A stretch of DNA of 64,000 nucleotides, taken from NCBI GenBank assembly GCA_000824785.1, contig CCNB01000017.1, positions 1-64,000 on the forward strand, written 5' to 3'. Positions 1 to 64,000 of the stretch are shown here, piece by piece. The position numbers and the translations under genes are program-made. This DNA is from Mesorhizobium plurifarium (lineage in GTDB: Bacteria > Pseudomonadota > Alphaproteobacteria > Rhizobiales > Rhizobiaceae). Numbering within the stretch: the stretch's first letter is position 1; each line of letters starts with the position of its first letter. A model generated the notes under the pieces. That model made no database searches and was not told the DNA's origin. It worked only from the letters and a program-made list of their open reading frames with translations.

Positions 1-433
1 CGGCTGGCTGGGCGGCAGGCGGCGGTTGCCTGACGGGGGCGGGTGCGTGCGGAGGTGCCGGCTGCGGCGCGCGCGGGCGCGGCGCCGCGGTTGCCGGCTG
101 GCCGCTGTCGCCGGTCAGCGCCGGGCGGCGAGGCGCTGCGAGCCGGATATCGCGTTCGACCACGACATCGGTCGGCCCGCCGATCAGGATCAGGTGCTCG
201 ATGTCGTCGCGGCGCACCAGCACCAGGCGGCGATGGCTGTCGACGGCGGTGGCGTCCATGACCGCAAGGCGCGTCTTGCGGTTCCTGCCGCCGGCCACGA
301 AGGTGCCGAAGGTCAGGTTGCGAACCACCTTGATGACGAGCAGGACGACGACAAGCAAAATGAGCGCCGCGAACGTCCACAGGATTGCAGCGACGTAACC
401 CGGACCCGCCACGCTATCCAGCCACTGCAGCAT
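1..433 (-). CDS. FliO/MopB-like single-pass membrane protein (3' part cut by window start)
   Basis: The reading frame starts at the ATG complementary to 431-433 and runs off the left edge, so the C-terminus is missing. The visible 144 residues begin with a short periplasmic stretch, one membrane segment at about residues 13-40 rich in Leu, Val and Ile, then a small domain containing RRLVLVRRDDIEHLILIGG. That domain is typical of FliO-family proteins, which help assemble the flagellar type III export gate. The tail turns into a Pro/Ala-rich low-complexity region. It is divergent from cckA, an arrangement I recall from other Rhizobiales. The family call is from pattern recognition; a flagellar role is not certain because many rhizobial copies sit away from flagellar clusters. 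Confidence 0.68.
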   Translation of the reverse strand, partial: MLQWLDSVAGPGYVAAILWTFAALILLVVVLLVIKVVRNLTFGTFVAGGRNRKTRLAVMDATAVDSHRRLVLVRRDDIEHLILIGGPTDVVVERDIRLAAPRRPALTGDSGQPATAAPRPRAPQPAPPHAPAPVRQPPPAAQPA

Positions 434-641
434 CGGTGCACCCAATCGCCTTTTCGAGTGAGGCGACACTAGACCGCGGCGGCGGCCCGCCGCAAGTTCA
501 CATCACCGATCGTGAACAGTTTGAAACATGAATCGTTGATTTTATCGGACATTTGCCGCCGGGGCCTTTTCCGTTACAGGAGAATGTGATTCAACCGACC
601 GTCCGCGCCCATCGGACACCGGAATCACGAGCAGGGGGAAC

Positions 642-3224
642 ATGGCCAAGGAAGCGCGCGGCGATTTCTATCCGGTACCGATCGTCGACCAGAACACGCG
701 TCCGGGCGCCGTCACCAGGCTCATCGTCTTCATCGTCGTCTTGACCGGCGCCGCGATCGTCTTCGGGCTTTTCCGCGAGCGGCTCGGCGACCCTTTCCTG
801 CTCGGCATGCTCGGCGTGCTCGCCATGATCGGCGTCGGCTTCCTGTTCGCGACCGCGATCGGCTTCGTGCAGATCGCGCCGCGGTCGACCGGCGACGAAC
901 TGTCGAAAGCTTTTGTCGACTCCATGTCGCAGGGCCTGCTGGTCACCGACACCAAGGGCCGCGTCGTCTACGCCAACCGTGCCTATGCCGACATGACGGG
1001 TGCGGCCTCGGCCGCCGACCTCAAGACCGTCGAAGGGCTGTTGTCGGATGTCCCCGAGGCCTCGATGACGATCTACCGGCTGGCGTCGGGCCTGCGCGAC
1101 GGCCAGGCGGGCGACGGTGAGTTCCGGCTGGCGCAGTCGATCAAGCCGGGCGCCGAGCCTGGCGCGCGCTGGTATCGGGCGCGCGCCCGCGCCTTCAGCA
1201 TGCCCGGGCAAAGGCTGCCGATGCTGGCCTGGCAGCTCGCCGACATCTCGCAGGAACGGGCGGAGCAGGAACGTTTCTTCCTCGACCTGCAGAAAGCCAT
1301 CGACCATCTCGACCATGCGCCGGCGGGGTTCTTCTCGGCCGATCAGGAAGGCCGCGTCACCTATATCAACGCCACGCTCGCCGAATGGCTCGGCATCGAC
1401 CTTGCCTCCTTCACGCCGGGCGCCATCACGCTGCCGGAAATCATCGCCGGCGACGGCATGGCGCTTGTGCGTTCGGTCAAGGCCGACCCGGGCACGACGC
1501 GCAACGCCGTCATCGACCTCGATCTCACCACCATGAGCGGCCAGGCGCTGCCGGTGCGCTTCATGCACCGGGTTTCGGCAAGCCGCGAAGGCTTGAACGG
1601 CCCGACCCGCACGATCGTGCTCAACCGCACCCAGGGCGAGGACGCTTCGGCGGAACTCAGGGCCTCCGAGGTTCGCTTCACCCGCTTCTTCAACTCGACG
1701 CCGATGGCCATTGCCGGCGTCGATGCGAGCGGTCGCATCCTGCGCACCAACGCGCCGTTCCTGCAGTTGTTTTCATCCGTGGTCGACCGCGACGCCGTCG
1801 ATCGGCGAGTTCGCTTCGAGACCATCGTTCACGAACGCGACCGGCCGGCCTTTGCCGCCGCGTTCGAGAAGGCCCGGCAGCGGCAGGCCAATATCGAGCC
1901 GATCGACTCCGTGCTGCCCGGCAATGAGGAGCGCCATATCCGCTTCTACGTCAACGCCGTGGCCGACAGCGCGGGCGGCGAAGGCGCCGAGGAATCGGCC
2001 ATCGTCTATGCGGTCGAGACCACCGAGCAGAAGGCGCTCGAGGGCCAGATGGCGCAGAGCCAGAAGATGCAGGCGGTCGGGCAGCTCGCCGGCGGTATCG
2101 CGCACGACTTCAACAATGTGCTGACCGCCATCATCATGGCGTCCGACCTCCTCTTGACCAACCACCGGCCGTCGGACCCGTCCTTCCCCGACATCATGAA
2201 CATCAAGCAGAACGCCAACCGGGCGGCCTCGCTCGTGCGGCAATTGCTGGCCTTCTCGCGCAAGCAGACGCTGCGGCCGGAGGTGCTCAACCTGACCGAC
2301 GTTCTGGCTGACCTCAGGATGCTGCTGGCTCGCCTTGTCGGCAACGATATCAAGCTCAAGATCGACCACGGCCGCGACCTCTGGCCGGTCAAGGTCGATA
2401 TCGGCCAGTTCGAGCAGGTGGTGGTCAATCTCGCCGTCAATGCGCGTGACGCCATGCCGAGCGGCGGCGACCTCACCGTGCGCACCCGCAACATCACGGC
2501 GGAAGAGTGCAGATCCTTCGCCTATCGCGAGCTGACGCCGGCCGATTATGTGCTCGTCGACGTCGAGGATACCGGCAGCGGCATCGCGCCCGACGTGCTG
2601 AAGAAGATCTTCGAGCCGTTCTTCACGACCAAGGAAGTGGGCAAGGGCACCGGCCTCGGCCTGTCCATGGTCTACGGCATCATCAAGCAGACCGGCGGCT
2701 TCATCTTCTGCGATTCCGAAGTCGGTAAGGGCACGGTGTTCCGCATCTTCCTGCCGCGCCACATCGCCGAGATGAAGAAGCAGGCCGAACCCGGCGAAGC
2801 GCCAGCCGCAGCGACAGTCCCGGCGAAGCCGGCCGACACCGCGAAAGACCTTTCCGGCTCGGCCACCGTGCTTCTGGTCGAGGACGAGGACGCGGTGCGC
2901 ATGGGCGGCGTTCGGGCGCTGACCTCGCGCGGCTATACCGTGCATGAGGCGTCGTCCGGCGTCGAGGCGCTGGAAGTGTTCGAGGCGCTCGGCGGCAAGG
3001 TCGATATCGTCGTGTCCGACGTGGTGATGCCGGAGATGGACGGGCCGACATTGCTCGGCGAATTGCGCAAGCGTCAGCCGGACATCAAGTTCGTGTTCGT
3101 TTCGGGCTATGCCGAGGACGCCTTCGCGAAGAACCTGCCGGCCGACGCGCATTTCGGCTTCCTGCCGAAACCGTTCTCGCTCAAGCAACTGGCGACGATC
3201 GTCAAGGACGTTCTGGAATCGTAG
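642..3224 (+). CDS. cckA: Hybrid sensor histidine kinase CckA
   Basis: 860 residues. Two membrane helices (about residues 26-46 and 54-80) are followed by PAS-like sensor domains (about 90-460), a dimerisation/phosphoacceptor domain with the H-box [10 protein letters not shown] (phosphorylatable His488), an ATPase domain with N-box [11 protein letters not shown] and G-boxes DTGSGIAP and [13 protein letters not shown], and a C-terminal receiver with acceptor Asp793 in [10 protein letters not shown]. This architecture is that of CckA, which through ChpT controls the master regulator CtrA of alphaproteobacterial cell division and motility. The ATG follows a GGGGGA ribosome site. All catalytic residues inspected are present. 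Confidence 0.95.
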
Positions 3225-3332
3225 GGCGTTTCAGCGCTTTGTTGCAATTGCTTTAAGTAAGCCAGCGCTTGCGCATTGCGGCCACCCTGTCATGATGGTC
3301 TCCGGATGGGTCTATCATGGGGGTGGTAGCAC

Positions 3333-4043
3333 GTGACGCCGCATATCGAGGCGGGCCGGGGGGACTATGCCGAAACGGTGCTGTTGCCGGGCGATCCCGA
3401 GCGCGCGCAATGGATGGCGGAAACCTTTCTCGAGGCCCCGCGCTGCGTGAACCGCCGAAGAGGCGCGCTGGGCTTCACCGGTTTGTTCCGCGGCAAGCCG
3501 GTCAGTATCCAGACGACCGGCATCGGCGTCTCGTCCTTCCTGATCTACACCCACGAACTGCTCGATTATCATGGCGTCAAAACGCTGATACGCACCGGCA
3601 CATGCGGCGGCTTGTCGGAAGCGGCGCCCCTGCGCGGTATGGTCATTTCCAGCGAGGTGCGGGCCGAGGGGCCAATCAGCGGGCAGGTGTTCGGGCTGTA
3701 CCAGCCGGCGGGACCGGACCCGGCGCTGCATGCGCTGGCGCTGCGACGCGCAGCCGACCTCGGTATCGCCTGCAGCGCCGGACTGACGATCTGCAGCGAC
3801 GTGTTCCACCATCCTGGCGGCCGGGCGCGGTTCGACGAGCCGAGGGCGCTCGGAGCGCTGGCGGTCGATATGGAGACCAGCGCGCTCTATCGGATCGCGG
3901 CGCAGTTCGGCGCGCGGGCGCTGTCGCTGCTCACCGTGGTGGATCATATCGTCACCGGCGAGCTGACCGATTATTCGGAGCGTCAGGCTCTCTTCACCGA
4001 TATGACCCGGCTGGCGCTCGAAGTCGCGGCCGAGAGCAGCTAG
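3333..4043 (+). CDS. deoD: Purine nucleoside phosphorylase, DeoD type
   Basis: 236 residues beginning with GTG. It is expected to split purine (deoxy)nucleosides with phosphate into base and (deoxy)ribose 1-phosphate in the cytoplasm. The N-terminus PHIEAGRGDYAETVLLPGDP matches DeoD proteins. The numbering even coincides with the E. coli enzyme: His4, Gly20 and Arg24 for phosphate, a DMETSALY segment for ribose, and Asp204 in TVVDHI as the general acid. The gene follows cckA with about 100 bases between them and overlaps the tail of the convergent ribbon-helix-helix gene by four bases. Substrate range cannot be told from sequence. Confidence 0.88.
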   Translation: MTPHIEAGRGDYAETVLLPGDPERAQWMAETFLEAPRCVNRRRGALGFTGLFRGKPVSIQTTGIGVSSFLIYTHELLDYHGVKTLIRTGTCGGLSEAAPLRGMVISSEVRAEGPISGQVFGLYQPAGPDPALHALALRRAADLGIACSAGLTICSDVFHHPGGRARFDEPRALGALAVDMETSALYRIAAQFGARALSLLTVVDHIVTGELTDYSERQALFTDMTRLALEVAAESS

Positions 4044-4345
4044 GCAGCTTCCCGCTTCAATGCAGCCTGGTCCTCGGCGTTGGGCCGGTGGCCGCGCAGA
4101 TAGAGCGCGCAGGTCGTGCGCAGCATGGAGGCGAAGTTCGGGATCTGGCCGTTGATCTCGATTGCCTCGTCGTAGAGCTTCGAGATGAATTTCGGGGTCG
4201 TCAGTCCCTGGCTCTCGGCGATCTCGTCAAGCAGACCCCAGAATGTCGCCTCGAGCTGGATGCTGGTCGAATGGCCGTCAATGCGGATCGACCTGTTGAT
4301 CTGCCGGTAGCCTTCCGGATCCTGTCCGGCAAAGACTCTGCACAT
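4040..4345 (-). CDS. Ribbon-helix-helix domain protein (RHH_4 type)
   Basis: 101 residues from the ATG preceded by a clean GGGAGG site; an upstream in-frame start would add 21 residues but lacks such a site, and family members begin MCR-[IV]-FAGQDP as this one does. The segment INRSIRIDGHSTSIQLEATF followed by LLDEIAESQGLTTPKFISKL fits a strand plus two helices of the Arc/MetJ fold, so a small DNA-binding dimer is likely. No partner toxin lies beside it. The target genes are unknown. It is convergent with the phosphorylase gene and their ends overlap by four bases. Confidence 0.8.
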   Translation of the reverse strand: MCRVFAGQDPEGYRQINRSIRIDGHSTSIQLEATFWGLLDEIAESQGLTTPKFISKLYDEAIEINGQIPNFASMLRTTCALYLRGHRPNAEDQAALKREAA

Positions 4346-4582
4346 CGGTACCTCCCGTTGTTGTTTGTCTTGGGCGCCGATTGAGTTGGCTGGCGCCTTT
4401 TTTAACACTGCCTGCGCTTGTCATTTTCGATCCGATAGCCGCCGACGGCAATCAGACTTTCGTCCTTACGCGCGGCGAGACTACCCATTTTCAAGCCGCA
4501 CACGTGGTAATCGGCTGCCACCACCATTTTTTGCCGGCGCGCATAATCGGCTTCGAAAGCAGAAGAGCTCACGGAGTCCGAT

Positions 4583-4978
4583 TTGGCGAAGACGATCCAT
4601 TCCATGATCAGGGTTCTCGACGAGGCGCGGTCCGTCGACTTCTACAACAAGGCGTTCGGCCTCGAGGTTGCGCAGCGGCTCGATTTCGAGACCTTCACGC
4701 TCGTCTATCTCAGCAATGAGAGTTCGCCTTTCGAGGTGGAGCTGACCGTCAACAAGGGGCGCACCGAGCCCTATGCACTCGGCGACGGCTACGGCCATCT
4801 CGCCGTCTCGGTCGCCGATCTCGACAGCGAGCACGACCGGATCGGCGCGCTCGGTCTCAACCCGAAGAAGATCGTCGAGTTCAACCACGACGGGGCGCGG
4901 ATCGCCCGCTTCTTCTTCATCGAGGATCCCGACGGCTACAAGATCGAGGTCCTGCAGCGGGGAGGGCGCTTCCAATAG
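4583..4978 (+). CDS. gloA: Lactoylglutathione lyase (glyoxalase I)
   Basis: 131 residues, VOC superfamily. Converts the hemithioacetal of methylglyoxal and glutathione to lactoylglutathione. The four metal ligands align with E. coli GloA: His6, Glu53, His72 and Glu122. His6 lies ahead of the first in-frame ATG (4604), so translation must start at the TTG at 4583, which has a GGAG site eight bases upstream. The length is that of a normal single-domain bacterial enzyme. A short GC-rich gap separates it from the downstream dehydrogenase genes, which have their own ribosome sites. Confidence 0.9.
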   Translation: MAKTIHSMIRVLDEARSVDFYNKAFGLEVAQRLDFETFTLVYLSNESSPFEVELTVNKGRTEPYALGDGYGHLAVSVADLDSEHDRIGALGLNPKKIVEFNHDGARIARFFFIEDPDGYKIEVLQRGGRFQ

Positions 4979-5057
4979 GGGACATCTGCCGCGGAGAGGC
5001 GCGGCGCCAGCAACGGCACTCCCGCGGGGGGTGCGAACAGCAAGCAGGGAGGAAATC

Positions 5058-5606
5058 ATGGTCACAGTCTACGAGAAGAAAGCTGTCGATGAGAGGAAGA
5101 TTGGGCTTTCGCGGCGCGAGCTTCTGAAGCGCGGCGGCGCGGGCGCGCTGCTCATCATCTCCGGCAGCGCGGTCATCAGCCCCGAACACGCATGGGGTCT
5201 CGAAACCTCGGCGCTGAAGCCCGAGACGATGGCGACGCTGATCCAGGTGGCGCGCGACATCTACCCGCACGATCAGGTGCCGGACAAATACTACGCCATT
5301 GCCGTCAAGGGCCATGACGAGACGGCGGCCAAGGACCCGGCGCACAAGGAGCTGATCGAGAAGGGCATCGCCGAGCTCGACAAGAGGGCCGGCAAGGGCG
5401 GCTATCGCGGGCTTGGCTGGGAGGAGCAGCGAGTGGCGCTTCTCACCGGTATCGAGAAGACGCCGTTCTTCCAGGCGGTTCGCGGCGGGCTTGTCGTCAG
5501 TCTCTACAACCAGAAGGAGGTATGGCCGATCTTCGGCTACGAGGGCGAGTCCTATTCCAAGGGCGGCTACATCGCGCGCGGCTTCAACGACATCGAGTGG
5601 TTGTAG
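5058..5606 (+). CDS. Gluconate 2-dehydrogenase subunit 3 family protein (Tat-exported small subunit)
   Basis: 182 residues. The N-terminus has a twin-arginine motif (LSRRELLKRGG) followed by a hydrophobic stretch and an AWG cut region, so export in folded form is expected. The rest fits the small gamma subunit that accompanies GMC-type membrane dehydrogenases and carries them through the Tat pathway. The start has a GGGAGGAAAT site. It lies 107 bases before the flavoprotein subunit gene, with a palindromic repeat in the gap. No cytochrome c subunit gene, usual in three-subunit enzymes of this class, follows. Confidence 0.85.
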   Translation: MVTVYEKKAVDERKIGLSRRELLKRGGAGALLIISGSAVISPEHAWGLETSALKPETMATLIQVARDIYPHDQVPDKYYAIAVKGHDETAAKDPAHKELIEKGIAELDKRAGKGGYRGLGWEEQRVALLTGIEKTPFFQAVRGGLVVSLYNQKEVWPIFGYEGESYSKGGYIARGFNDIEWL

Positions 5607-5713
5607 GCCGCTCTAAGTCTTTGTTTTTGCGCAATTCCGGACGGAAAACCGCTACGCACTTTTCCTGGAATTGCTCCTGAACCGCTTTTCGACAGATTTC
5701 ATGGGAGGAAACC
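5607..5713 (+). repeat. Palindromic repeat, copy A (core 5631-5674)
   Basis: The core opens with GCAATTCCGG and closes with its complement CTGGAATTGC, with a conserved centre of CGGAAAACCGC and CACTTTTCC. A CTTTGTTTTT lead-in precedes it. The same core occurs at 9486, 33399, 40342 and 44201, always on the sense strand just before a start codon; here 39 bases separate it from the GMC dehydrogenase ATG. Confidence 0.88.
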
Positions 5714-7285
5714 ATGGCAGCTTCATTTGATCTCAACAATGACGGCGTGGTCGTCATCATCGGCTCCGGCGCGGGCGGCGGCACGCTCGGCAACGAGCTC
5801 GCGCAGAAAGGCATCGACGTCGTCATCCTCGAGGCGGGCGCCCGCCACGAATACGAGGACTTCATCAACGACGAGTGGGATTCTTTCGCCCAGCTCGCCT
5901 GGAAGGACAAGCGCACCACCTCGGGCGACTGGCGCGTCGCCAAGGATTTCCCGAACCTGCCGGCCTGGATCGTCAAGTCGGTCGGCGGCTCGACGACGCA
6001 TTGGGCGGGCGCCTCGCTGCGTTTCCAGGAGCATGAGTTCAAGGCGGCCACGACTTACGGCAAGGTCAAGGGCGCGAACCTTCTCGACTGGCCGGTGACG
6101 CTGGCCGAGATGGAGCCCTATTACGCCAAGGCCGAGGCCAAGATGGGTGTGACCGGCACCAACAACTGGCCGCGGCTGCCGGGCAACAACAATTTCAAGG
6201 TGCTCAAGGCCGGTGCCGACAAGCTCGGCTACAAGGAATGCCACACCGGCAACATGGCCATCAATTCGGTCGAGCGCGACGACCGCAATTCCTGCCAGCA
6301 GACCGGCTTCTGCTTCCAGGGCTGCAAATGGGGCGCCAAATGGTCGACGCTCTACACCGAGATCCCGAAGGGCGAGGCGACCGGACATCTGGAGGTGCGG
6401 CCGAACTCGATGGCGATCAAGATCAACCATGACGCTTCAGGCAAGGTGACCGGCGTCGTCTATGCCGACAAGGACGGCAAGCTGCAGGAGCAGAAGGCCC
6501 GCATCGTCGCGGTCGCCGGCAATTCGATCGAGAGCCCGCGCCTGTTGCTCAATTCGGAATCGTCAAAATTCCCGCACGGGCTTGCCAACTCGTCGGGGCA
6601 GGTGGGCAAGAACTACATGCGTCACACCACCGGCTCGGTCTATGCCATCTTCGACAAGCCGGTGCACATGTATCGCGGCACCACCATGGCCGGCATCATC
6701 CGCGACGAGGCGCGCCACGATCCGTCGCGCGGCTTCGTCGGCGGCTATGAGATGGAGACGCTGTCGCTCGGCCTGCCGTTCATGGCGGCCTTCCTGAACC
6801 CGGGCAGCTGGGGCCGTTCCTTCACCACGGCGCTCGACCATTATGACCATATGGCGGGCCTGTGGATCGTTGGCGAGGACATGCCGCGCGAGGAGAACCG
6901 CATCACGCTGCACAAGGATGAGAAGGACGAGCACGGCATGCCGATCGCCGACGTCCATTTCGACGACCATCCCAACGACGAGGCCATGCGCAACCATGCC
7001 TACAGCCAAGGCCAGGCGCTCTATGCCGCGGTCGGCGCGACCAGGACTTTCCCGACGCCGCCTTATCCCTCGACCCATAATCTCGGCACCAACCGGATGA
7101 GCGAGAAGCCGGAGGACGGCGTCGTCAACAAGCATGGCCAGTCGCACGACATCAAGAACCTGTTCGTTTCCGACGGCAGCCAGTTCACCAGCGGCGCGGC
7201 GGAAAACCCGACGCTGACCATCGTGACGCTGGCGATCCGCCAGGCCGACTACATCGCCGCGCAAATGTCGGCCAAAACTATTTGA
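5714..7285 (+). CDS. GMC-family FAD-dependent dehydrogenase, large subunit
   Basis: 523 residues. The FAD dinucleotide-binding loop GSGAGGGTLGNELAQKG lies at about residues 16-32. The C-terminal block GAAENPTLTIVTLAIRQADY is the conserved end of glucose-methanol-choline oxidoreductases, and the SEKPEDGVVNKHGQSHDIKN region resembles gluconate 2-dehydrogenase and sorbitol dehydrogenase large subunits. It probably oxidises a sugar, polyol or sugar acid in the periplasm, escorted by the Tat-dependent small subunit encoded just upstream. The start has a GGGAGGAAACC site. A strong terminator follows. The substrate cannot be deduced. Confidence 0.87.
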   Translation: MAASFDLNNDGVVVIIGSGAGGGTLGNELAQKGIDVVILEAGARHEYEDFINDEWDSFAQLAWKDKRTTSGDWRVAKDFPNLPAWIVKSVGGSTTHWAGASLRFQEHEFKAATTYGKVKGANLLDWPVTLAEMEPYYAKAEAKMGVTGTNNWPRLPGNNNFKVLKAGADKLGYKECHTGNMAINSVERDDRNSCQQTGFCFQGCKWGAKWSTLYTEIPKGEATGHLEVRPNSMAIKINHDASGKVTGVVYADKDGKLQEQKARIVAVAGNSIESPRLLLNSESSKFPHGLANSSGQVGKNYMRHTTGSVYAIFDKPVHMYRGTTMAGIIRDEARHDPSRGFVGGYEMETLSLGLPFMAAFLNPGSWGRSFTTALDHYDHMAGLWIVGEDMPREENRITLHKDEKDEHGMPIADVHFDDHPNDEAMRNHAYSQGQALYAAVGATRTFPTPPYPSTHNLGTNRMSEKPEDGVVNKHGQSHDIKNLFVSDGSQFTSGAAENPTLTIVTLAIRQADYIAAQMSAKTI

Positions 7286-7302
7286 CCTCCCGACTGCCTG
7301 CT

Positions 7303-7336
7303 GGCGCGGGACCCGTGAGGGTTCCGCGCCTTTTTT
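7303..7336 (+). terminator. Rho-independent terminator of the dehydrogenase operon
   Basis: A near-perfect stem GGCGCGGGACCC / GGGTTCCGCGCC with a four-base loop is followed directly by six T. It sits 18 bases after the dehydrogenase stop codon. Confidence 0.9.
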
Positions 7337-7351
7337 ATGTGAACCTGCGGG

Positions 7352-7741
7352 CTATCTTCTGGTGCAGGTCGAGGCCGTGAAGGCGCCGTCCTGCTGCTTC
7401 ATGATGATGTCGAAGGAGGGGCCGCTTGGGTCGTCCAGCGTCGCCTGGGTCATCGAGATCGAATTGCCGCCGCTGGTGTAGCCGCCGAGCGGACCAAGCC
7501 AGGTGATCTCGCCATTGGGGTTCATCTGGTAATTGTAAGGCGGCGGCGCGGCGCCGAAGGTCACCGGGCCGCTGTAGAGACTGCCCTTGATGGTGATCTC
7601 GCCGAGATTGAGGAACAGGCCGAGCAGGTAGACCTCGCAGTGGTAGACACCATCGGGGAGCTTGCCGTCGGCGAAATCGGCGCGGGCGCCGCCGGCGCCG
7701 GACATGAGAAGCAGGAAAGCCAGGATTGTTCGCAGGGCCAT
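7352..7741 (-). CDS. Exported hypothetical protein
   Basis: 129 residues from the ATG that gives a good Sec signal peptide (MALRTILAFLLLMSGAGGARA, cut expected before DF). Upstream in-frame starts exist but would bury the signal peptide. The mature part is short, with two cysteines (one in YHCEVYL, one in STCTRR near the end) that could form a disulfide, and alternating hydrophobic residues suggesting a small beta-sheet domain. I do not recognise a family. It is convergent with the dehydrogenase operon and ends 15 bases from that operon's terminator. Confidence 0.7.
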   Translation of the reverse strand: MALRTILAFLLLMSGAGGARADFADGKLPDGVYHCEVYLLGLFLNLGEITIKGSLYSGPVTFGAAPPPYNYQMNPNGEITWLGPLGGYTSGGNSISMTQATLDDPSGPSFDIIMKQQDGAFTASTCTRR

Positions 7742-7876
7742 GACGTTGCTCGTTTGCGCGGCGACCTTGCCCCATTTTGCCATGGGCCCGCAACAGGGCT
7801 GATCAGGCTGCTTTTGCCGGTATGGTGAAAGTTTGGGCATTTTTACCATTTGGGCAAAATCTAGGCAGTGTTGCGC

Positions 7877-7920
7877 AAACTTTTCTCAGTCCGCTGCATC
7901 GCAGCGGATGCGAAAAGTTT
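7877..7920 (+). repeat. Long imperfect palindrome upstream of the urtA promoter
   Basis: Arms AAACTTTTC / GAAAAGTTT and TCCGCTGC / GCAGCGGA nest round a three-base centre. It ends 67 bases before the sigma-54 promoter, the usual range for an enhancer site, but it does not match the NtrC consensus. It could equally be a small extragenic palindrome. Confidence 0.55.
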
Positions 7921-7987
7921 CCCGGCTACCTGATAACCAGCTGTAATCGCTTCGTTATCCCGAAATTTCGTTGAGCGCATTCCCGTC

Positions 7988-8003
7988 TGGCACGTCGCTT
8001 GCA
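7988..8003 (+). promoter_or_regulatory. Sigma-54 (RpoN) promoter of urtABCDE
   Basis: TGGCACGTCGCTTGCA matches the -24/-12 consensus TGGCACG-N4-TTGC(A) with correct spacing, and ends 45 bases before the urtA ATG. Sigma-54 control with NtrC is established for nitrogen scavenging genes, so expression under nitrogen limitation is expected. Confidence 0.85.
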
Positions 8004-8048
8004 CCGCTAATATTGCGATGCAAACAATCACGCTTGGGAGTGTGTCAT

Positions 8049-9359
8049 ATGAGGGGTAACTTCGCGAAAATAACAAAAATCCTGTCGGCGGGCGTCGTCG
8101 CGGCCGGTCTGCTGGCGTCTGCTTCCGCCAGGGCGGCTGAGGACACGATCAAGGTCGGCATCCTCCATTCGCTGTCGGGGACCATGGCGATTTCGGAGAC
8201 GACGCTGAAAGACGTCATGCTGATGCTGATCGATGAACAGAACGCCAAGGGCGGCCTGCTCGGCAAGAAACTGGAAGCCGTGGTCGTCGATCCGGCATCC
8301 AACTGGCCGCTGTTCGCGGAGAAGGCGCGCGAGCTGATTTCCAAGGACAAGGTCGCGGCCGTGTTCGGCTGCTGGACCTCGGTGTCGCGCAAATCGGTGC
8401 TGCCGGTGTTCTCGGAGCTCGACAACATCCTGTTCTATCCCGTCCAGTATGAGGGCGAGGAGAGCGAGCGCAACGTCTTCTACACCGGCGCTGCCCCGAA
8501 CCAGCAGGCCATTCCGGCCGTCGACTATCTGATGAGCGCCGATGGCGGCTCGGTGAAGCGCTGGGTGCTCGAGGGCACCGACTATGTCTATCCGCGGACG
8601 ACCAACAAGATCCTCGAGGCCTATTTGAAGGCGAAGGGCGTGCCGGCGGAAGACATCATGGTCAACTACACGCCATTCGGCTTCTCCGACTGGCAGACCG
8701 AGGTCTCGGCGATCAAGAAATTCGGCTCGGCCGGCAAGAAGACGGCCGTGGTCTCGACGGTCAACGGCGACGCCAACGTGCCCTTCTACAAGGAACTCGG
8801 CAACCAGGGCATCAAGGCCGAAGACATCCCGGTCATGGCCTTCTCGGTCGGTGAGGAGGAACTCGCCGGTCTCGACACCGGGCCGCTGGTCGGCCATCTC
8901 GCCGCCTGGAACTACTTTGAAAGCGTCGACACGCCGGCGAACAAGAAGTTCATCGACGACTGGCACAAGTTCATCAAGAACGACAAGCGCACCACCAACG
9001 ACCCGATGGAAGCCCATTACATCGGCTTCAACATGTGGGTGAAGGCGGTCGAGAAGGCCGGCACCACCGACCCGGACAAGGTCATCGACGCCATGGTCGG
9101 CGTTTCGGTGCCGAACCTGACCGGCGGCTATTCGACGATGATGCCGAACCACCACATCACCAAGCCGGTGCTGATCGGCGAGATCCAGGCCGATGGCCAG
9201 TTCGAGACCGTCTCGCAGACGCCCGGCCTCGTCATGGGCGACGAGTGGTCGGACTACCTGCCGGACTCCAAGGACCTGATCTCCGATTGGCGGGCGCCGC
9301 TCAGTTGCGGCAACTTCAACGTCAAGACGGGGAAGTGCGGCGGCAAGGGCACCAACTGA
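8049..9359 (+). CDS. urtA: Urea ABC transporter, periplasmic substrate-binding protein
   Basis: 436 residues from the ATG preceded by GGGAG at eight bases. A Sec signal peptide ends near ARAAE (about residues 1-30). The mature protein has the type 1 periplasmic-binding fold of the branched-chain amino acid/amide family, starting IKVGILHSLSGTMAISE, with FGCWTSVSRKSVLPVFSE and FYPVQYEGEESERNVFYTG segments that mark UrtA. It delivers urea (or short amides) to UrtBC. It is the first gene of urtABCDE. A hairpin and repeat copy B lie between it and urtB and may set the excess of binding protein over permease. Confidence 0.93.
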   Translation: MRGNFAKITKILSAGVVAAGLLASASARAAEDTIKVGILHSLSGTMAISETTLKDVMLMLIDEQNAKGGLLGKKLEAVVVDPASNWPLFAEKARELISKDKVAAVFGCWTSVSRKSVLPVFSELDNILFYPVQYEGEESERNVFYTGAAPNQQAIPAVDYLMSADGGSVKRWVLEGTDYVYPRTTNKILEAYLKAKGVPAEDIMVNYTPFGFSDWQTEVSAIKKFGSAGKKTAVVSTVNGDANVPFYKELGNQGIKAEDIPVMAFSVGEEELAGLDTGPLVGHLAAWNYFESVDTPANKKFIDDWHKFIKNDKRTTNDPMEAHYIGFNMWVKAVEKAGTTDPDKVIDAMVGVSVPNLTGGYSTMMPNHHITKPVLIGEIQADGQFETVSQTPGLVMGDEWSDYLPDSKDLISDWRAPLSCGNFNVKTGKCGGKGTN

Positions 9360-9431
9360 TCCCGGCCCGGACCTAGGTCCAGGCTTCCAAGGTCTCTTGG
9401 ATCGCGGAGTGGCCCCACGATCCGGGACAAC

Positions 9432-9463
9432 TGCCCGGGCAGGTTCTTCGACCCGCCCGGGCA
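9432..9463 (+). terminator. Intercistronic hairpin between urtA and urtB
   Basis: Nine-base perfect arms TGCCCGGGC / GCCCGGGCA enclose a 14-base loop. No T-tract follows, so it is more likely an mRNA-stabilising or partial termination structure that raises urtA over urtBCDE than a full terminator. Confidence 0.6.
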
Positions 9464-9485
9464 AGGTCACCGAAACCTGGTTTGC

Positions 9486-9529
9486 GCAATTTCGGACGGA
9501 AAACCGCTTCGCACTTTTCCCGGAATTGC
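9486..9529 (+). repeat. Palindromic repeat, copy B
   Basis: Same core as copy A (GCAATTTCGG to CCGGAATTGC with CGGAAAACCGC and CACTTTTCC inside). It ends 13 bases before the urtB TTG start. Confidence 0.88.
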
Positions 9530-9542
9530 TTGAGAAAGCCGC

Positions 9543-11171
9543 TTGAAGACGACAATGCTGCTGCTGCGCGCAATTGGTCTGATGTTTCTGCTGACGATGG
9601 CGAGCTTGTTGCCGTCGAAGGCGGCCGAGGCCGACCTGCGCGCGACGATCGCCAAATTCGCGGACGCCAGCGGTTTCTCGGCCACGGAGGCCGTCGTGCG
9701 CGAGCTGACTGCCAGCGGCGATCCGGCCGTCGAGCGCCCGCTCTCGGCGCTGGCCGACGGCAATCTCTACATTCGCAAGAGCGACTCCCAGGTCTTCGTC
9801 GGCAAGGAAGCGGGAGACGGCATCGAATTGCTCGATCCGCTAAGCGGCGAAAAGGCGGCCGACGCCGCCAAGACCGATCTCACCAAGATCAAGGTCAACA
9901 ATGGGCTCCGCCGCACGATCCGCGACGCGCTGGGCACGCTGACGTTGCGCGCCAAGGACGCGAGCGCGCGCCTTGCCGCCGCGATGACCATGTTCAAGAC
10001 GCCCGACGCGGCGAATATCGAGCCGCTCGATGCCGCGATCGCCGCGGAGACCGATCCCGGCGTGAAAACCCTGTTTGAGCAGGCACGCGCGGCGTCGGTT
10101 CTGGTTTCCGACAAGCCCGAAGCCGACAAGCTCGCGGCCATCCCGATCATCGCCGCGCGCGGCGACCGCGATGCGCTTTCGTTGCTGACTTCGGTCGATG
10201 CCAATGCCCAGGGCGCGGTCAAGGACGCCGCGAACGCCGCGATCGGACATATCAACTCCAAGCTCGCCCTGTGGGATGCCGGCCAGAACATCTGGTACGG
10301 CATTTCGCTGGGATCGGTGCTGCTGCTCGCGGCGATCGGGCTTGCCATCACCTTCGGCGTCATGGGCGTCATCAACATGGCGCATGGCGAGATGGTGATG
10401 CTTGGCGCCTATACCACCTTCGTCGTCCAGCAGGTGATCCGCACCTCGTTTCCCGGCCTGTTCGACTGGTCGCTGGTGATCGCTCTGCCGCTCGCCTTCC
10501 TTGTGGCGGGGCTGGTTGGGCTGGCGATCGAGCGCGGCATCATTCGCTTCCTCTATGGCCGACCGCTGGAGACGCTTCTGGCCACCTGGGGCGTCTCGCT
10601 GATCCTGCAGCAGGCGGTGCGCACCATCTTCGGACCGACCAACCAGGAGGTCGGCAACCCGTCATGGATGTCGGGATCCTTCGATGTCGGCCAGCTCGCC
10701 ATCACGTGGAACCGGCTGTGGATCCTGGTGTTCGCGCTCGCCGTGTTCGCGGTGCTGCTCTACGTCATGAAGCGCACGCCCTGGGGGCTGCAGATGCGCG
10801 CCGTCACCGCCAACCGGCGCATGGCCGCCTCGATGGGCATCAGGACGCCCTGGGTCGACGCGCTGACCTTCGCGCTCGGCTCCGGCATCGCCGGCATCGC
10901 CGGCGTGGCGCTCAGCCAGATCGACAATGTCTCGCCCAATCTCGGCCGTGGCTACATCATCGACAGTTTCATGGTCGTCGTCTTCGGCGGCGTCGGCAAT
11001 CTGTGGGGCACACTGGTCGGCGCCTTCTCGCTCGGCATCGTCAACAAGTTCCTCGAGCCCTATGCCGGCGCGGTGCTCGGCAAGATCGTCGTGCTCGTGC
11101 TGATCATCCTGTTCATCCAGAAACGCCCGCGCGGCCTGTTCGCGCTCAAGGGCAGGGCGGTGGAAGCATGA
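9543..11171 (+). CDS. urtB: Urea ABC transporter permease UrtB
   Basis: 542 residues. A signal-like hydrophobic start (to about residue 28) and a roughly 210-residue extracytoplasmic domain precede a membrane part with about eight helices (from residue 245), of the LivH type, with the conserved AFGVMGVINMAHGEMVMLGAY-like segment. The N-terminal domain is a family trait of UrtB. TTG is the first start; an ATG four codons later is an alternative, and no strong ribosome site distinguishes them. The stop overlaps the urtC start as ATGA. Confidence 0.92.
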   Translation: MKTTMLLLRAIGLMFLLTMASLLPSKAAEADLRATIAKFADASGFSATEAVVRELTASGDPAVERPLSALADGNLYIRKSDSQVFVGKEAGDGIELLDPLSGEKAADAAKTDLTKIKVNNGLRRTIRDALGTLTLRAKDASARLAAAMTMFKTPDAANIEPLDAAIAAETDPGVKTLFEQARAASVLVSDKPEADKLAAIPIIAARGDRDALSLLTSVDANAQGAVKDAANAAIGHINSKLALWDAGQNIWYGISLGSVLLLAAIGLAITFGVMGVINMAHGEMVMLGAYTTFVVQQVIRTSFPGLFDWSLVIALPLAFLVAGLVGLAIERGIIRFLYGRPLETLLATWGVSLILQQAVRTIFGPTNQEVGNPSWMSGSFDVGQLAITWNRLWILVFALAVFAVLLYVMKRTPWGLQMRAVTANRRMAASMGIRTPWVDALTFALGSGIAGIAGVALSQIDNVSPNLGRGYIIDSFMVVVFGGVGNLWGTLVGAFSLGIVNKFLEPYAGAVLGKIVVLVLIILFIQKRPRGLFALKGRAVEA

Positions 11172-12391
11172 TCGCGCAGCGCTTCTTTTCGGCCGACCGC
11201 CGGATCGCCGTCACCATCCTCGCTTTGCTGGCAGCCGCCATCATCGTGCCGCTGCTCAACCTCGCGGTGTCGCCGCAAAGCGCCTTCTACATCCCGTCCT
11301 ACATCGTGGCGCTGGTCGGCAAATATCTCTGCTACGCGCTGCTCGCGCTCGCGCTCGATCTCGTCTGGGGCTATTGCGGCATCCTTTCGCTCGGCCACGG
11401 CGCCTTTTTCGCGCTCGGCGGCTATGCGATGGGCATGTATCTGATGCGCCAGATCGGCTCGCGCGGCGTCTACGGCAATCCGATCCTGCCCGATTTCATG
11501 GTGTTCCTGAACTACAAGGAGCTGCCCTGGTTCTGGTACGGCTTCGATCATTTCTGGTTTGCGGCGCTCATGGTGCTTGCGGTGCCGGGCCTGCTCGCCT
11601 TCGTCTTCGGCTGGTTCGCCTTCCGTAGCCGCGTCACCGGCGTGTATCTGTCGATCATCACCCAGGCGATGACCTATGCGCTGCTGCTCGCCTTCTTCCG
11701 CAACGACATGGGATTCGGCGGCAACAACGGCCTGACCGACTTCAAGGATATTCTGGGCTTCAACGTGCAGGCCGACGCGACGCGCTCGGCGCTGTTCGCC
11801 ACCAGCGCCGTCACTCTGACGCTGGCCGTCTTCGTTACGGCTGCGATCGTGCGCTCCAAATACGGCAAGCTGCTGATGGCGGTGCGCGATGCCGAGAGCC
11901 GAACCCGCTTCCTCGGCTGGCGGGCCGAGAACGTCAAGCTGTTCGCCTTCACCGTCTCGGCAATCATGGCCGGCATCGCCGGCGCGCTCTACGTGCCGCA
12001 GGTCGGCATCATCAATCCGGGCGAATTCGATCCGGCCAACTCGATCGAGGTGGTGATCTGGACCGCCGTCGGCGGGCGCGGCACCATCGTCGGCCCGATC
12101 CTCGGCGCGCTGCTGGTCAATGCCGGCAAATCCTGGTTCACCGGCGTGCTGCCGGAATTCTGGCTGTTCGCGCTGGGCGGACTGTTCGTCGCGGTCACGC
12201 TGCTTTTGCCCAAGGGCATCGTCGGCATGTGGGACGGCTGGCGTAGCCAGGCCAAGGCGCTGCGCGCGGCTTCGCTTGGCGTCGAGGCCGGGGTCGATCC
12301 TGACGCGCCGGAGCTGAAGATCGTGCGCTCGGCGGCGAGGACACCGGGCGCCTGGTCCGCTGCCGGCGCCGAACCGCAGCCGGCGGAGTGA
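11168..12391 (+). CDS. urtC: Urea ABC transporter permease UrtC
   Basis: 407 residues, LivM-type permease with about ten membrane helices. Conserved blocks include DLVWGYCGILSLGHGAFFALG near residue 60 and AVRDAESRTRFLGW in the cytoplasmic coupling loop. The C-terminus carries a hydrophilic tail ending in Pro/Ala. The ATG overlaps the urtB stop by four bases, so the two permeases are probably translationally coupled and form the heterodimeric channel. Confidence 0.93.
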   Translation: MIAQRFFSADRRIAVTILALLAAAIIVPLLNLAVSPQSAFYIPSYIVALVGKYLCYALLALALDLVWGYCGILSLGHGAFFALGGYAMGMYLMRQIGSRGVYGNPILPDFMVFLNYKELPWFWYGFDHFWFAALMVLAVPGLLAFVFGWFAFRSRVTGVYLSIITQAMTYALLLAFFRNDMGFGGNNGLTDFKDILGFNVQADATRSALFATSAVTLTLAVFVTAAIVRSKYGKLLMAVRDAESRTRFLGWRAENVKLFAFTVSAIMAGIAGALYVPQVGIINPGEFDPANSIEVVIWTAVGGRGTIVGPILGALLVNAGKSWFTGVLPEFWLFALGGLFVAVTLLLPKGIVGMWDGWRSQAKALRAASLGVEAGVDPDAPELKIVRSAARTPGAWSAAGAEPQPAE

Positions 12392-12397
12392 ACGATC

Positions 12398-13144
12398 ATG
12401 AGCAAATCGAACACCATCCTCTATCTTGACGGCGTCTCGGTTTCCTTCGACGGCTTTCGCGCCATCAACAACCTGTCGCTGGTGCTCGACAAGGGCGAGA
12501 TGCGCGCGATCATCGGCCCTAACGGCGCCGGCAAAACGACGATGATGGACATCGTCACCGGCAAGACGCGGCCGGACGAAGGCGAGGTGTTCTTCGATGG
12601 CCAGGTCGATCTCACCCGGCATGACGAGGCCGAGATCGCCATGATGGGCATCGGCCGCAAATTCCAGAAGCCGACGGTTTTCGAGAGCCACAGCGTCGAG
12701 GACAATCTGATGCTGGCGCTGAAAGGCCCGCGCTCGATCTTCCCGGCGCTGTTCCATCGCCGCTCGGCGGCCGAGACGCGGCGCATCGACGACATACTCG
12801 GCATCATCCGTCTCGGCGACAAGCGTGACGAGCTCGCCGCCAATCTCAGCCACGGCCAGAAGCAATGGCTGGAGATCGGCATGCTCTTGGCGCAGGACCC
12901 GAAGCTTTTGCTTGTCGACGAGCCAGTCGCCGGCATGACCGATGCCGAGACCGAGGAGACCGCGCGCCTGCTCAAGGACATCGCCCGCGACCATTCGGTG
13001 GTCGTCGTCGAGCATGACATGCATTTCGTGCGCGAGCTCGGCGTCAAGGTCACCTGCCTGCATGAAGGCTCGGTGCTGTCGGAAGGCACGCTCGATTTCG
13101 TCTCGGCGGACGAGCGCGTCGTCGAAGTCTATCTAGGGCGGTGA
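12398..13144 (+). CDS. urtD: Urea ABC transporter ATPase UrtD
   Basis: 248 residues. Walker A is GPNGAGKTT, the signature is LSHGQ (normal for this LivG-like subfamily), Walker B is LLLVDEP, and the switch His is in VVVVEHDM. One of two ATPases powering UrtBC. The start follows urtC by six bases with CGGAG at the urtC end serving as ribosome site. Confidence 0.93.
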   Translation: MSKSNTILYLDGVSVSFDGFRAINNLSLVLDKGEMRAIIGPNGAGKTTMMDIVTGKTRPDEGEVFFDGQVDLTRHDEAEIAMMGIGRKFQKPTVFESHSVEDNLMLALKGPRSIFPALFHRRSAAETRRIDDILGIIRLGDKRDELAANLSHGQKQWLEIGMLLAQDPKLLLVDEPVAGMTDAETEETARLLKDIARDHSVVVVEHDMHFVRELGVKVTCLHEGSVLSEGTLDFVSADERVVEVYLGR

Positions 13145-13215
13145 AGCATGGTCTGGCGTGTTCCGTTCTACCGTTTCGATTTCGCTTTCCTGAAGCGCTG
13201 GCGAAGGAATTGACC

Positions 13216-13911
13216 ATGCTCGAAATCTCCAATGCCACGCTGCATTACGGCGCCGCCCAGGCGCTGCGCGGCGTTTCGCTGAAGGCCGGCGCCGGCAACA
13301 TCACCTGCGTGCTCGGCCGCAACGGCGTCGGCAAGACCAGTTTGATGAGATCCATCGTCGGCCATCACCGGCTGACGAGCGGAAGCGTTGCCTTCGAGGG
13401 GAAGGCGCTCGACCGGAGCGCGGCGTATGACCGCGCCCGGTCGGGCATCGCATTCGTGCCGCAAGGCAGGGAGGTTTTCCCCCTGCTTACGGTGCGCGAG
13501 AACCTGGAATCCGGCTTCGCGCCGTTGCGGCGCGCAGACCGCAATATCCCTGCCCATGTCTTCGAGCTGTTTCCGGTGCTGAAGCAGATGCTCGGCCGCC
13601 GCGGCGGCGACCTGTCCGGCGGTCAGCAGCAGCAGCTCGCCATCGGGCGGGCGCTGGTGATGCGGCCGAAGCTCCTGGTGCTCGACGAGCCGACCGAAGG
13701 CATCCAGCCCTCGATCATCAAGGATATCGGCCGCGCCATCCGCTACCTGCGCGACCAGGCGGGGATCGCGGTGCTGCTGGTCGAGCAGTATCTCGATTTC
13801 TGCCGCGAGCTTGCCGACGAGGTCAACATCATGGATCGCGGCCAGATCGTGCATACGGGTCCGGCGGAAGACCTCGATAGGGCGGATGTGCGCAAGTTCC
13901 TGACAGTGTAG
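13216..13911 (+). CDS. urtE: Urea ABC transporter ATPase UrtE
   Basis: 231 residues from the ATG with an AAGGAA site; the usual size of UrtE. An in-frame ATG earlier would add 25 residues that do not resemble the family. Walker A GRNGVGKTS, signature LSGGQQQQ, Walker B LLVLDEP and VLLVEQYLDF agree with LivF-like proteins. It ends the urt operon. No urease gene follows; a repeat-bearing intergenic region does. Confidence 0.92.
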   Translation: MLEISNATLHYGAAQALRGVSLKAGAGNITCVLGRNGVGKTSLMRSIVGHHRLTSGSVAFEGKALDRSAAYDRARSGIAFVPQGREVFPLLTVRENLESGFAPLRRADRNIPAHVFELFPVLKQMLGRRGGDLSGGQQQQLAIGRALVMRPKLLVLDEPTEGIQPSIIKDIGRAIRYLRDQAGIAVLLVEQYLDFCRELADEVNIMDRGQIVHTGPAEDLDRADVRKFLTV

Positions 13912-14224
13912 CCTTGGTCGTCGCCATTCCAAACTCTACACCGTAAATGACGCTCGGAAGTAACGGAATGGATCCTTGGGTCTTCGCTTCGTTCCGCGTC
14001 GTTGCGCCCAAGGATGACGAAGTTGTTGAGCGCTCTGGCGCGCTCAATACCACATGCTAGTCTTTTCTTGGCCTTGGTGAGTCGGCTGCTTTCCGTATCA
14101 GTCGCGAATGAAGGGGGAAGGCGCGCGGTCACCGCCCGCAAGTTCCACGCAAGCAAGCCTGCCTAGCTTTCCCTGCAGTGATTGTCGGTCAACGCGTCCA
14201 AAAGATTCGTGCCAGGGGACGGCG
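13912..14224. other. Intergenic region after urtE
   Basis: 313 bases with no gene recognised. It holds a hairpin with arms ATCCTTGGG (13972-13980) and CCCAAGGAT (14007-14015), resembling a palindrome family common in rhizobial genomes, and the 5' region of the small gene at 14225. No T-tract terminator for urtE was seen. Confidence 0.6.
13972..14015 (+). repeat. Extragenic palindrome with ATCCTTGGG / CCCAAGGAT arms
   Basis: Nine-base perfect arms separated by 26 bases rich in CTTCG/CGTCG. From memory, similar elements recur in Mesorhizobium intergenic regions; only one copy is seen in this window. Confidence 0.5.
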
Positions 14225-14401
14225 ATGGAACGTTTTGTCGAGGACTATCAGAAGCGGCGCCTCACCGATCGCGACGATATCATGACGGCGATCAACATCC
14301 TGATGTCGCAGGGCTATGACGAGGACGATCTGCTGGGCGAAATGACCAAGGTCTTCTACGTCGATCTCGACGCCTTCAACGAAGTGATCGCCCACCACTG
14401 A
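14225..14401 (+). CDS. Small conserved protein (58 residues)
   Basis: ATG with a GGGGACGG site. The sequence is acidic and mostly helical, with YQKRRLTDRDDIMTAINILM then SQGYDEDDLLGEM and FYVDLDAFNEVI. It has no signal peptide or membrane segment. I believe similar small proteins occur widely in Rhizobiales, but I know of no function. The open frame is well conserved in codon use (high GC3) compared with the flanking non-coding DNA. Confidence 0.7.
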   Translation: MERFVEDYQKRRLTDRDDIMTAINILMSQGYDEDDLLGEMTKVFYVDLDAFNEVIAHH

Positions 14402-14424
14402 GGGCGAGCGCGGGGCCGTAAAGG

Positions 14425-15570
14425 TCACCCGGCACGGCGGAAGTCGAGCACGCGGTTGCGGCCGCCGCGCTTGGCGGCATAGAGCGCCTTGTCGGCGGCG
14501 CTGAGGACCTTGTCGAAGCTCATGCCATCGCTGCTGCCGAAGGCGAAGCCGGCGCTGACCGTGCAGCGCAACGGCCCGGTCTCCGTCTCGACGGTACGCG
14601 CGGCGAAGGCGGCCCTGACACGTTCGGCCGTCGCCTCGGCCGTCTCGGGCAAGGTGCGCCTCAACACCATCGCGAATTCCTCGCCGCCCATGCGGGCGAC
14701 GGAGTCGTTCGGACGCAGGTCGGTGGAGAGCACCTCGGCAAAAACCTTCAGCACTTGGTCGCCGGCGGCGTGGCCGAACTGATCGTTGATCGCCTTGAAG
14801 CCGTCGAGATCGAACACCACCACTGCCGTGAAGGCGCTGACCGGTGCCTTGCCGTGCTGATCGAACAAGGCGCGGCGGTTGAGCAGGCCGGTCAAGGCGT
14901 CGGTCTGCGCCTCGCGCTGATGATGGCGGGCGTGCCGCCCCTGGTTGAGCGCCAGCGACAATGCGCCGATGCCGGTCATGGAGGCGATGACGATGACGAG
15001 GCTCAGATCCTCCGCCCAGTTGCTTGGCGCATGGCCGAGGACGAGCTTGCCGTCCCATGCCAACACGGCCGCGCACAGCACGAAGGACGCCGCCGTCAGC
15101 GAGTAAAGCAGCGCCACGCCGATGAGATGGACGGGCGCTTCCGCGCGGCCCCGCCAATATTCATAGGCGGTTCCGAACAGGAGCAGCGCGGCCAGCGCGT
15201 TCTCCAGCATGAAGCCCAGCCCGTCATAGCCGAGGGCCATGGGCGGCAGCGCGAGAGCATAGGAAGTGCCGGCGCCGAGCGCGATCAGCCGCAAAGGCGA
15301 GCGCCTGGTCCTGAATTGGTGGGCGGCGCCCAGCATGACGGAGAAGCCGAGCAGGAGCAGCGCCAGCGTCAGCACGCCGAGCGCCGTTCCGGGCCTTGCG
15401 ATATAAGCGTCGTAGACAAAGACTTCGCACACCACGACCAGCACGCTGACTGCCCAGGTCAAAAGGAACCTGTCGGAACGGGCGGCCATCCAGGTTCCGA
15501 ACAGGGTGAGGCTGAGGCAAGCGGCGGAGAAGCCGACGGCCAGTAGCAATGAATTGTAGTCGAGCAGCAT
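14425..15570 (-). CDS. Membrane-anchored diguanylate cyclase (GGDEF)
   Basis: 381 residues from the ATG with AAGGA seven bases upstream. About seven membrane helices (residues 1-205) are followed by a GGDEF domain with LTGLLNRRALFD, FDLDGFKAINDQFGHAAGD and the active GGEEF loop. An RxxD inhibitory site (RPND) sits five residues before GGEEF, so product inhibition by cyclic-di-GMP is expected. It should make c-di-GMP from two GTP. No EAL domain is attached. The membrane part does not match a named sensor domain that I can identify. Confidence 0.9.
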   Translation of the reverse strand: MLLDYNSLLLAVGFSAACLSLTLFGTWMAARSDRFLLTWAVSVLVVVCEVFVYDAYIARPGTALGVLTLALLLLGFSVMLGAAHQFRTRRSPLRLIALGAGTSYALALPPMALGYDGLGFMLENALAALLLFGTAYEYWRGRAEAPVHLIGVALLYSLTAASFVLCAAVLAWDGKLVLGHAPSNWAEDLSLVIVIASMTGIGALSLALNQGRHARHHQREAQTDALTGLLNRRALFDQHGKAPVSAFTAVVVFDLDGFKAINDQFGHAAGDQVLKVFAEVLSTDLRPNDSVARMGGEEFAMVLRRTLPETAEATAERVRAAFAARTVETETGPLRCTVSAGFAFGSSDGMSFDKVLSAADKALYAAKRGGRNRVLDFRRAG

Positions 15571-15682
15571 GCACGCGTCCTTGCCGGCGCCGGGCTTGTG
15601 CAACCTGACGTAGGTCCATTAGTGCAGCAAGGAAGTATCGATTACGTTACGATCGCCGCGAAGATTGCGGGGTTTGTCCTTG

Positions 15683-16486
15683 TCAGTTCGCGACCCGCTT
15701 CATCAGCGCCATGGCGCCGAACGGGGCGCGCACCTTGCCTTCGGTGATGAAGTAGGCGAACACGTCGCGCGGCTTGACCGGCGCATCGGTCCTGGGGTCG
15801 GCGCGCGGCAGGTCGGCGGGCTGCTTGCCCTCCGCCCAGGTCTTCACCCGCGCTGCCCATTCGTCGAGGCCCTTCGGCGTGTAGCAGTCGGGGTTGTCGT
15901 CGCTGCCGGTCTGCAGGCGCGCGTAGACGAAGTCGCCGGTGACGTCGGCGATCGCCGGATATTTCGCATGGTCGGCATAGACGATCGCGGCCTTGTATTT
16001 GCGCGCAAGCGCCGGGAATTCCGGCACGATGAAGCTGTCATGGCGCACTTCCAGCGCGTGGCGCAAAGGCACGCCGTCCTGCTTCTCGGGCAGAAGCTTC
16101 AGAAAAGCTTCGAAATCGTCCGGGTCGAATTTCTTGGTTGGCGCGAATTGCCACAGGATCGGGCCGAGCTTGTCGCCGAGCGCGGCAACGCCGGAGCCGA
16201 GGAAGCGCATCATCGATTCGCCGGCCTCGCCGAGCACGCGACGGTTAGTGACGAAGCGGTTGCCCTTGAGCGAGAAGACGAAACCGTCCGGCGCGTCGTT
16301 GGCCCATTTGACGAAGGTCGGTTCCTTGAAACTGGAATAATAGGTGCCGTTGACCTCGATGCTCGGCACCTGGCGGCTGGCGTAGTGGAGCTGCTTGGCC
16401 TTGGCTAGCTTCTCTGGATAGAAGGAGGTGTCCCAGGGCTCGAAAGTCCAGCCGCCCATGCCGGAGCGGATCGTTCCTTGGCTCAT
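15683..16486 (-). CDS. DUF72 family protein
   Basis: 267 residues with a GGAGGAAG site. Residues IRSGMGGWTFEPW at the start, the EVNGTYYSSF segment and the LEVRHDSF segment mark the DUF72 (YecE-like) family, a TIM-barrel fold of unknown enzymatic role. It is soluble, with no signal peptide. It lies downstream of the acetyltransferase gene in the same direction, 30 bases apart. Confidence 0.88.
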   Translation of the reverse strand: MSQGTIRSGMGGWTFEPWDTSFYPEKLAKAKQLHYASRQVPSIEVNGTYYSSFKEPTFVKWANDAPDGFVFSLKGNRFVTNRRVLGEAGESMMRFLGSGVAALGDKLGPILWQFAPTKKFDPDDFEAFLKLLPEKQDGVPLRHALEVRHDSFIVPEFPALARKYKAAIVYADHAKYPAIADVTGDFVYARLQTGSDDNPDCYTPKGLDEWAARVKTWAEGKQPADLPRADPRTDAPVKPRDVFAYFITEGKVRAPFGAMALMKRVAN

Positions 16487-16516
16487 CGTCTTCCTCCTCC
16501 GCGTTTCAAGATGTGG

Positions 16517-16978
16517 TCAGGCCGCTTTGCCGACCGGCTTGGCCATGTCGACCACGGTCCATCCCGGCCGGTATGGATTGGCGCGGCGACCCGTTTCCCG
16601 ATAGCCAAAGGCCGAATAGAGCGCGATGTTCCGCTCCATGCGCGAATTGGTGTAGAGCCGCACCTCCGGTACGCCCCATGACCGCGCCTGTTGATCGGCG
16701 AAGTTCAGCAATTTGATCCCGAGCTTTTTGCCCTGGAAGGCCGGCGCAACCGCGACGCTGAAGATCATGGCGTGGTCTGGATGGCGCTCGAGCACGATCA
16801 GTCCTGCGAGTTCCGAGCCTTCTTCCAACAGCCAAACTTCGCCGCGCTCGATGCGCGGAGTGTAGTCCTCGGTGACCGGGATCGGGGGGCCACCGAGCGT
16901 GGCGGTGTAGGGATGATAGGCGACTTGCGTCAGTGAGACGACAGCGGCGAGATCAGTATCGTTTGCCTGTCTAGGCAT
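16517..16978 (-). CDS. GNAT family N-acetyltransferase
   Basis: 153 residues. The acetyl-CoA loop is visible around VAVAPAFQGKKLGIKLLNFA (about residues 83-102), followed by LYTNSRMERNIALYSAFGYRE, both characteristic of GNAT enzymes. The start at the ATG fits the family beginning; longer in-frame starts run into the AT-rich gene upstream. The acceptor substrate is unknown. It begins 14 bases after the HEPN-like orphan's stop. Confidence 0.83.
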   Translation of the reverse strand: MPRQANDTDLAAVVSLTQVAYHPYTATLGGPPIPVTEDYTPRIERGEVWLLEEGSELAGLIVLERHPDHAMIFSVAVAPAFQGKKLGIKLLNFADQQARSWGVPEVRLYTNSRMERNIALYSAFGYRETGRRANPYRPGWTVVDMAKPVGKAA

Positions 16979-16992
16979 GGTAAAAAATGCTT

Positions 16993-17763
16993 TCAGGTCT
17001 GCTGGACGTTGACTGTGCGATCGCCAACTTGTGGCGCACTGGCCTTTGGCGCGAATGTATATCGGTTCGCCGAAAGCAATCTTTCGTTCATTCCTTGAAT
17101 AACCGATAGGCAATCGACCATATCTTTCAAAAGATTTTTTGCCCGATCGTTCCAAGCGTCTCTTTCCTCGTTAAAAATATTGTGAAAATCAAGCCACAAA
17201 TCGCTGTGGAGTGTTATCGCTCCAAGCTCGAAAAACCGAATATATCTAAATGGATCATTCCTATTTGTCGATCCGTGAACAATAAAATTTCTATACGTCA
17301 TAAATTCTTTATTTTTATTTTTAAAATTTTTTATTGCACTACCCATTGTGAGGTTGATGCTGTCAGATACCGATAAGTTAACAGCAACAGAACGAGCCGA
17401 ATCTAAAAATAATTTCAAATATTCAGCAAAATGATATGCTTCGAACGACAGGTTTTTCACCGATCCAACAAGGCCTTGGGAGGCATGGAAAGAACCAATC
17501 TTGGGGCGAGCTCGGGAAATCTTATTTCGGTATCCTATCGACTCTAGAACGGGTCCCAGTAAGCAGGACAATGAGCTAAGGAAAGTTTGGCCGGAAGTAA
17601 GAGGCTTGCTGCTTGACTGATCCGACAGGTACCTCAAATACCCACCGATGTCGCGCTCATGAAATTCAGAAAAATACGCAAAATCGGGCATCAATTCAAA
17701 GTGTTCAGAAGTAATTTTCTGAACATGTTGCTGAAAGCGAATTGCATCGTCCAAAAAGCCCAT
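16993..17763 (-). CDS. AT-rich orphan, candidate HEPN-domain protein
   Basis: 256 residues, predicted largely helical, no signal peptide or membrane segment. It holds R158-N-F-I-V-H163 in TYRNFIVHGS, exactly the R-N-x3-H form of the HEPN ribonuclease motif. The motif is preceded by a charged helix rich in Lys and followed by a second helical half, as in HEPN bundles. Base composition is strikingly AT-rich next to both neighbours, with many AAA/ATT codons, which suggests horizontal acquisition. It starts only seven bases after the uvrA stop, so it probably shares the uvrA transcript. The HEPN assignment rests on the motif and helical character alone. Confidence 0.7.
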   Translation of the reverse strand: MGFLDDAIRFQQHVQKITSEHFELMPDFAYFSEFHERDIGGYLRYLSDQSSSKPLTSGQTFLSSLSCLLGPVLESIGYRNKISRARPKIGSFHASQGLVGSVKNLSFEAYHFAEYLKLFLDSARSVAVNLSVSDSINLTMGSAIKNFKNKNKEFMTYRNFIVHGSTNRNDPFRYIRFFELGAITLHSDLWLDFHNIFNEERDAWNDRAKNLLKDMVDCLSVIQGMNERLLSANRYTFAPKASAPQVGDRTVNVQQT

Positions 17764-17770
17764 GCAGGCA

Positions 17771-20692
<2,922 letters not shown>

Positions 20693-20855
20693 CGCCGGTC
20701 GCCGCCTCAGATCTGGAATTTGCTGGATTGGGCGGGTTCGTCCCGGCCATCCTATATGTAGGTTGTTTTGCCGCCGCGTCGAGAGACGCCACAATCTCGA
20801 CGGAAGAAGCCTATCTTGGGTTTAACCGCCTTTCGCGCGAGCGGGCAAGCGGAAA

Positions 20856-20870
20856 GAACAAAGGCCGAAC
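20856..20870 (-). promoter_or_regulatory. LexA (SOS) box of uvrA
   Basis: On the minus strand this reads GTTCGGCCTTTGTTC, a perfect GTTC-N7-GTTC, the established LexA site of rhizobia and relatives. A possible -35 (TTGTCA) with 17-base spacing to TGTTCT overlaps the box, which would place LexA on the promoter. Confidence 0.85.
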
Positions 20871-21398
20871 ACGCTCCTGACAAAGCGCTGTGGAAACAAT
20901 CGCGCCAGGCGCCGTGGAGACAAGTGCCGCCGATCCCGTCCCATTGATCCACAGGGCCATTCGGCTTACCCGTACGTAACCTCCTGCCGATCACATTTTT
21001 CGGTAACCGGCTATCGACGGTTGACGTCGCCGACCCAGGGGAGCAGTCTCAAAACCGTCAACGAAGCCGGCCGTCTTTCGATGGCCTCGCCGCCCAACAG
21101 GCGGCCTGCGAGACGCCGCAGGCGATAGCGATTTGCGCTTCGAACGACATTGTCGCAACGGACCCAGGAGCGGAGCATGACGCCACCGGACAGTCCCTTG
21201 AGGCTCCACACGGAGATGGAGCCGCGGCGGGCATAAGTGCCAGGGCAGACTTGAAACGCCAGCCCGACAAACCGTGACTTGCCGATTCCCTACAATCAGA
21301 GACGATAGTCGGATCGTCGGCTGAATGCCGCGTTGCATCCGAAACAGAACGCCGGCAGTCCACTCCCGGCTAAAGTTGGATTTCAGATCCATGAAGCC

Positions 21399-21428
21399 CC
21401 ATCCGTCTGCAAAGCAGGGATGGGGCTT
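21399..21428 (-). terminator. Terminator hairpin after the 93-residue exported protein gene
   Basis: Arms AGCCCCATCC and GGGATGGGGCT (one unpaired base) with a short loop form a stable stem. It lies about 28 bases after the minus-strand gene's stop. The T-rich side is weak on the minus strand; on the + strand it is followed by ACATTTTTG, so it may act in that direction. Confidence 0.6.
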
Positions 21429-21455
21429 ACATTTTTGCGATGCGCTTAACCGCCA

Positions 21456-21737
21456 TCAGCGGTTCGGCAGCTTCATGCCGCCCGTCGCCATGTCGATCGT
21501 TATGCTGCCGCCGATCCTGACATCGGTGTTGCCGATCTTGAACGAACCGTCGTTGCCGGCGGGCTGGGCGTCATCCGGCTCCGGCTGCGGCGCCGGCTTG
21601 GCGATGCGGTAGTCGTCGCTGACGCCTGGCAATTTCTGCGTCGAGCTGTCGTCGGCAAGCGCGGTGCCGGCCATCAGCGCGGCGGCAAGCGCGGCGAGGA
21701 TAGCGCACACATGTCTGGGCTGAACGGATCCGATCAT
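21456..21737 (-). CDS. Small exported hypothetical protein
   Basis: 93 residues from the ATG that gives a clear signal peptide (HVCAILAALAAALMAGTALA then DDSS). The mature part is acidic and Pro-rich, then ends with a segment DVRIGGSITIDMATGGMKLP suggesting a short beta hairpin. A TTG start 17 codons earlier is less likely. No family recognised. It lies about 75 bases downstream of clpP on the same strand and may share its transcript. Confidence 0.65.
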   Translation of the reverse strand: MIGSVQPRHVCAILAALAAALMAGTALADDSSTQKLPGVSDDYRIAKPAPQPEPDDAQPAGNDGSFKIGNTDVRIGGSITIDMATGGMKLPNR

Positions 21738-21811
21738 ACGCGGACTATAGGGACGCGGCCGGAGCGATGCCAGACGCGCGGCGATCAAATTGCCGCGCGT
21801 CTACCGCGACG

Positions 21812-22414
21812 TCAGGCCGCTTTCTTGCGCGTGTCGTAGACGTGGTCGACGAGGCCCCAGTCCTTGGCCTCCGCGGCGCTCATGAAATAGTCGCGGTCGA
21901 GCGTGCGCTCGACCTCCTCGTAGGTGCGGCCGCAATGCTTGGCGTAGAGCTCGGTCATATGCTGCTTGGTGCGCACGATATCCTCGGCATGGCGCTGGAT
22001 GTCGGAGGCCTGGCCCTGGAAGCCGCCGAGCGGCTGATGCAGCACGATCCTGGTGTTGGGCAGGGCGATGCGGCGTCCCGGGGAGCCTGCCATCAGCAGG
22101 AAGGAGCCCATCGAGGCGGCAAAGCCCATGCACACCGTCGACACCGGGCAGGAGATGTATTGCATGGTGTCGTAGATGGCGAAGCCGCTGGTCACCATGC
22201 CGCCGGGCGAGTTGATGTAGAGCGAGATCTCCTTGTCTGGATTGTCCGATTCAAGCGACAGAAGCTGGGCGCAGACCAGCGCCGAGACGTTGTCGTTGAT
22301 CTCGCCGTTGATGAAGACGATGCGCTCGCGCAGCAACCGCGAAAAAATATCGAAGGAGCGCTCACCGCGGCTCGATTGCTCGATGACCATCGGCACAAGG
22401 TTGGCAATGCTCAT
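21812..22414 (-). CDS. clpP: ATP-dependent Clp protease proteolytic subunit
   Basis: 200 residues. The serine protease triad is complete: Ser101 in GFAASMGS, His126 in VLHQPLGG, Asp175 in DRDYFMS. It forms the double heptamer that degrades proteins fed by ClpA/ClpX. No clpX or lon lies next to it, so this is probably one of the additional ClpP paralogues that Rhizobiales carry rather than the clpP-clpX copy. Some substitutions near the active serine (GFAAS rather than GQAAS) support that. Confidence 0.92.
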
Positions 22415-22430
22415 GACGGATTCCTTTCGA

Positions 22431-22907
22431 TCAGGCTGCGCGCAGCATCATGCAAGGCGCATTGGCGGCGGTTGGGGCCTTGCGCGCGTCGAGCGAAAGT
22501 CCGCATCCCGCGCCCGAGACGGCGACGAGCGGCTGTGCCAGCGGCACGAAGCCGTCATGGACAATGCGCAAATGCGTGCCGCCCGAGGCGGTGCGCGCGA
22601 GTGTGAAGGTCACGATGCTGTCGAAGGCGGGAAGCTGGTCGGCATCCTTCGCGCCGGGCCGCTCGCGCCAGGAGTAGCGCAGCAGCCCGCCCGGCTCGGC
22701 CTCGAGCACCTCGCATTCGATCGGCGCATCCGGTCCGGCAAAGGCGAAGCGGCTGCCTGCTTCCGCCTTGATGTCGTTCGGCATCAGCCAGGCGGCGAGC
22801 AGTTCCGGCTCGGTCAGTGCCCGCCAGACTTTTTCCGGCGGATCGGGAAGGTCGCATTCGAAGCTGAGCGGCGCTTCGTCGACCGTCGGGTTTTCGGTTG
22901 CCGTCAT
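22431..22907 (-). CDS. SRPBCC (AHSA1-like) domain protein
   Basis: 158 residues. The pattern [20 protein letters not shown], then [11 protein letters not shown] and LLRYSWRE, is the activator-of-Hsp90-ATPase-like START fold, a hydrophobic-ligand pocket. It is encoded immediately after an ArsR-type regulator with a four-base overlap (ATGA), a very common pairing in which the regulator controls the SRPBCC gene. The ligand is unknown. The C-terminus is extended by a Cys-containing tail. Confidence 0.85.
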
Positions 22908-23218
22908 TGATCCATTCCCTTCAGAACCGTCTTCAACTTCTCGATGCGTTCCGGCCAGAAGGCGCGGTAGCGCTCGATCCAGCCGAGCAGGGGGTCGAGC
23001 CCTTGCGGATCGGCGCGGTAATAGGCGTTGCGGCCGGCGCGCCGCTCGACCACCAGGCCAGCGCTGCGCAGCACGGCGAGATGCTGCGAGACCGCCGGCT
23101 GCGATACGCTCATGCCGGCGCGCAGCTCGCTCACGCTCATCTCACTGGCGGTCAGCCGCTCGTAAACGGCGCGGCGTGTCGGGTCGGCCAGGGCTCGGAA
23201 AATCTCTGCTTCGATCAT
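22904..23218 (-). CDS. ArsR-family transcriptional regulator
   Basis: 104 residues, winged helix. IFRALADPTRRAVYERLTASEM, VSELRAGMSVSQPAVSQHLAVL (recognition helix) and the wing RRAGRNAYYRA are typical. Metal-binding cysteines of classical ArsR are absent, so it belongs to the non-metal SRPBCC-linked group. It precedes the SRPBCC gene with an ATGA overlap and is divergent from ssb. Confidence 0.9.
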   Translation of the reverse strand: MIEAEIFRALADPTRRAVYERLTASEMSVSELRAGMSVSQPAVSQHLAVLRSAGLVVERRAGRNAYYRADPQGLDPLLGWIERYRAFWPERIEKLKTVLKGMDQ

Positions 23219-23313
23219 GAAGAAAGCATAAGTCGATACTTATTGATTTGGCAAGCCGCTATTTGATCGCCATATCAGGACAGAGGTCTGAACCCTGCCT
23301 TTGCTGACATTCC

Positions 23314-23353
23314 TTGACAGAAAAGGCGGTTGTGTCTAGAACGAAAAGAGAAC
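23314..23353 (+). promoter_or_regulatory. ssb promoter with overlapping LexA box
   Basis: TTGACA (23314-23319) and TAGAAC (23337-23342) are 17 bases apart. A perfect GAAC-N7-GAAC box (23339-23353) overlaps the -10. LexA bound here would block polymerase, so ssb should be SOS-induced like uvrA. Confidence 0.85.
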
Positions 23354-23454
23354 AAAAACCTTGTGGGAAAAGCCAGCCTTTGCGGGCAGGGGCGAGCCTG
23401 AGGCTGTAAGGTGAGCGACTTAAAATTTGTTTCGGATGAGCGCGGAGAAGTAAG

Positions 23455-23976
23455 ATGGCGGGTAGCGTCAACAAGGTCATTCTGGTCGGCAATCTCGGGG
23501 CGGACCCTGAAATCCGCCGCCTGAATTCCGGCGATCCGGTCGTCAACATCCGCGTCGCCACCTCGGAAAGCTGGCGCGACAAGAACTCGGGCGAGCGCAA
23601 GGAAAAGACCGAGTGGCATAATGTCGTGATCTTCAATGACCAGCTCGCCAAGGTGGCCGAGCAGTATTTGAAGAAGGGCATGAAGGTCTATGTCGAGGGC
23701 CAGCTGCAGACCCGCAAATGGCAGGACCAGACCGGCAATGACCGCTACACGACCGAGATCGTGCTGCAAAAATTCCGCGGCGAATTGCAGATGCTCGACG
23801 CGCGCGGCGAGGGCGGCGGCGGCCAGGTCGGCAACTATTCCGGCGGCGGCAGCAGCCGCGGCTCCGATTTCGGCCAGTCCGGCCCGAACGAAGGTTTCAG
23901 CCGTGGTGGCGGCGGTTCCAGGGGCGGCGGTGGCGGCGGCTCGTCGCGCGAGCTGGACGACGAGATCCCGTTCTAA
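23455..23976 (+). CDS. ssb: Single-stranded DNA-binding protein
   Basis: 173 residues. An OB fold (about residues 1-112, starting [17 protein letters not shown]) is followed by a Gly/Ser/Arg-rich flexible linker and the acidic tip DDEIPF that recruits repair and replication proteins. It coats single-stranded DNA. It reads away from the ArsR gene and carries its own SOS-type promoter. The length is usual for alphaproteobacteria. Confidence 0.96.
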
Positions 23977-24009
23977 GCGTCTCGAAACGGGCATTTGAAG
24001 TAAGGCGCG

Positions 24010-24408
24010 ATGTCGCTCGGACCGCTTCTGTCGGCGCCGCCTCCCATCCCATGGCATGCCTTCGCGGCCTTCGCCGCTTTAGCCATCGGCGGCGCCCAGC
24101 TGGCGCTGCCGAAGGGGACTGTGCGCCACCGCGCGCTGGGTTATGCCTGGGCGGCGCTGATGCTGATCATCGCCATATCCAGCTTCTGGATCCAGCAGAT
24201 CCGGCTCATCGGGCCATTCAGTCCGATCCATCTGTTGTCGATCCTGGTGTTGGTCACCGTGCCGCTGGCGACGTGGTATGCGCATACGCATAAGGTGGCC
24301 GCGCATCGCGGCGCCATGATAAAACTCTATCTGTTCGCGCTGGTCGGCGCCGGCATCTTCACGCTACTGCCTGGCCGGATAATGCATGCCGTCGTGTTCG
24401 GCCAGTAG
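24010..24408 (+). CDS. DUF2306 family membrane protein
   Basis: 132 residues with four membrane helices (about 17-33, 46-64, 76-92, 105-122). Histidines at helix ends (PWHAF, HLLS, AHRGAM, MHAV) are characteristic of DUF2306 proteins, whose function is unknown. The ATG follows AAGTAAGG. It lies 33 bases after ssb and could share its transcript. A large inverted repeat begins just after its stop. Confidence 0.85.
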   Translation: MSLGPLLSAPPPIPWHAFAAFAALAIGGAQLALPKGTVRHRALGYAWAALMLIIAISSFWIQQIRLIGPFSPIHLLSILVLVTVPLATWYAHTHKVAAHRGAMIKLYLFALVGAGIFTLLPGRIMHAVVFGQ

Positions 24409-24410
24409 GA

Positions 24411-24544
24411 CGTGTTGATATTCAGGTCAGGCCGGCCTGCAAATGCCGGTTTCCTGCGCTTCCGGTGCTCACGTACTTCAAGTACGCTCCGCTCCGGTTC
24501 TCGGAAGCCGCCTTTCGGCGCGGCCTGACCTGAATCTCAACACG
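24411..24544. repeat. 134-base inverted-repeat element (MITE-like)
   Basis: Twenty-four-base terminal arms (24411-24434 and 24521-24544) are complementary with a single mismatch. The interior contains the palindrome GTACTTCAAGTAC within a GCTCCGCTCCGG context. From memory this interior is a frequent extragenic repeat in Mesorhizobium. It sits between the DUF2306 and OsmC genes and could fold as a long stem or act as a terminator. Confidence 0.8.
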
Positions 24545-24581
24545 CCTTGGCGCGGACGGGAATTTCTCAAGGAAGATCAAC

Positions 24582-25066
<485 letters not shown>

Positions 25067-25073
25067 GTGTCGC

Positions 25074-25703
25074 TCAAGTGATCATGAGCGCCCGGACGCC
25101 GTCGGCCACGAATTGCACGGCAAGCGCCGCCAGGATGACGCCGAGCAGTCTGGTCAGGATCGAGCGGCCGGTCTGGCCGAGGATGCGGTCGATGCGTTCC
25201 GACAGCACGAACACCAGATAGGTGATGACGAGGCAGAGGAAGATGATGCCGACCAGCGCCGCCTGGGCGGCAAAGCCTTCGAAATGTCCCGACAACAGCA
25301 CCGTCGCCGAAATCGCGCCGGGGCCAGCGATCAGCGGGATCGCCAGCGGGAAGGCGGCGATGTTGTGGATCATGTCCCTGGTGATGGCGACGTCGCCGAT
25401 CTTCTCCTTGCGGTCCTGGCGGCGCTCGAACACCATTTCGAAGGCGATGAAGAAGAGCAGAAAGCCGCCGGCCACCCGAAAGGCCGGCAGCGTGATGCCG
25501 AACACCGACAGGATCGAGGCGCCGGCAATCGCAAACAGCGCCATCACCAGGAAGCCGATCACCGAAGCGCGCACCGAAACCTGCTGACGCTCCTCGCGGT
25601 TCATGCCGCGCGTCACAGCGAGGAAGAGCGGCGCCAGTCCCGGCGGGTCGATGGTCACCAGGATGGTGACAAAGGCGTTGAACAGGCTGTCGAAACTCGG
25701 CAT
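25074..25703 (-). CDS. MarC family integral membrane protein
   Basis: 209 residues from the ATG with GGAGAGGG upstream. Six membrane helices; the conserved PPGLAPLFLAVT near residue 20 and the PLIAGPGAISATVLL segment near residue 123 are MarC hallmarks. Function in this family is unresolved; early links to antibiotic resistance were not confirmed. Confidence 0.88.
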   Translation of the reverse strand: MPSFDSLFNAFVTILVTIDPPGLAPLFLAVTRGMNREERQQVSVRASVIGFLVMALFAIAGASILSVFGITLPAFRVAGGFLLFFIAFEMVFERRQDRKEKIGDVAITRDMIHNIAAFPLAIPLIAGPGAISATVLLSGHFEGFAAQAALVGIIFLCLVITYLVFVLSERIDRILGQTGRSILTRLLGVILAALAVQFVADGVRALMIT

Positions 25704-25796
25704 CGCTGGCCCTCTCCCGCCGGGCAAAACCCGAGCTCCGCAATTGGTAGAGCAAAGCCCGGGCGCTGGAAACAGGCGGGAAGGTAAATCAGCCGG

Positions 25797-26174
25797 CTAT
25801 TCGGGCCTGCCGCAATAGGCCTCCAGGCGATAGCCATCCGGGTCGATGACAAAGGCGGCGTAGTAGTTGTCTCCATAGGCCGTTCGAAGCCCGGGCTGGC
25901 CGTTATCCTTGCCGCCTTCTCGCAATGCTGCCGCGTGGAAGGCGTCGACGCTGGCGCGTGTCGGCGCGGAGAAACAGAAATGCAGGCCGGACTCCGCTTC
26001 GGCCGGGACCGGCCGGCCGGCGTTATTCACCCAAAGCTGGACCGCTTGAGCGCCGTAGCCGAGAGAGCCGGGCGACTGGCTGAGACAGGAATAGCCGAGC
26101 GGCTTCAACGCTGCGTCATAGAAGCGTTTCGAAGCATTGGCGTCACGGACGCCGATCGAGACATGGTCGAGCAT
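25797..26174 (-). CDS. VOC family (glyoxalase-like) protein
   Basis: 125 residues from the ATG that follows a perfect GGAGG at five bases. MLDHVSIGVRDANASKRFYD and AAFVIDPDGYRLEAYCGRPE are vicinal-oxygen-chelate hallmarks. Putative metal ligands include His4, His65 region (LHFCFSA) and Glu near the C-terminus. It probably belongs with the next gene upstream. The substrate is unknown. Confidence 0.87.
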   Translation of the reverse strand: MLDHVSIGVRDANASKRFYDAALKPLGYSCLSQSPGSLGYGAQAVQLWVNNAGRPVPAEAESGLHFCFSAPTRASVDAFHAAALREGGKDNGQPGLRTAYGDNYYAAFVIDPDGYRLEAYCGRPE

Positions 26175-26206
26175 TGGTTCCTCCATGATTACAATTGGTT
26201 GATCGC

Positions 26207-26737
26207 TCAGGCTGCCGTCGCGCGACGGGCCAGGAATTCGACCTCCATCCGCCAGGTCGCGCCGCCGTCCTGCGAACGCTCGCCGAGCCAGCGGAACGAG
26301 TTTTCGGTGATGCGTGAAAAACTCCAGCGCACCGACGCGCCGGTGCCGTCGGCGCCGACCTGGACGATCGTGTCGCCCTCGGCGCGGCCGAGCTGCCGGC
26401 TGTAATACTGGCTGCGCGGATCGCTCCAGAAGATGTGCCAGGCATCGGCGGCGGGATCGTAGACGCGCAATGTCGTGCCGTAGAAGGTCCATGGCCCGAG
26501 CGACGGGGAGGGGCCGGCGTCTCGGGCGGGCAGGATCCAGACGTCCTGCACGGCCCTGCCTTCCAGAACCCAGCCGAAATGCACCTCGCCGCGCCCGGTG
26601 AGCCTTGTGCCGTCCTCGAGGATGCGGGTGGCGTCGAATGTCCAGGCGCCGATAAAGCGGCCGTAGAGCTTCAGCTTTTCGGCGACGTCTGGTTTGGGCC
26701 CGTCGCTGTGCAGGGCTTCGGCAAAGGAATCGGTCAT
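26207..26737 (-). CDS. Conserved hypothetical protein, lipocalin-like barrel (DUF1579-like)
   Basis: 176 residues, no signal peptide. Repeated beta-strand patterns, RFIGAWTFDATRIL, GEVHFGWVLEGRAVQDVWIL and WHIFWSDPRSQYYSRQLG, resemble DUF1579-type small-ligand-binding barrels. It is divergent from the AraC regulator gene and about 30 bases upstream of the VOC gene, so the regulator may control both. The family assignment is approximate. Confidence 0.72.
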   Translation of the reverse strand: MTDSFAEALHSDGPKPDVAEKLKLYGRFIGAWTFDATRILEDGTRLTGRGEVHFGWVLEGRAVQDVWILPARDAGPSPSLGPWTFYGTTLRVYDPAADAWHIFWSDPRSQYYSRQLGRAEGDTIVQVGADGTGASVRWSFSRITENSFRWLGERSQDGGATWRMEVEFLARRATAA

Positions 26738-26821
26738 TGTTGCTGCCTCGTTTGTCAGGAGAGGGCAAGCAATAGGGGCACGGCAGGGTTCGTCGCTTGG
26801 GAAAAATTGCTATCTTCGGGC

Positions 26822-27652
26822 ATGACGACCGCGCAGAAAACTCTGGCTTCAGGGCCTGGCTGGCAGGTGTCCGACGTGGTTTGCACGGCGGCCGCCGGCG
26901 ACAGGCCATTCGAGGAAGAGCATCGCGGATTCTGCGTCGCTGCCGTGACCAGGGGCGCGTTCCGCTATCGCACGCGCCAGGGCACGGCGATGCTGGCGCC
27001 GGGCGCCATCCTGCTCGGAAATCCCGGCGCCTGCTACGAATGCGGGCATGAGCACGGCGCCGGCGACCGCTGCCTCTCCTTCCATTTCTCGCCGGCCTAT
27101 CTGGAGCGCGTCCTGGTCGACTTGCCGGGTGTGAAACGGCTCGGCTTCGCCGATCCGCGTCTGCCGCCCTTGCCGGCGCTGGCGCCTCTGCTCGCCGAGG
27201 CGGAAGCGGCGCGGGAAACAGGCGACGGCGACGCATTCGAGGAACTCGGCCTGCGCATGGCCGGCGCGGTGGTTGAGGCCGCGACCGGTTCTTCCAAACC
27301 CGCCCGGACGCCCAGCCGCCGCGACCAGAAACGCGTTGCCGAAGCGGTGCGGCTGATCGAGCTCAACGCCGATCGACCCTTGTCGCTGACCGAGCTCGCC
27401 GACGGCGCGGCGACCAGCCCATATCATTTCCTGCGCATTTTCCGGCACGTCGCCGGCATGACGCCCTATCAGTTCGTGCTGAGGACGAGGATGCACCGCG
27501 CCGCGGTGCGCCTGCGCGCGTCGAACGCCGCGATCTCGACGATCGCCTTCGATACTGGCTTCAACGATCTGTCGACTTTCAACCGCCGGTTCCGGCGCGA
27601 AATGGGGGAGGCGCCCGGCGCGTACCGGGCCAAGCGGACCGGCGCCGGATAG
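26822..27652 (+). CDS. AraC-family transcriptional regulator
   Basis: 276 residues from the ATG at which homology plausibly begins; the ribosome site is weak. An N-terminal cupin-like effector domain (about 20-120) precedes two helix-turn-helix motifs in the last 100 residues: LSLTELADGAATSPYHFLRIF and ISTIAFDTGFNDLSTFNRRF, with PYQFVLRTRMHRA between them. A Cys-Glu-Cys-Gly-His cluster in ACYECGHEHGAG could be redox- or metal-sensitive. Divergent placement suggests control of the hypothetical/VOC pair. Confidence 0.86.
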   Translation: MTTAQKTLASGPGWQVSDVVCTAAAGDRPFEEEHRGFCVAAVTRGAFRYRTRQGTAMLAPGAILLGNPGACYECGHEHGAGDRCLSFHFSPAYLERVLVDLPGVKRLGFADPRLPPLPALAPLLAEAEAARETGDGDAFEELGLRMAGAVVEAATGSSKPARTPSRRDQKRVAEAVRLIELNADRPLSLTELADGAATSPYHFLRIFRHVAGMTPYQFVLRTRMHRAAVRLRASNAAISTIAFDTGFNDLSTFNRRFRREMGEAPGAYRAKRTGAG

Positions 27653-27660
27653 GTTTGCAC

Positions 27661-28284
27661 TCAATCGTCCGTCGGACCGCACCAGCCGGGCAGGTAATCC
27701 GCATCCTTGCCTTTGGCCAGAACCAGTGCCTGCTTCATCGCCTTGTCGAAGTTCTTCGCAACCGCATCCTTATCGATCCGCCGGCGCAGGAAATCCGCCC
27801 AGATGAATTCGCTGAACGGCGTCGTGTCCTTGGCGTAGCCGCCCTGACGGCGCAGCTCGCCCGCCATGCTCCGGTAAGGATCATCGACCAGCTCGCCGAT
27901 GGTCTTTGGAATGGCCGAGTAATCGCGGCGCCGACCGTTCTCGTCGAAGGGGTGCATCCAGCCGCGATTGTCCAGAACGAAGAAAAAGGCGTCCTTGTCG
28001 AGCGCGGACAGGTCGCTGATCACGGTCACCAGCACATCCTTGACGCCTTCCTCGAGCAGGGCGCGGGCGAGATGGTGGTGATCGGTGACGTAGTTGCGAT
28101 TTTTGGGACCGAGCACCACCGGCACCATGTGTCTGCCCAGAAAGACGCCGGTTTTCTTCTTTGCGTCCTGCGCCCGGATCATCTGGCGCTTCAACGCAAC
28201 CTCACGCATGCCGACCGTGATCTGCGTCGGCCTTAGGTCTTCGACGGGGACCGGAGTGACAATGGGCACTCGGGGGTCGATCAT
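27661..28284 (-). CDS. ParB-like nuclease family protein (ParBc_2)
   Basis: 207 residues. VEDLRPTQITVGMREVALKR followed by VVLGPKNRNYVTDHHHLARAL is the ParBc_2 pattern (a nucleotide-binding ParB/Srx fold without a helix-turn-helix). It is not a chromosome-segregation ParB: it lacks the GERRxxA box and no parA is near. Its start overlaps the SulP stop by four bases, so it is co-translated with the transporter. Whether it uses CTP or cuts nucleic acid is unknown. Confidence 0.83.
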   Translation of the reverse strand: MIDPRVPIVTPVPVEDLRPTQITVGMREVALKRQMIRAQDAKKKTGVFLGRHMVPVVLGPKNRNYVTDHHHLARALLEEGVKDVLVTVISDLSALDKDAFFFVLDNRGWMHPFDENGRRRDYSAIPKTIGELVDDPYRSMAGELRRQGGYAKDTTPFSEFIWADFLRRRIDKDAVAKNFDKAMKQALVLAKGKDADYLPGWCGPTDD

Positions 28285-30008
28285 GGCAGGCTGTCCTGTT
28301 TCTTGAGCTGTGGTTTGCCCGGACCAAGTTTCTTGATCGCCGCGTCGACGCTGTGGAAAATGCGCTCAGCGCCGACGATCTCGGCGATGCCGAACCGCTT
28401 GAGCGCTGCCTGGGCGCGCAGCGATTCCATGCGGGCGATAGCAAAGACCGCGCCTTTGTCGCGACAATGGCGGATGGTGTCGATCAGCGCCTGGGCGGCG
28501 GTATAGTCGATCTCGACGATGTTGCTGGCTTCCAGCACCACCAACTGCACGTCCTCGCTGGCGTCGATCAGGTCGCTCAAGCCGCGCTTGAACCGGTCGG
28601 CGTTGACGAAGGAAAGCGGCGCCTGGAACGCCGCCACGAGCACGCCGGAGCGCTGCTCGCCCGCGCTGGAACCGCTCGGCGGCCACCAGACCGACGTGCC
28701 CGGCACCTGCGCCAGCTCGATAGGCTCCGTGCGCGTCGAGCCCCAGATGCCGTGCAGCAACGACAGGCCGATGCCGATCGCGACGCCGGTTTCGATCGGC
28801 AGAACGACGATGGCGACCATGGTGATCAGGATCAGCGCGAACTCGACCGGCGCCTGGCGGTAGACGTTTGCGGCCACCCTCCAGCGCAGGATGCGCTGGG
28901 CCACATACATCAGCACGCCGGCCAGCGCCGCCTGCGGCACATCGGCGAGCAAGCGGCCGCCGAATGCGCCAAGCGCCAGAACGATTGCTGCCGCAATCAG
29001 GCCCGAAAGCTGCGAGCGGCCGCCGGTCTGCGCGACGATGGCCGTGCGAGGCGGGCTGGCGTTGACGGCAAAGGCACCGAACAGGCCGGACAGGATGCTG
29101 CCCGCGCCGACGCCGACGAAGTCGCGGTTGACGTCGAGCGCTTCGCCGTCCCGCGGCGGGAAGGAGCGGCTGGTCGCTGCCGTCTGCACCATGACGACGA
29201 TGGCGATCAGCAGCGCGAGCGGGACGAGAGCCCGCGCGTCCTCGAAGCTGACCAGCGGCAATCCGGGCGTCGGAAACCCGTTCGGCAAGGCGCCGAGCAC
29301 CTCGACGCCGCGATTCTTAAGGCCCAGCGTGATGACGGCAAGCGTTGCCAGCACCATGCCGATCAGCGCCGCGGGTATGCGCGCGCTGACGCGCTCGGCG
29401 ACGAGGACAATCGCGAAGACGCCTAGACCGAGCGCCAGGCTCCAGAGGTTGGTGAGATGGATGTTAGCGGCGATCTCGCCGACGCGTCGCAGGGTTTCGC
29501 CGCTTTGCGACGGCAGGCCGAGCAATCCAGGCAGCTGCGAGACCATGATGTGAACCGAGATGCCGGCGAGGAAGCCGGTCGTGACCGGCACGGACAGGAG
29601 ATCAGCAATCCAGCCGAGGCGGAAAATGCCGCTGAGCGCCACCAGCAGCCCCACCATCAGCGCCAGCATGGCCGCCAGCGCCAGATAATGCGGCGAGCCG
29701 GAGGTGGCGATCAGCGCCAGCCCGCCGACGAACAAGGGCGTGATCGTCGAATCCGCCCCCGCCGACAGCTGGCGGTTGGCGCCGAGCAGCGCGAAGGCGA
29801 CGGAGCCGGCGACGAAGGTGAAGAAGCCGATCTCCGGCGCGAAACCGCCAAGGCGCGCCGTCGCCATCTGCTCGGGAATGGCGATCGCGGCCAGCGTAAC
29901 GCCTGCCGCCAGATCGCCGTTGAGGTCCTTGACACTCCAGCCGCTCAGGGCCCGCAAGGGTGGCCACAGGGCCAGGTTCATAGCACTTGCAGTTTTTGCC
30001 CGATCCAT
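28281..30008 (-). CDS. SulP family anion transporter with STAS domain
   Basis: 575 residues from the ATG with AAGG upstream. About eleven membrane helices span residues 20-420, starting LNGDLAAGVTLAAIAIPEQMA, a SulP hallmark. A STAS domain follows (about 450-560, with VVLEASNIVEIDYTAAQALID). It likely imports sulfate, bicarbonate or a dicarboxylate; the ion cannot be deduced. It overlaps the ParB-like gene and is divergent from gyrA. Confidence 0.9.
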   Translation of the reverse strand: MDRAKTASAMNLALWPPLRALSGWSVKDLNGDLAAGVTLAAIAIPEQMATARLGGFAPEIGFFTFVAGSVAFALLGANRQLSAGADSTITPLFVGGLALIATSGSPHYLALAAMLALMVGLLVALSGIFRLGWIADLLSVPVTTGFLAGISVHIMVSQLPGLLGLPSQSGETLRRVGEIAANIHLTNLWSLALGLGVFAIVLVAERVSARIPAALIGMVLATLAVITLGLKNRGVEVLGALPNGFPTPGLPLVSFEDARALVPLALLIAIVVMVQTAATSRSFPPRDGEALDVNRDFVGVGAGSILSGLFGAFAVNASPPRTAIVAQTGGRSQLSGLIAAAIVLALGAFGGRLLADVPQAALAGVLMYVAQRILRWRVAANVYRQAPVEFALILITMVAIVVLPIETGVAIGIGLSLLHGIWGSTRTEPIELAQVPGTSVWWPPSGSSAGEQRSGVLVAAFQAPLSFVNADRFKRGLSDLIDASEDVQLVVLEASNIVEIDYTAAQALIDTIRHCRDKGAVFAIARMESLRAQAALKRFGIAEIVGAERIFHSVDAAIKKLGPGKPQLKKQDSLP

Positions 30009-30117
30009 GACCGACCTTGCCGCATGGCGCCGAAAACGACCGTGGCCATATCGTCGCAATCAGCGGTATCCATTTGAAATTACCATCGAAATTGTCTCTG
30101 GAAAAGTCTGGCCGACA

Positions 30118-30145
30118 TTGGAGTTTCGGCGAGGCTTCCTATATA
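30118..30145 (+). promoter_or_regulatory. Putative gyrA promoter
   Basis: TTGGAG and TATATA are 16 bases apart, about 36 bases before the gyrA start. A match to the housekeeping consensus by eye only. Confidence 0.4.
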
Positions 30146-30181
30146 AGCATGCAGTGATTCCCGACTGGATTGTGACCTGAT

Positions 30182-32968
<2,787 letters not shown>

Positions 32969-33018
32969 GTCTCGGTTTAGACTTCACCGGCCCTCCGGGC
33001 CGGTGCGGTGATGGTGGG

Positions 33019-33171
33019 TCAATGGCGACGGTAGACGTTGCGATGAGCGAAACCATCGAGCCGCTTGGTGTTGGCCTTGACGCGCACCCGCGCTGCTTCC
33101 TGATGCAACCCGAATGCAGTCGCGATCAGCATCACGATGGTCATTGCAGTGGCAAGCATGTAGATCAGCAT
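33019..33171 (-). CDS. Small membrane protein (50 residues)
   Basis: ATG with an excellent AGGAGA site eight bases upstream. One membrane helix (MLIYMLATAMTIVMLIATAF) is followed by a basic cytoplasmic tail rich in Arg, Lys and His, so it should be an inner-membrane protein with its C-terminus inside. It converges on gyrA, ending about 50 bases after the gyrA stop. I recall comparable small proteins in Rhizobiales; no function is known to me. Confidence 0.72.
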   Translation of the reverse strand: MLIYMLATAMTIVMLIATAFGLHQEAARVRVKANTKRLDGFAHRNVYRRH

Positions 33172-33353
33172 TTGCGTGTTCTCCTGGGCTTACAACGATG
33201 ACATGGGGATTTGGTTTCATCCCTTGAAGCGGCAACCTAGTGAACGCTGCGTGAAATGTTCGTGACTGTCGCGTTCATCTGTCGTTCATCGGGGCGAAAA
33301 GGTTCACGGCCGGCCAATCGATCGGATTTGCCTTTGTTCGGCAGGCTCGCTAA

Positions 33354-33441
33354 AGCGTTTCGCCGGAAACGGCGAACCGCTCTATCTTTTTGTTTTGCGC
33401 AATTCCGGACGGAAAACCGCTCACACTTTTCCTGGAATTGC
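33354..33441 (+). repeat. Composite two-hairpin repeat, copy C (core 33399-33441)
   Basis: A first hairpin (AGCGTTTCGCCG / CGGCGAACCGCT, 33354-33381) is joined by TCTATCTTTTTGTTTT to the GCAATTCC...GGAATTGC core. It ends 14 bases before the coaD ATG. Confidence 0.9.
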
Positions 33442-33455
33442 TCTAGAAGCCTGCC

Positions 33456-33956
33456 ATGACCGAACGCACCGCCCTTTACGCCGGCTCCTTCGACCCGCTG
33501 ACCAACGGCCATCTCGACGTGCTGAAAGCCTCGCTGGCTGTGGCCGATACCGTCTATGCTGCGATCGGCATCCATCCGGGCAAGAAACCTTTGTTTTCCT
33601 TCGAGGAACGCGTGGAGCTGATCGAGGCCGCGACCAAGGCCGAGTTCGGCAAGGACAGCGGCCGCATCAAGGTCGTTTCCTTCGATGGGCTGGTCATCGA
33701 CGCGGCCCGCAAGCATGGCGCTTCGATCATGATCCGGGGCCTGCGCGACGGCACCGACCTCGACTACGAAATGCAGATGGCCGGCATGAACGAGACGATG
33801 GCGCCGGAATTGCAGACGGTTTTTCTCCCCGCCAGCCCCTCGGTGCGCACCATTACCGCCACACTCGTGCGCCAGATTGCCTCGATGGGCGGCGATATCC
33901 GCCCATTCGTGCCAGCGGCCGTCGCCGGCGCGCTCAACGCCAAGTTCACCAGATAG
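33456..33956 (+). CDS. coaD: Phosphopantetheine adenylyltransferase
   Basis: 166 residues. The nucleotidyltransferase motif TNGH (His19) follows AGSFDPL, and [16 protein letters not shown] corresponds to the second ATP-binding motif. It makes dephospho-CoA from 4'-phosphopantetheine and ATP, the fourth of five steps to CoA. No ribosome site stronger than AGAAG is visible because the repeat core occupies the leader. Confidence 0.95.
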
Positions 33957-33974
33957 GCTTTCCCGGAGATCCTC

Positions 33975-34580
33975 ATGCAGCTGAAGAAGCTCGCTTCGTT
34001 CCTTGTCGTGCTTGCCGGCCTTTTGGCGGCATCCCTTTTCTCGGCATCCGGGCCGGCCTTCGCCGCCGACAAGGAAAACACCATGATCATCACGCTCAAG
34101 GACGGCGACGTGAGCATTGCGTTGCGCCCCGATCTGGCGCCCAAGCATGTCGCGCAGATCAAGAAGCTGGTGCGCGATGGCGCCTATGACAATGTCGCCT
34201 TCCATCGCGTCATCGACGGCTTCATGGCGCAGACCGGCGACGTCAAGTTCGGCAACATGAAGAAGGGGTTCGATCCGCAAGCCGTCGGCACCGGCGGTTC
34301 CGATCTTCCCGACCTCCCGGCCGAGTTCTCGCAGAGCGAGCAGTTCACGCGCGGCGTGGTCGGCATGGCCCGCTCGCAGGACCCGAACTCGGCGAACTCG
34401 CAATTCTTCATCATGTTCGCGCCGGCGCCGAACCTCGACGGCCAGTACACCATCGTCGGCAAGGTGGAGAGCGGCATGGAGCTCGTCGACAAGATCAAGA
34501 AAGGCGACGAGGCCGACAACGGCACGGTCACCGATCCCGACCGCATGATCAAGGTTCGCATCGCCGCCGACGGCAAATAA
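33975..34580 (+). CDS. Exported cyclophilin-type peptidyl-prolyl isomerase
   Basis: 201 residues. A Sec signal peptide (about 1-33, ending PAFAADK) precedes a cyclophilin domain with FHRVIDGFMAQTGDV (catalytic Arg in FHR) and SANSQFFIMF. It should fold proteins in the periplasm. A nearly identical cytoplasmic paralogue follows 30 bases downstream, suggesting an old duplication with one copy gaining a signal peptide. Confidence 0.93.
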   Translation: MQLKKLASFLVVLAGLLAASLFSASGPAFAADKENTMIITLKDGDVSIALRPDLAPKHVAQIKKLVRDGAYDNVAFHRVIDGFMAQTGDVKFGNMKKGFDPQAVGTGGSDLPDLPAEFSQSEQFTRGVVGMARSQDPNSANSQFFIMFAPAPNLDGQYTIVGKVESGMELVDKIKKGDEADNGTVTDPDRMIKVRIAADGK

Positions 34581-34610
34581 CTCCCTCAATTTTCAAAAGG
34601 ATTTTCTGAC

Positions 34611-35123
34611 ATGGCTGAGATCAAGGATCGCGAGAACGCGCTCATCATGGAGACGACCAAGGGCCAGGTCGTCATCGAGATGTATCCCGAGCTGGCGCCC
34701 GGGCACGTCGCCCGCATCAAGGAGCTGGCGCGTGAAGGCGCTTATGACGGCGTGGTGTTCCACCGCGTCATCGACGGCTTCATGGCGCAGACCGGCGACG
34801 TCAAGTTCGGCAACTCCTCGAAGCCGACCTATGCGCCGTCGCGCGCGGGCATGGGCGGCTCCGACAAGCCGGACCTCAAGGCCGAGTTCTCCAACGCCAA
34901 TCACGGCCGCGGCGCCTGCTCGATGGCCAGGGCCCAGAACCCGAACTCGGCGAACTCGCAGTTCTTCATCTGCTTCGACGACGCCGCCTTCCTCAACCGC
35001 CAGTACACGGTGTGGGGCCAGGTCATCGAAGGCATGGAGAATGTCGACAAGATCAAGCGCGGCGAGCCGGTGCAGGACCCCGACAAGATCGTGTCGCTGA
35101 AGGTCGCGGCCGACGTCAAGTAA
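34611..35123 (+). CDS. Cytoplasmic cyclophilin-type peptidyl-prolyl isomerase
   Basis: 170 residues without a signal peptide, preceded by AAAGGA. The same FHRVIDGFMAQTGDVKFGN block and NSANSQFFICF as in the upstream paralogue show full catalytic residues. Part of a coaD-cyclophilin-cyclophilin-queA-tgt run whose genes are closely spaced and likely co-transcribed. Confidence 0.94.
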   Translation: MAEIKDRENALIMETTKGQVVIEMYPELAPGHVARIKELAREGAYDGVVFHRVIDGFMAQTGDVKFGNSSKPTYAPSRAGMGGSDKPDLKAEFSNANHGRGACSMARAQNPNSANSQFFICFDDAAFLNRQYTVWGQVIEGMENVDKIKRGEPVQDPDKIVSLKVAADVK

Positions 35124-35133
35124 GGGCGGTACG

Positions 35134-35583
35134 ATGATGGGCGCTGTCTGGTCCCTGCTCGGAATCCTGTCCGGCGCCTTCATCGCCATCCAGGCGCCGA
35201 TCAATTCGCAATTGGCAAAGGGCCTCGGCCTTCCAGTGGCCGCCGCCGCGTTCTCCTTCCTGTCCGGAGCCATCGTGCTCGGCATCATCGCGGTCTCGGT
35301 GGTGAAGCTGCAGGGCATCTCGCTCGACTGGAAAGCGCCGGCGCCCTGGCTGTTCATTGCCGGCGGCATGCTCGGCGGCTTTTATGTGACGCTGTCGACG
35401 ATCCTGACGCCGCGCATCGGCGCTGCCGCGCTGATGGCCTTCCTGGTCGCCGGTCAGCTGATCGCCGGCATGCTGATCGACCGCGCCGGTTTCCTGGGCG
35501 TGGCGGTGCGCGAAATCTCGCTTGGCCGTGTCGCCGGCGCCGTGCTCTTGCTTGCCGGGGCGCTGCTCATCCGGCTCTACTGA
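35134..35583 (+). CDS. DMT-superfamily (YdcZ/DUF606) membrane protein
   Basis: 149 residues with five membrane helices. [15 protein letters not shown] near the start and [20 protein letters not shown] in the middle are DUF606 hallmarks. Short members of this family are half-size drug/metabolite transporter relatives that must dimerise. Its stop overlaps the queA start by one base. Substrate unknown. Confidence 0.86.
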
Positions 35584-36671
35584 TGCGAGTCGACCTGTTC
35601 GACTTCGACCTGCCGGAGGAGCGCATCGCGCTTCGCCCGGCAGAGCCGCGCCACAGCGCCAGGCTGCTGATCGTCAAGCCGGGCGAACCATTGCAGGACC
35701 GCATCGTCTTCGATCTGCCGTCGCTGCTTCGCCAAGGCGACGTGCTGGTGTTCAATGACACCAAGGTCATTCCGGCGCAGCTCAAAGGCATGCGCAAGCG
35801 CGGCGAGGCGGTGGCGCAGGTCGAGGCGACGCTGCATATGCGCGTGGCGCCGGACCGCTGGCAGGCCTTCATGCGGCCGGGAAAACGCATCGCCGCCGGC
35901 GACCGCATCCATTTCGGCCATGACCAGAATTCCTGCTTCCTCGGCCAGCTCGACGCGACGGTGCTCGAAAAGGGCGAGGCGGGCGAGGCGCTGCTCGGCT
36001 TCGATCTTTCCGGGCCATTCCTCGACGAGGCGCTGCATGCGGTCGGCCATATTCCGCTGCCGCCTTACATCGCCTCGAAGCGCGACGATGACGAGCGCGA
36101 CCGCGCCGATTACCAGACCATCTACGCCAGGGAAGAGGGCGCCGTCGCGGCCCCTACCGCCGGGCTGCATTTCACGCCGGAGCTGTTTGCGGCGCTCGAC
36201 GCCAAGGGCATCGAGCGCCGCTTCGTCACGCTGCATGTCGGCGCCGGCACCTTCCTGCCGGTCAAGGCTGACGACACGGCCGATCACAAGATGCATGCCG
36301 AGACCGGCTCGGTTAGCGCGGAGACGGCGGCTGCGCTCAACGCGGCCAGGGCGCGGGGAGGACGGATCATCTGCGTCGGCACGACATCGCTGCGGCTTTT
36401 GGAAAGTGCCGCGTGCGACGACGGCAGGATCGAGCCCTGGTCCGGACCCACCGACATCTTCATCACGCCCGGCTACCGGTTCCGCACGGCCGACATGCTG
36501 ATGACCAATTTCCATCTGCCGCGCTCGACGCTGTTCATGCTGGTCTCGGCCTTCAGCGGGCTTGAGACGATGCGCTCGGCCTATGCGCATGCCATCGAGA
36601 ACCGCTACAGGTTCTATTCCTATGGCGACGCCAGCCTGCTTTACCGGGCGGAGACGAGCGATGGACGATGA
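35583..36671 (+). CDS. queA: tRNA preQ1(34) S-adenosylmethionine ribosyltransferase-isomerase
   Basis: 362 residues. Transfers and isomerises the ribose of SAM onto preQ1 at the tRNA wobble base, giving epoxyqueuosine. The blocks [26 protein letters not shown] and [17 protein letters not shown] are diagnostic. The next gene overlaps by 11 bases, and tgt, the preceding enzyme of the same pathway, lies shortly after. Confidence 0.95.
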
Positions 36672-36930
36672 CCTCGAGAAAATGGACCGCGATGGGCTGA
36701 TCGCGGAAGTGAAGAAGCTGCGCGCCGGCATCCGCGCGCATCGCGATACGAGCGGGCACGATCTGTGCTGGCATCATCCCGAGCTCTGGGACCTTTTGCC
36801 GGAAAAGACCGAGCCGTCGATCGCCGTGCCGCCCTGGCCGAAATTCATGCGCGGCTGCATCCGCTACCGGCAATCGCTCGACGAGCAGGCGCCTGAGGCG
36901 CCGGTGCACGACAAGGAATTCAATGGCTGA
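36661..36930 (+). CDS. Small conserved protein between queA and tgt
   Basis: 89 residues. It overlaps queA by 11 bases and tgt by eight, so it is tightly embedded in the queuosine cluster. A helical acidic N-terminal half ([21 protein letters not shown]) precedes a His/Trp-rich segment ([15 protein letters not shown]) and [18 protein letters not shown]. Two His after Cys-Trp might bind a metal. I do not recognise a named family; a link to queuosine modification is guessed from position only. Confidence 0.75.
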
Positions 36931-38053
36931 GACTTTTTCCTTCAAGGTGCTTGCTACCGACGGCAAGGCACGGCGCGGTCTCGTCTCGATGCCGCGTGGC
37001 GAGATCCGCACGCCTGCCTTCATGCCGGTCGGCACCGGCGGTACCGTCAAGGCCATGTATATGGACCAGGTGCGTGGCGTCGGCGCCGACATCATCCTCG
37101 GCAACACCTATCATCTGATGCTGCGTCCAGGCGCCGAGCGCGTAGCCAGGCTCGGTGGCCTGCACGAGTTCGCGCGCTGGCCATATCCGATCCTGACAGA
37201 CAGCGGCGGCTTCCAGGTCATGTCGCTGTCAAAGCTCAGGAAGCTGACCGAACAGGGCGTCACCTTCCGCTCGCATATCGACGGCGCGCCCTACGAAATG
37301 TCGCCCGAGCGGTCGATCGAGATCCAGGGACTGCTCGATTCCGACATCCAGATGCAACTCGACGAGTGCACCGCACTTCCGGCCAAGCCCAAGGAGATCG
37401 AGCGCGCCATGGAATTGTCGCTGCGCTGGGCCGAGCGCTGCAAGACGGCATTCGGCGACCAGCCCGGCAAGGCGATGTTCGGCATCGTCCAGGGCGGCGA
37501 CAGCGCGGCGATGCGCGTGCGTTCGGCGCAGGCGCTTAAGGCCATGGACCTCAAAGGCTATGCCGTCGGCGGGCTGGCGGTCGGCGAGCCGCAATCGGTG
37601 ATGCTGGAGATGCTGGACATCACCTGCCCGGAACTGCCGGCCGACAGACCGCGCTACCTGATGGGCGTCGGCACGCCCGACGATATATTGAAATCGGTGG
37701 CGCGCGGCATCGACATGTTCGACTGCGTGATGCCGACGCGCGCCGGCCGCCATGGCCTTGCCTATACGCGCCGCGGCAAGGTCAATCTCAGGAACGCCCG
37801 CCATGCCGACGATCCGCGACCGCTGGACGAAGAAAGCGACTGCCCGGCGGCGCGTGATTACTCGCGCGCCTATCTGCACCACCTGGTGCGCTCGCAGGAA
37901 GCGCTCGGCGCCATGCTGCTGACCTGGAACAATCTGTCCTATTATCAGAAGCTGATGCAGGACATCCGCGCGGCTATAGAGGCGGGGGCCTTCGAAGAGC
38001 GCGCCGCGGGGATCACCGAAGGCTGGGCGAGGGGCGATATTCCGGTCCGCTGA
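36923..38053 (+). CDS. tgt: tRNA-guanine transglycosylase
   Basis: 376 residues. Exchanges guanine-34 for preQ1 in tRNAs Asp, Asn, His and Tyr. The nucleophile Asp267 lies in [12 protein letters not shown] and the general base region in [14 protein letters not shown]. Compared with the zinc motif C-x-C-x2-C plus His, only Cys307 remains: the others are Ser305, Ala310 and Asn336. I recall this pattern in other Rhizobiales, so it is likely a clade trait and not a defect. Confidence 0.94.
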
Positions 38054-38147
38054 GCGACTGCAGGCCTCCGCTGAGCATGTGCGAACTATTTTGAAACGAC
38101 TGCGACTATACAGATTGCCAGGATGATATCAGGCAAAGGCGGGGACC

Positions 38148-39623
38148 TTGCTCATCTCGGGACAGGCCGCAGCGTCAGGCGAGGCACAAACCAACCGCAA
38201 GAGCGGCGCTTCTGAGCCTGTTGCTGCCGTCCAACAGCGGACAGGAGCGGTATTGCTGGCTGTCGCGGTCATCGGGGTGGCCGGCCTCGTCCTGCGGGTG
38301 CTCGGCGCGCGTGGTGATCTCTGGATGGACGAGATCTGGAGCCTGGTTCTGCTTGAGCCGCTCACCTCGATCGACCAGATATTCTGGCGCATAAATCACG
38401 ACAACAATCATTTCCTCAATTCGATCTACCTCTACCTGATCGGCCCTGATGCTTCGACATTGCTTCAGCGTGGGCTATCGATAGCGCTTGGTGTCGGCGC
38501 TATCGTTGCCGCCGGGGCGACTGCGCGCGGCCGGTGGGCCGCTGTCGCCACAAGCCTGCTGTTCGCCGTCAGCTATCCGATGGTTCACTACGGCTCGGAA
38601 GCGAGAGGCTATGCCGGCCTGGTGTTGTTCACGCTTCTTGCCGTCTTGCTTCTGGAACGCAGGCTCGACAAACGGGGTTCGGGCATCGCATTCGGGGTGA
38701 TCGTTCTCCTCGGTTTCCTGTCTCATCTCATCATGGTGGAAACCGTGGCGGTCCTGGTAGCCTGGACTGCCTGGCTCATCTGGCGGCGTACCGGCAACTT
38801 CGAGCGGGTCAATGTCGAGCTCGGCCAGATTTTCGCGCCCGCCTTCCTGGCGGTGCTGCCGCTGGCCGCTTGCATGCTCATTGGCAGGCTGCTGTTTGGC
38901 TTCAGGATCGGCGGCGCCTTGCCATTCTCGCTTCAGGCCTTCGCGCAGGGCTATGGCGGAATGATCCGCTATCTGTTCGGCGTGCCGGACTGGGTTGGCG
39001 ACTGGGTCTGCATTGTCGCCGTCTGCGGCGCTGTCTGCGTCTGCGCCGCCATATGGCGCGACCGGCGCGCCAGCCTCTATCTGATCGGGATCGTCGGGCT
39101 GCCCATTGTCATGGCGATGGCACGGCAGCCCAATGCCGAGTTCCAGCGTTACTTCCTCGTTCCCGCAACGTTGATGCTGCTGTGGGCGGGCGAGTTGCTT
39201 GGGCGTGGTTTCGCCGCTGGGGGCAAGTATCGAGTGCTGGCGGCGGCCGCGATGGTGGCAATCCTTGCCGGCACGACGACGCTTCTGCTGCCATTCTACG
39301 AATATGGGCGGGGATCCTACGCCACGATGGTCGACAAAATGACGCGTGACGGCGCGGCTGACTACGCCACCAACCAGGAATTCCGGACCGTCATGATCGT
39401 CGACTATTTTGCCAAACGCCTGGGGCGCCAGGCATCGTTTGTCGCGAAGGACAAAATATGTGACGAACGTCCGTCCTGGCTGATCCTCGAAGGCGCCATC
39501 GACCGGCAACCGCAACATGTCGACGCCGTGCCGGATTGCATGTCGGCCTATGAGCGTGTCGATGCCTCGACGAGTTGGGGTCTTTCAGGCCTGGGCTGGA
39601 CCCTGTATCAGCGCCGGGATTGA
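38148..39623 (+). CDS. Polytopic membrane protein, GT-C glycosyltransferase-like
   Basis: 491 residues with about ten to eleven membrane helices. An Asp-Glu pair in the first external loop (LWMDEIWSLVLLEP) is the acidic motif of GT-C lipid-linked glycosyltransferases such as ArnT/PMT relatives, and a short soluble C-terminal part follows the last helix. TTG is the first plausible start, with a GGCGGGGA site. It may transfer a sugar from a polyprenyl carrier outside the membrane. The donor and acceptor are unknown, and it stands alone. Confidence 0.72.
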   Translation: MLISGQAAASGEAQTNRKSGASEPVAAVQQRTGAVLLAVAVIGVAGLVLRVLGARGDLWMDEIWSLVLLEPLTSIDQIFWRINHDNNHFLNSIYLYLIGPDASTLLQRGLSIALGVGAIVAAGATARGRWAAVATSLLFAVSYPMVHYGSEARGYAGLVLFTLLAVLLLERRLDKRGSGIAFGVIVLLGFLSHLIMVETVAVLVAWTAWLIWRRTGNFERVNVELGQIFAPAFLAVLPLAACMLIGRLLFGFRIGGALPFSLQAFAQGYGGMIRYLFGVPDWVGDWVCIVAVCGAVCVCAAIWRDRRASLYLIGIVGLPIVMAMARQPNAEFQRYFLVPATLMLLWAGELLGRGFAAGGKYRVLAAAAMVAILAGTTTLLLPFYEYGRGSYATMVDKMTRDGAADYATNQEFRTVMIVDYFAKRLGRQASFVAKDKICDERPSWLILEGAIDRQPQHVDAVPDCMSAYERVDASTSWGLSGLGWTLYQRRD

Positions 39624-39668
39624 GTGCGGGCCCAAAATTCCAGACATCGCGCGCTTTTCCTCGATTGC

Positions 39669-40088
39669 TCAGGCGCTGACCGAAGTCGAGGCGCGCAGGC
39701 TGCAGCCGGTGATCTTGAAACTGCCGTCGGGCTGCTGCTGCAACGTATAGACGGCTTCATAGTCCTTTCCGTCGGGTCCGACGATCAGCACCTGCTGGAC
39801 GATTGAACCGGGCGCGGTCTGCTCGACCCTGCCGAAGGAATAGGATTGGGGTTTGCGCACCGGCGCGTAGCCGTTCGTCACCATGTTCATGAAGGTGTCG
39901 ACCGTCGGGAAGATCTGCTTCACGTTCGGCGCGGCGAAACTGTAGGCGGTGGCGCCGTCATTGGCGATAAAGGCCTTCAACTGGCTGTCGATGACGGTCT
40001 GCGCGGCCTTGATCTCGGCGTCGCCGGCGAAGGCCATGGACGCAAGAAATATCGGAACGAGGGTGAGTGCGAACAAAGCGCGGCGCAT
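39669..40088 (-). CDS. DUF4864 family exported protein
   Basis: 139 residues with a GGGAGG site. Signal peptide (about 1-21, ending MAFAG) then IKAAQTVIDSQLKAFIANDGATAYSFAAP, an opening typical of DUF4864 proteins, which resemble SnoaL/NTF2-like folds. Function unknown. Confidence 0.85.
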   Translation of the reverse strand: MRRALFALTLVPIFLASMAFAGDAEIKAAQTVIDSQLKAFIANDGATAYSFAAPNVKQIFPTVDTFMNMVTNGYAPVRKPQSYSFGRVEQTAPGSIVQQVLIVGPDGKDYEAVYTLQQQPDGSFKITGCSLRASTSVSA

Positions 40089-40285
40089 GGCGTGCCTCCG
40101 GGAATTCGCGTTGCGAGGAACATCCTAACATACGCTGCGCGGGGTGCCGCGGTTTCACGATATTCGGAAGATTTCTTGCCGGCGCCGATGTCCACGATTG
40201 CGCAATTGCGGCAAGCGGTCGCCAGGGCGCAGGCCGCCTGATGCTTGAAAGCCGGGCGGCAGTCTGCCACAAGGGCCGCTTATTC

Positions 40286-40385
40286 GTTGGAACGGATCCG
40301 CTCCTGGGAATCGCCGACCCGTTCCAACTGTTTGTTTTGACGCAATTCCGGACGAAAAACCGCCAGGTACTTTTCCTGGAATTGC
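40286..40385 (+). repeat. Composite two-hairpin repeat, copy D (core 40342-40385)
   Basis: First hairpin arms GTTGGAACGG / CCGTTCCAAC, then TTTGTTTT and the GCAATTCC...GGAATTGC core. It ends 23 bases before the RAM-domain ATG. Confidence 0.88.
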
Positions 40386-40408
40386 TCCGAGGCTGGCAGG
40401 ACCGGGCA

Positions 40409-40645
40409 ATGAAGGCATTTTTCGTGCAGATTAAATGCGATCTGGGCAAGGCCTATGAGGTCGCCAGCGCGCTCGCCGACGCCGAGATCGCCTCCGAGAT
40501 CTACTCGACCGCCGGCAATTACGACCTGCTCGCCAAATTCTATGTCGACGACGAGGAAGACGTCGGCCATTTCGTCAACGAGCGGGTGCAGATTCTCCCC
40601 GGCATCAAGGACACCTTCACCATCGTGACCTTCCGGGCGTTCTGA
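40409..40645 (+). CDS. Stand-alone Lrp/AsnC ligand-binding (RAM) domain protein
   Basis: 78 residues. MKAFFVQIKCDLGKAYEVASAL through TAGNYDLLAKFYVDDEED and TIVTFRAF is the alpha-beta RAM effector domain of Lrp/AsnC regulators without their DNA-binding helix-turn-helix. Such proteins form octamers that bind amino acids and may modulate full-length Lrp proteins. It precedes the ATP-grasp cluster, separated by 170 bases. Confidence 0.87.
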   Translation: MKAFFVQIKCDLGKAYEVASALADAEIASEIYSTAGNYDLLAKFYVDDEEDVGHFVNERVQILPGIKDTFTIVTFRAF

Positions 40646-40815
40646 CGGACCTTGAGGATGCCCTGTCGGAAAGCAGGAGCTGACCCGGCCTTGCGGTCCG
40701 TGCCTTGATTTTAGGCAATTTGCATAGAGTGGCCGTCACGGCTTCCTAAATCACCGATTGCGCTTGATTTTCTCCGGCGGGCCCAGTGAAATGGCCTTCA
40801 GAGGGGAGTACGCGA

Positions 40816-42228
40816 TTGGCAGCGTTCGACGAAATGCTTCCGGAAGTCTCCGGATTGAGAAGACCTTATGAGGCTTACGATCGCTGGCTGAAGGAGCAGG
40901 ACCCGGCCAGGCTCACCCAGAAAATGCAGGACGCCGAGCGCGTCTTCCGCAAGACCGGCATCACCTTTGCCGTCTATGGCGAGCAGGAAGCTTCCGAACG
41001 GCTGATCCCTTTCGACATCGTCCCGCGCATCCTCTCCGGCCAGGAATGGCGACGGCTGACGCAAGGCATCGAACAGCGCGTGCAGGCGCTGAACGCCTTC
41101 CTCGACGACATCTACCACCGCCAGGAGATCCTGCGCGCCGGGCGGGTGCCAAAGGATCTGATCGCCCGGAACGAGGCCTTCCTGCCCGAGATGATCGGCG
41201 TCAGGCCGCCGGCCGGCGTCTATACGCACATCATCGGCGTCGATATCGTGCGCATTTCGGAGAACGAGTTCTATGTGCTGGAGGACAATGCCCGCACGCC
41301 GTCCGGCGTCTCCTACATGCTGGAGAACCGCGAAACGATGATGCAGCTCTTTCCGGAGCTGTTCCAGAAGATCAAGGTGCGGCCGGTCGAGAACTACCCG
41401 CAGCTGCTGCGCCAGTCGCTCGCCGCCGTGCGGCCGCAAAGCGCTAAAGGCACGCCGACCATCGCGGTGCTGACGCCGGGTTCCTACAACTCAGCCTATT
41501 TCGAGCATGCCTTCCTCGCCGACCAGATGGGCGTGCAACTCGTCGAAGGGCAGGATCTGCGCGTCGTCGACGGCCATGTCGCGATGCGCACGACCGAAGG
41601 CTACAAGCAGATCGACGTGCTCTACCGGCGCGTCGATGACGCCTTCCTCGATCCGCTGACGTTCCGGCCGGACTCCGCGCTCGGCGTGCCGGGCATCATG
41701 GATGTCTATCGCGCCGGCAACATCACCATCGCCAATGCGCCTGGCACCGGCATCGCCGACGACAAGGCGATCTATTCCTATATGCCGGAGATCGTCGAGT
41801 TCTACACCGGCCGCAAGGCGATCCTCGGCAACATCCCGACCTGGCGCTGCTCGGAGCCGGACAGCCTCAAATATGTGCTGGAGCACATAAGCGAGCTGGT
41901 GATCAAGGAGGTGCACGGCTCCGGCGGTTACGGCATGCTGGTTGGCCCGGCCGCGACCAAGAAGGAATGCGAGGCGTTCGCCAAGAAGCTGCAGGCGAAG
42001 CCCTCGAACTACATCGCCCAGCCGACGCTGGCGCTGTCGACCTGCCCGATCCTCACCGAAAAGGGCCTGTCGCCCCGCCATGTCGACCTTCGGCCTTATG
42101 TGCTGGTCTCCGACCGTATCCGGATCGTGCCGGGCGGCCTGACGCGTGTCGCGCTTAAGGAAGGCTCGCTCGTGGTCAACTCTTCGCAAGGCGGAGGGAC
42201 GAAAGATACATGGGTGTTGGATGATTGA
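40816..42228 (+). CDS. Circularly permuted ATP-grasp type 2 protein
   Basis: 470 residues from a TTG with a GAGGGGAG site; a GTG ten codons earlier lacks one. It has RNEAFLPEMIGVRPPAGVYTHI, VLEDNARTPSGVSYMLENR, HGSGGYGMLVGPA and LRPYVLVSDR blocks of the circularly permuted ATP-grasp family (COG2308 type). Such enzymes form amide or peptide bonds through an acyl phosphate. It leads a four-gene cluster with alpha-E, transglutaminase and Anbu genes, a recurrent partnership in bacteria. The substrate is unknown. Confidence 0.88.
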   Translation: MAAFDEMLPEVSGLRRPYEAYDRWLKEQDPARLTQKMQDAERVFRKTGITFAVYGEQEASERLIPFDIVPRILSGQEWRRLTQGIEQRVQALNAFLDDIYHRQEILRAGRVPKDLIARNEAFLPEMIGVRPPAGVYTHIIGVDIVRISENEFYVLEDNARTPSGVSYMLENRETMMQLFPELFQKIKVRPVENYPQLLRQSLAAVRPQSAKGTPTIAVLTPGSYNSAYFEHAFLADQMGVQLVEGQDLRVVDGHVAMRTTEGYKQIDVLYRRVDDAFLDPLTFRPDSALGVPGIMDVYRAGNITIANAPGTGIADDKAIYSYMPEIVEFYTGRKAILGNIPTWRCSEPDSLKYVLEHISELVIKEVHGSGGYGMLVGPAATKKECEAFAKKLQAKPSNYIAQPTLALSTCPILTEKGLSPRHVDLRPYVLVSDRIRIVPGGLTRVALKEGSLVVNSSQGGGTKDTWVLDD

Positions 42229-42233
42229 GATGC

Positions 42234-42351
42234 GTGAGTAGGAAATAGTGAGTAGGCAGTGGGCAGTAGTGGAAGGATAGGGGACAGGGAAATGCCATAT
42301 TCCATTGAGGTTCAAATGTTTACTACTCCCTACTGCCTATTCCCTACTCAC
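42234..42351. repeat. Inverted GTGAGTAGG repeats between the ATP-grasp and alpha-E genes
   Basis: GTGAGTAGGAAATAG at 42234-42248 is complementary, with one mismatch, to CTATTCCCTACTCAC at 42337-42351. Further AGTAGGC-like units lie inside. Same heptamer family as at 25011. Confidence 0.8.
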
Positions 42352-42370
42352 TAGCCCGAAGGGCGTTCCC

Positions 42371-43312
42371 ATGCTTCTCGGCCGCACCGCCAACGGTCTC
42401 TACTGGATGAACCGCTATATCGAGCGGGCCGAAAACATGGCGCGCCTCGTCGATGCCGGCCTGCGGATGGCGCTGACGCGCACCCAGGATGCATCCGAGG
42501 AGTGGAACTCGGTGCTGCTCAGCGCCGGCTCGGACATCGCCTTCAGCCAGAAATACCAGGACTACACCGCCGCCAACGTCTCCGACTTCCTGCTGCGCGA
42601 TACCTCGAACCCGTCGAGCACGATGTCGTCGATCGAGACGGCGCGCAACAATGCCCGCATGGTGCGCACGGCACTGACGCGCGAGACGTGGGAAAGCATC
42701 AACGAAGCCTGGATGTCGCTGAAGCGCATGCTGGCGAGGCCGATCGACGAGCGCGACCTGCCGACGGTGCTCGACGCCATCAAGCGCGAGACGGCGCTGA
42801 TCCGCGGTTCCTTCTACGGCACGATGCTGCGCAACGAGATCTTCGATTTCTCGCAGCTCGGCACCTATGTCGAGCGCGCCGACAACACCGCGCGCATCCT
42901 CGACGTGAAATATTATGTGCTCCTACCTTCGCTGTCCTGGGTCGGCTCGACGCTGGACAACTATCAGTGGGAATCCATCCTGCGCTCGGTGTCGGCGCAC
43001 CGCTCCTATCGCTGGGTTTATGAAGCCGACTATAAGCCGACCAATATCGCCGACTATCTGATCCTCAATGTGCGTATGCCGCGCTCGCTGACCTTCTGCT
43101 ACCGCTTCCTCGGCGAGCATTTGAAATTCCTTGCCGACGATTATGGCGAGCGCCATGCCTGCCATGCCACGGCCGAGAAGATCCAGGCGCTGCTCAAGAG
43201 AGGGTCGATCAAGGACATATTCGATCACGGCCTGCACGAGTTCCTGGCCGAGTTCATTCGCGACAACACCAGGCTGGGCGACGAGATCGCCCAGGACTAC
43301 CGGTTCTATTGA
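42371..43312 (+). CDS. Alpha-E domain protein
   Basis: 313 residues, all-helical, with a GAAGGG site. MLLGRTANGLYWMNRYIERAENMARL opens the family, and FSQLGTYVERADNTARILDVKYYVLLP and FLGEHLKFLADDYGE follow. Alpha-E proteins almost always accompany circularly permuted ATP-grasp enzymes and transglutaminases and are thought to be part of a peptide-synthesis or protein-modification system. It is followed by the transglutaminase gene after 21 bases. Confidence 0.9.
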   Translation: MLLGRTANGLYWMNRYIERAENMARLVDAGLRMALTRTQDASEEWNSVLLSAGSDIAFSQKYQDYTAANVSDFLLRDTSNPSSTMSSIETARNNARMVRTALTRETWESINEAWMSLKRMLARPIDERDLPTVLDAIKRETALIRGSFYGTMLRNEIFDFSQLGTYVERADNTARILDVKYYVLLPSLSWVGSTLDNYQWESILRSVSAHRSYRWVYEADYKPTNIADYLILNVRMPRSLTFCYRFLGEHLKFLADDYGERHACHATAEKIQALLKRGSIKDIFDHGLHEFLAEFIRDNTRLGDEIAQDYRFY

Positions 43313-43333
43313 GCACAGCCGAGGGCGAGCGCT

Positions 43334-44128
43334 ATGCGGCTCAAGATCACCCATCGCACCGAGTATCGCTACGATCAGCCGGTGCAGTATCTGCTGCAGC
43401 GGCTGCGCCTGCTGCCTTCCAGCGGGCGCACGCAAACCGTCGGCTCCTGGGCGATCAAGGTGGAAGGCGCGCGCGAGGAGGTGCGCTTCACCGACCATTT
43501 CGGCAACGACACCCGGCTGGTGAGCGCCGAGAGCGGCCAAAACTCGATCACCGTCGAGGCCACGGGCGACGTGACCACGCATGACACGGCAGGCGTGACG
43601 GGCCCGCATCAAGGCTTTGCGCCGCTCTGGCTGTTCGCACAACAGACGCCGCTCACCACTGCCGGCGAGGGCATACGCGCATTGGCCGGCGCGGTCGGGC
43701 AGGGGACGGAGATCGAGCGGCTGCACACGCTGATGGGCGCGATCCGCGAACGCGTCGCCTACAGACCGGGCACGACCAGCGTCGTGACTCCGGCCGAAGA
43801 GGCGCTGGCGCTGAAATCCGGCGTCTGTCAGGACCACAGCCATATCTTCATCGCCGCGGCCGGCACGCTTGGTTTTCCCGCCCGCTATGTCAGTGGCTAC
43901 CTGATGATGGATGCGGACGTGGAGCAGGCCGCCAGCCATGCCTGGGCCGAGGCCTATGTCGTTGGGCTCGGATGGGTTGCCTTCGACCCGGCGAACGGTA
44001 TCTCACCCGACGAGCGCTATGTGCGGGTGGCGACGGGGCGCGACTATCGCGACGCCTCGCCGGTATCGGGGATACTCTTGGGGCAGGCGCAAGAGAAGCT
44101 TGCCGTCACCGTCACGGTAGAGCAGTAA
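43334..44128 (+). CDS. Transglutaminase-like cysteine protease
   Basis: 264 residues. The papain-like triad is complete: Cys165 (SGVCQDHSHIF), His202 (SHAWAEA) and Asp218 (AFDPANG). The N-terminal part (about 1-110) is the beta domain found in cluster-linked transglutaminases. No signal peptide, so it is cytoplasmic. It may cleave or form amide bonds on the product of the ATP-grasp enzyme. Repeat copy E separates it from the Anbu gene. Confidence 0.9.
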   Translation: MRLKITHRTEYRYDQPVQYLLQRLRLLPSSGRTQTVGSWAIKVEGAREEVRFTDHFGNDTRLVSAESGQNSITVEATGDVTTHDTAGVTGPHQGFAPLWLFAQQTPLTTAGEGIRALAGAVGQGTEIERLHTLMGAIRERVAYRPGTTSVVTPAEEALALKSGVCQDHSHIFIAAAGTLGFPARYVSGYLMMDADVEQAASHAWAEAYVVGLGWVAFDPANGISPDERYVRVATGRDYRDASPVSGILLGQAQEKLAVTVTVEQ

Positions 44129-44146
44129 TCTGCGCTGGAATCGCTG

Positions 44147-44244
44147 GAGCGGTTCGGCGTTTGATAGAATCGCCGAACCGCTCTATCTCTTTGTTTTCAC
44201 GCAATTCCAGGCGGAAAACTGCTACACGCTTTTCGTGGAATTGC
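44147..44244 (+). repeat. Composite two-hairpin repeat, copy E (core 44201-44244)
   Basis: First hairpin has 13-base perfect arms GAGCGGTTCGGCG / CGCCGAACCGCTC (44147-44183), joined by TATCTCTTTGTTTT to the GCAATTCC...GGAATTGC core. It ends 18 bases before the Anbu ATG. Confidence 0.92.
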
Positions 44245-44262
44245 TTTGGCAGAAGAGCGACT

Positions 44263-44994
44263 ATGACCTATTGCGTCGGCCTCAAGATCGATCGCGGGCT
44301 CGTGTTCATGTCGGACACGCGCACCAATGCCGGCATGGATTCGATTTCGACCTTCAAGAAGATGCATGTCTGGGAAGAGCCCGGCGAGCGCGTCATCGTG
44401 CTGATGTCTGCGGGCAACCTTGCCACGACGCAGGCGGTGGTCAGCCTGCTCGACGAACGCAACAAGGCCGTCAGCGATCGTCATCCGAAGCTGCTCGGAA
44501 CCCCATCCATGTACCAGACGGTGCGGCTGGTCGGCGATACGGTCAAGGAAGTGATCGAGCATGCCTCGCCGAACGGCGACAAGGCGGATTCCTACTTCAA
44601 TGCCTCCTTCATTCTCGGCGGCCAGATCAAGGGCAGCCCGCCGCGGCTGTTCATGATCTACCCGGAAGGCAATTTCATCGAGTCGACCGATGACACGCCG
44701 TTCTTCCAGATCGGCGAGACGAAATACGGCAAGCCGATCATCATCCGGGCCTATGACCGGACAATGAGCCTGGCCGAAACGGTGAAGCTGCTTCTGGTGT
44801 CGTTCGACTCGACGCTGAAATCCAACCTTTCGGTCGGGCTGCCTCTCGATCTGCTGTTCCTGGAGCAGGATGCGCTCAGAGTGGGCTTGAGCCGGCGGAT
44901 CGGCCAGGATGATCCTTACTACCGCACCATTTCGGACGGCTGGTCCAACGCGCTGAAAATCGCTTTTTCAAATCTGCCGGATTTTCCGGGGTAG
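44263..44994 (+). CDS. Anbu proteasome-like peptidase
   Basis: 243 residues. The sequence starts MTYCVGLKIDRGLVFMSDTR, so removal of Met exposes Thr2 as the N-terminal nucleophile, with Asp and Lys (residues near SDTR and FKKMH) where proteasome-fold enzymes need them. No propeptide. This matches Anbu, the bacterial relative of HslV and the proteasome beta subunit, reported to form open helical rings. It ends the ATP-grasp/alpha-E/transglutaminase cluster, the usual setting for Anbu genes. No dedicated unfoldase gene is adjacent. Confidence 0.9.
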   Translation: MTYCVGLKIDRGLVFMSDTRTNAGMDSISTFKKMHVWEEPGERVIVLMSAGNLATTQAVVSLLDERNKAVSDRHPKLLGTPSMYQTVRLVGDTVKEVIEHASPNGDKADSYFNASFILGGQIKGSPPRLFMIYPEGNFIESTDDTPFFQIGETKYGKPIIIRAYDRTMSLAETVKLLLVSFDSTLKSNLSVGLPLDLLFLEQDALRVGLSRRIGQDDPYYRTISDGWSNALKIAFSNLPDFPG

Positions 44995-45087
44995 GGGTTC
45001 CAGTCCCACCGTTGCTTCATCATATTTAACCTGTTAATCAAATCCGGCTCGATCGGCCGTGCCTTCGACGGCTGCTGGGAGGAAAAT

Positions 45088-46500
45088 ATGGACAACGAGG
45101 AATTCCGCGACTGGTCGAGGCGGGCGGCCAATTGGGGCGTCGATTACCGCGCCGGCCTGCGCGACCGCCCGGTCCGGCCGGCAATCGCGCCGGGCGAGAT
45201 TTTCAGAAGCATCGAGGCCTCGCCACCCGAATCGCCGGAGTCGATGGAAAAGATCTTCGCGGATTTCGAAGAAAAGATCGTGCCGGGCATGACGCATTGG
45301 CAGCATCCGCGCTTCTTCGCCTATTTTCCGGCCAATGCGGCGCCGGTTTCGGTCGTGGCGGAATATCTGGTCTCAGCGATGGCCGCACAATGCATGCTGT
45401 GGCAGACCTCGCCGGCGGCGACAGAACTCGAGACGCGCATCGTCGACTGGATGCGCCAGGCGCTCGGCCTGCCCGAAGGCTTTTCCGGCGTCATCCAGGA
45501 TTCGGCCTCGTCGGCGACGCTTGCGGCGGTGCTGACCATGCGCGAGCGGGCGCTCGACTGGCAGGGCAACAAAAAGGGGCTGGCCGGGCAAAGCAAGCTG
45601 CGCGTCTATTCCTCCGACCAGGTCCACACCTCGATAGATCGCGCCATCTGGGTCTCCGGCATCGGCGAGGATAACCTCGTCCGCATCCCGGTCTCAGGAC
45701 GTTTTCGTGCCATGGATACGGCTGCGCTGGAGGCCGCGATCGTCGCCGATCGCGAAGCGGGACTGCTGCCTGCGGGCATCATCGCCTGCGTCGGCGGCAC
45801 CAGTACCGGCGGGACCGATGACATCGCGGCGGTGGCCGCGGTCGCGAAGCGGCACAGGCTCTATCTGCATGTCGACGCCGCCTGGGCCGGGTCGGCGATG
45901 ATCTGCCCGGAATACAGGCATTTCTGGGCAGGCGTCGAAGGCGCTGATTCCATTGTCTTCAATCCGCACAAATGGCTCGGCGCGCAGTTCGATTGCTCGA
46001 TCCAGTTCGTGCGCCAGCCGGAAGACCTGGTGCGCACGCTGGCGATCAAGCCGGATTATCTGAAGACCCGTGGCCATGACGGCATCATCAACTATTCGGA
46101 ATGGTCGGTGCCGCTCGGGCGCCGCTTCCGCGCACTCAAACTCTGGTTCCTGCTGCGGGCCCATGGCCTCGAAGGTTTGCGCACGATGATCCGCAACCAC
46201 GTCGCCTGGAGCGAAGGGCTGGCCACGCGGCTTGCCAAGGAAGCCGATTTCGCGCTCGTCAGCGAACCGATGCTTTCGCTGTTCTCGTTCCGGCACCAGG
46301 CGCCTTCGGGTGCCGATCCGGACGAGCACAATCTGCGGCTGGTCGACGCCCTCAACAACGATGGCCGCATCTACCTGACGCAAACGCGGGTCGACGGGCG
46401 CGTGGCGATCCGCTTTCAGGCGGGACAGTTCGAATCGACGGCGGCCGATGTCGACGCTGCGTTCGACGTCATAGTCGAGATTGCGCGGCGCTTATCCTGA
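45088..46500 (+). CDS. PLP-dependent group II amino acid decarboxylase
   Basis: 470 residues with a GGGAGGAAA site. PLP-binding Lys295 lies in FNPHKWLGAQFD, and HVDAAWAGSAMICPEYRHF holds the cofactor Asp. The N-terminus MTHWQHPRFFAYFPANAA matches aromatic-L-amino-acid/tryptophan decarboxylases of the DOPA-decarboxylase type. It probably makes an amine such as tryptamine or phenylethylamine, but the substrate is not decided by these motifs. Confidence 0.9.
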   Translation: MDNEEFRDWSRRAANWGVDYRAGLRDRPVRPAIAPGEIFRSIEASPPESPESMEKIFADFEEKIVPGMTHWQHPRFFAYFPANAAPVSVVAEYLVSAMAAQCMLWQTSPAATELETRIVDWMRQALGLPEGFSGVIQDSASSATLAAVLTMRERALDWQGNKKGLAGQSKLRVYSSDQVHTSIDRAIWVSGIGEDNLVRIPVSGRFRAMDTAALEAAIVADREAGLLPAGIIACVGGTSTGGTDDIAAVAAVAKRHRLYLHVDAAWAGSAMICPEYRHFWAGVEGADSIVFNPHKWLGAQFDCSIQFVRQPEDLVRTLAIKPDYLKTRGHDGIINYSEWSVPLGRRFRALKLWFLLRAHGLEGLRTMIRNHVAWSEGLATRLAKEADFALVSEPMLSLFSFRHQAPSGADPDEHNLRLVDALNNDGRIYLTQTRVDGRVAIRFQAGQFESTAADVDAAFDVIVEIARRLS

Positions 46501-46578
46501 GCCGGCAGACGCATTCGGCGCCGGTTTACCTTTTGCAATCAGGTGATTTTCGTTAGCCGGCTTATGCCTTTTCTTCGC

Positions 46579-46611
46579 TTTCGTTTTCCGATATAAACCA
46601 GAAAAACGAAA
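46579..46611. promoter_or_regulatory. Inverted repeat upstream of glpR, probable GlpR operator
   Basis: Nine-base arms TTTCGTTTT and AAAACGAAA are perfectly complementary around 15 bases, ending five bases before the ribosome site of glpR. DeoR-family regulators bind TTTCG-type half sites, so autoregulation is likely. Confidence 0.65.
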
Positions 46612-46625
46612 ATGGAGGACGCCGG

Positions 46626-47393
46626 ATGTTTCTTTCGCCACGCCATGCCGAAATCATCCAGATGGCGAAGGACCATGGCCGGGTTCTGGTCGAGGATCTG
46701 GCGACGCATTTCAATGTGACTCCGCAGACCATCCGCAAGGACCTCAACGATCTGTGCGACCAGCGCCTGCTAACCCGCATTCATGGCGGCGCACTGTTCC
46801 CGTCCGGCATCGAGAACATGGAATACGAGGCGCGCCGTAAGATCGCGGCCGACGAAAAGGAGGCGATCGGCAGCGCGGCGGCGCGGCTAATCCCGGACAA
46901 TGCCTCGCTGTTCATCAACATCGGCACCACCACCGAGGCTGTCAGCAAGGCGCTGCTCGACCATAGCGGACTTATGGTCATCACCAATAACATCAATGTT
47001 GCCAATAGGATGCGCATATATCCTACGATCGAGGTGGTGATCGCGGGCGGTGTGGTGCGCGGCTCCGACGGCGGCGTTGTCGGCGAAGCGGCCGTCGATT
47101 TCATTCGCCAGTTCAAAGTCGATTACGCGGTCATCGGTGCCTCGGCGATCGATCATGACGGCGCGCTGCTCGATTTCGATTTTCGGGAAGTGAAGGTGGC
47201 GCAGGCCATCATCGCCAACGCGCGTCATGTCATCCTGGTCTCCGACCGAACCAAATTCGAGCGAACGGCGCCGGTTCGGATCGGCCACCTTTCGCAGGTG
47301 AACACCTTCATCACCGATCGTTGCGACATCCCATCGATCCGCCGGATCTGCGAGGAGACCGAGGTCCGGCTGATCGAGACGGCGCTCGAATAA
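46626..47393 (+). CDS. glpR: DeoR-family regulator of glycerol genes
   Basis: 255 residues with a GGAGG site. The helix-turn-helix (VEDLATHFNVTPQTIRKDLNDL, about 22-43) and the sugar-phosphate sensing domain with NIGTTTEAVSKALL are those of GlpR. It is expected to repress the operon until glycerol 3-phosphate binds. It precedes glpD in the same direction, 127 bases apart. Confidence 0.92.
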   Translation: MFLSPRHAEIIQMAKDHGRVLVEDLATHFNVTPQTIRKDLNDLCDQRLLTRIHGGALFPSGIENMEYEARRKIAADEKEAIGSAAARLIPDNASLFINIGTTTEAVSKALLDHSGLMVITNNINVANRMRIYPTIEVVIAGGVVRGSDGGVVGEAAVDFIRQFKVDYAVIGASAIDHDGALLDFDFREVKVAQAIIANARHVILVSDRTKFERTAPVRIGHLSQVNTFITDRCDIPSIRRICEETEVRLIETALE

Positions 47394-47428
47394 GGCACAC
47401 ATCACGGCCGTTTCACGCAGCGGTGATA

Positions 47429-47457
47429 TTTCGTTTGACATTCGGTTTGAGTTCGAA
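47429..47457 (+). promoter_or_regulatory. Putative GlpR operator upstream of glpD
   Basis: TTTCGTTTGA (47429-47438) and TTCGGTTTGA (47441-47450) form a 12-base-spaced direct repeat, and TTCGAAA closes an inverted arm. The TTTCGTTT half site is shared with the palindrome before glpR. Confidence 0.5.
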
Positions 47458-47520
47458 ATAATCCCGTCACGGTTTCGTAAAACACAAAAATGGTGCAATG
47501 CGAAATCGTTGGAGGACCCT

Positions 47521-49047
47521 TTGGACGCATCCCCGATCCATGACATTTTCGTCATCGGCGGCGGCATCAATGGCTGCGGCATCGCCCGCGACGCCGTTGG
47601 CCGCGGATTTTCAGTTTACCTCGCCGAGATGAACGATCTGGCGAGCGGGACCTCCTCCGGCTCGACCAAGCTCATCCATGGCGGCCTTCGCTATCTCGAA
47701 TTCTACGAGTTCCGGCTGGTGCGCGAAGCGCTGATGGAACGCGAGGTCCTGTGGAAGAACGCGCCGCACATCATCTGGCCGATGCGCTTCGTTCTGCCTT
47801 ACGCCAAGGGCCTGAGGCCCGCCTGGCTGATCCGGCTCGGGCTGTTCCTTTATGATCATATCGGCGGGCGCAAGCTCTTGCCGGCGACGAAGACGCTGGA
47901 TATGGCGAGCGATCCGGCCGGCAAGCCGCTGAAGCCGTTGTTCCGCAAGGCGTTCGAATATTCGGACGGCTGGGTCAATGACGCGCGCCTGGTGGCGCTG
48001 AATGCGCGTGACGCCGCCGACCGGGGCGCCGTCATCCGCACCCGCACCAAGGTCGTCAGCGCGCGGCGCGACGGTTCGACCTGGACCATCAAGGTGCAGA
48101 ACGTGCTTACCGGCGAAACCGAGGAGGTTCGCGCGCGGCTTCTCGTCAACGCCGCCGGCCCATGGGTCGATCACGTGCTTTCGGCCGCCGTCGGCCAGAA
48201 CGAGGTCCACAATGTCCGTCTCGTGCAAGGCAGCCACATCGTCGTCGCCAAGAAGTTCGACGATCCGCGCGCCTATTTCTTCCAGAACAAGGATGGCCGC
48301 ATCATCTTCGCCATTCCCTACGAGGAAGAATTCACGCTGATCGGTACCACCGACCGCGACTATCCTGGCGATCCGCATGACGTGAAGATCTCCGATGCCG
48401 AGATCGACTATCTGTGCGCCGCGGCGAGCGAATATTTCGCGGTCGCCGTGAGGCGCTCCGACATCGTTTGGACCTATTCGGCGGTGCGCCCGCTTTATGA
48501 CGACGGCGCGTCGAAGGCCCAGGAAGCGACGCGCGACTATGTGCTCAAGGCCGATGGCGGGGAGGGCGTTGCTCCGCTCGTCAACGCCTTCGGCGGCAAG
48601 ATCACGACCTTCCGCCGGCTGGCGGAATCGATGCTGGAGAAGATCGAAGGGTTTCTCGGCAAGCGCGGCAAGCCGTGGACGCACGATGCGCCGCTGCCCG
48701 GCGGCGATTTCCCCGCGACCGGTTTCGATGCCCAGGTCGCCAGGCTGAAGAGCGCCTATCCGTTTCTCGACCAGCGGCTGGCGCGCCGGTTGACCCGGCT
48801 TTACGGCACGCGCGCGCAAAAGCTGCTCGGGCTCGCCAAGTCGAATGCCGATCTCGGCCGCAATTTCGGCGCTGACCTTTTCGAGGCCGAGGTGCGCTAC
48901 CTGGTCGACAACGAATGGGCGGTCACCGCCGAGGACGTGCTGTGGCGCCGCACCAAGCGTGGCCTGCATTTCAGCCGCGAGCAGGCGGCGGCACTGGAAG
49001 AATTCATGCGCGGACTGAGCAACCGTCACGTCGCGGCAGCCGAATGA
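47521..49047 (+). CDS. glpD: Glycerol 3-phosphate dehydrogenase (FAD, membrane-associated)
   Basis: 508 residues from a TTG five bases after a perfect GGAGG; a TTG 12 bases earlier lies inside that site and is rejected. FAD-binding GGGINGCGIARDAVGRG is at about residues 13-29. SGSTKLIHGGLRYLEFYEF and NAAGPWVDHVLS are GlpD signatures. It oxidises glycerol 3-phosphate to dihydroxyacetone phosphate, passing electrons to quinone. First gene of the uptake operon. Confidence 0.95.
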   Translation: MDASPIHDIFVIGGGINGCGIARDAVGRGFSVYLAEMNDLASGTSSGSTKLIHGGLRYLEFYEFRLVREALMEREVLWKNAPHIIWPMRFVLPYAKGLRPAWLIRLGLFLYDHIGGRKLLPATKTLDMASDPAGKPLKPLFRKAFEYSDGWVNDARLVALNARDAADRGAVIRTRTKVVSARRDGSTWTIKVQNVLTGETEEVRARLLVNAAGPWVDHVLSAAVGQNEVHNVRLVQGSHIVVAKKFDDPRAYFFQNKDGRIIFAIPYEEEFTLIGTTDRDYPGDPHDVKISDAEIDYLCAAASEYFAVAVRRSDIVWTYSAVRPLYDDGASKAQEATRDYVLKADGGEGVAPLVNAFGGKITTFRRLAESMLEKIEGFLGKRGKPWTHDAPLPGGDFPATGFDAQVARLKSAYPFLDQRLARRLTRLYGTRAQKLLGLAKSNADLGRNFGADLFEAEVRYLVDNEWAVTAEDVLWRRTKRGLHFSREQAAALEEFMRGLSNRHVAAAE

Positions 49048-49086
49048 GGATCGACCGCTGATGCGCAAGGTCTGGGAGGAGGCGTG

Positions 49087-50166
49087 ATGCTGGAACTGAG
49101 GAACGTGACGAAGACGGTGGGCGCGCAGGAGCATATCCGCGACGTGTCGCTGACGCTTCAGCACGGCTCGCTGAACGTGCTCCTCGGGCCGACACTCTCC
49201 GGCAAGACCAGCCTGATGCGGCTGATGGCGGGCCTCGACGCGCCGACGTCCGGCTCGGTCTGGTTCGATGGCAAGGACGTCACCGGACAGAAGGTGCAGA
49301 AGCGCAACGTCGCCATGGTGTACCAGCAGTTCATCAATTACCCGGCGATGACCGTCTACGAGAACATCGCTTCGCCGCTCCGGGTCGCCGGCGCCGAGCA
49401 GGCCAAGATCGACAAGGAAGTGCGCAACGCGGCGGCGCTTTTGAAGCTGACGCCTTATCTCGACCGCACGCCGCTCAACCTGTCCGGAGGACAGCAGCAG
49501 CGCACCGCGCTCGCCCGCGCAATCGTCAAGAATGCCAGCCTGGTGCTGCTCGACGAGCCTTTGGCCAATCTCGACTACAAGCTGCGCGAAGAATTGCGCG
49601 CCGAATTGCCGAAGATCTTCGCCGCCGCCGGCACCATCTTCGTCTACGCCACCACCGAGCCGCACGAAGCGCTGTTGCTCGGCGGCAATACGGCGACGCT
49701 CTCGGAAGGCCGCGTCACGCAATTCGGTCCGACCGTCGACGTGTTCCGCAAGCCTGTCGACCTGGTGACGGCACGGACCTTCGCCGATCCGCCGCTCAAC
49801 ACCATCGTGCTCTCCAAGAAGGACGCGGACTTCCTGCTCGAAGGCGGTGTCAAGCTGCCGGTGCCGCCGGAGCTCGCCGGCATTGCCGACGCCAGTTACA
49901 CGATCGGATTCCAGCCGCATCATCTGTCGCTGGAGCGGCCGAACGCCAGCGCCGTGCCGGTGCGGGCCAAGGTCACCATCACCGAGATCACCGGCTCGGA
50001 GAGCTTCGTCCATCTCGATTTCGCCGATGCGCGCTGGGTCATGCTTGCGCATGGCATTCTCGATTTCGAGACGGACGACGAGGTCGAGGTGTTCATCGAC
50101 CCGCGCCATCTCATGGTTTTCGACCAGAACGGCCGCGCCGTGACGGCGTCGAAGCTCGCGGCCTAA
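49087..50166 (+). CDS. glpS: Glycerol ABC transporter ATPase GlpS
   Basis: 359 residues; ATG after GGGAGGAGGC. Walker A GPTLSGKT (34-41), signature LSGGQQQR (132-139), and Walker B with VLLDEP are intact. The switch region reads ATTEP, with Thr190 where His is expected. A C-terminal TOBE-like regulatory domain (about 240-359) follows. With GlpT it forms the ATPase pair of the importer. GlpS supplies the good signature and GlpT the good switch His, so only one composite ATP site looks fully consensus. Confidence 0.92.
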   Translation: MLELRNVTKTVGAQEHIRDVSLTLQHGSLNVLLGPTLSGKTSLMRLMAGLDAPTSGSVWFDGKDVTGQKVQKRNVAMVYQQFINYPAMTVYENIASPLRVAGAEQAKIDKEVRNAAALLKLTPYLDRTPLNLSGGQQQRTALARAIVKNASLVLLDEPLANLDYKLREELRAELPKIFAAAGTIFVYATTEPHEALLLGGNTATLSEGRVTQFGPTVDVFRKPVDLVTARTFADPPLNTIVLSKKDADFLLEGGVKLPVPPELAGIADASYTIGFQPHHLSLERPNASAVPVRAKVTITEITGSESFVHLDFADARWVMLAHGILDFETDDEVEVFIDPRHLMVFDQNGRAVTASKLAA

Positions 50167-50176
50167 GGAGCAAGCG

Positions 50177-51244
50177 ATGGCGCGCATCGAGGTCAACCAT
50201 ATCCGCCACTCCTACCTGCCCAACCCGCGGAAGGATTCGGATTTCGCGCTGAAGGAAGTGCATCACACCTTCGAGGATGGCGGCGCCTATGCGCTGCTCG
50301 GGCCCTCGGGCTGCGGCAAGACCACCTTGCTCAACATCATTTCGGGCCTGCTGCATCCCTCGCATGGCCGGTTGCTGTTCAACGGCCGGGACGTGACCAA
50401 TCTGTCGACGCAGGAGCGCAACATCGCGCAGGTGTTCCAGTTCCCGGTCATCTACGACACCATGACCGTCTACGACAATCTGGCCTTCCCGCTGCGCAAC
50501 CGCCGCGTGCCCGAAGCCGATGTCGATCGCAAGGTGCGCGAGACGCTCGACATGATCGATCTCGCTTCGCTGGCGAAGAAGAAGGCGCGCGGGCTCACCG
50601 CCGACCAGAAGCAGAAGATCTCGCTTGGGCGCGGTCTGGTGCGCTCCGACGTCAACGCCATCCTGTTCGACGAGCCGCTGACGGTGATCGACCCGCATAT
50701 GAAATGGGTGCTGCGCTCGCAGTTGAAGCAACTGCACCGCCGCTTCGGCTACACCATGGTCTATGTCACGCACGACCAGACCGAAGCGCTGACTTTCGCC
50801 GACCGCGTCGTGGTCATGTATGACGGCGAGATCGTCCAGATCGGCACGCCGGCCGAGCTCTTCGAGCGGCCGCGCCATACCTTCGTCGGCTATTTCATCG
50901 GCTCGCCGGGCATGAACGTGCTACCGGTGTCGCTCGATGGCAGGACGGCGACGCTCGGCGCGCAACGCATCGAGCTTCCGGGCGTGCCCAAAGCCGAGGG
51001 CGGCGCCGTCGAGCTCGGCATCCGTCCCGAATATGTGCGGCTCGGCCGTGAAGGCATGGCGGTGCGGGTCAGCAAGGTCGAGGATGTCGGCCGCCACAAG
51101 GTCGTGCGCGCCAATCTGGAGGGCAGGGAAATTGCCGCGGTGATCGGCGAGGACGACGAAGTGCCGGCCGATCCGAAGGTCCGCTTCGATCCTGCCGGCA
51201 TCAACATCTATGCCGATTCCTGGCGCGTCGAGATGGGGGCGTAG
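50177..51244 (+). CDS. glpT: Glycerol ABC transporter ATPase GlpT
   Basis: 355 residues. Walker A GPSGCGKT (42-49), Walker B ILFDEP and the switch His199 (YVTHDQTEA) are intact, but the signature is LTADQ (140-144) in place of LSGGQ. A C-terminal TOBE domain follows. The name follows the Rhizobium leguminosarum glpSTPQUV operon and is unrelated to the E. coli glycerol-phosphate antiporter of the same name. The gene ends directly at the glpP start. Confidence 0.92.
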   Translation: MARIEVNHIRHSYLPNPRKDSDFALKEVHHTFEDGGAYALLGPSGCGKTTLLNIISGLLHPSHGRLLFNGRDVTNLSTQERNIAQVFQFPVIYDTMTVYDNLAFPLRNRRVPEADVDRKVRETLDMIDLASLAKKKARGLTADQKQKISLGRGLVRSDVNAILFDEPLTVIDPHMKWVLRSQLKQLHRRFGYTMVYVTHDQTEALTFADRVVVMYDGEIVQIGTPAELFERPRHTFVGYFIGSPGMNVLPVSLDGRTATLGAQRIELPGVPKAEGGAVELGIRPEYVRLGREGMAVRVSKVEDVGRHKVVRANLEGREIAAVIGEDDEVPADPKVRFDPAGINIYADSWRVEMGA

Positions 51245-52111
51245 ATGGACAAGACCTGGAACAACAAGGCCTGGTTCCTCGTCCTGCCGGTGCTGGTGCT
51301 GGTGGCGTTCTCGGCCGTCATCCCGCTGATGACCGTCGTCAACTATTCGGTGCAGGACACGTTCGGCAACAACGTCTTCTTCTGGGCCGGCACCGAATGG
51401 TTCGAAGAGCTGCTCGCCTCCGACCGCTTCTGGGAAGCGATGGTGCGCAATCTGATCTTCTCCTTCATCATCCTGGCGATCGAGGTGCCGCTCGGCATCT
51501 TCATCGCGCTCAACATGCCGAAGAAGGGCTGGGGCGTGCCGGTCTGCCTGGTGCTGATGGCGCTGCCGCTGCTCATCCCGTGGAATGTCGTCGGCACGAT
51601 CTGGCAGGTGTTCGGGCGCAACGACATCGGCCTGCTCGGCTATTACGTCAACGCGCTCGGCGTCGACTACAACTATGTCCAGGACCCGTTCGACGCCTGG
51701 GTCACCGTCATCGTCATGGATGTCTGGCACTGGACCAGCCTGGTCGTGCTGCTCTGCTATGCCGGGCTCGTCTCCATTCCTGACGCCTTCTACCAGGCGG
51801 CCAAGATCGATGGCGCGTCGCGCTGGGCGGTCTTCCGCTACATCCAGTTGCCGAAGATGCAGCGCGTGCTTCTGATCGCCGTGCTGTTGCGCTTCATGGA
51901 TAGCTTCATGATCTATACCGAGCCCTTCGTCGTCACCGGCGGTGGCCCCGGCAATTCGACGACCTTCCTGTCGATCGACCTCGTCAAGACGGCGCTCGGC
52001 CAATTCGATCTCGGTCCGGCGGCGGCCATGTCGCTGGTCTACTTCCTGATCATCCTGTTGTTGTCGTGGGTATTCTACACCGTGATGACCAACTACGACG
52101 CGGAGCGCTGA
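51245..52111 (+). CDS. glpP: Glycerol ABC transporter permease GlpP
   Basis: 288 residues, six membrane helices. The EAA-type coupling loop is FYQAAKIDGASRWAVFRYIQLP (about residues 181-202). It starts on the base after the glpT stop. Forms the transmembrane channel with GlpQ. Confidence 0.92.
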   Translation: MDKTWNNKAWFLVLPVLVLVAFSAVIPLMTVVNYSVQDTFGNNVFFWAGTEWFEELLASDRFWEAMVRNLIFSFIILAIEVPLGIFIALNMPKKGWGVPVCLVLMALPLLIPWNVVGTIWQVFGRNDIGLLGYYVNALGVDYNYVQDPFDAWVTVIVMDVWHWTSLVVLLCYAGLVSIPDAFYQAAKIDGASRWAVFRYIQLPKMQRVLLIAVLLRFMDSFMIYTEPFVVTGGGPGNSTTFLSIDLVKTALGQFDLGPAAAMSLVYFLIILLLSWVFYTVMTNYDAER

Positions 52112-52112
52112 G

Positions 52113-53021
52113 ATGGTGGGCGCCAACGAGACGACGCGCGTGAGCGAAACGACGGTCACCGAGGTGGGCAGCACGCTGTCGCAGGACGAGGTGGCCAAGC
52201 TGATGCGCCGCCGCGGCGAGGAATCGCGCTGGTGGTGGATCGTGCCGACGCTCTATATCGTCGTGCTGCTCCTGCCGATCTACTGGCTCATCAATATGAG
52301 CTTCAAGACCAATGCGGAGATCGTGTCGTCGATGACGCTGTTCCCGCACAACCCGACATTGGCGAACTACCGCACCATCTTCACAGATGCCTCCTGGTAC
52401 TCGGGCTACATCAACTCGATCACCTATGTGGTGATGAACATGGTGATCTCGGTCGCCGTGGCGCTGCCGGCGGCCTACGCCTTCTCGCGCTACCGCTTCC
52501 TCGGCGACAAGCATTTGTTCTTCTGGCTGCTCACCAACCGCATGGCGCCGCCGGCGGTGTTCGCGCTGCCGTTCTTCCAGCTCTATTCGGCCTTCGGTCT
52601 CATCGACACCCATATCGCCGTGGCGCTGGCGCATTGCCTGTTCAACGTGCCGCTGGCGGTGTGGATCCTCGAAGGCTTCATGTCCGGCGTGCCGAAGGAG
52701 ATCGACGAGACCGCCTATATCGACGGCTATTCGTTCCCGCGCTTCTTCGTGAAGATATTCATGCCGCTGATCGCGAGCGGCATCGGCGTCGCCTGCTTCT
52801 TCTGCTTCATGTTCTCCTGGGTGGAGCTCCTGATCGCGCGCACGCTGACCACGACCGACGCCAAGCCGATCGCCGCCACCATGACCCGTACTGTCTCTGC
52901 CGCCGGCATGGACTGGGGCCTGCTCGCCGCCGCCGGCGTGCTGACGCTGATCCCCGGCGCCTTGGTCATCTGGTTCGTGCGCAATTACATCGCCAAGGGC
53001 TTCGCCCTGGGGAGGGTCTGA
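52113..53021 (+). CDS. glpQ: Glycerol ABC transporter permease GlpQ
   Basis: 302 residues, six membrane helices after a hydrophilic N-terminal tail of about 40 residues. The coupling loop is VPKEIDETAYIDGYSFPRFF. It begins one base after the glpP stop. Partner of GlpP. Confidence 0.92.
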   Translation: MVGANETTRVSETTVTEVGSTLSQDEVAKLMRRRGEESRWWWIVPTLYIVVLLLPIYWLINMSFKTNAEIVSSMTLFPHNPTLANYRTIFTDASWYSGYINSITYVVMNMVISVAVALPAAYAFSRYRFLGDKHLFFWLLTNRMAPPAVFALPFFQLYSAFGLIDTHIAVALAHCLFNVPLAVWILEGFMSGVPKEIDETAYIDGYSFPRFFVKIFMPLIASGIGVACFFCFMFSWVELLIARTLTTTDAKPIAATMTRTVSAAGMDWGLLAAAGVLTLIPGALVIWFVRNYIAKGFALGRV

Positions 53022-53023
53022 CC

Positions 53024-53311
53024 ATGAACCTCGACTTTTCGTGGATGGCGTGGACCTGGCCGACGGCGGCCTTCTTCATCGTCATTGCGCTGATGCTCTG
53101 CGGCATGGGCGTCTGGGAATATGTCTCGCCCGGCGGCAATCCGCGCGTCGGCGTGCTGCGCTTCGAGACGACGCGCGGCGACCGCCTTTTCCTTTCGCTG
53201 CTCGGCAGCGCCTTCATCCATCTCGCTTGGCTGGGTCTGATAGGACCCAACCTGTGGTGGGCTCTCGCTCTCTCCGTGGTCTACGCCATTGGCGTGTTCC
53301 GATACGTATAG
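53024..53311 (+). CDS. glpU: Small membrane protein GlpU (DUF2160)
   Basis: 95 residues with three likely membrane helices (about 12-30, 56-74, 77-93). The YVSPGGNPRVGVLRFETTRGDR loop is typical of DUF2160. It is conserved in rhizobial glycerol operons between the permease and the binding protein genes, but its role is unknown. Translation starts from an ATG just after the glpQ stop with GGGAGGG. Confidence 0.88.
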   Translation: MNLDFSWMAWTWPTAAFFIVIALMLCGMGVWEYVSPGGNPRVGVLRFETTRGDRLFLSLLGSAFIHLAWLGLIGPNLWWALALSVVYAIGVFRYV

Positions 53312-53388
53312 AGGGAGAAACAGACGGAGCGGCCGCGTGCTGGCGGCCGCCCCGGATCGCACTTTAAACCTAAGACTGGAGGAGACAC

Positions 53389-55116
53389 ATGCGACGGCAA
53401 TTTCTAACATCCACGACCGCCCTTGTCCTATTGCTCGGGGCGGGCAATGCCTATGCCGGTATGGACGAGGCAAAAGCCTTTCTCGACAAGGAGATAGGCG
53501 ACCTTTCGACGCTTTCACGCGCCGATCAGGAAAAGGAAATGCAGTGGTTCATCGATGCCGCGAAGCCGTTCGCCGGCATGGAGATCAAGGTCGTTTCGGA
53601 AACCATCGCCACCCATTCCTATGAATCGCAAGTGCTGGCGCCGGCCTTCTCCGCGATCACCGGCATCAAGCTGACGCACGACACGATCCAGGAAGGCGAT
53701 GTCGTCGAGAAGATCCAGACGCAGATGCAGACGGGACAGAACCTCTATGACGGCTGGGTCAACGACTCCGACCTCATCGGCACGCACTGGCGCTACCAGC
53801 AGGTGCGCAACCTGACCGACTGGATGGCGGGCGACGGCAAGGACGTCACCAATCCGAACCTCGACCTGAAGGACTTCATCGGCACGTCGTTCACCACGGC
53901 GCCCGACAAGAAGCTCTACCAGCTTCCCGACCAGCAGTTCGCGAACCTCTACTGGTTCCGCTACGACTGGTTCAACGACGAGAAGAACAAGGCCGACTTC
54001 AAGGCCAAATACGGCTACGACCTCGGCGTTCCGGTCAACTGGTCGGCCTATGAGGACATCGCCGAGTTCTTCACCGGCCGCGAGATCGACGGCAAGAAGG
54101 TCTATGGCCACATGGACTACGGCAAGAAGGACCCGTCGCTCGGCTGGCGGTTCACCGATGCGTGGCTCTCCATGGCCGGCAATGGCGACAAGGGCATTCC
54201 GAATGGCCTGCCGGTCGACGAGTGGGGCATCAAGGTCGATGAGAATTCGCGTCCTGTCGGTTCCTGCACCGCGCGCGGCGGCGACACCAACGGCCCGGCG
54301 GCGGTCTACTCGATCCAGAAATATCTCGACTGGCTGAAGGCCTACGCTCCCGCCGAAGCGCAGGGCATGACCTTCTCCGAATCCGGCCCGGTTCCGGCGC
54401 AGGGCGCGGTTGCCCAGCAGATATTCTGGTACACCGCCTTCACCGCTTCGATGGTCGACGCCGGCGCCAAGGCCGTGATGAACGACGACGGCACGCCGAA
54501 ATGGCGCATGGCCCCATCGCCGCACGGCGTCTACTGGAAGGACGGCATGAAGCTCGGCTACCAGGACGTGGGTTCCTGGACGCTGATGAAGTCGACGCCG
54601 ACCGACCGCGCCAAGGCCGCCTGGCTCTATGCGCAGTTCGTCACCTCGAAGACCGTCGACGTGAAGAAGAGCCATGTCGGCCTGACCTTCATCCGCGAGA
54701 GCACGATCCACGACAAGAGCTTTACCGAGCGCGCGCCGAAGCTCGGCGGTCTGATCGAGTTCTACCGCTCGCCGGCCCGCGTGCAGTGGTCGCCGACCGG
54801 GACCAACGTGCCTGACTATCCGAAGCTGGCGCAGCTCTGGTGGCAGGCGATCGGCGATGCTTCGTCGGGCGCCAAGAGCGCGCAGGAAGCAATGGACTCG
54901 CTCTGCGCCGAACAGGAAAAGGTCATGAGCCGCATCGAGAAGTCGGGCGTCCAGGGCGATATCGGCCCGAAGATGGCCGAAGAGCATGACCTCGCCTACT
55001 GGAACGCCGACGCGGTCAAGAAAGGCAATCTCGCGCCTCAGCTGAAGATCGAGAACGAGAAGGAAAAGCCGATCACCGTCAACTACGACGAGCTGGTGAA
55101 GAGCTGGCAGAAGTAA
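53389..55116 (+). CDS. glpV: Glycerol ABC transporter substrate-binding protein GlpV
   Basis: 575 residues with a GGAGGAGA site. Sec signal peptide (about 1-23, ending GNAYAG). An unusually long MalE-like extracellular solute-binding protein (family 1), which is characteristic of GlpV. It captures glycerol in the periplasm for GlpPQ. A hairpin follows its stop codon and may favour its expression over glpK. Confidence 0.93.
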   Translation: MRRQFLTSTTALVLLLGAGNAYAGMDEAKAFLDKEIGDLSTLSRADQEKEMQWFIDAAKPFAGMEIKVVSETIATHSYESQVLAPAFSAITGIKLTHDTIQEGDVVEKIQTQMQTGQNLYDGWVNDSDLIGTHWRYQQVRNLTDWMAGDGKDVTNPNLDLKDFIGTSFTTAPDKKLYQLPDQQFANLYWFRYDWFNDEKNKADFKAKYGYDLGVPVNWSAYEDIAEFFTGREIDGKKVYGHMDYGKKDPSLGWRFTDAWLSMAGNGDKGIPNGLPVDEWGIKVDENSRPVGSCTARGGDTNGPAAVYSIQKYLDWLKAYAPAEAQGMTFSESGPVPAQGAVAQQIFWYTAFTASMVDAGAKAVMNDDGTPKWRMAPSPHGVYWKDGMKLGYQDVGSWTLMKSTPTDRAKAAWLYAQFVTSKTVDVKKSHVGLTFIRESTIHDKSFTERAPKLGGLIEFYRSPARVQWSPTGTNVPDYPKLAQLWWQAIGDASSGAKSAQEAMDSLCAEQEKVMSRIEKSGVQGDIGPKMAEEHDLAYWNADAVKKGNLAPQLKIENEKEKPITVNYDELVKSWQK

Positions 55117-55152
55117 CTGCATGACGCAGGCCTGCGGACCTGTGTAGGAAAT

Positions 55153-55186
55153 GCAGGGGAGGCGGCTTGGCCGTCTCCCCTGTTGC
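55153..55186 (+). terminator. Intercistronic hairpin between glpV and glpK
   Basis: GCAGGGGAGGCGGC and GCCGTCTCCCCTGTTGC pair almost fully around TTG. No T-tract follows, so it probably stabilises the glpV message or causes partial termination, as in the urtA-urtB gap. Confidence 0.7.
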
Positions 55187-55206
55187 ATGAGAGTGGAGGA
55201 AACGGA

Positions 55207-56700
55207 ATGAGCGGTTTTGTGCTGGCGATCGACCAGGGAACGACATCGACCCGGGCGATCCTGTTCGACGACAAGATGAAGGTCGCCGGCATCGGCCAGC
55301 AGGAATTTGCCCAGCACTATCCCGCCTCCGGTTGGGTCGAGCACGATCCGGAAGACATCTGGGTGAGCGTCGTCGCGACGGTGAAGGCGGCGCTGAAAGC
55401 GGCCGGCCGCGCGGCATCGGATGTCGCCGCGATCGGCATCACCAACCAGCGCGAGACGGTCGTGGTCTGGGACAGGGCGACCGGCAAGCCGATCCACAAT
55501 GCGATCGTCTGGCAGGATCGCCGCACCGCGCCGCTCTGCCGGAAGTTGAAGAAGCAGGGGCTGGAGGAAAAATTCACGAACAAGACCGGTCTGCTGCTCG
55601 ATCCCTATTTCTCCGGCACCAAGATCGCCTGGATGCTGGACAAAGTGAAGGGTGCGAGGAAGCGCGCCGAGAAGGGTGAATTGCTCGCCGGCACCATCGA
55701 CAGTTTCCTGATCTGGCGGCTGACCGGCGGCCAAGTGCACGCCACCGATGCCACCAACGCCTCGCGCACTTTGGTCTACAACATCGAGAAGAATGTCTGG
55801 GACGACGAGCTGCTCTCGATCCTGAACATACCGGCGGCGATCCTGCCTGAGGTGAAGGATTGCGCCGACGATTTCGGCGTCACGGAAAAGAGCCTCTTCG
55901 GCGCCGAGATGCCAATACTCGGCGTCGCCGGCGACCAGCATGCGGCGACGATCGGCCAGGCCTGCTTCGAGCCGGGCATGATGAAGTCGACCTACGGCAC
56001 CGGCTGCTTTGCGCTGCTCAACACCGGCACGGACCTGGTGCGCTCGAGGAACCGGTTGCTCACCACGATCGCCTACAGGCTGAACGGCAAGACCACCTAT
56101 GCGCTGGAGGGTTCGATCTTCATCGCGGGCGCCGCCGTGCAGTGGCTCCGCGACGGTATCAAGGTGATCGGCAAGGCCGAGCAAAGCGGTGCGCTGGCGG
56201 CGACCGCCGATCCGGTGCAACAAGTCTATCTGGTGCCGGCCTTCGTCGGTCTTGGCGCGCCGCATTGGGACGCCGATGCGCGCGGCGCGATCTTCGGCCT
56301 GACGCGCAATTCAGGTCCGGCTGAGTTTGCACGCGCTGCACTTGAATCGGTCGCCTTCCAGACGCGCGACCTGCTCGATGCGATGCGCAAGGACTGGAAA
56401 GGCGCCTCGGCCAAGACGGTGCTTCGCGTCGACGGCGGCATGGTGGCGTCCGACTGGACCATGCAGCGGCTAGCCGACATTCTCGACGCGCCGGTCGACC
56501 GTCCAACGATCCTGGAGACGACGGCGCTGGGCGCGGCCTGGCTTGCCGGGTCGAAAGCGGGTGTCTGGCCGAAAGCGAAGGAATTCGCCAAGAGCTGGGC
56601 GCTGGAACGGCGCTTCAAGCCGGAGATGGATGCGGCCACACGCGGGGCGAAGCTGGCCGGATGGCGCGATGCGGTGCGCAGGACGCTGAGCGTGCGATAG
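55207..56700 (+). CDS. glpK: Glycerol kinase
   Basis: 497 residues from the ATG with GGAGG at seven bases. [15 protein letters not shown] (ATP phosphate loop), [10 protein letters not shown] and [15 protein letters not shown] are FGGY kinase signatures. It phosphorylates glycerol to glycerol 3-phosphate, trapping it for GlpD. It closes the operon glpD-glpSTPQUV-glpK. Confidence 0.95.
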
Positions 56701-56726
56701 CGATTTACGGGACCGGGTGAGGGGAA

Positions 56727-57203
56727 ATGCAGCCGGATTGGTATCCTGCTTGGCGCGATGAGGCCTTTGAACAGCTCACCGCCAAGAACGCTCGCCTGGC
56801 GAAGGATTTCCGCCTCGGCAGCTGGTCGCGTTATGACTACGACTTGACGGCCGGAAAGCTGGTGTTTTCCGACCAGAGCGGCGTCAAGGTCGTTTCGGAA
56901 ATCCAGATTGCGGGCTCCACCAGCGCCAAGGCCGGCAATTGGCTCTGGGCTTGGGCCAATTCGAACCTGCCTGGCAATCTTCTCGGCGACGCGAAACTGG
57001 TTCGGGCCTTCGGCGAGGAAAAAGGCATAGACAATTTGGCCCGGGCCTATGTGGACGATACGGGCGGCGACCTGGAAGCTCTCGGCTGGGAACTCACGGC
57101 GGCGATGGTTCGGGTTTGCAATGTGCTTGGCGCTTACCGCTCTCCGCGGGGTGAAGGCGGAGCGCTGTATCTGGTTTTCAAAAGTGTCAGATGGGCAAAC
57201 TGA
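56727..57203 (+). CDS. DUF6882 family protein
   Basis: 158 residues. WYPAWRDEAFEQLTAKNARL at the start and the GNWLWAWANSNLP segment are the most distinctive parts of this family, which has no known function. No signal peptide. It follows glpK by 26 bases and may be transcribed with it, but a link to glycerol is not evident. Confidence 0.78.
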   Translation: MQPDWYPAWRDEAFEQLTAKNARLAKDFRLGSWSRYDYDLTAGKLVFSDQSGVKVVSEIQIAGSTSAKAGNWLWAWANSNLPGNLLGDAKLVRAFGEEKGIDNLARAYVDDTGGDLEALGWELTAAMVRVCNVLGAYRSPRGEGGALYLVFKSVRWAN

Positions 57204-57234
57204 CCGCCTGGCCGTTTCGCTGATCAAAACGAGA

Positions 57235-57262
57235 GAGCCCGTGCCTCTCGAGGCACGGGCTC
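57235..57262. terminator. Bidirectional terminator
   Basis: Perfect 11-base arms GAGCCCGTGCC / GGCACGGGCTC with a six-base loop lie between the convergent DUF6882 and BA14K genes. T-rich sequence follows on the minus strand (CTCGTTTT). Confidence 0.8.
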
Positions 57263-57294
57263 AGTCAACGACCCTGGGTACTGACGGCAGGCCG

Positions 57295-57747
57295 TCAATA
57301 GGGCGACACGCACTGCCGACGCGGACCGCTGTTCGGCTGGAAGGTGTTGTCCGAGGCGCGGTAGGAGCGATAGCGGTCGTAGCACCACTGGACATGCGAG
57401 TTGCCGCGATAGACGCGGTTGTTCTCGCTGTTGACGATGGCGCCGGTGATCAGCGCGCCGGTGGCGAAAGCAGCCAGCGGGAACCAATAGTCGCCATGCC
57501 GGCGATAGCCGCGGCGATATTCACGATAGCCGCGATGGCCGTTCCAGTAGACAGCGTCACCACGACGCGAGAAATCGCGATTGAAGCCGCGATGCCTTCT
57601 CCAATCCCGATACTGCACGGTCTGGACATCCGACAGGGCCTGGGGTTGCGGCACATAGTTTGGCTGAGCGTTGACCGGCACGACCTCCGCCGCGACGAAC
57701 GACGTTGAGAGAGCGGCTGCCAGCAGTCCCGATGCGATCTTGTTCAT
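57295..57747 (-). CDS. BA14K family exported protein
   Basis: 150 residues with a GAGGAGAAG site. Signal peptide (about 1-28) then an Arg/Tyr/Gly-rich region (YREYRRGYRRHGDYW) and a C-terminal CYDRYRSYRASDNTF block, hallmark of the BA14K family first described as a Brucella immunoreactive protein and common in Rhizobiales. One short hydrophobic helix (FPLAAFATGALITGAIV) may anchor it. Role unknown. Confidence 0.9.
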   Translation of the reverse strand: MNKIASGLLAAALSTSFVAAEVVPVNAQPNYVPQPQALSDVQTVQYRDWRRHRGFNRDFSRRGDAVYWNGHRGYREYRRGYRRHGDYWFPLAAFATGALITGAIVNSENNRVYRGNSHVQWCYDRYRSYRASDNTFQPNSGPRRQCVSPY

Positions 57748-58049
57748 TAATCTTCTCCTCGATGGTTGATGGATGTCCCTGTTTTGCGAAACGGGTCGAG
57801 GTTGCAATGGTTCCCATTCCAACGGACGCCTATTGTTGCAACATCAGCCATTGTTATTGTGGGGATTTCTGACGCAACCCGGACCCGCGCCATTGGCGCA
57901 GACATCGAAAGCCGTTCGCAAACGCCCCCGGCGCCCCTTCGAATCCATTCAAAAAATCCGCCTTGGAAGCCCATCTTTTTCCGGTTGACCGGCCGCAGCA
58001 CTCTCCCTATGTTCCGCGCAATTTCGAGGGCGGCGTTTTGAGCCCGCGG
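57748..58049. other. Intergenic region between BA14K gene and tRNA-Lys
   Basis: 302 bases without a gene. It must hold the BA14K promoter on the minus strand and holds the tRNA promoter on the + strand (57985-58013). Confidence 0.7.
57985..58013 (+). promoter_or_regulatory. tRNA-Lys promoter
   Basis: TTGACC and TATGTT are exactly 17 bases apart, 36 bases before the mature tRNA. Confidence 0.7.
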
Positions 58050-58125
58050 GAGCGCGTAGCTCAGCCGGTAGAGCAACTGACTTTTAATCAGTAGGTCATG
58101 GGTTCGAATCCCATCGCGCTCACCA
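58050..58125 (+). tRNA. tRNA-Lys (anticodon TTT)
   Basis: 76 bases folding as a cloverleaf. The acceptor arm GAGCGCG pairs with CGCGCTC, the anticodon loop is CTTTTAA (anticodon TTT), the T-arm is GGGTTCGAATCCC, and CCA is encoded. No neighbouring tRNA gene. No duplicated 3' end that would mark an integrated element was seen nearby. Confidence 0.97.
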
Positions 58126-58403
58126 AAAACGACCGCTCGAACAGCCCGGCCACATCTGCCGAATTGCCGCAAGTCCAACCGCCTCCACAACATCGCGTCG
58201 CCGCTCGGCCGGCGCTTTACATTTTTGTAAATTGCCTTGGGTGCGCGGTTCGCGATAGGGCAGGCTGGTGGCCCGGTTCGGGTATCCGGCTTGTTGGGCA
58301 ACAGAAAAATGGCTCGGATGAACGGACCTGGCCGTCCTTGAAGTCTTGCCGTCGGCGATCACCAGAGGAGCGGTGTCGCGCCGAATAGAATTATGGGGCA
58401 GCG

Positions 58404-59315
58404 GTGTCGTCACGTCGAGGCAGGCGAGCGCCTTCCGCTTTCCGTCGCAGGCTTAACGAGTGGGTTCACACTGTCAAGTGGGCCGCCCTTCGTTGGCTGT
58501 ATCGCCGCGATATCGCCGATGTCAGGCTGAAGCTTGGCGCCGAGCCCTTCGCTCCAATCCTCGATCATTATCCGGAGGTTCCACTCAAGGTTGTCCGTCC
58601 CTACCTGACCGTGGGGCTGAAGCGCGGCAAACGCGCCGTGGCCCTGGTCGGTCACTACATGGCGGCGGCCCGTTTGCTAAGCGATGCGGCGGTGGTAGAG
58701 AGCCACACTGGCGGTCTGGAATTGTTCGCCGTCATAACCCGGGCAGGGAAAGTCACGGTGGAACTGGGCGGCCAGGGCGGCCTCTACAGGGAGGCGGAAT
58801 GGCGCCTCATCCTTTGCCTGGATCGACGGCCGGTCACCGAAATGGGATTGGCAATCGTGGACAGGTCGCTGCTGCAGATCGAGGGAGCGGGCGAGGTCCT
58901 TTGGATCGGCGTGCTCAAGAGTGTTTCGGCCGGAGCGCAAGGCCTCGAGGAAGCCCGCATCCTGACGAACGCCATGGAGGGAATGCGACCGAAAACGCTG
59001 CTTCTTCTCGTGGCGCAGGCGCTTGCCCGGTTTCTAAATCTTTCCGGCCTCTTTGCGGTCTCGAATGCGGGTCACGTCTTTGCAACCGACCCCAGTTTGC
59101 GCCGTCGCATCTCCGCCGACTATGACGGTTTCTGGATGGAGTCCGGAGGGCACCGGACGGACCCCTCGATGTTCGCCATGCCCACCGCCAAGGCGCAGCG
59201 CGAGCTTACCGAGTACAAGCCCAACAAACGGGCACGGGTGCGCCGGCGATGGCGTCTGGAGGATCAAATTACCGACCAGGTGAAGGCGTCAATCCAGCCT
59301 CTGCTTCGGAAATAA
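58404..59315 (+). CDS. VirK/YbjX (DUF535) family protein
   Basis: 303 residues from a GTG with GGGGCAG upstream. KRGKRAVALVGHYMAAARLL, EGMRPKTLLLLVAQALARFL and YDGFWMESGG blocks are typical of the VirK/YbjX family, linked in enterobacteria to outer-membrane and virulence traits but of uncertain biochemistry. It is soluble, with an Arg-rich N-terminus and tail. It stands alone near the tRNA gene. Confidence 0.85.
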   Translation: MSSRRGRRAPSAFRRRLNEWVHTVKWAALRWLYRRDIADVRLKLGAEPFAPILDHYPEVPLKVVRPYLTVGLKRGKRAVALVGHYMAAARLLSDAAVVESHTGGLELFAVITRAGKVTVELGGQGGLYREAEWRLILCLDRRPVTEMGLAIVDRSLLQIEGAGEVLWIGVLKSVSAGAQGLEEARILTNAMEGMRPKTLLLLVAQALARFLNLSGLFAVSNAGHVFATDPSLRRRISADYDGFWMESGGHRTDPSMFAMPTAKAQRELTEYKPNKRARVRRRWRLEDQITDQVKASIQPLLRK

Positions 59316-59372
59316 CCGCGCTTGCGTCATTGCCGGCCAGCTTGATGCCCGTGGTAATCGGAACAAAAAGTT

Positions 59373-59630
59373 ATGTACGACTGTTTCCCTCTCGAAGGGA
59401 CCGCAATTCGGGATGCGGATACAGTGGACGTACTGAACTTGGAACTGGCCAGGGCCAGGCAGAGCGTAAAGCGCGCGGAGACTTCTCTCAATCATGCAAA
59501 GGAAATGCTGGACGAGGACTGTGGCGTAGGGATCAACCTTGCGCTGTGCAGCCGCATAAGGTCGGAACAGAAGCGCGTGGCAGAAGCCAGAAAGCGGCTG
59601 ATGAAGATCGCTAGGGCTTCCTTACCCTGA
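59373..59630 (+). CDS. Small hypothetical protein, probable coiled coil
   Basis: 85 residues with ATG but only a weak ribosome site. After about 20 residues it is a continuous charged helix (LELARARQSVKRAETSLNHA and onward) with heptad-like Leu/Ala spacing and two cysteines. No family recognised. Coding status is moderate: the frame is uninterrupted and no alternative exists on either strand, but base composition is less GC-biased than neighbours. Confidence 0.45.
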   Translation: MYDCFPLEGTAIRDADTVDVLNLELARARQSVKRAETSLNHAKEMLDEDCGVGINLALCSRIRSEQKRVAEARKRLMKIARASLP

Positions 59631-59725
59631 GGGGTGACTTTCCCCAGATAATGAGTGCCGGCCACCGGCAAACTTGTCCCTGGACAGGGTCATGGCTAAA
59701 CTCGGGCTCCGAGGGAGGCTCCAGA

Positions 59726-60868
59726 ATGGCACTTGACCTTTCGGTAGAAACCGCGGCCCGCAAAGCGGCGCCGCCCGGCAGATATCTGTTCGGCCCGATC
59801 GCCGATTTCCTCATGCTCGGCGGCAGCGCGTTTCTGATCCTGCCGGTGCTGTTCTTCGTGCCGCGCGACTATGAAGGTCCGCTAGCCGCGACGATGGTCG
59901 TCGTGGCCTATCTGGTGAACTATCCGCATTTCGCCCACTCCTACCAGATCTTCTACCGCAATTTCGGCCGGAAGGCGCGTGGCGACGGCTACGACCGAAG
60001 CCTGCAGCTTCGCTACATTTTCGCCGGCGTCATCGTTCCGGTCATCATGGCCCTGTTCTTCGCCTATGGCGCGGCGACGTCAAACACGCGGCTGCTCGGC
60101 TTCGCGGCCAACGCAATGTTCTTCTTCGTCGGCTGGCACTACGTCAAGCAGGGCTACGGCATGCTGATGGTCGATGCCGTGCTGAAACGGAAATTCTTCG
60201 ACAACCGCGACAAGAAGGTGCTGCTCGTCAACAGCTATGCGGTGTGGATCCTCGCCTGGCTGCAGACCAACACGGCGGTGACCGCGGGACAGTATTACGG
60301 GCTCCAGTATTACACCTTCGCCGCGCCTTCATGGATCACCGACATTGTCTTGGCGGCGGCCGTCGCATCCACAGCGGCTACGCTCCTGATGCTGGCCAGC
60401 CGTTGGCGAAAAAATGGCGGCGGCCTGCCGTATAATGGCATCGTTGCCTATGTCGCGTCCCTCTATCTCTGGATCCTGATCGCCAGGATAAACCCGCTCT
60501 GGCTGCTTGTGGTGCCGGCGCTGCACTCGCTGCAATATCTGGCCGTGGTGTGGCGCTATCAGACCAATGTCGAGCGTGACGTCCTGGATGCGGCGCGGGA
60601 TCCGGAGCCGAAAATCCTATCCGTCCTCGGCCCTCGCTATAAGCTGCGGGTGTGGGGATTCATCATCGGAGGCGCCGCCCTCGGCTATCTCGGCTTCTGG
60701 CTGATCCCGTTCATGTTGACCGCCCTGGTCCCCTACGACAAGCAGGTGCTCGGTTCGTCGCTGTTCTTCTTTATCGTGCTGGTCTTCATCAATGTGCACC
60801 ACTACTTCCTCGACAATGTGATGTGGCGCCGCGGCAATCCGGAAGTGTCGAAATATTTGTTCCGGTAG
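59726..60868 (+). CDS. Histidine-rich polytopic membrane protein of unknown function
   Basis: 380 residues from the ATG with GAGGGAGG at seven bases. About nine membrane helices. Histidines recur at helix ends in conserved-looking contexts: YPHFAHSYQIF (about 65-75), GWHYVKQGYGM (about 137-147), HSLQYLAVVWRYQ and VHHYFLDNVMWRR near the C-terminus. Such spacing resembles membrane di-metal oxygenases or desaturases, but it fits no named family I know. It stands alone upstream of convergent dprA. Confidence 0.82.
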   Translation: MALDLSVETAARKAAPPGRYLFGPIADFLMLGGSAFLILPVLFFVPRDYEGPLAATMVVVAYLVNYPHFAHSYQIFYRNFGRKARGDGYDRSLQLRYIFAGVIVPVIMALFFAYGAATSNTRLLGFAANAMFFFVGWHYVKQGYGMLMVDAVLKRKFFDNRDKKVLLVNSYAVWILAWLQTNTAVTAGQYYGLQYYTFAAPSWITDIVLAAAVASTAATLLMLASRWRKNGGGLPYNGIVAYVASLYLWILIARINPLWLLVVPALHSLQYLAVVWRYQTNVERDVLDAARDPEPKILSVLGPRYKLRVWGFIIGGAALGYLGFWLIPFMLTALVPYDKQVLGSSLFFFIVLVFINVHHYFLDNVMWRRGNPEVSKYLFR

Positions 60869-60900
60869 GAGGACCCAAATCCGGAACTGAAGGCCGCAGG

Positions 60901-62028
60901 TCACGCGATCAGCGACACATTCCCGCCGGCGTGACGCTCAAGCCGTCCCGCGAGGTCGAGTTCAAGCAGCACCATCGATATCTGCGCCGCACTCATGCCG
61001 GTGTGGCGGATAATGTCGTCCACCGCGATCGGCGTGGGGCCAAGCGCTTCCAGCACATCGGCGCGGTCGTTTTCGCCGGGTGGCGGCATGGCGGATATGT
61101 CGGGCGCCTCGGCAAGTGGGAGGGTTCTTGGAGGCCGGGTGCCGGCAAGCGGCGCCAGCGCGCCGAGCACGTCGGCGGCTTCGGTGACGAGCGTGACGCC
61201 GTCCTTGAGCAGCGCGTTGCAGCCGGCGGCGCGCGGATCGAGCGGCGAGCCCGGCACGGCGAAGACCAGCCGGCCCATCTCATTGGCGAGGCGCGCGCTG
61301 ATCAGAGATCCGGAGCGTTGCGCTGCCTCGACCACCACCAGTCCAAGCGCCATGCCGGCGACCAGGCGGTTGCGACGCGGAAAATCCTGGGCGCGCGGCT
61401 GCCAGGCGAAGGGCATTTCCGAAACGATGGCGCCACCGCGATCGGCGATCTCGTCGCACAGGCCGGCATTCTCGGGCGGATAGGGGACATCGAGCCCGCC
61501 GGCCAGCACGCCGATGGTGCCGGTCGAAACGCTGCCTTTGTGTGCGGCCGTGTCGATGCCGCGCGCCAGGCCGGAAACGATGGCGTAGCCTTCGCGGCCG
61601 AGGTCTGCCGCCAGCAGGCGCGCCATCTTGATGCCGGCCAGCGAGGCATTGCGGGCGCCGACGATCGCCACCGCCGGCAACCGGAAGACCGCGCCTTCGC
61701 CTTTCACCGCCAGCAGCGGCGGCGGATTGTCCAGGGTTTTCAGCAAGGGCGGATAATCGGCCTCGCCGATGCCGACGAAGCGGGCGCCGGCGCGCCGGGC
61801 GGCGTTCAGCTCGGCTTCGGCCTCGGCGATGGAGGGGATGCGCACGATGCGATTGGCGCCGCCGGAGATCGTCAGCTCGGGCAGCATTTCAAGCGCGGCT
61901 TCTGCCGAGCCGAAGCGGTTGATCAGCTCGCGAAACGAAGCCGGGCCGACATTGGGCGTGCGGATCAGGCGAAGCCAGGCAAGCCGCTGCCGGTCGCTGA
62001 GGCGCGGGCCGGCGGCCGGGGCGCTCAT
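60901..62028 (-). CDS. dprA: DNA-processing protein DprA
   Basis: 375 residues. The Rossmann-type core has [26 protein letters not shown] and [19 protein letters not shown]. The C-terminal winged helix (about 305-370) is present. DprA loads RecA on incoming single-stranded DNA during transformation. Its ATG overlaps the plsY stop by four bases. Confidence 0.94.
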
Positions 62029-62606
62029 CCCTTCGCCCCGATCTTGCCTTCGGTGCCGGCGAGCAGCCGCGAGATGTTGGCGCGGTGCTTGATGAAGACG
62101 ATCAGGCTCATCAGCGCAAACAGGCCGGCGATCTGCGGCGTGCTCATGAAATAGAGCGCGATCGGCACGACCACCGCGGCCGCCAATGCGGCCAGCGAGG
62201 AATAGCGGAACAAGAAGGCCATCGCGAGCCAGACGACGGCGAAGACGAGCATGCCTTGCCAGGCTAAGCCGAGCAGCACGCCCAGATAGGTTGCGACGCC
62301 CTTGCCGCCCTTGAAGCCGAGCCAGACGGGGAAGAGATGGCCGAGGAAGGCGCCGAAGCCGGCCAACAGTCCGAAGTCCGGCGAGAAATGCCCGGCGATC
62401 AGCGCCGCTGCCGTGCCCTTCAGGGCATCAAGGAGCAGCGTGGCTGCCGCAAGACCCTTGTTGCCCGTCCTCAGCACATTGGTCGCGCCGATATTGCCCG
62501 AGCCGATCTTGCGGACGTCGCCGAGCCCGGCCGCGCGGGTAATCAGGAGCCCGAACGGAATCGAGCCGAGCAGATAGCCGAGGACAAGCGAAATCGCGTA
62601 ACCCAT
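62025..62606 (-). CDS. plsY: Acyl-phosphate glycerol-3-phosphate acyltransferase
   Basis: 193 residues with a GGGGAGACA site. Five to six membrane helices and the motifs [24 protein letters not shown] and [14 protein letters not shown] are diagnostic. It makes lysophosphatidic acid from acyl phosphate and glycerol 3-phosphate, the first step of phospholipid synthesis. The pyrC-plsY-dprA order is common in Rhizobiales. Confidence 0.95.
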
Positions 62607-62811
62607 TGTCTCCCCACCTATTCCTTCCTCTACGGGTATTCGCCCTAAGATTGATCCACTGTGCGCGATGCAACCATAGTTTGCAAGAGTTAACCCGGCC
62701 CGAGCATCAGTTGATCATAATGGTAGAGTCGGAAGGGTTCGCCAAGCAACCCTGCGCCGGGCCGGCTCCGCAGAGCTCAAGGCAATGGGTGATCGAGCTC
62801 TTCGTTGGAAC

Positions 62812-62848
62812 ATGATCCCGAAAACCGGCTCCCACTTTTCGGGATCAT
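62812..62848. repeat. Palindrome of the GATCATGCTCTAA type
   Basis: Nine-base arms ATGATCCCG / CGGGATCAT around AAAACCGGCTCCCACTTTT, and it runs to the pyrC stop. The centre matches that of copies A-E (AAAACCG...CACTTTT), so it looks like a sister family with different arms. I recall this as a very frequent Rhizobiales repeat. Confidence 0.85.
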
Positions 62849-62851
62849 GCT

Positions 62852-64000
62852 CTAAGCGGAAAACACCGTGCGGCCCGAGACCATCGTCTGCAAGACCTTG
62901 CCCTGCAGGCGCGCGCCTTCGAAGCAGGTGTTCTTCGAACGCGAGCGAAGGCCGCTTTCGCTGACGATCCACGGCTCGTTCAGATCGACGACCGCGAGAT
63001 CAGCCGACGCGCCTGGCTTCAATGTGCCGCCCGGCAGGCCGAACAGTCTGGCCGGCGCCGTGGACAGCGTCTCGATCAGCCTGAGCAGCGGCACATCGCC
63101 ATTGTGGTAGAGCCGAAGTGCCGCGCCAAGCAGCGTCTCCAGCCCGATCGCGCCGGCGGCCGCATCGGCAAAGGGCAGGCGCTTGGTGTCGACGTCCTGC
63201 GGGTCGTGCGAGGAGACGATGATGTCGATCGTGCCGTCCTTGATCGCCTCGATCATCGCCAGCCGGTCGTCTTCGGCGCGCAAGGGCGGGTTGAGCCGGA
63301 AGAAGGTGCGGTATTCGCCGACATCGTTCTCGTTGAGCGACAGATTGTGGATGGCGACGCCGGCCGTGACATTGGCGCCGTCGGTCTTGGCCCGGTTCAC
63401 CGCGCCGGCCGCCATCGCGGACGAGATTTTTGCCGCGTGATAGGCCCCGCCGGTCAGCCGCGCCAATGCCAGGTCGCGCTCGAGCGGGATCAGTTCCGCC
63501 TCGCGCGGAATACCCGACAGGCCGAGCCAGCTTGCGTAAAGACCTTCGTTCATCACGCCGGACGAGGCGAGGTCGGCATCCTGGGTTTCGTGGGCGATCA
63601 CGCCGCCGAAATCGCGCGCATAGGTCAGCGCGCGGCGCATCACCAAAGCATTGCCGATCGTGTGGCGGCCGTCGGTGTAGGCGACGGCGCCGGCTTCGCG
63701 CAGCAGGCCGAACTCGGTCATCTCGCGGCCTTCGAGGCCCTTGGTGATCGCGGCCGCCGGAAAGATGTTGACGCTTGCGGTGTCGCGCGCCGTGCGCAGC
63801 ACGAATTCGACCAGCGCCACATTGTCGATCACCGGGTCGGTGTCGGGCATCATGACGATGGAGGTGACGCCGCCGGCCGCCGCCGCCACGCTTGCCGAAG
63901 CGATGGTCTCGCGATGCTCGCCGCCGGGTTCGCCGATGAAGACGCGCGCGTCGACAAGGCCCGGAATGATCGTCTTGCCGGCGCAGTCGACGACGGTGGC
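62852..64000 (-). CDS. pyrC: Dihydroorotase-like protein, probably non-catalytic (5' end beyond window)
   Basis: 383 residues visible, in frame to the right edge. The amidohydrolase barrel keeps His in VIAHETQD, His in AIHNLS and Asp in SSHDPQD, but the first metal motif, D-x-H-x-H-x-R-E-P-G in active enzymes, reads DARVFIGEPGG, so both His and the Arg are lost. Such pseudo-dihydroorotases accompany aspartate carbamoyltransferase as scaffolds in other bacteria. The upstream gene, outside the window, is expected to be pyrB. Confidence 0.88.
   Translation of the reverse strand, partial: ATVVDCAGKTIIPGLVDARVFIGEPGGEHRETIASASVAAAAGGVTSIVMMPDTDPVIDNVALVEFVLRTARDTASVNIFPAAAITKGLEGREMTEFGLLREAGAVAYTDGRHTIGNALVMRRALTYARDFGGVIAHETQDADLASSGVMNEGLYASWLGLSGIPREAELIPLERDLALARLTGGAYHAAKISSAMAAGAVNRAKTDGANVTAGVAIHNLSLNENDVGEYRTFFRLNPPLRAEDDRLAMIEAIKDGTIDIIVSSHDPQDVDTKRLPFADAAAGAIGLETLLGAALRLYHNGDVPLLRLIETLSTAPARLFGLPGGTLKPGASADLAVVDLNEPWIVSESGLRSRSKNTCFEGARLQGKVLQTMVSGRTVFSA

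Follow-up and report, generated by a model that had tools for sequence, protein, structure and literature searches.

Asymmetric ATP sites in GlpS/GlpT, the ATPase pair of a predicted glycerol importer from Mesorhizobium plurifarium

Among carbohydrate importers the maltose transporter is the textbook case, and it has two identical ATP sites. MalK of E. coli forms a homodimer (PMC7756565), and its two sites are thus identical and consensus. Asymmetry between the two sites is familiar mainly in exporters and is unexpected in the MalK-type family of sugar importers. An operon of Mesorhizobium plurifarium, lying in the 64,000-nucleotide stretch of DNA analysed here (the window), encodes two different MalK-type ATPases, GlpS and GlpT, and raises the question of whether their transporter works with two ATP sites or with one. 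A sequence-only reading of the locus had proposed that one composite site of the pair is fully consensus and the other doubly degenerate.

The glp operon and its two ATPases

Open reading frames and HMM matches in the window give the operon order glpR-glpD-glpS-T-P-Q-U-V-glpK, all on the forward strand. The upstream gene glpR (46626..47393) encodes a DeoR-type repressor that scores below the curated cut-off of the DeoR/GlpR model and is named with the help of its context, and glpD (47509..49047) encodes a glycerol-3-phosphate dehydrogenase whose ORF starts with TTG, its true start being uncertain. The ATPase genes glpS (49087..50166) and glpT (50177..51244) are followed by the permease genes glpP (51245..52111) and glpQ (52113..53021), both BPD_transp_1, and by glpU (53024..53311), which encodes a small membrane protein (DUF2160). 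The product of glpV (53389..55116) is a putative periplasmic substrate-binding protein of 575 amino acids, named from its operon position and its annotated relatives; neither Pfam nor NCBIfam gives it a match at E 0.001. The glycerol kinase gene glpK (55207..56700) closes the operon.

This arrangement recurs in other rhizobia. Genes and order between glpR-glpD and glpK match those of the rhizobial glycerol ABC transporter GlpSTPQUV, which was reportedly described by Ding et al. 2012 (Microbiology 158:1369), and the window system is predicted to transport glycerol by analogy with that relative. The same order from glpR to glpK is found on R. etli CIAT 652 pC, and S. meliloti pSymB is identical through glpV, with no adjacent glpK listed. 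The accessible text of PMC7912956 gives the same glpSTPQUV layout for R. leguminosarum VF39 and two ATPases with two permeases in a related Cupriavidus operon; it describes the operon and its regulation, and not an asymmetry of GlpS and GlpT. A Ralstonia glp set goes up on glycerol (PMC11223650).

Among the loci first fetched, glpS and glpT are adjacent in 138 of 139, the sole exception (L130) being a contig of 3.9 kb. Where longer flanks were available, GlpP lies beside the pair in 153 of 154 loci and GlpQ in 152 of 154. Several loci (L203, L206-L208, L243-L246, L250, L252, L253, L261, L262, L264 and L265) hold GlpS, GlpT, GlpP and GlpQ with no GlpV-like protein found within the roughly 7.4 kb fetched; their binding protein may be encoded elsewhere or have diverged, or the substrate may be another one.

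The two ATPases deviate from consensus at different motifs. In translation, GlpS carries Walker A GPTLSGKT (34-41), the signature LSGGQ (132-136), Walker B LVLLDEP with Asp156 and Glu157, and a canonical D-loop, LANLD. At the place where MalK-type ATPases carry VTHDQ it reads ATTEP, with Thr190 (codon ACC, 49654..49656, forward strand) at the switch-His position, and its A-loop position is Val11, while the other ATPases read in the same genome have Phe or Tyr there. GlpT has canonical Tyr13 in the A-loop, Walker A GPSGCGKT (42-49), Walker B ILFDEP and THD with His199, and LTADQ (residues 140-144; codons 50594..50608, forward strand) replaces LSGGQ as a degenerate signature. Its D-loop is LTVID, compared with mostly LSNLD or LSALD in the other ATPases of the genome.

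Direct translation and structure-based references bear out the central observation of the sequence-only reading, namely LSGGQ with Thr190 in GlpS and His199 with LTADQ in GlpT, and its coordinates and residue numbers are correct, the codon positions having been rechecked. The phmmer alignment of GlpS with 1v43 is gap-free at Thr190, and GlpT aligns with SugC 8ja7 gap-free through both the signature and THD. These alignments, together with the conservation described below, exclude a frame or alignment artefact as the source of LTADQ or Thr190.

Both proteins show the architecture of the family. GlpS and GlpT are about 28% identical in local alignment, and each matches ABC_tran (PF00005) followed by TOBE (PF08402) in Pfam, with OB_MalK (PF17912) added in GlpT. 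AlphaFold models reach a mean pLDDT of 87.5 for GlpS and 87.2 for GlpT, and E. coli MalK (1q12_A) matches them with query TM scores of 0.84 and 0.83, so that both are predicted to adopt the MalK fold; residues 167-170 of the GlpT model, in the D-loop region, fall below a pLDDT of 50. With 260.1 and 283.9 bits, the two proteins miss the 432-bit cut-off of the UgpC model (NCBIfam NF008653), and by this profile they would be relatives of UgpC rather than UgpC itself.

In a head-to-tail dimer of nucleotide-binding domains (NBDs), each ATP site combines the A-loop, Walker motifs, Q-loop and H-loop of one subunit with the signature of the other (PMC7756269). This geometry brings the A-loop and H-loop deviations of GlpS and the signature deviation of GlpT together in a single site. 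In every pair read, the departures from ABC consensus map to this one predicted composite site, and the other, composed of the Walker A, Walker B, Q-loop and His199 of GlpT with the LSGGQ and LANLD of GlpS, is fully consensus in its motifs, as the earlier reading had proposed. Usual dimer geometry also assigns the GlpT D-loop to the altered site, and because D-loops lie between both sites, the placement of this deviation is less certain. Calling the altered site doubly degenerate captures two real losses but leaves out the GlpS A-loop and the GlpT LTVID; it also passes over what is kept, namely the Walker A Lys and Thr, the Q-loop Gln and the Walker B Asp-Glu.

Conservation across Pseudomonadota

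Conservation was measured on 155 distinct GlpS matches, each with a GlpT partner, from three genome searches with overlapping draws (61, 385 and 398 genomes). These searches covered Pseudomonadota at E-value limits of 1e-85 to 1e-95, which remote relatives with canonical motifs could escape; the runner-up to GlpS in its own genome scores 3e-58. A larger set holds 230 unique GlpS and 229 unique GlpT sequences from 266 loci. Part of it came from a scan with YATTEPHE among its patterns, which is biased to the Thr form, so the headline counts rest on the 155 genome-search matches alone. A GlpT query matched in 56 of 299 genomes, and its 30 loci lie inside the larger set. GlpS itself occurs in 41 of 61 relatives and in 45 of 385 genomes.

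The asymmetric motif pattern holds without exception in the Pseudomonadota sampled. All 155 GlpS sequences carry LSGGQ, and position 190 is Thr in 143 and Ser in 12, never His. Walker A Lys40 and Thr41, Q-loop Gln80 and Walker B Asp156-Glu157 are each present in 155/155; the D-loop is LANLD (113) or LVNLD (42). The A-loop position is non-aromatic in 153 of the 155 (Val 146, other residues 7) and Phe in the remaining 2. The altered site thus has no switch His, no signature Gly-Gly and usually no adenine-stacking aromatic. The partner GlpT sequences keep Tyr13, Lys48 of Walker A, Asp165-Glu166 and His199 in every case, and LTVID is equally constant (155/155).

None of the 155 GlpT sequences has LSGGQ. 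The second residue of its signature is Thr in 124, Ser in 22, Gly in 5 and Ala in 4, the third is Ala in 144 and Pro in 11, and the fourth is always acidic (Asp 154, Glu 1). This Asp presumably resembles the CFTR change G551D. The fixation that the earlier reading had proposed to check by alignment is therefore confirmed in searches unbiased to the motif, and in the larger set, too, the switch His is missing from every GlpS and LSGGQ from every GlpT. The lowest identities to the window proteins among the 155 pairs are 45.9% for GlpS and 52.1% for GlpT. Matches beyond the class of the window carry the same odd residues, which excludes a rhizobial peculiarity.

A minor lineage, 8 of the 155 pairs, has LSPDN as the GlpT signature. 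In the combinations listed, it is paired with ATSEP in GlpS and with a GlpS Walker A closer to the canonical form, GxTG[SA]G, and the lineage is possibly a less derived stage.

Codon usage helps to characterise the altered site. Across 229 pairs, GlpT residue 143 is encoded by GAC (165), GAT (63) or GAG (1), and all four codons are used at each of residues 142 (Ala), 169 (Thr) and 170 (Val). At GlpS 190 four Thr and five Ser codons occur, and His never does. Codons thus change at most of the altered positions without a change of residue, so the altered site looks specialised rather than decaying. The positions that do vary are GlpT 141 and 144 and, in the GlpS Walker A, 37, 38 and 42. GlpT 144, the Gln of LSGGQ, ranks 281 of 355 in conservation and its GlpS counterpart is invariant; one ATP contact seems to have been released here, with the new residues around it held. 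Since the nucleotide-binding residues of GlpS are invariant, the altered site may still bind Mg-ATP. Together these patterns argue for a site that would still hold nucleotide and depart from the ordinary catalytic cycle.

A second lopsided pair in the same genome

The other ABC ATPases of the same genome served as a control. A search listed 45 matches, of which 30 were taken to loci, and the 29 loci besides that of GlpS were read; the 15 matches left aside include GlpT and the first ATPase of a second pair described below. The 29 loci yielded 32 ORFs, and removal of two belonging to the second pair and of one duplicate left 29. All 29 keep the H-loop His, the signature Gly-Gly and the Walker B Asp-Glu, although one of them, L279 (2-1480), is in our judgement not a MalK-type ATPase. 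Among them are the tandem pairs of the L297 and L298 operons, both canonical, which rules out that all two-ATPase importers of this genome are lopsided.

A second tandem pair of MalK-type ATPases (L296:8880-11030; contig C7 of the same genome, G000, 416.9-419.0 kb) is lopsided as well. Its first ATPase has LSVN(I/E) as signature in 27/27 distinct sequences and keeps the His and the Walker B Glu. The second has LSGGE and the His; of its 28 distinct sequences, 26 show Asp in place of the Walker B Glu, and L300 and L301, its most distant relatives, retain Glu. Distinct sequences were counted because L296 and L299 are identical genes of the same genome. Both lesions of this pair are predicted, from its motifs, to meet in one composite site. 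According to the annotation of relatives, the operon also encodes a substrate-binding protein, two permeases, a Gfo/Idh/MocA oxidoreductase, a sugar phosphate isomerase/epimerase and an SDR. The pair is rarer than GlpST: 22 of 61 relatives carry it and, in a draw of 190 genomes from the class that included its own, 3 do.

Phylogenetic trees (64 rows without the motif columns in a careful run, 102 rows in a quick one) resolve the four families as four groups, and their deep order is not fixed. GlpS and GlpT as sister families give an AU p of 0.389. For a shared origin of the second pair with GlpST, the AU tests give p 0.396 for T+A2 and 0.404 for S+B2, values too high to reject a joint origin for the signature losses. 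The catalytic lesions themselves would have taken two different routes, by our claim, through the His in GlpS and through Glu to Asp in the second family. With two such pairs in one genome, the lopsidedness seems not to be a single accident.

Mechanism and comparison with known transporters

GlpS and GlpT probably act as an obligate heterodimer under two permeases, in which the consensus site alone hydrolyses ATP and the altered site binds nucleotide. The heterodimer would sit beneath GlpP and GlpQ in GlpSTPQ(U)V. Its pairing is deduced from the adjacency of the genes (138/139) and from the motifs, because a GlpS homodimer would have no His at either site and a GlpT homodimer no LSGGQ at either, so that only the heterodimer offers a complete site. 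In each cycle, hydrolysis would take place at the consensus site, built from the Walker motifs of GlpT and the LSGGQ of GlpS. The altered site would keep its nucleotide bound without completing hydrolysis, as it has neither a switch His nor a signature that embraces the gamma-phosphate, and might serve as a structural or regulatory hinge. Each glycerol imported would then probably cost about one ATP.

Both composite sites might instead hydrolyse, the altered one using Thr190 and Glu157 of GlpS with LTAD and LTVID of GlpT, which would make the pair asymmetric in sequence and not in function. The invariance of GlpS Lys40/Thr41, Gln80, Asp156 and Glu157 (155/155) and the conservation of most of the replacements fit this idea, and yeast Pdr5 with His1068Ala is an exception to the need for a switch His (PMC9867378). 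Replacement residues could mean a different reaction geometry instead of inactivity. As the catalytic Glu of GlpS is kept, the altered site may hydrolyse slowly, and even exporter sites with Glu to Asp still seem to do so (PMC7756269). Yet the accessible text of PMC9867378 reports that MalK H192R and changes at HisP H211 abolish both ATPase activity and transport, and it refers to work in which only one MalK subunit was mutated. In the altered site the loss of that His coincides with loss of the signature Gly-Gly and, in most cases, of the aromatic that stacks on adenine, and hydrolysis at both sites is on balance unlikely.

Decay of the altered site into a roleless leftover, with only the consensus site mattering, would account for the variation at GlpT 141 and 144 and at GlpS 37, 38 and 42. 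It fits poorly with Ala142 in 144/155 and Asp143 in 154/155 GlpT sequences, with LTVID and Thr/Ser190 in all 155, each maintained over varying codons, and with the invariant GlpS Lys40, Thr41, Gln80, Asp156 and Glu157; we consider it improbable. More improbable still is that the two proteins are not partners, one working as a homodimer and the other being regulatory or serving another system. The identity of only about 28% and the unsettled sister status (AU p = 0.389) would allow this, but either homodimer would be without any complete site, and the genes stand side by side at 138 of 139 loci together with two different permeases. The heterodimer with a single hydrolysing site remains the preferred reading.

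Compared with known systems, GlpST shares its overall fold, an NBD with a TOBE/OB domain, with the MalK/UgpC-type ATPases of the CUT1 group (E. coli MalK, SugC, MsmX). It differs from E. coli MalK in having two ATPases and one consensus site. The exporters TM287/288, TmrAB, TAP and CFTR resemble it in that deviations spread over both NBDs converge on one composite site. Unlike these exporters, GlpST is an importer dependent on a substrate-binding protein, with separate subunits, and GlpS keeps its Walker B Glu and loses the His.

Degenerate sites are common in exporters: of 29 human ABC proteins that are full-length or heterodimeric, 21 have one. A signature change is universal among these sites, Glu to Asp is the next most frequent change, and in some, such as TAP, the H-loop deviates along with the Glu (PMC7756269). 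GlpST follows the first feature, since the signature is lost on one NBD only (LSGGQ in 0/155 GlpT and 155/155 GlpS). The Glu change, typical of such sites without being universal, is absent from GlpST (Glu157 in 155/155) and present in the second pair (26/28).

Importers with fused ATPases of the RbsA and NupO kind are labelled CUT2. One degenerate ATP site is recorded for RbsA (sugar) and NupO (nucleoside) in the available part of PMC11466899, which corrects the impression of the earlier reading that one-active-site logic is not stressed for carbohydrate-type importers. In these proteins the two NBDs lie in one chain and the second half has lost its Walker A Lys; GlpS and GlpT, in contrast, come from separate genes and retain Lys40 and Lys48 in 155/155 each. 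For GlpST and for MalK-type importers with separate ATPases, no report of asymmetry was found in an open-licence library, a part of the whole literature. A single degenerate site, already recorded for exporters and for importers with fused ATPases, is thus apparently unreported for the separate-ATPase MalK/CUT1 case. We give an even chance to the wider proposal that CUT1 importers have settled, in at least two systems and through different residues, on a heterodimer with one engine and a conserved, non-hydrolysing second site.

If the proposed mechanism is true, GlpST-like importers would run on roughly one ATP per substrate, contradicting the maltose-transporter rule that both sites need catalytic integrity. 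GlpST would be an apparent natural case of a MalK-type importer living with one His-less subunit. With it, the old question of whether a cycle uses one ATP or two becomes approachable without engineered heterodimers, and it allows comparison with exporters of like layout. The canonical two-ATPase importer at L298:5814-10645 (contig C34) adjoins ORFs that resemble, by eye, dihydroxyacetone kinase subunits, and is possibly a triose- or glycerol-like transporter with both sites intact. With its intact sites, the L298 system offers a natural control for GlpST.
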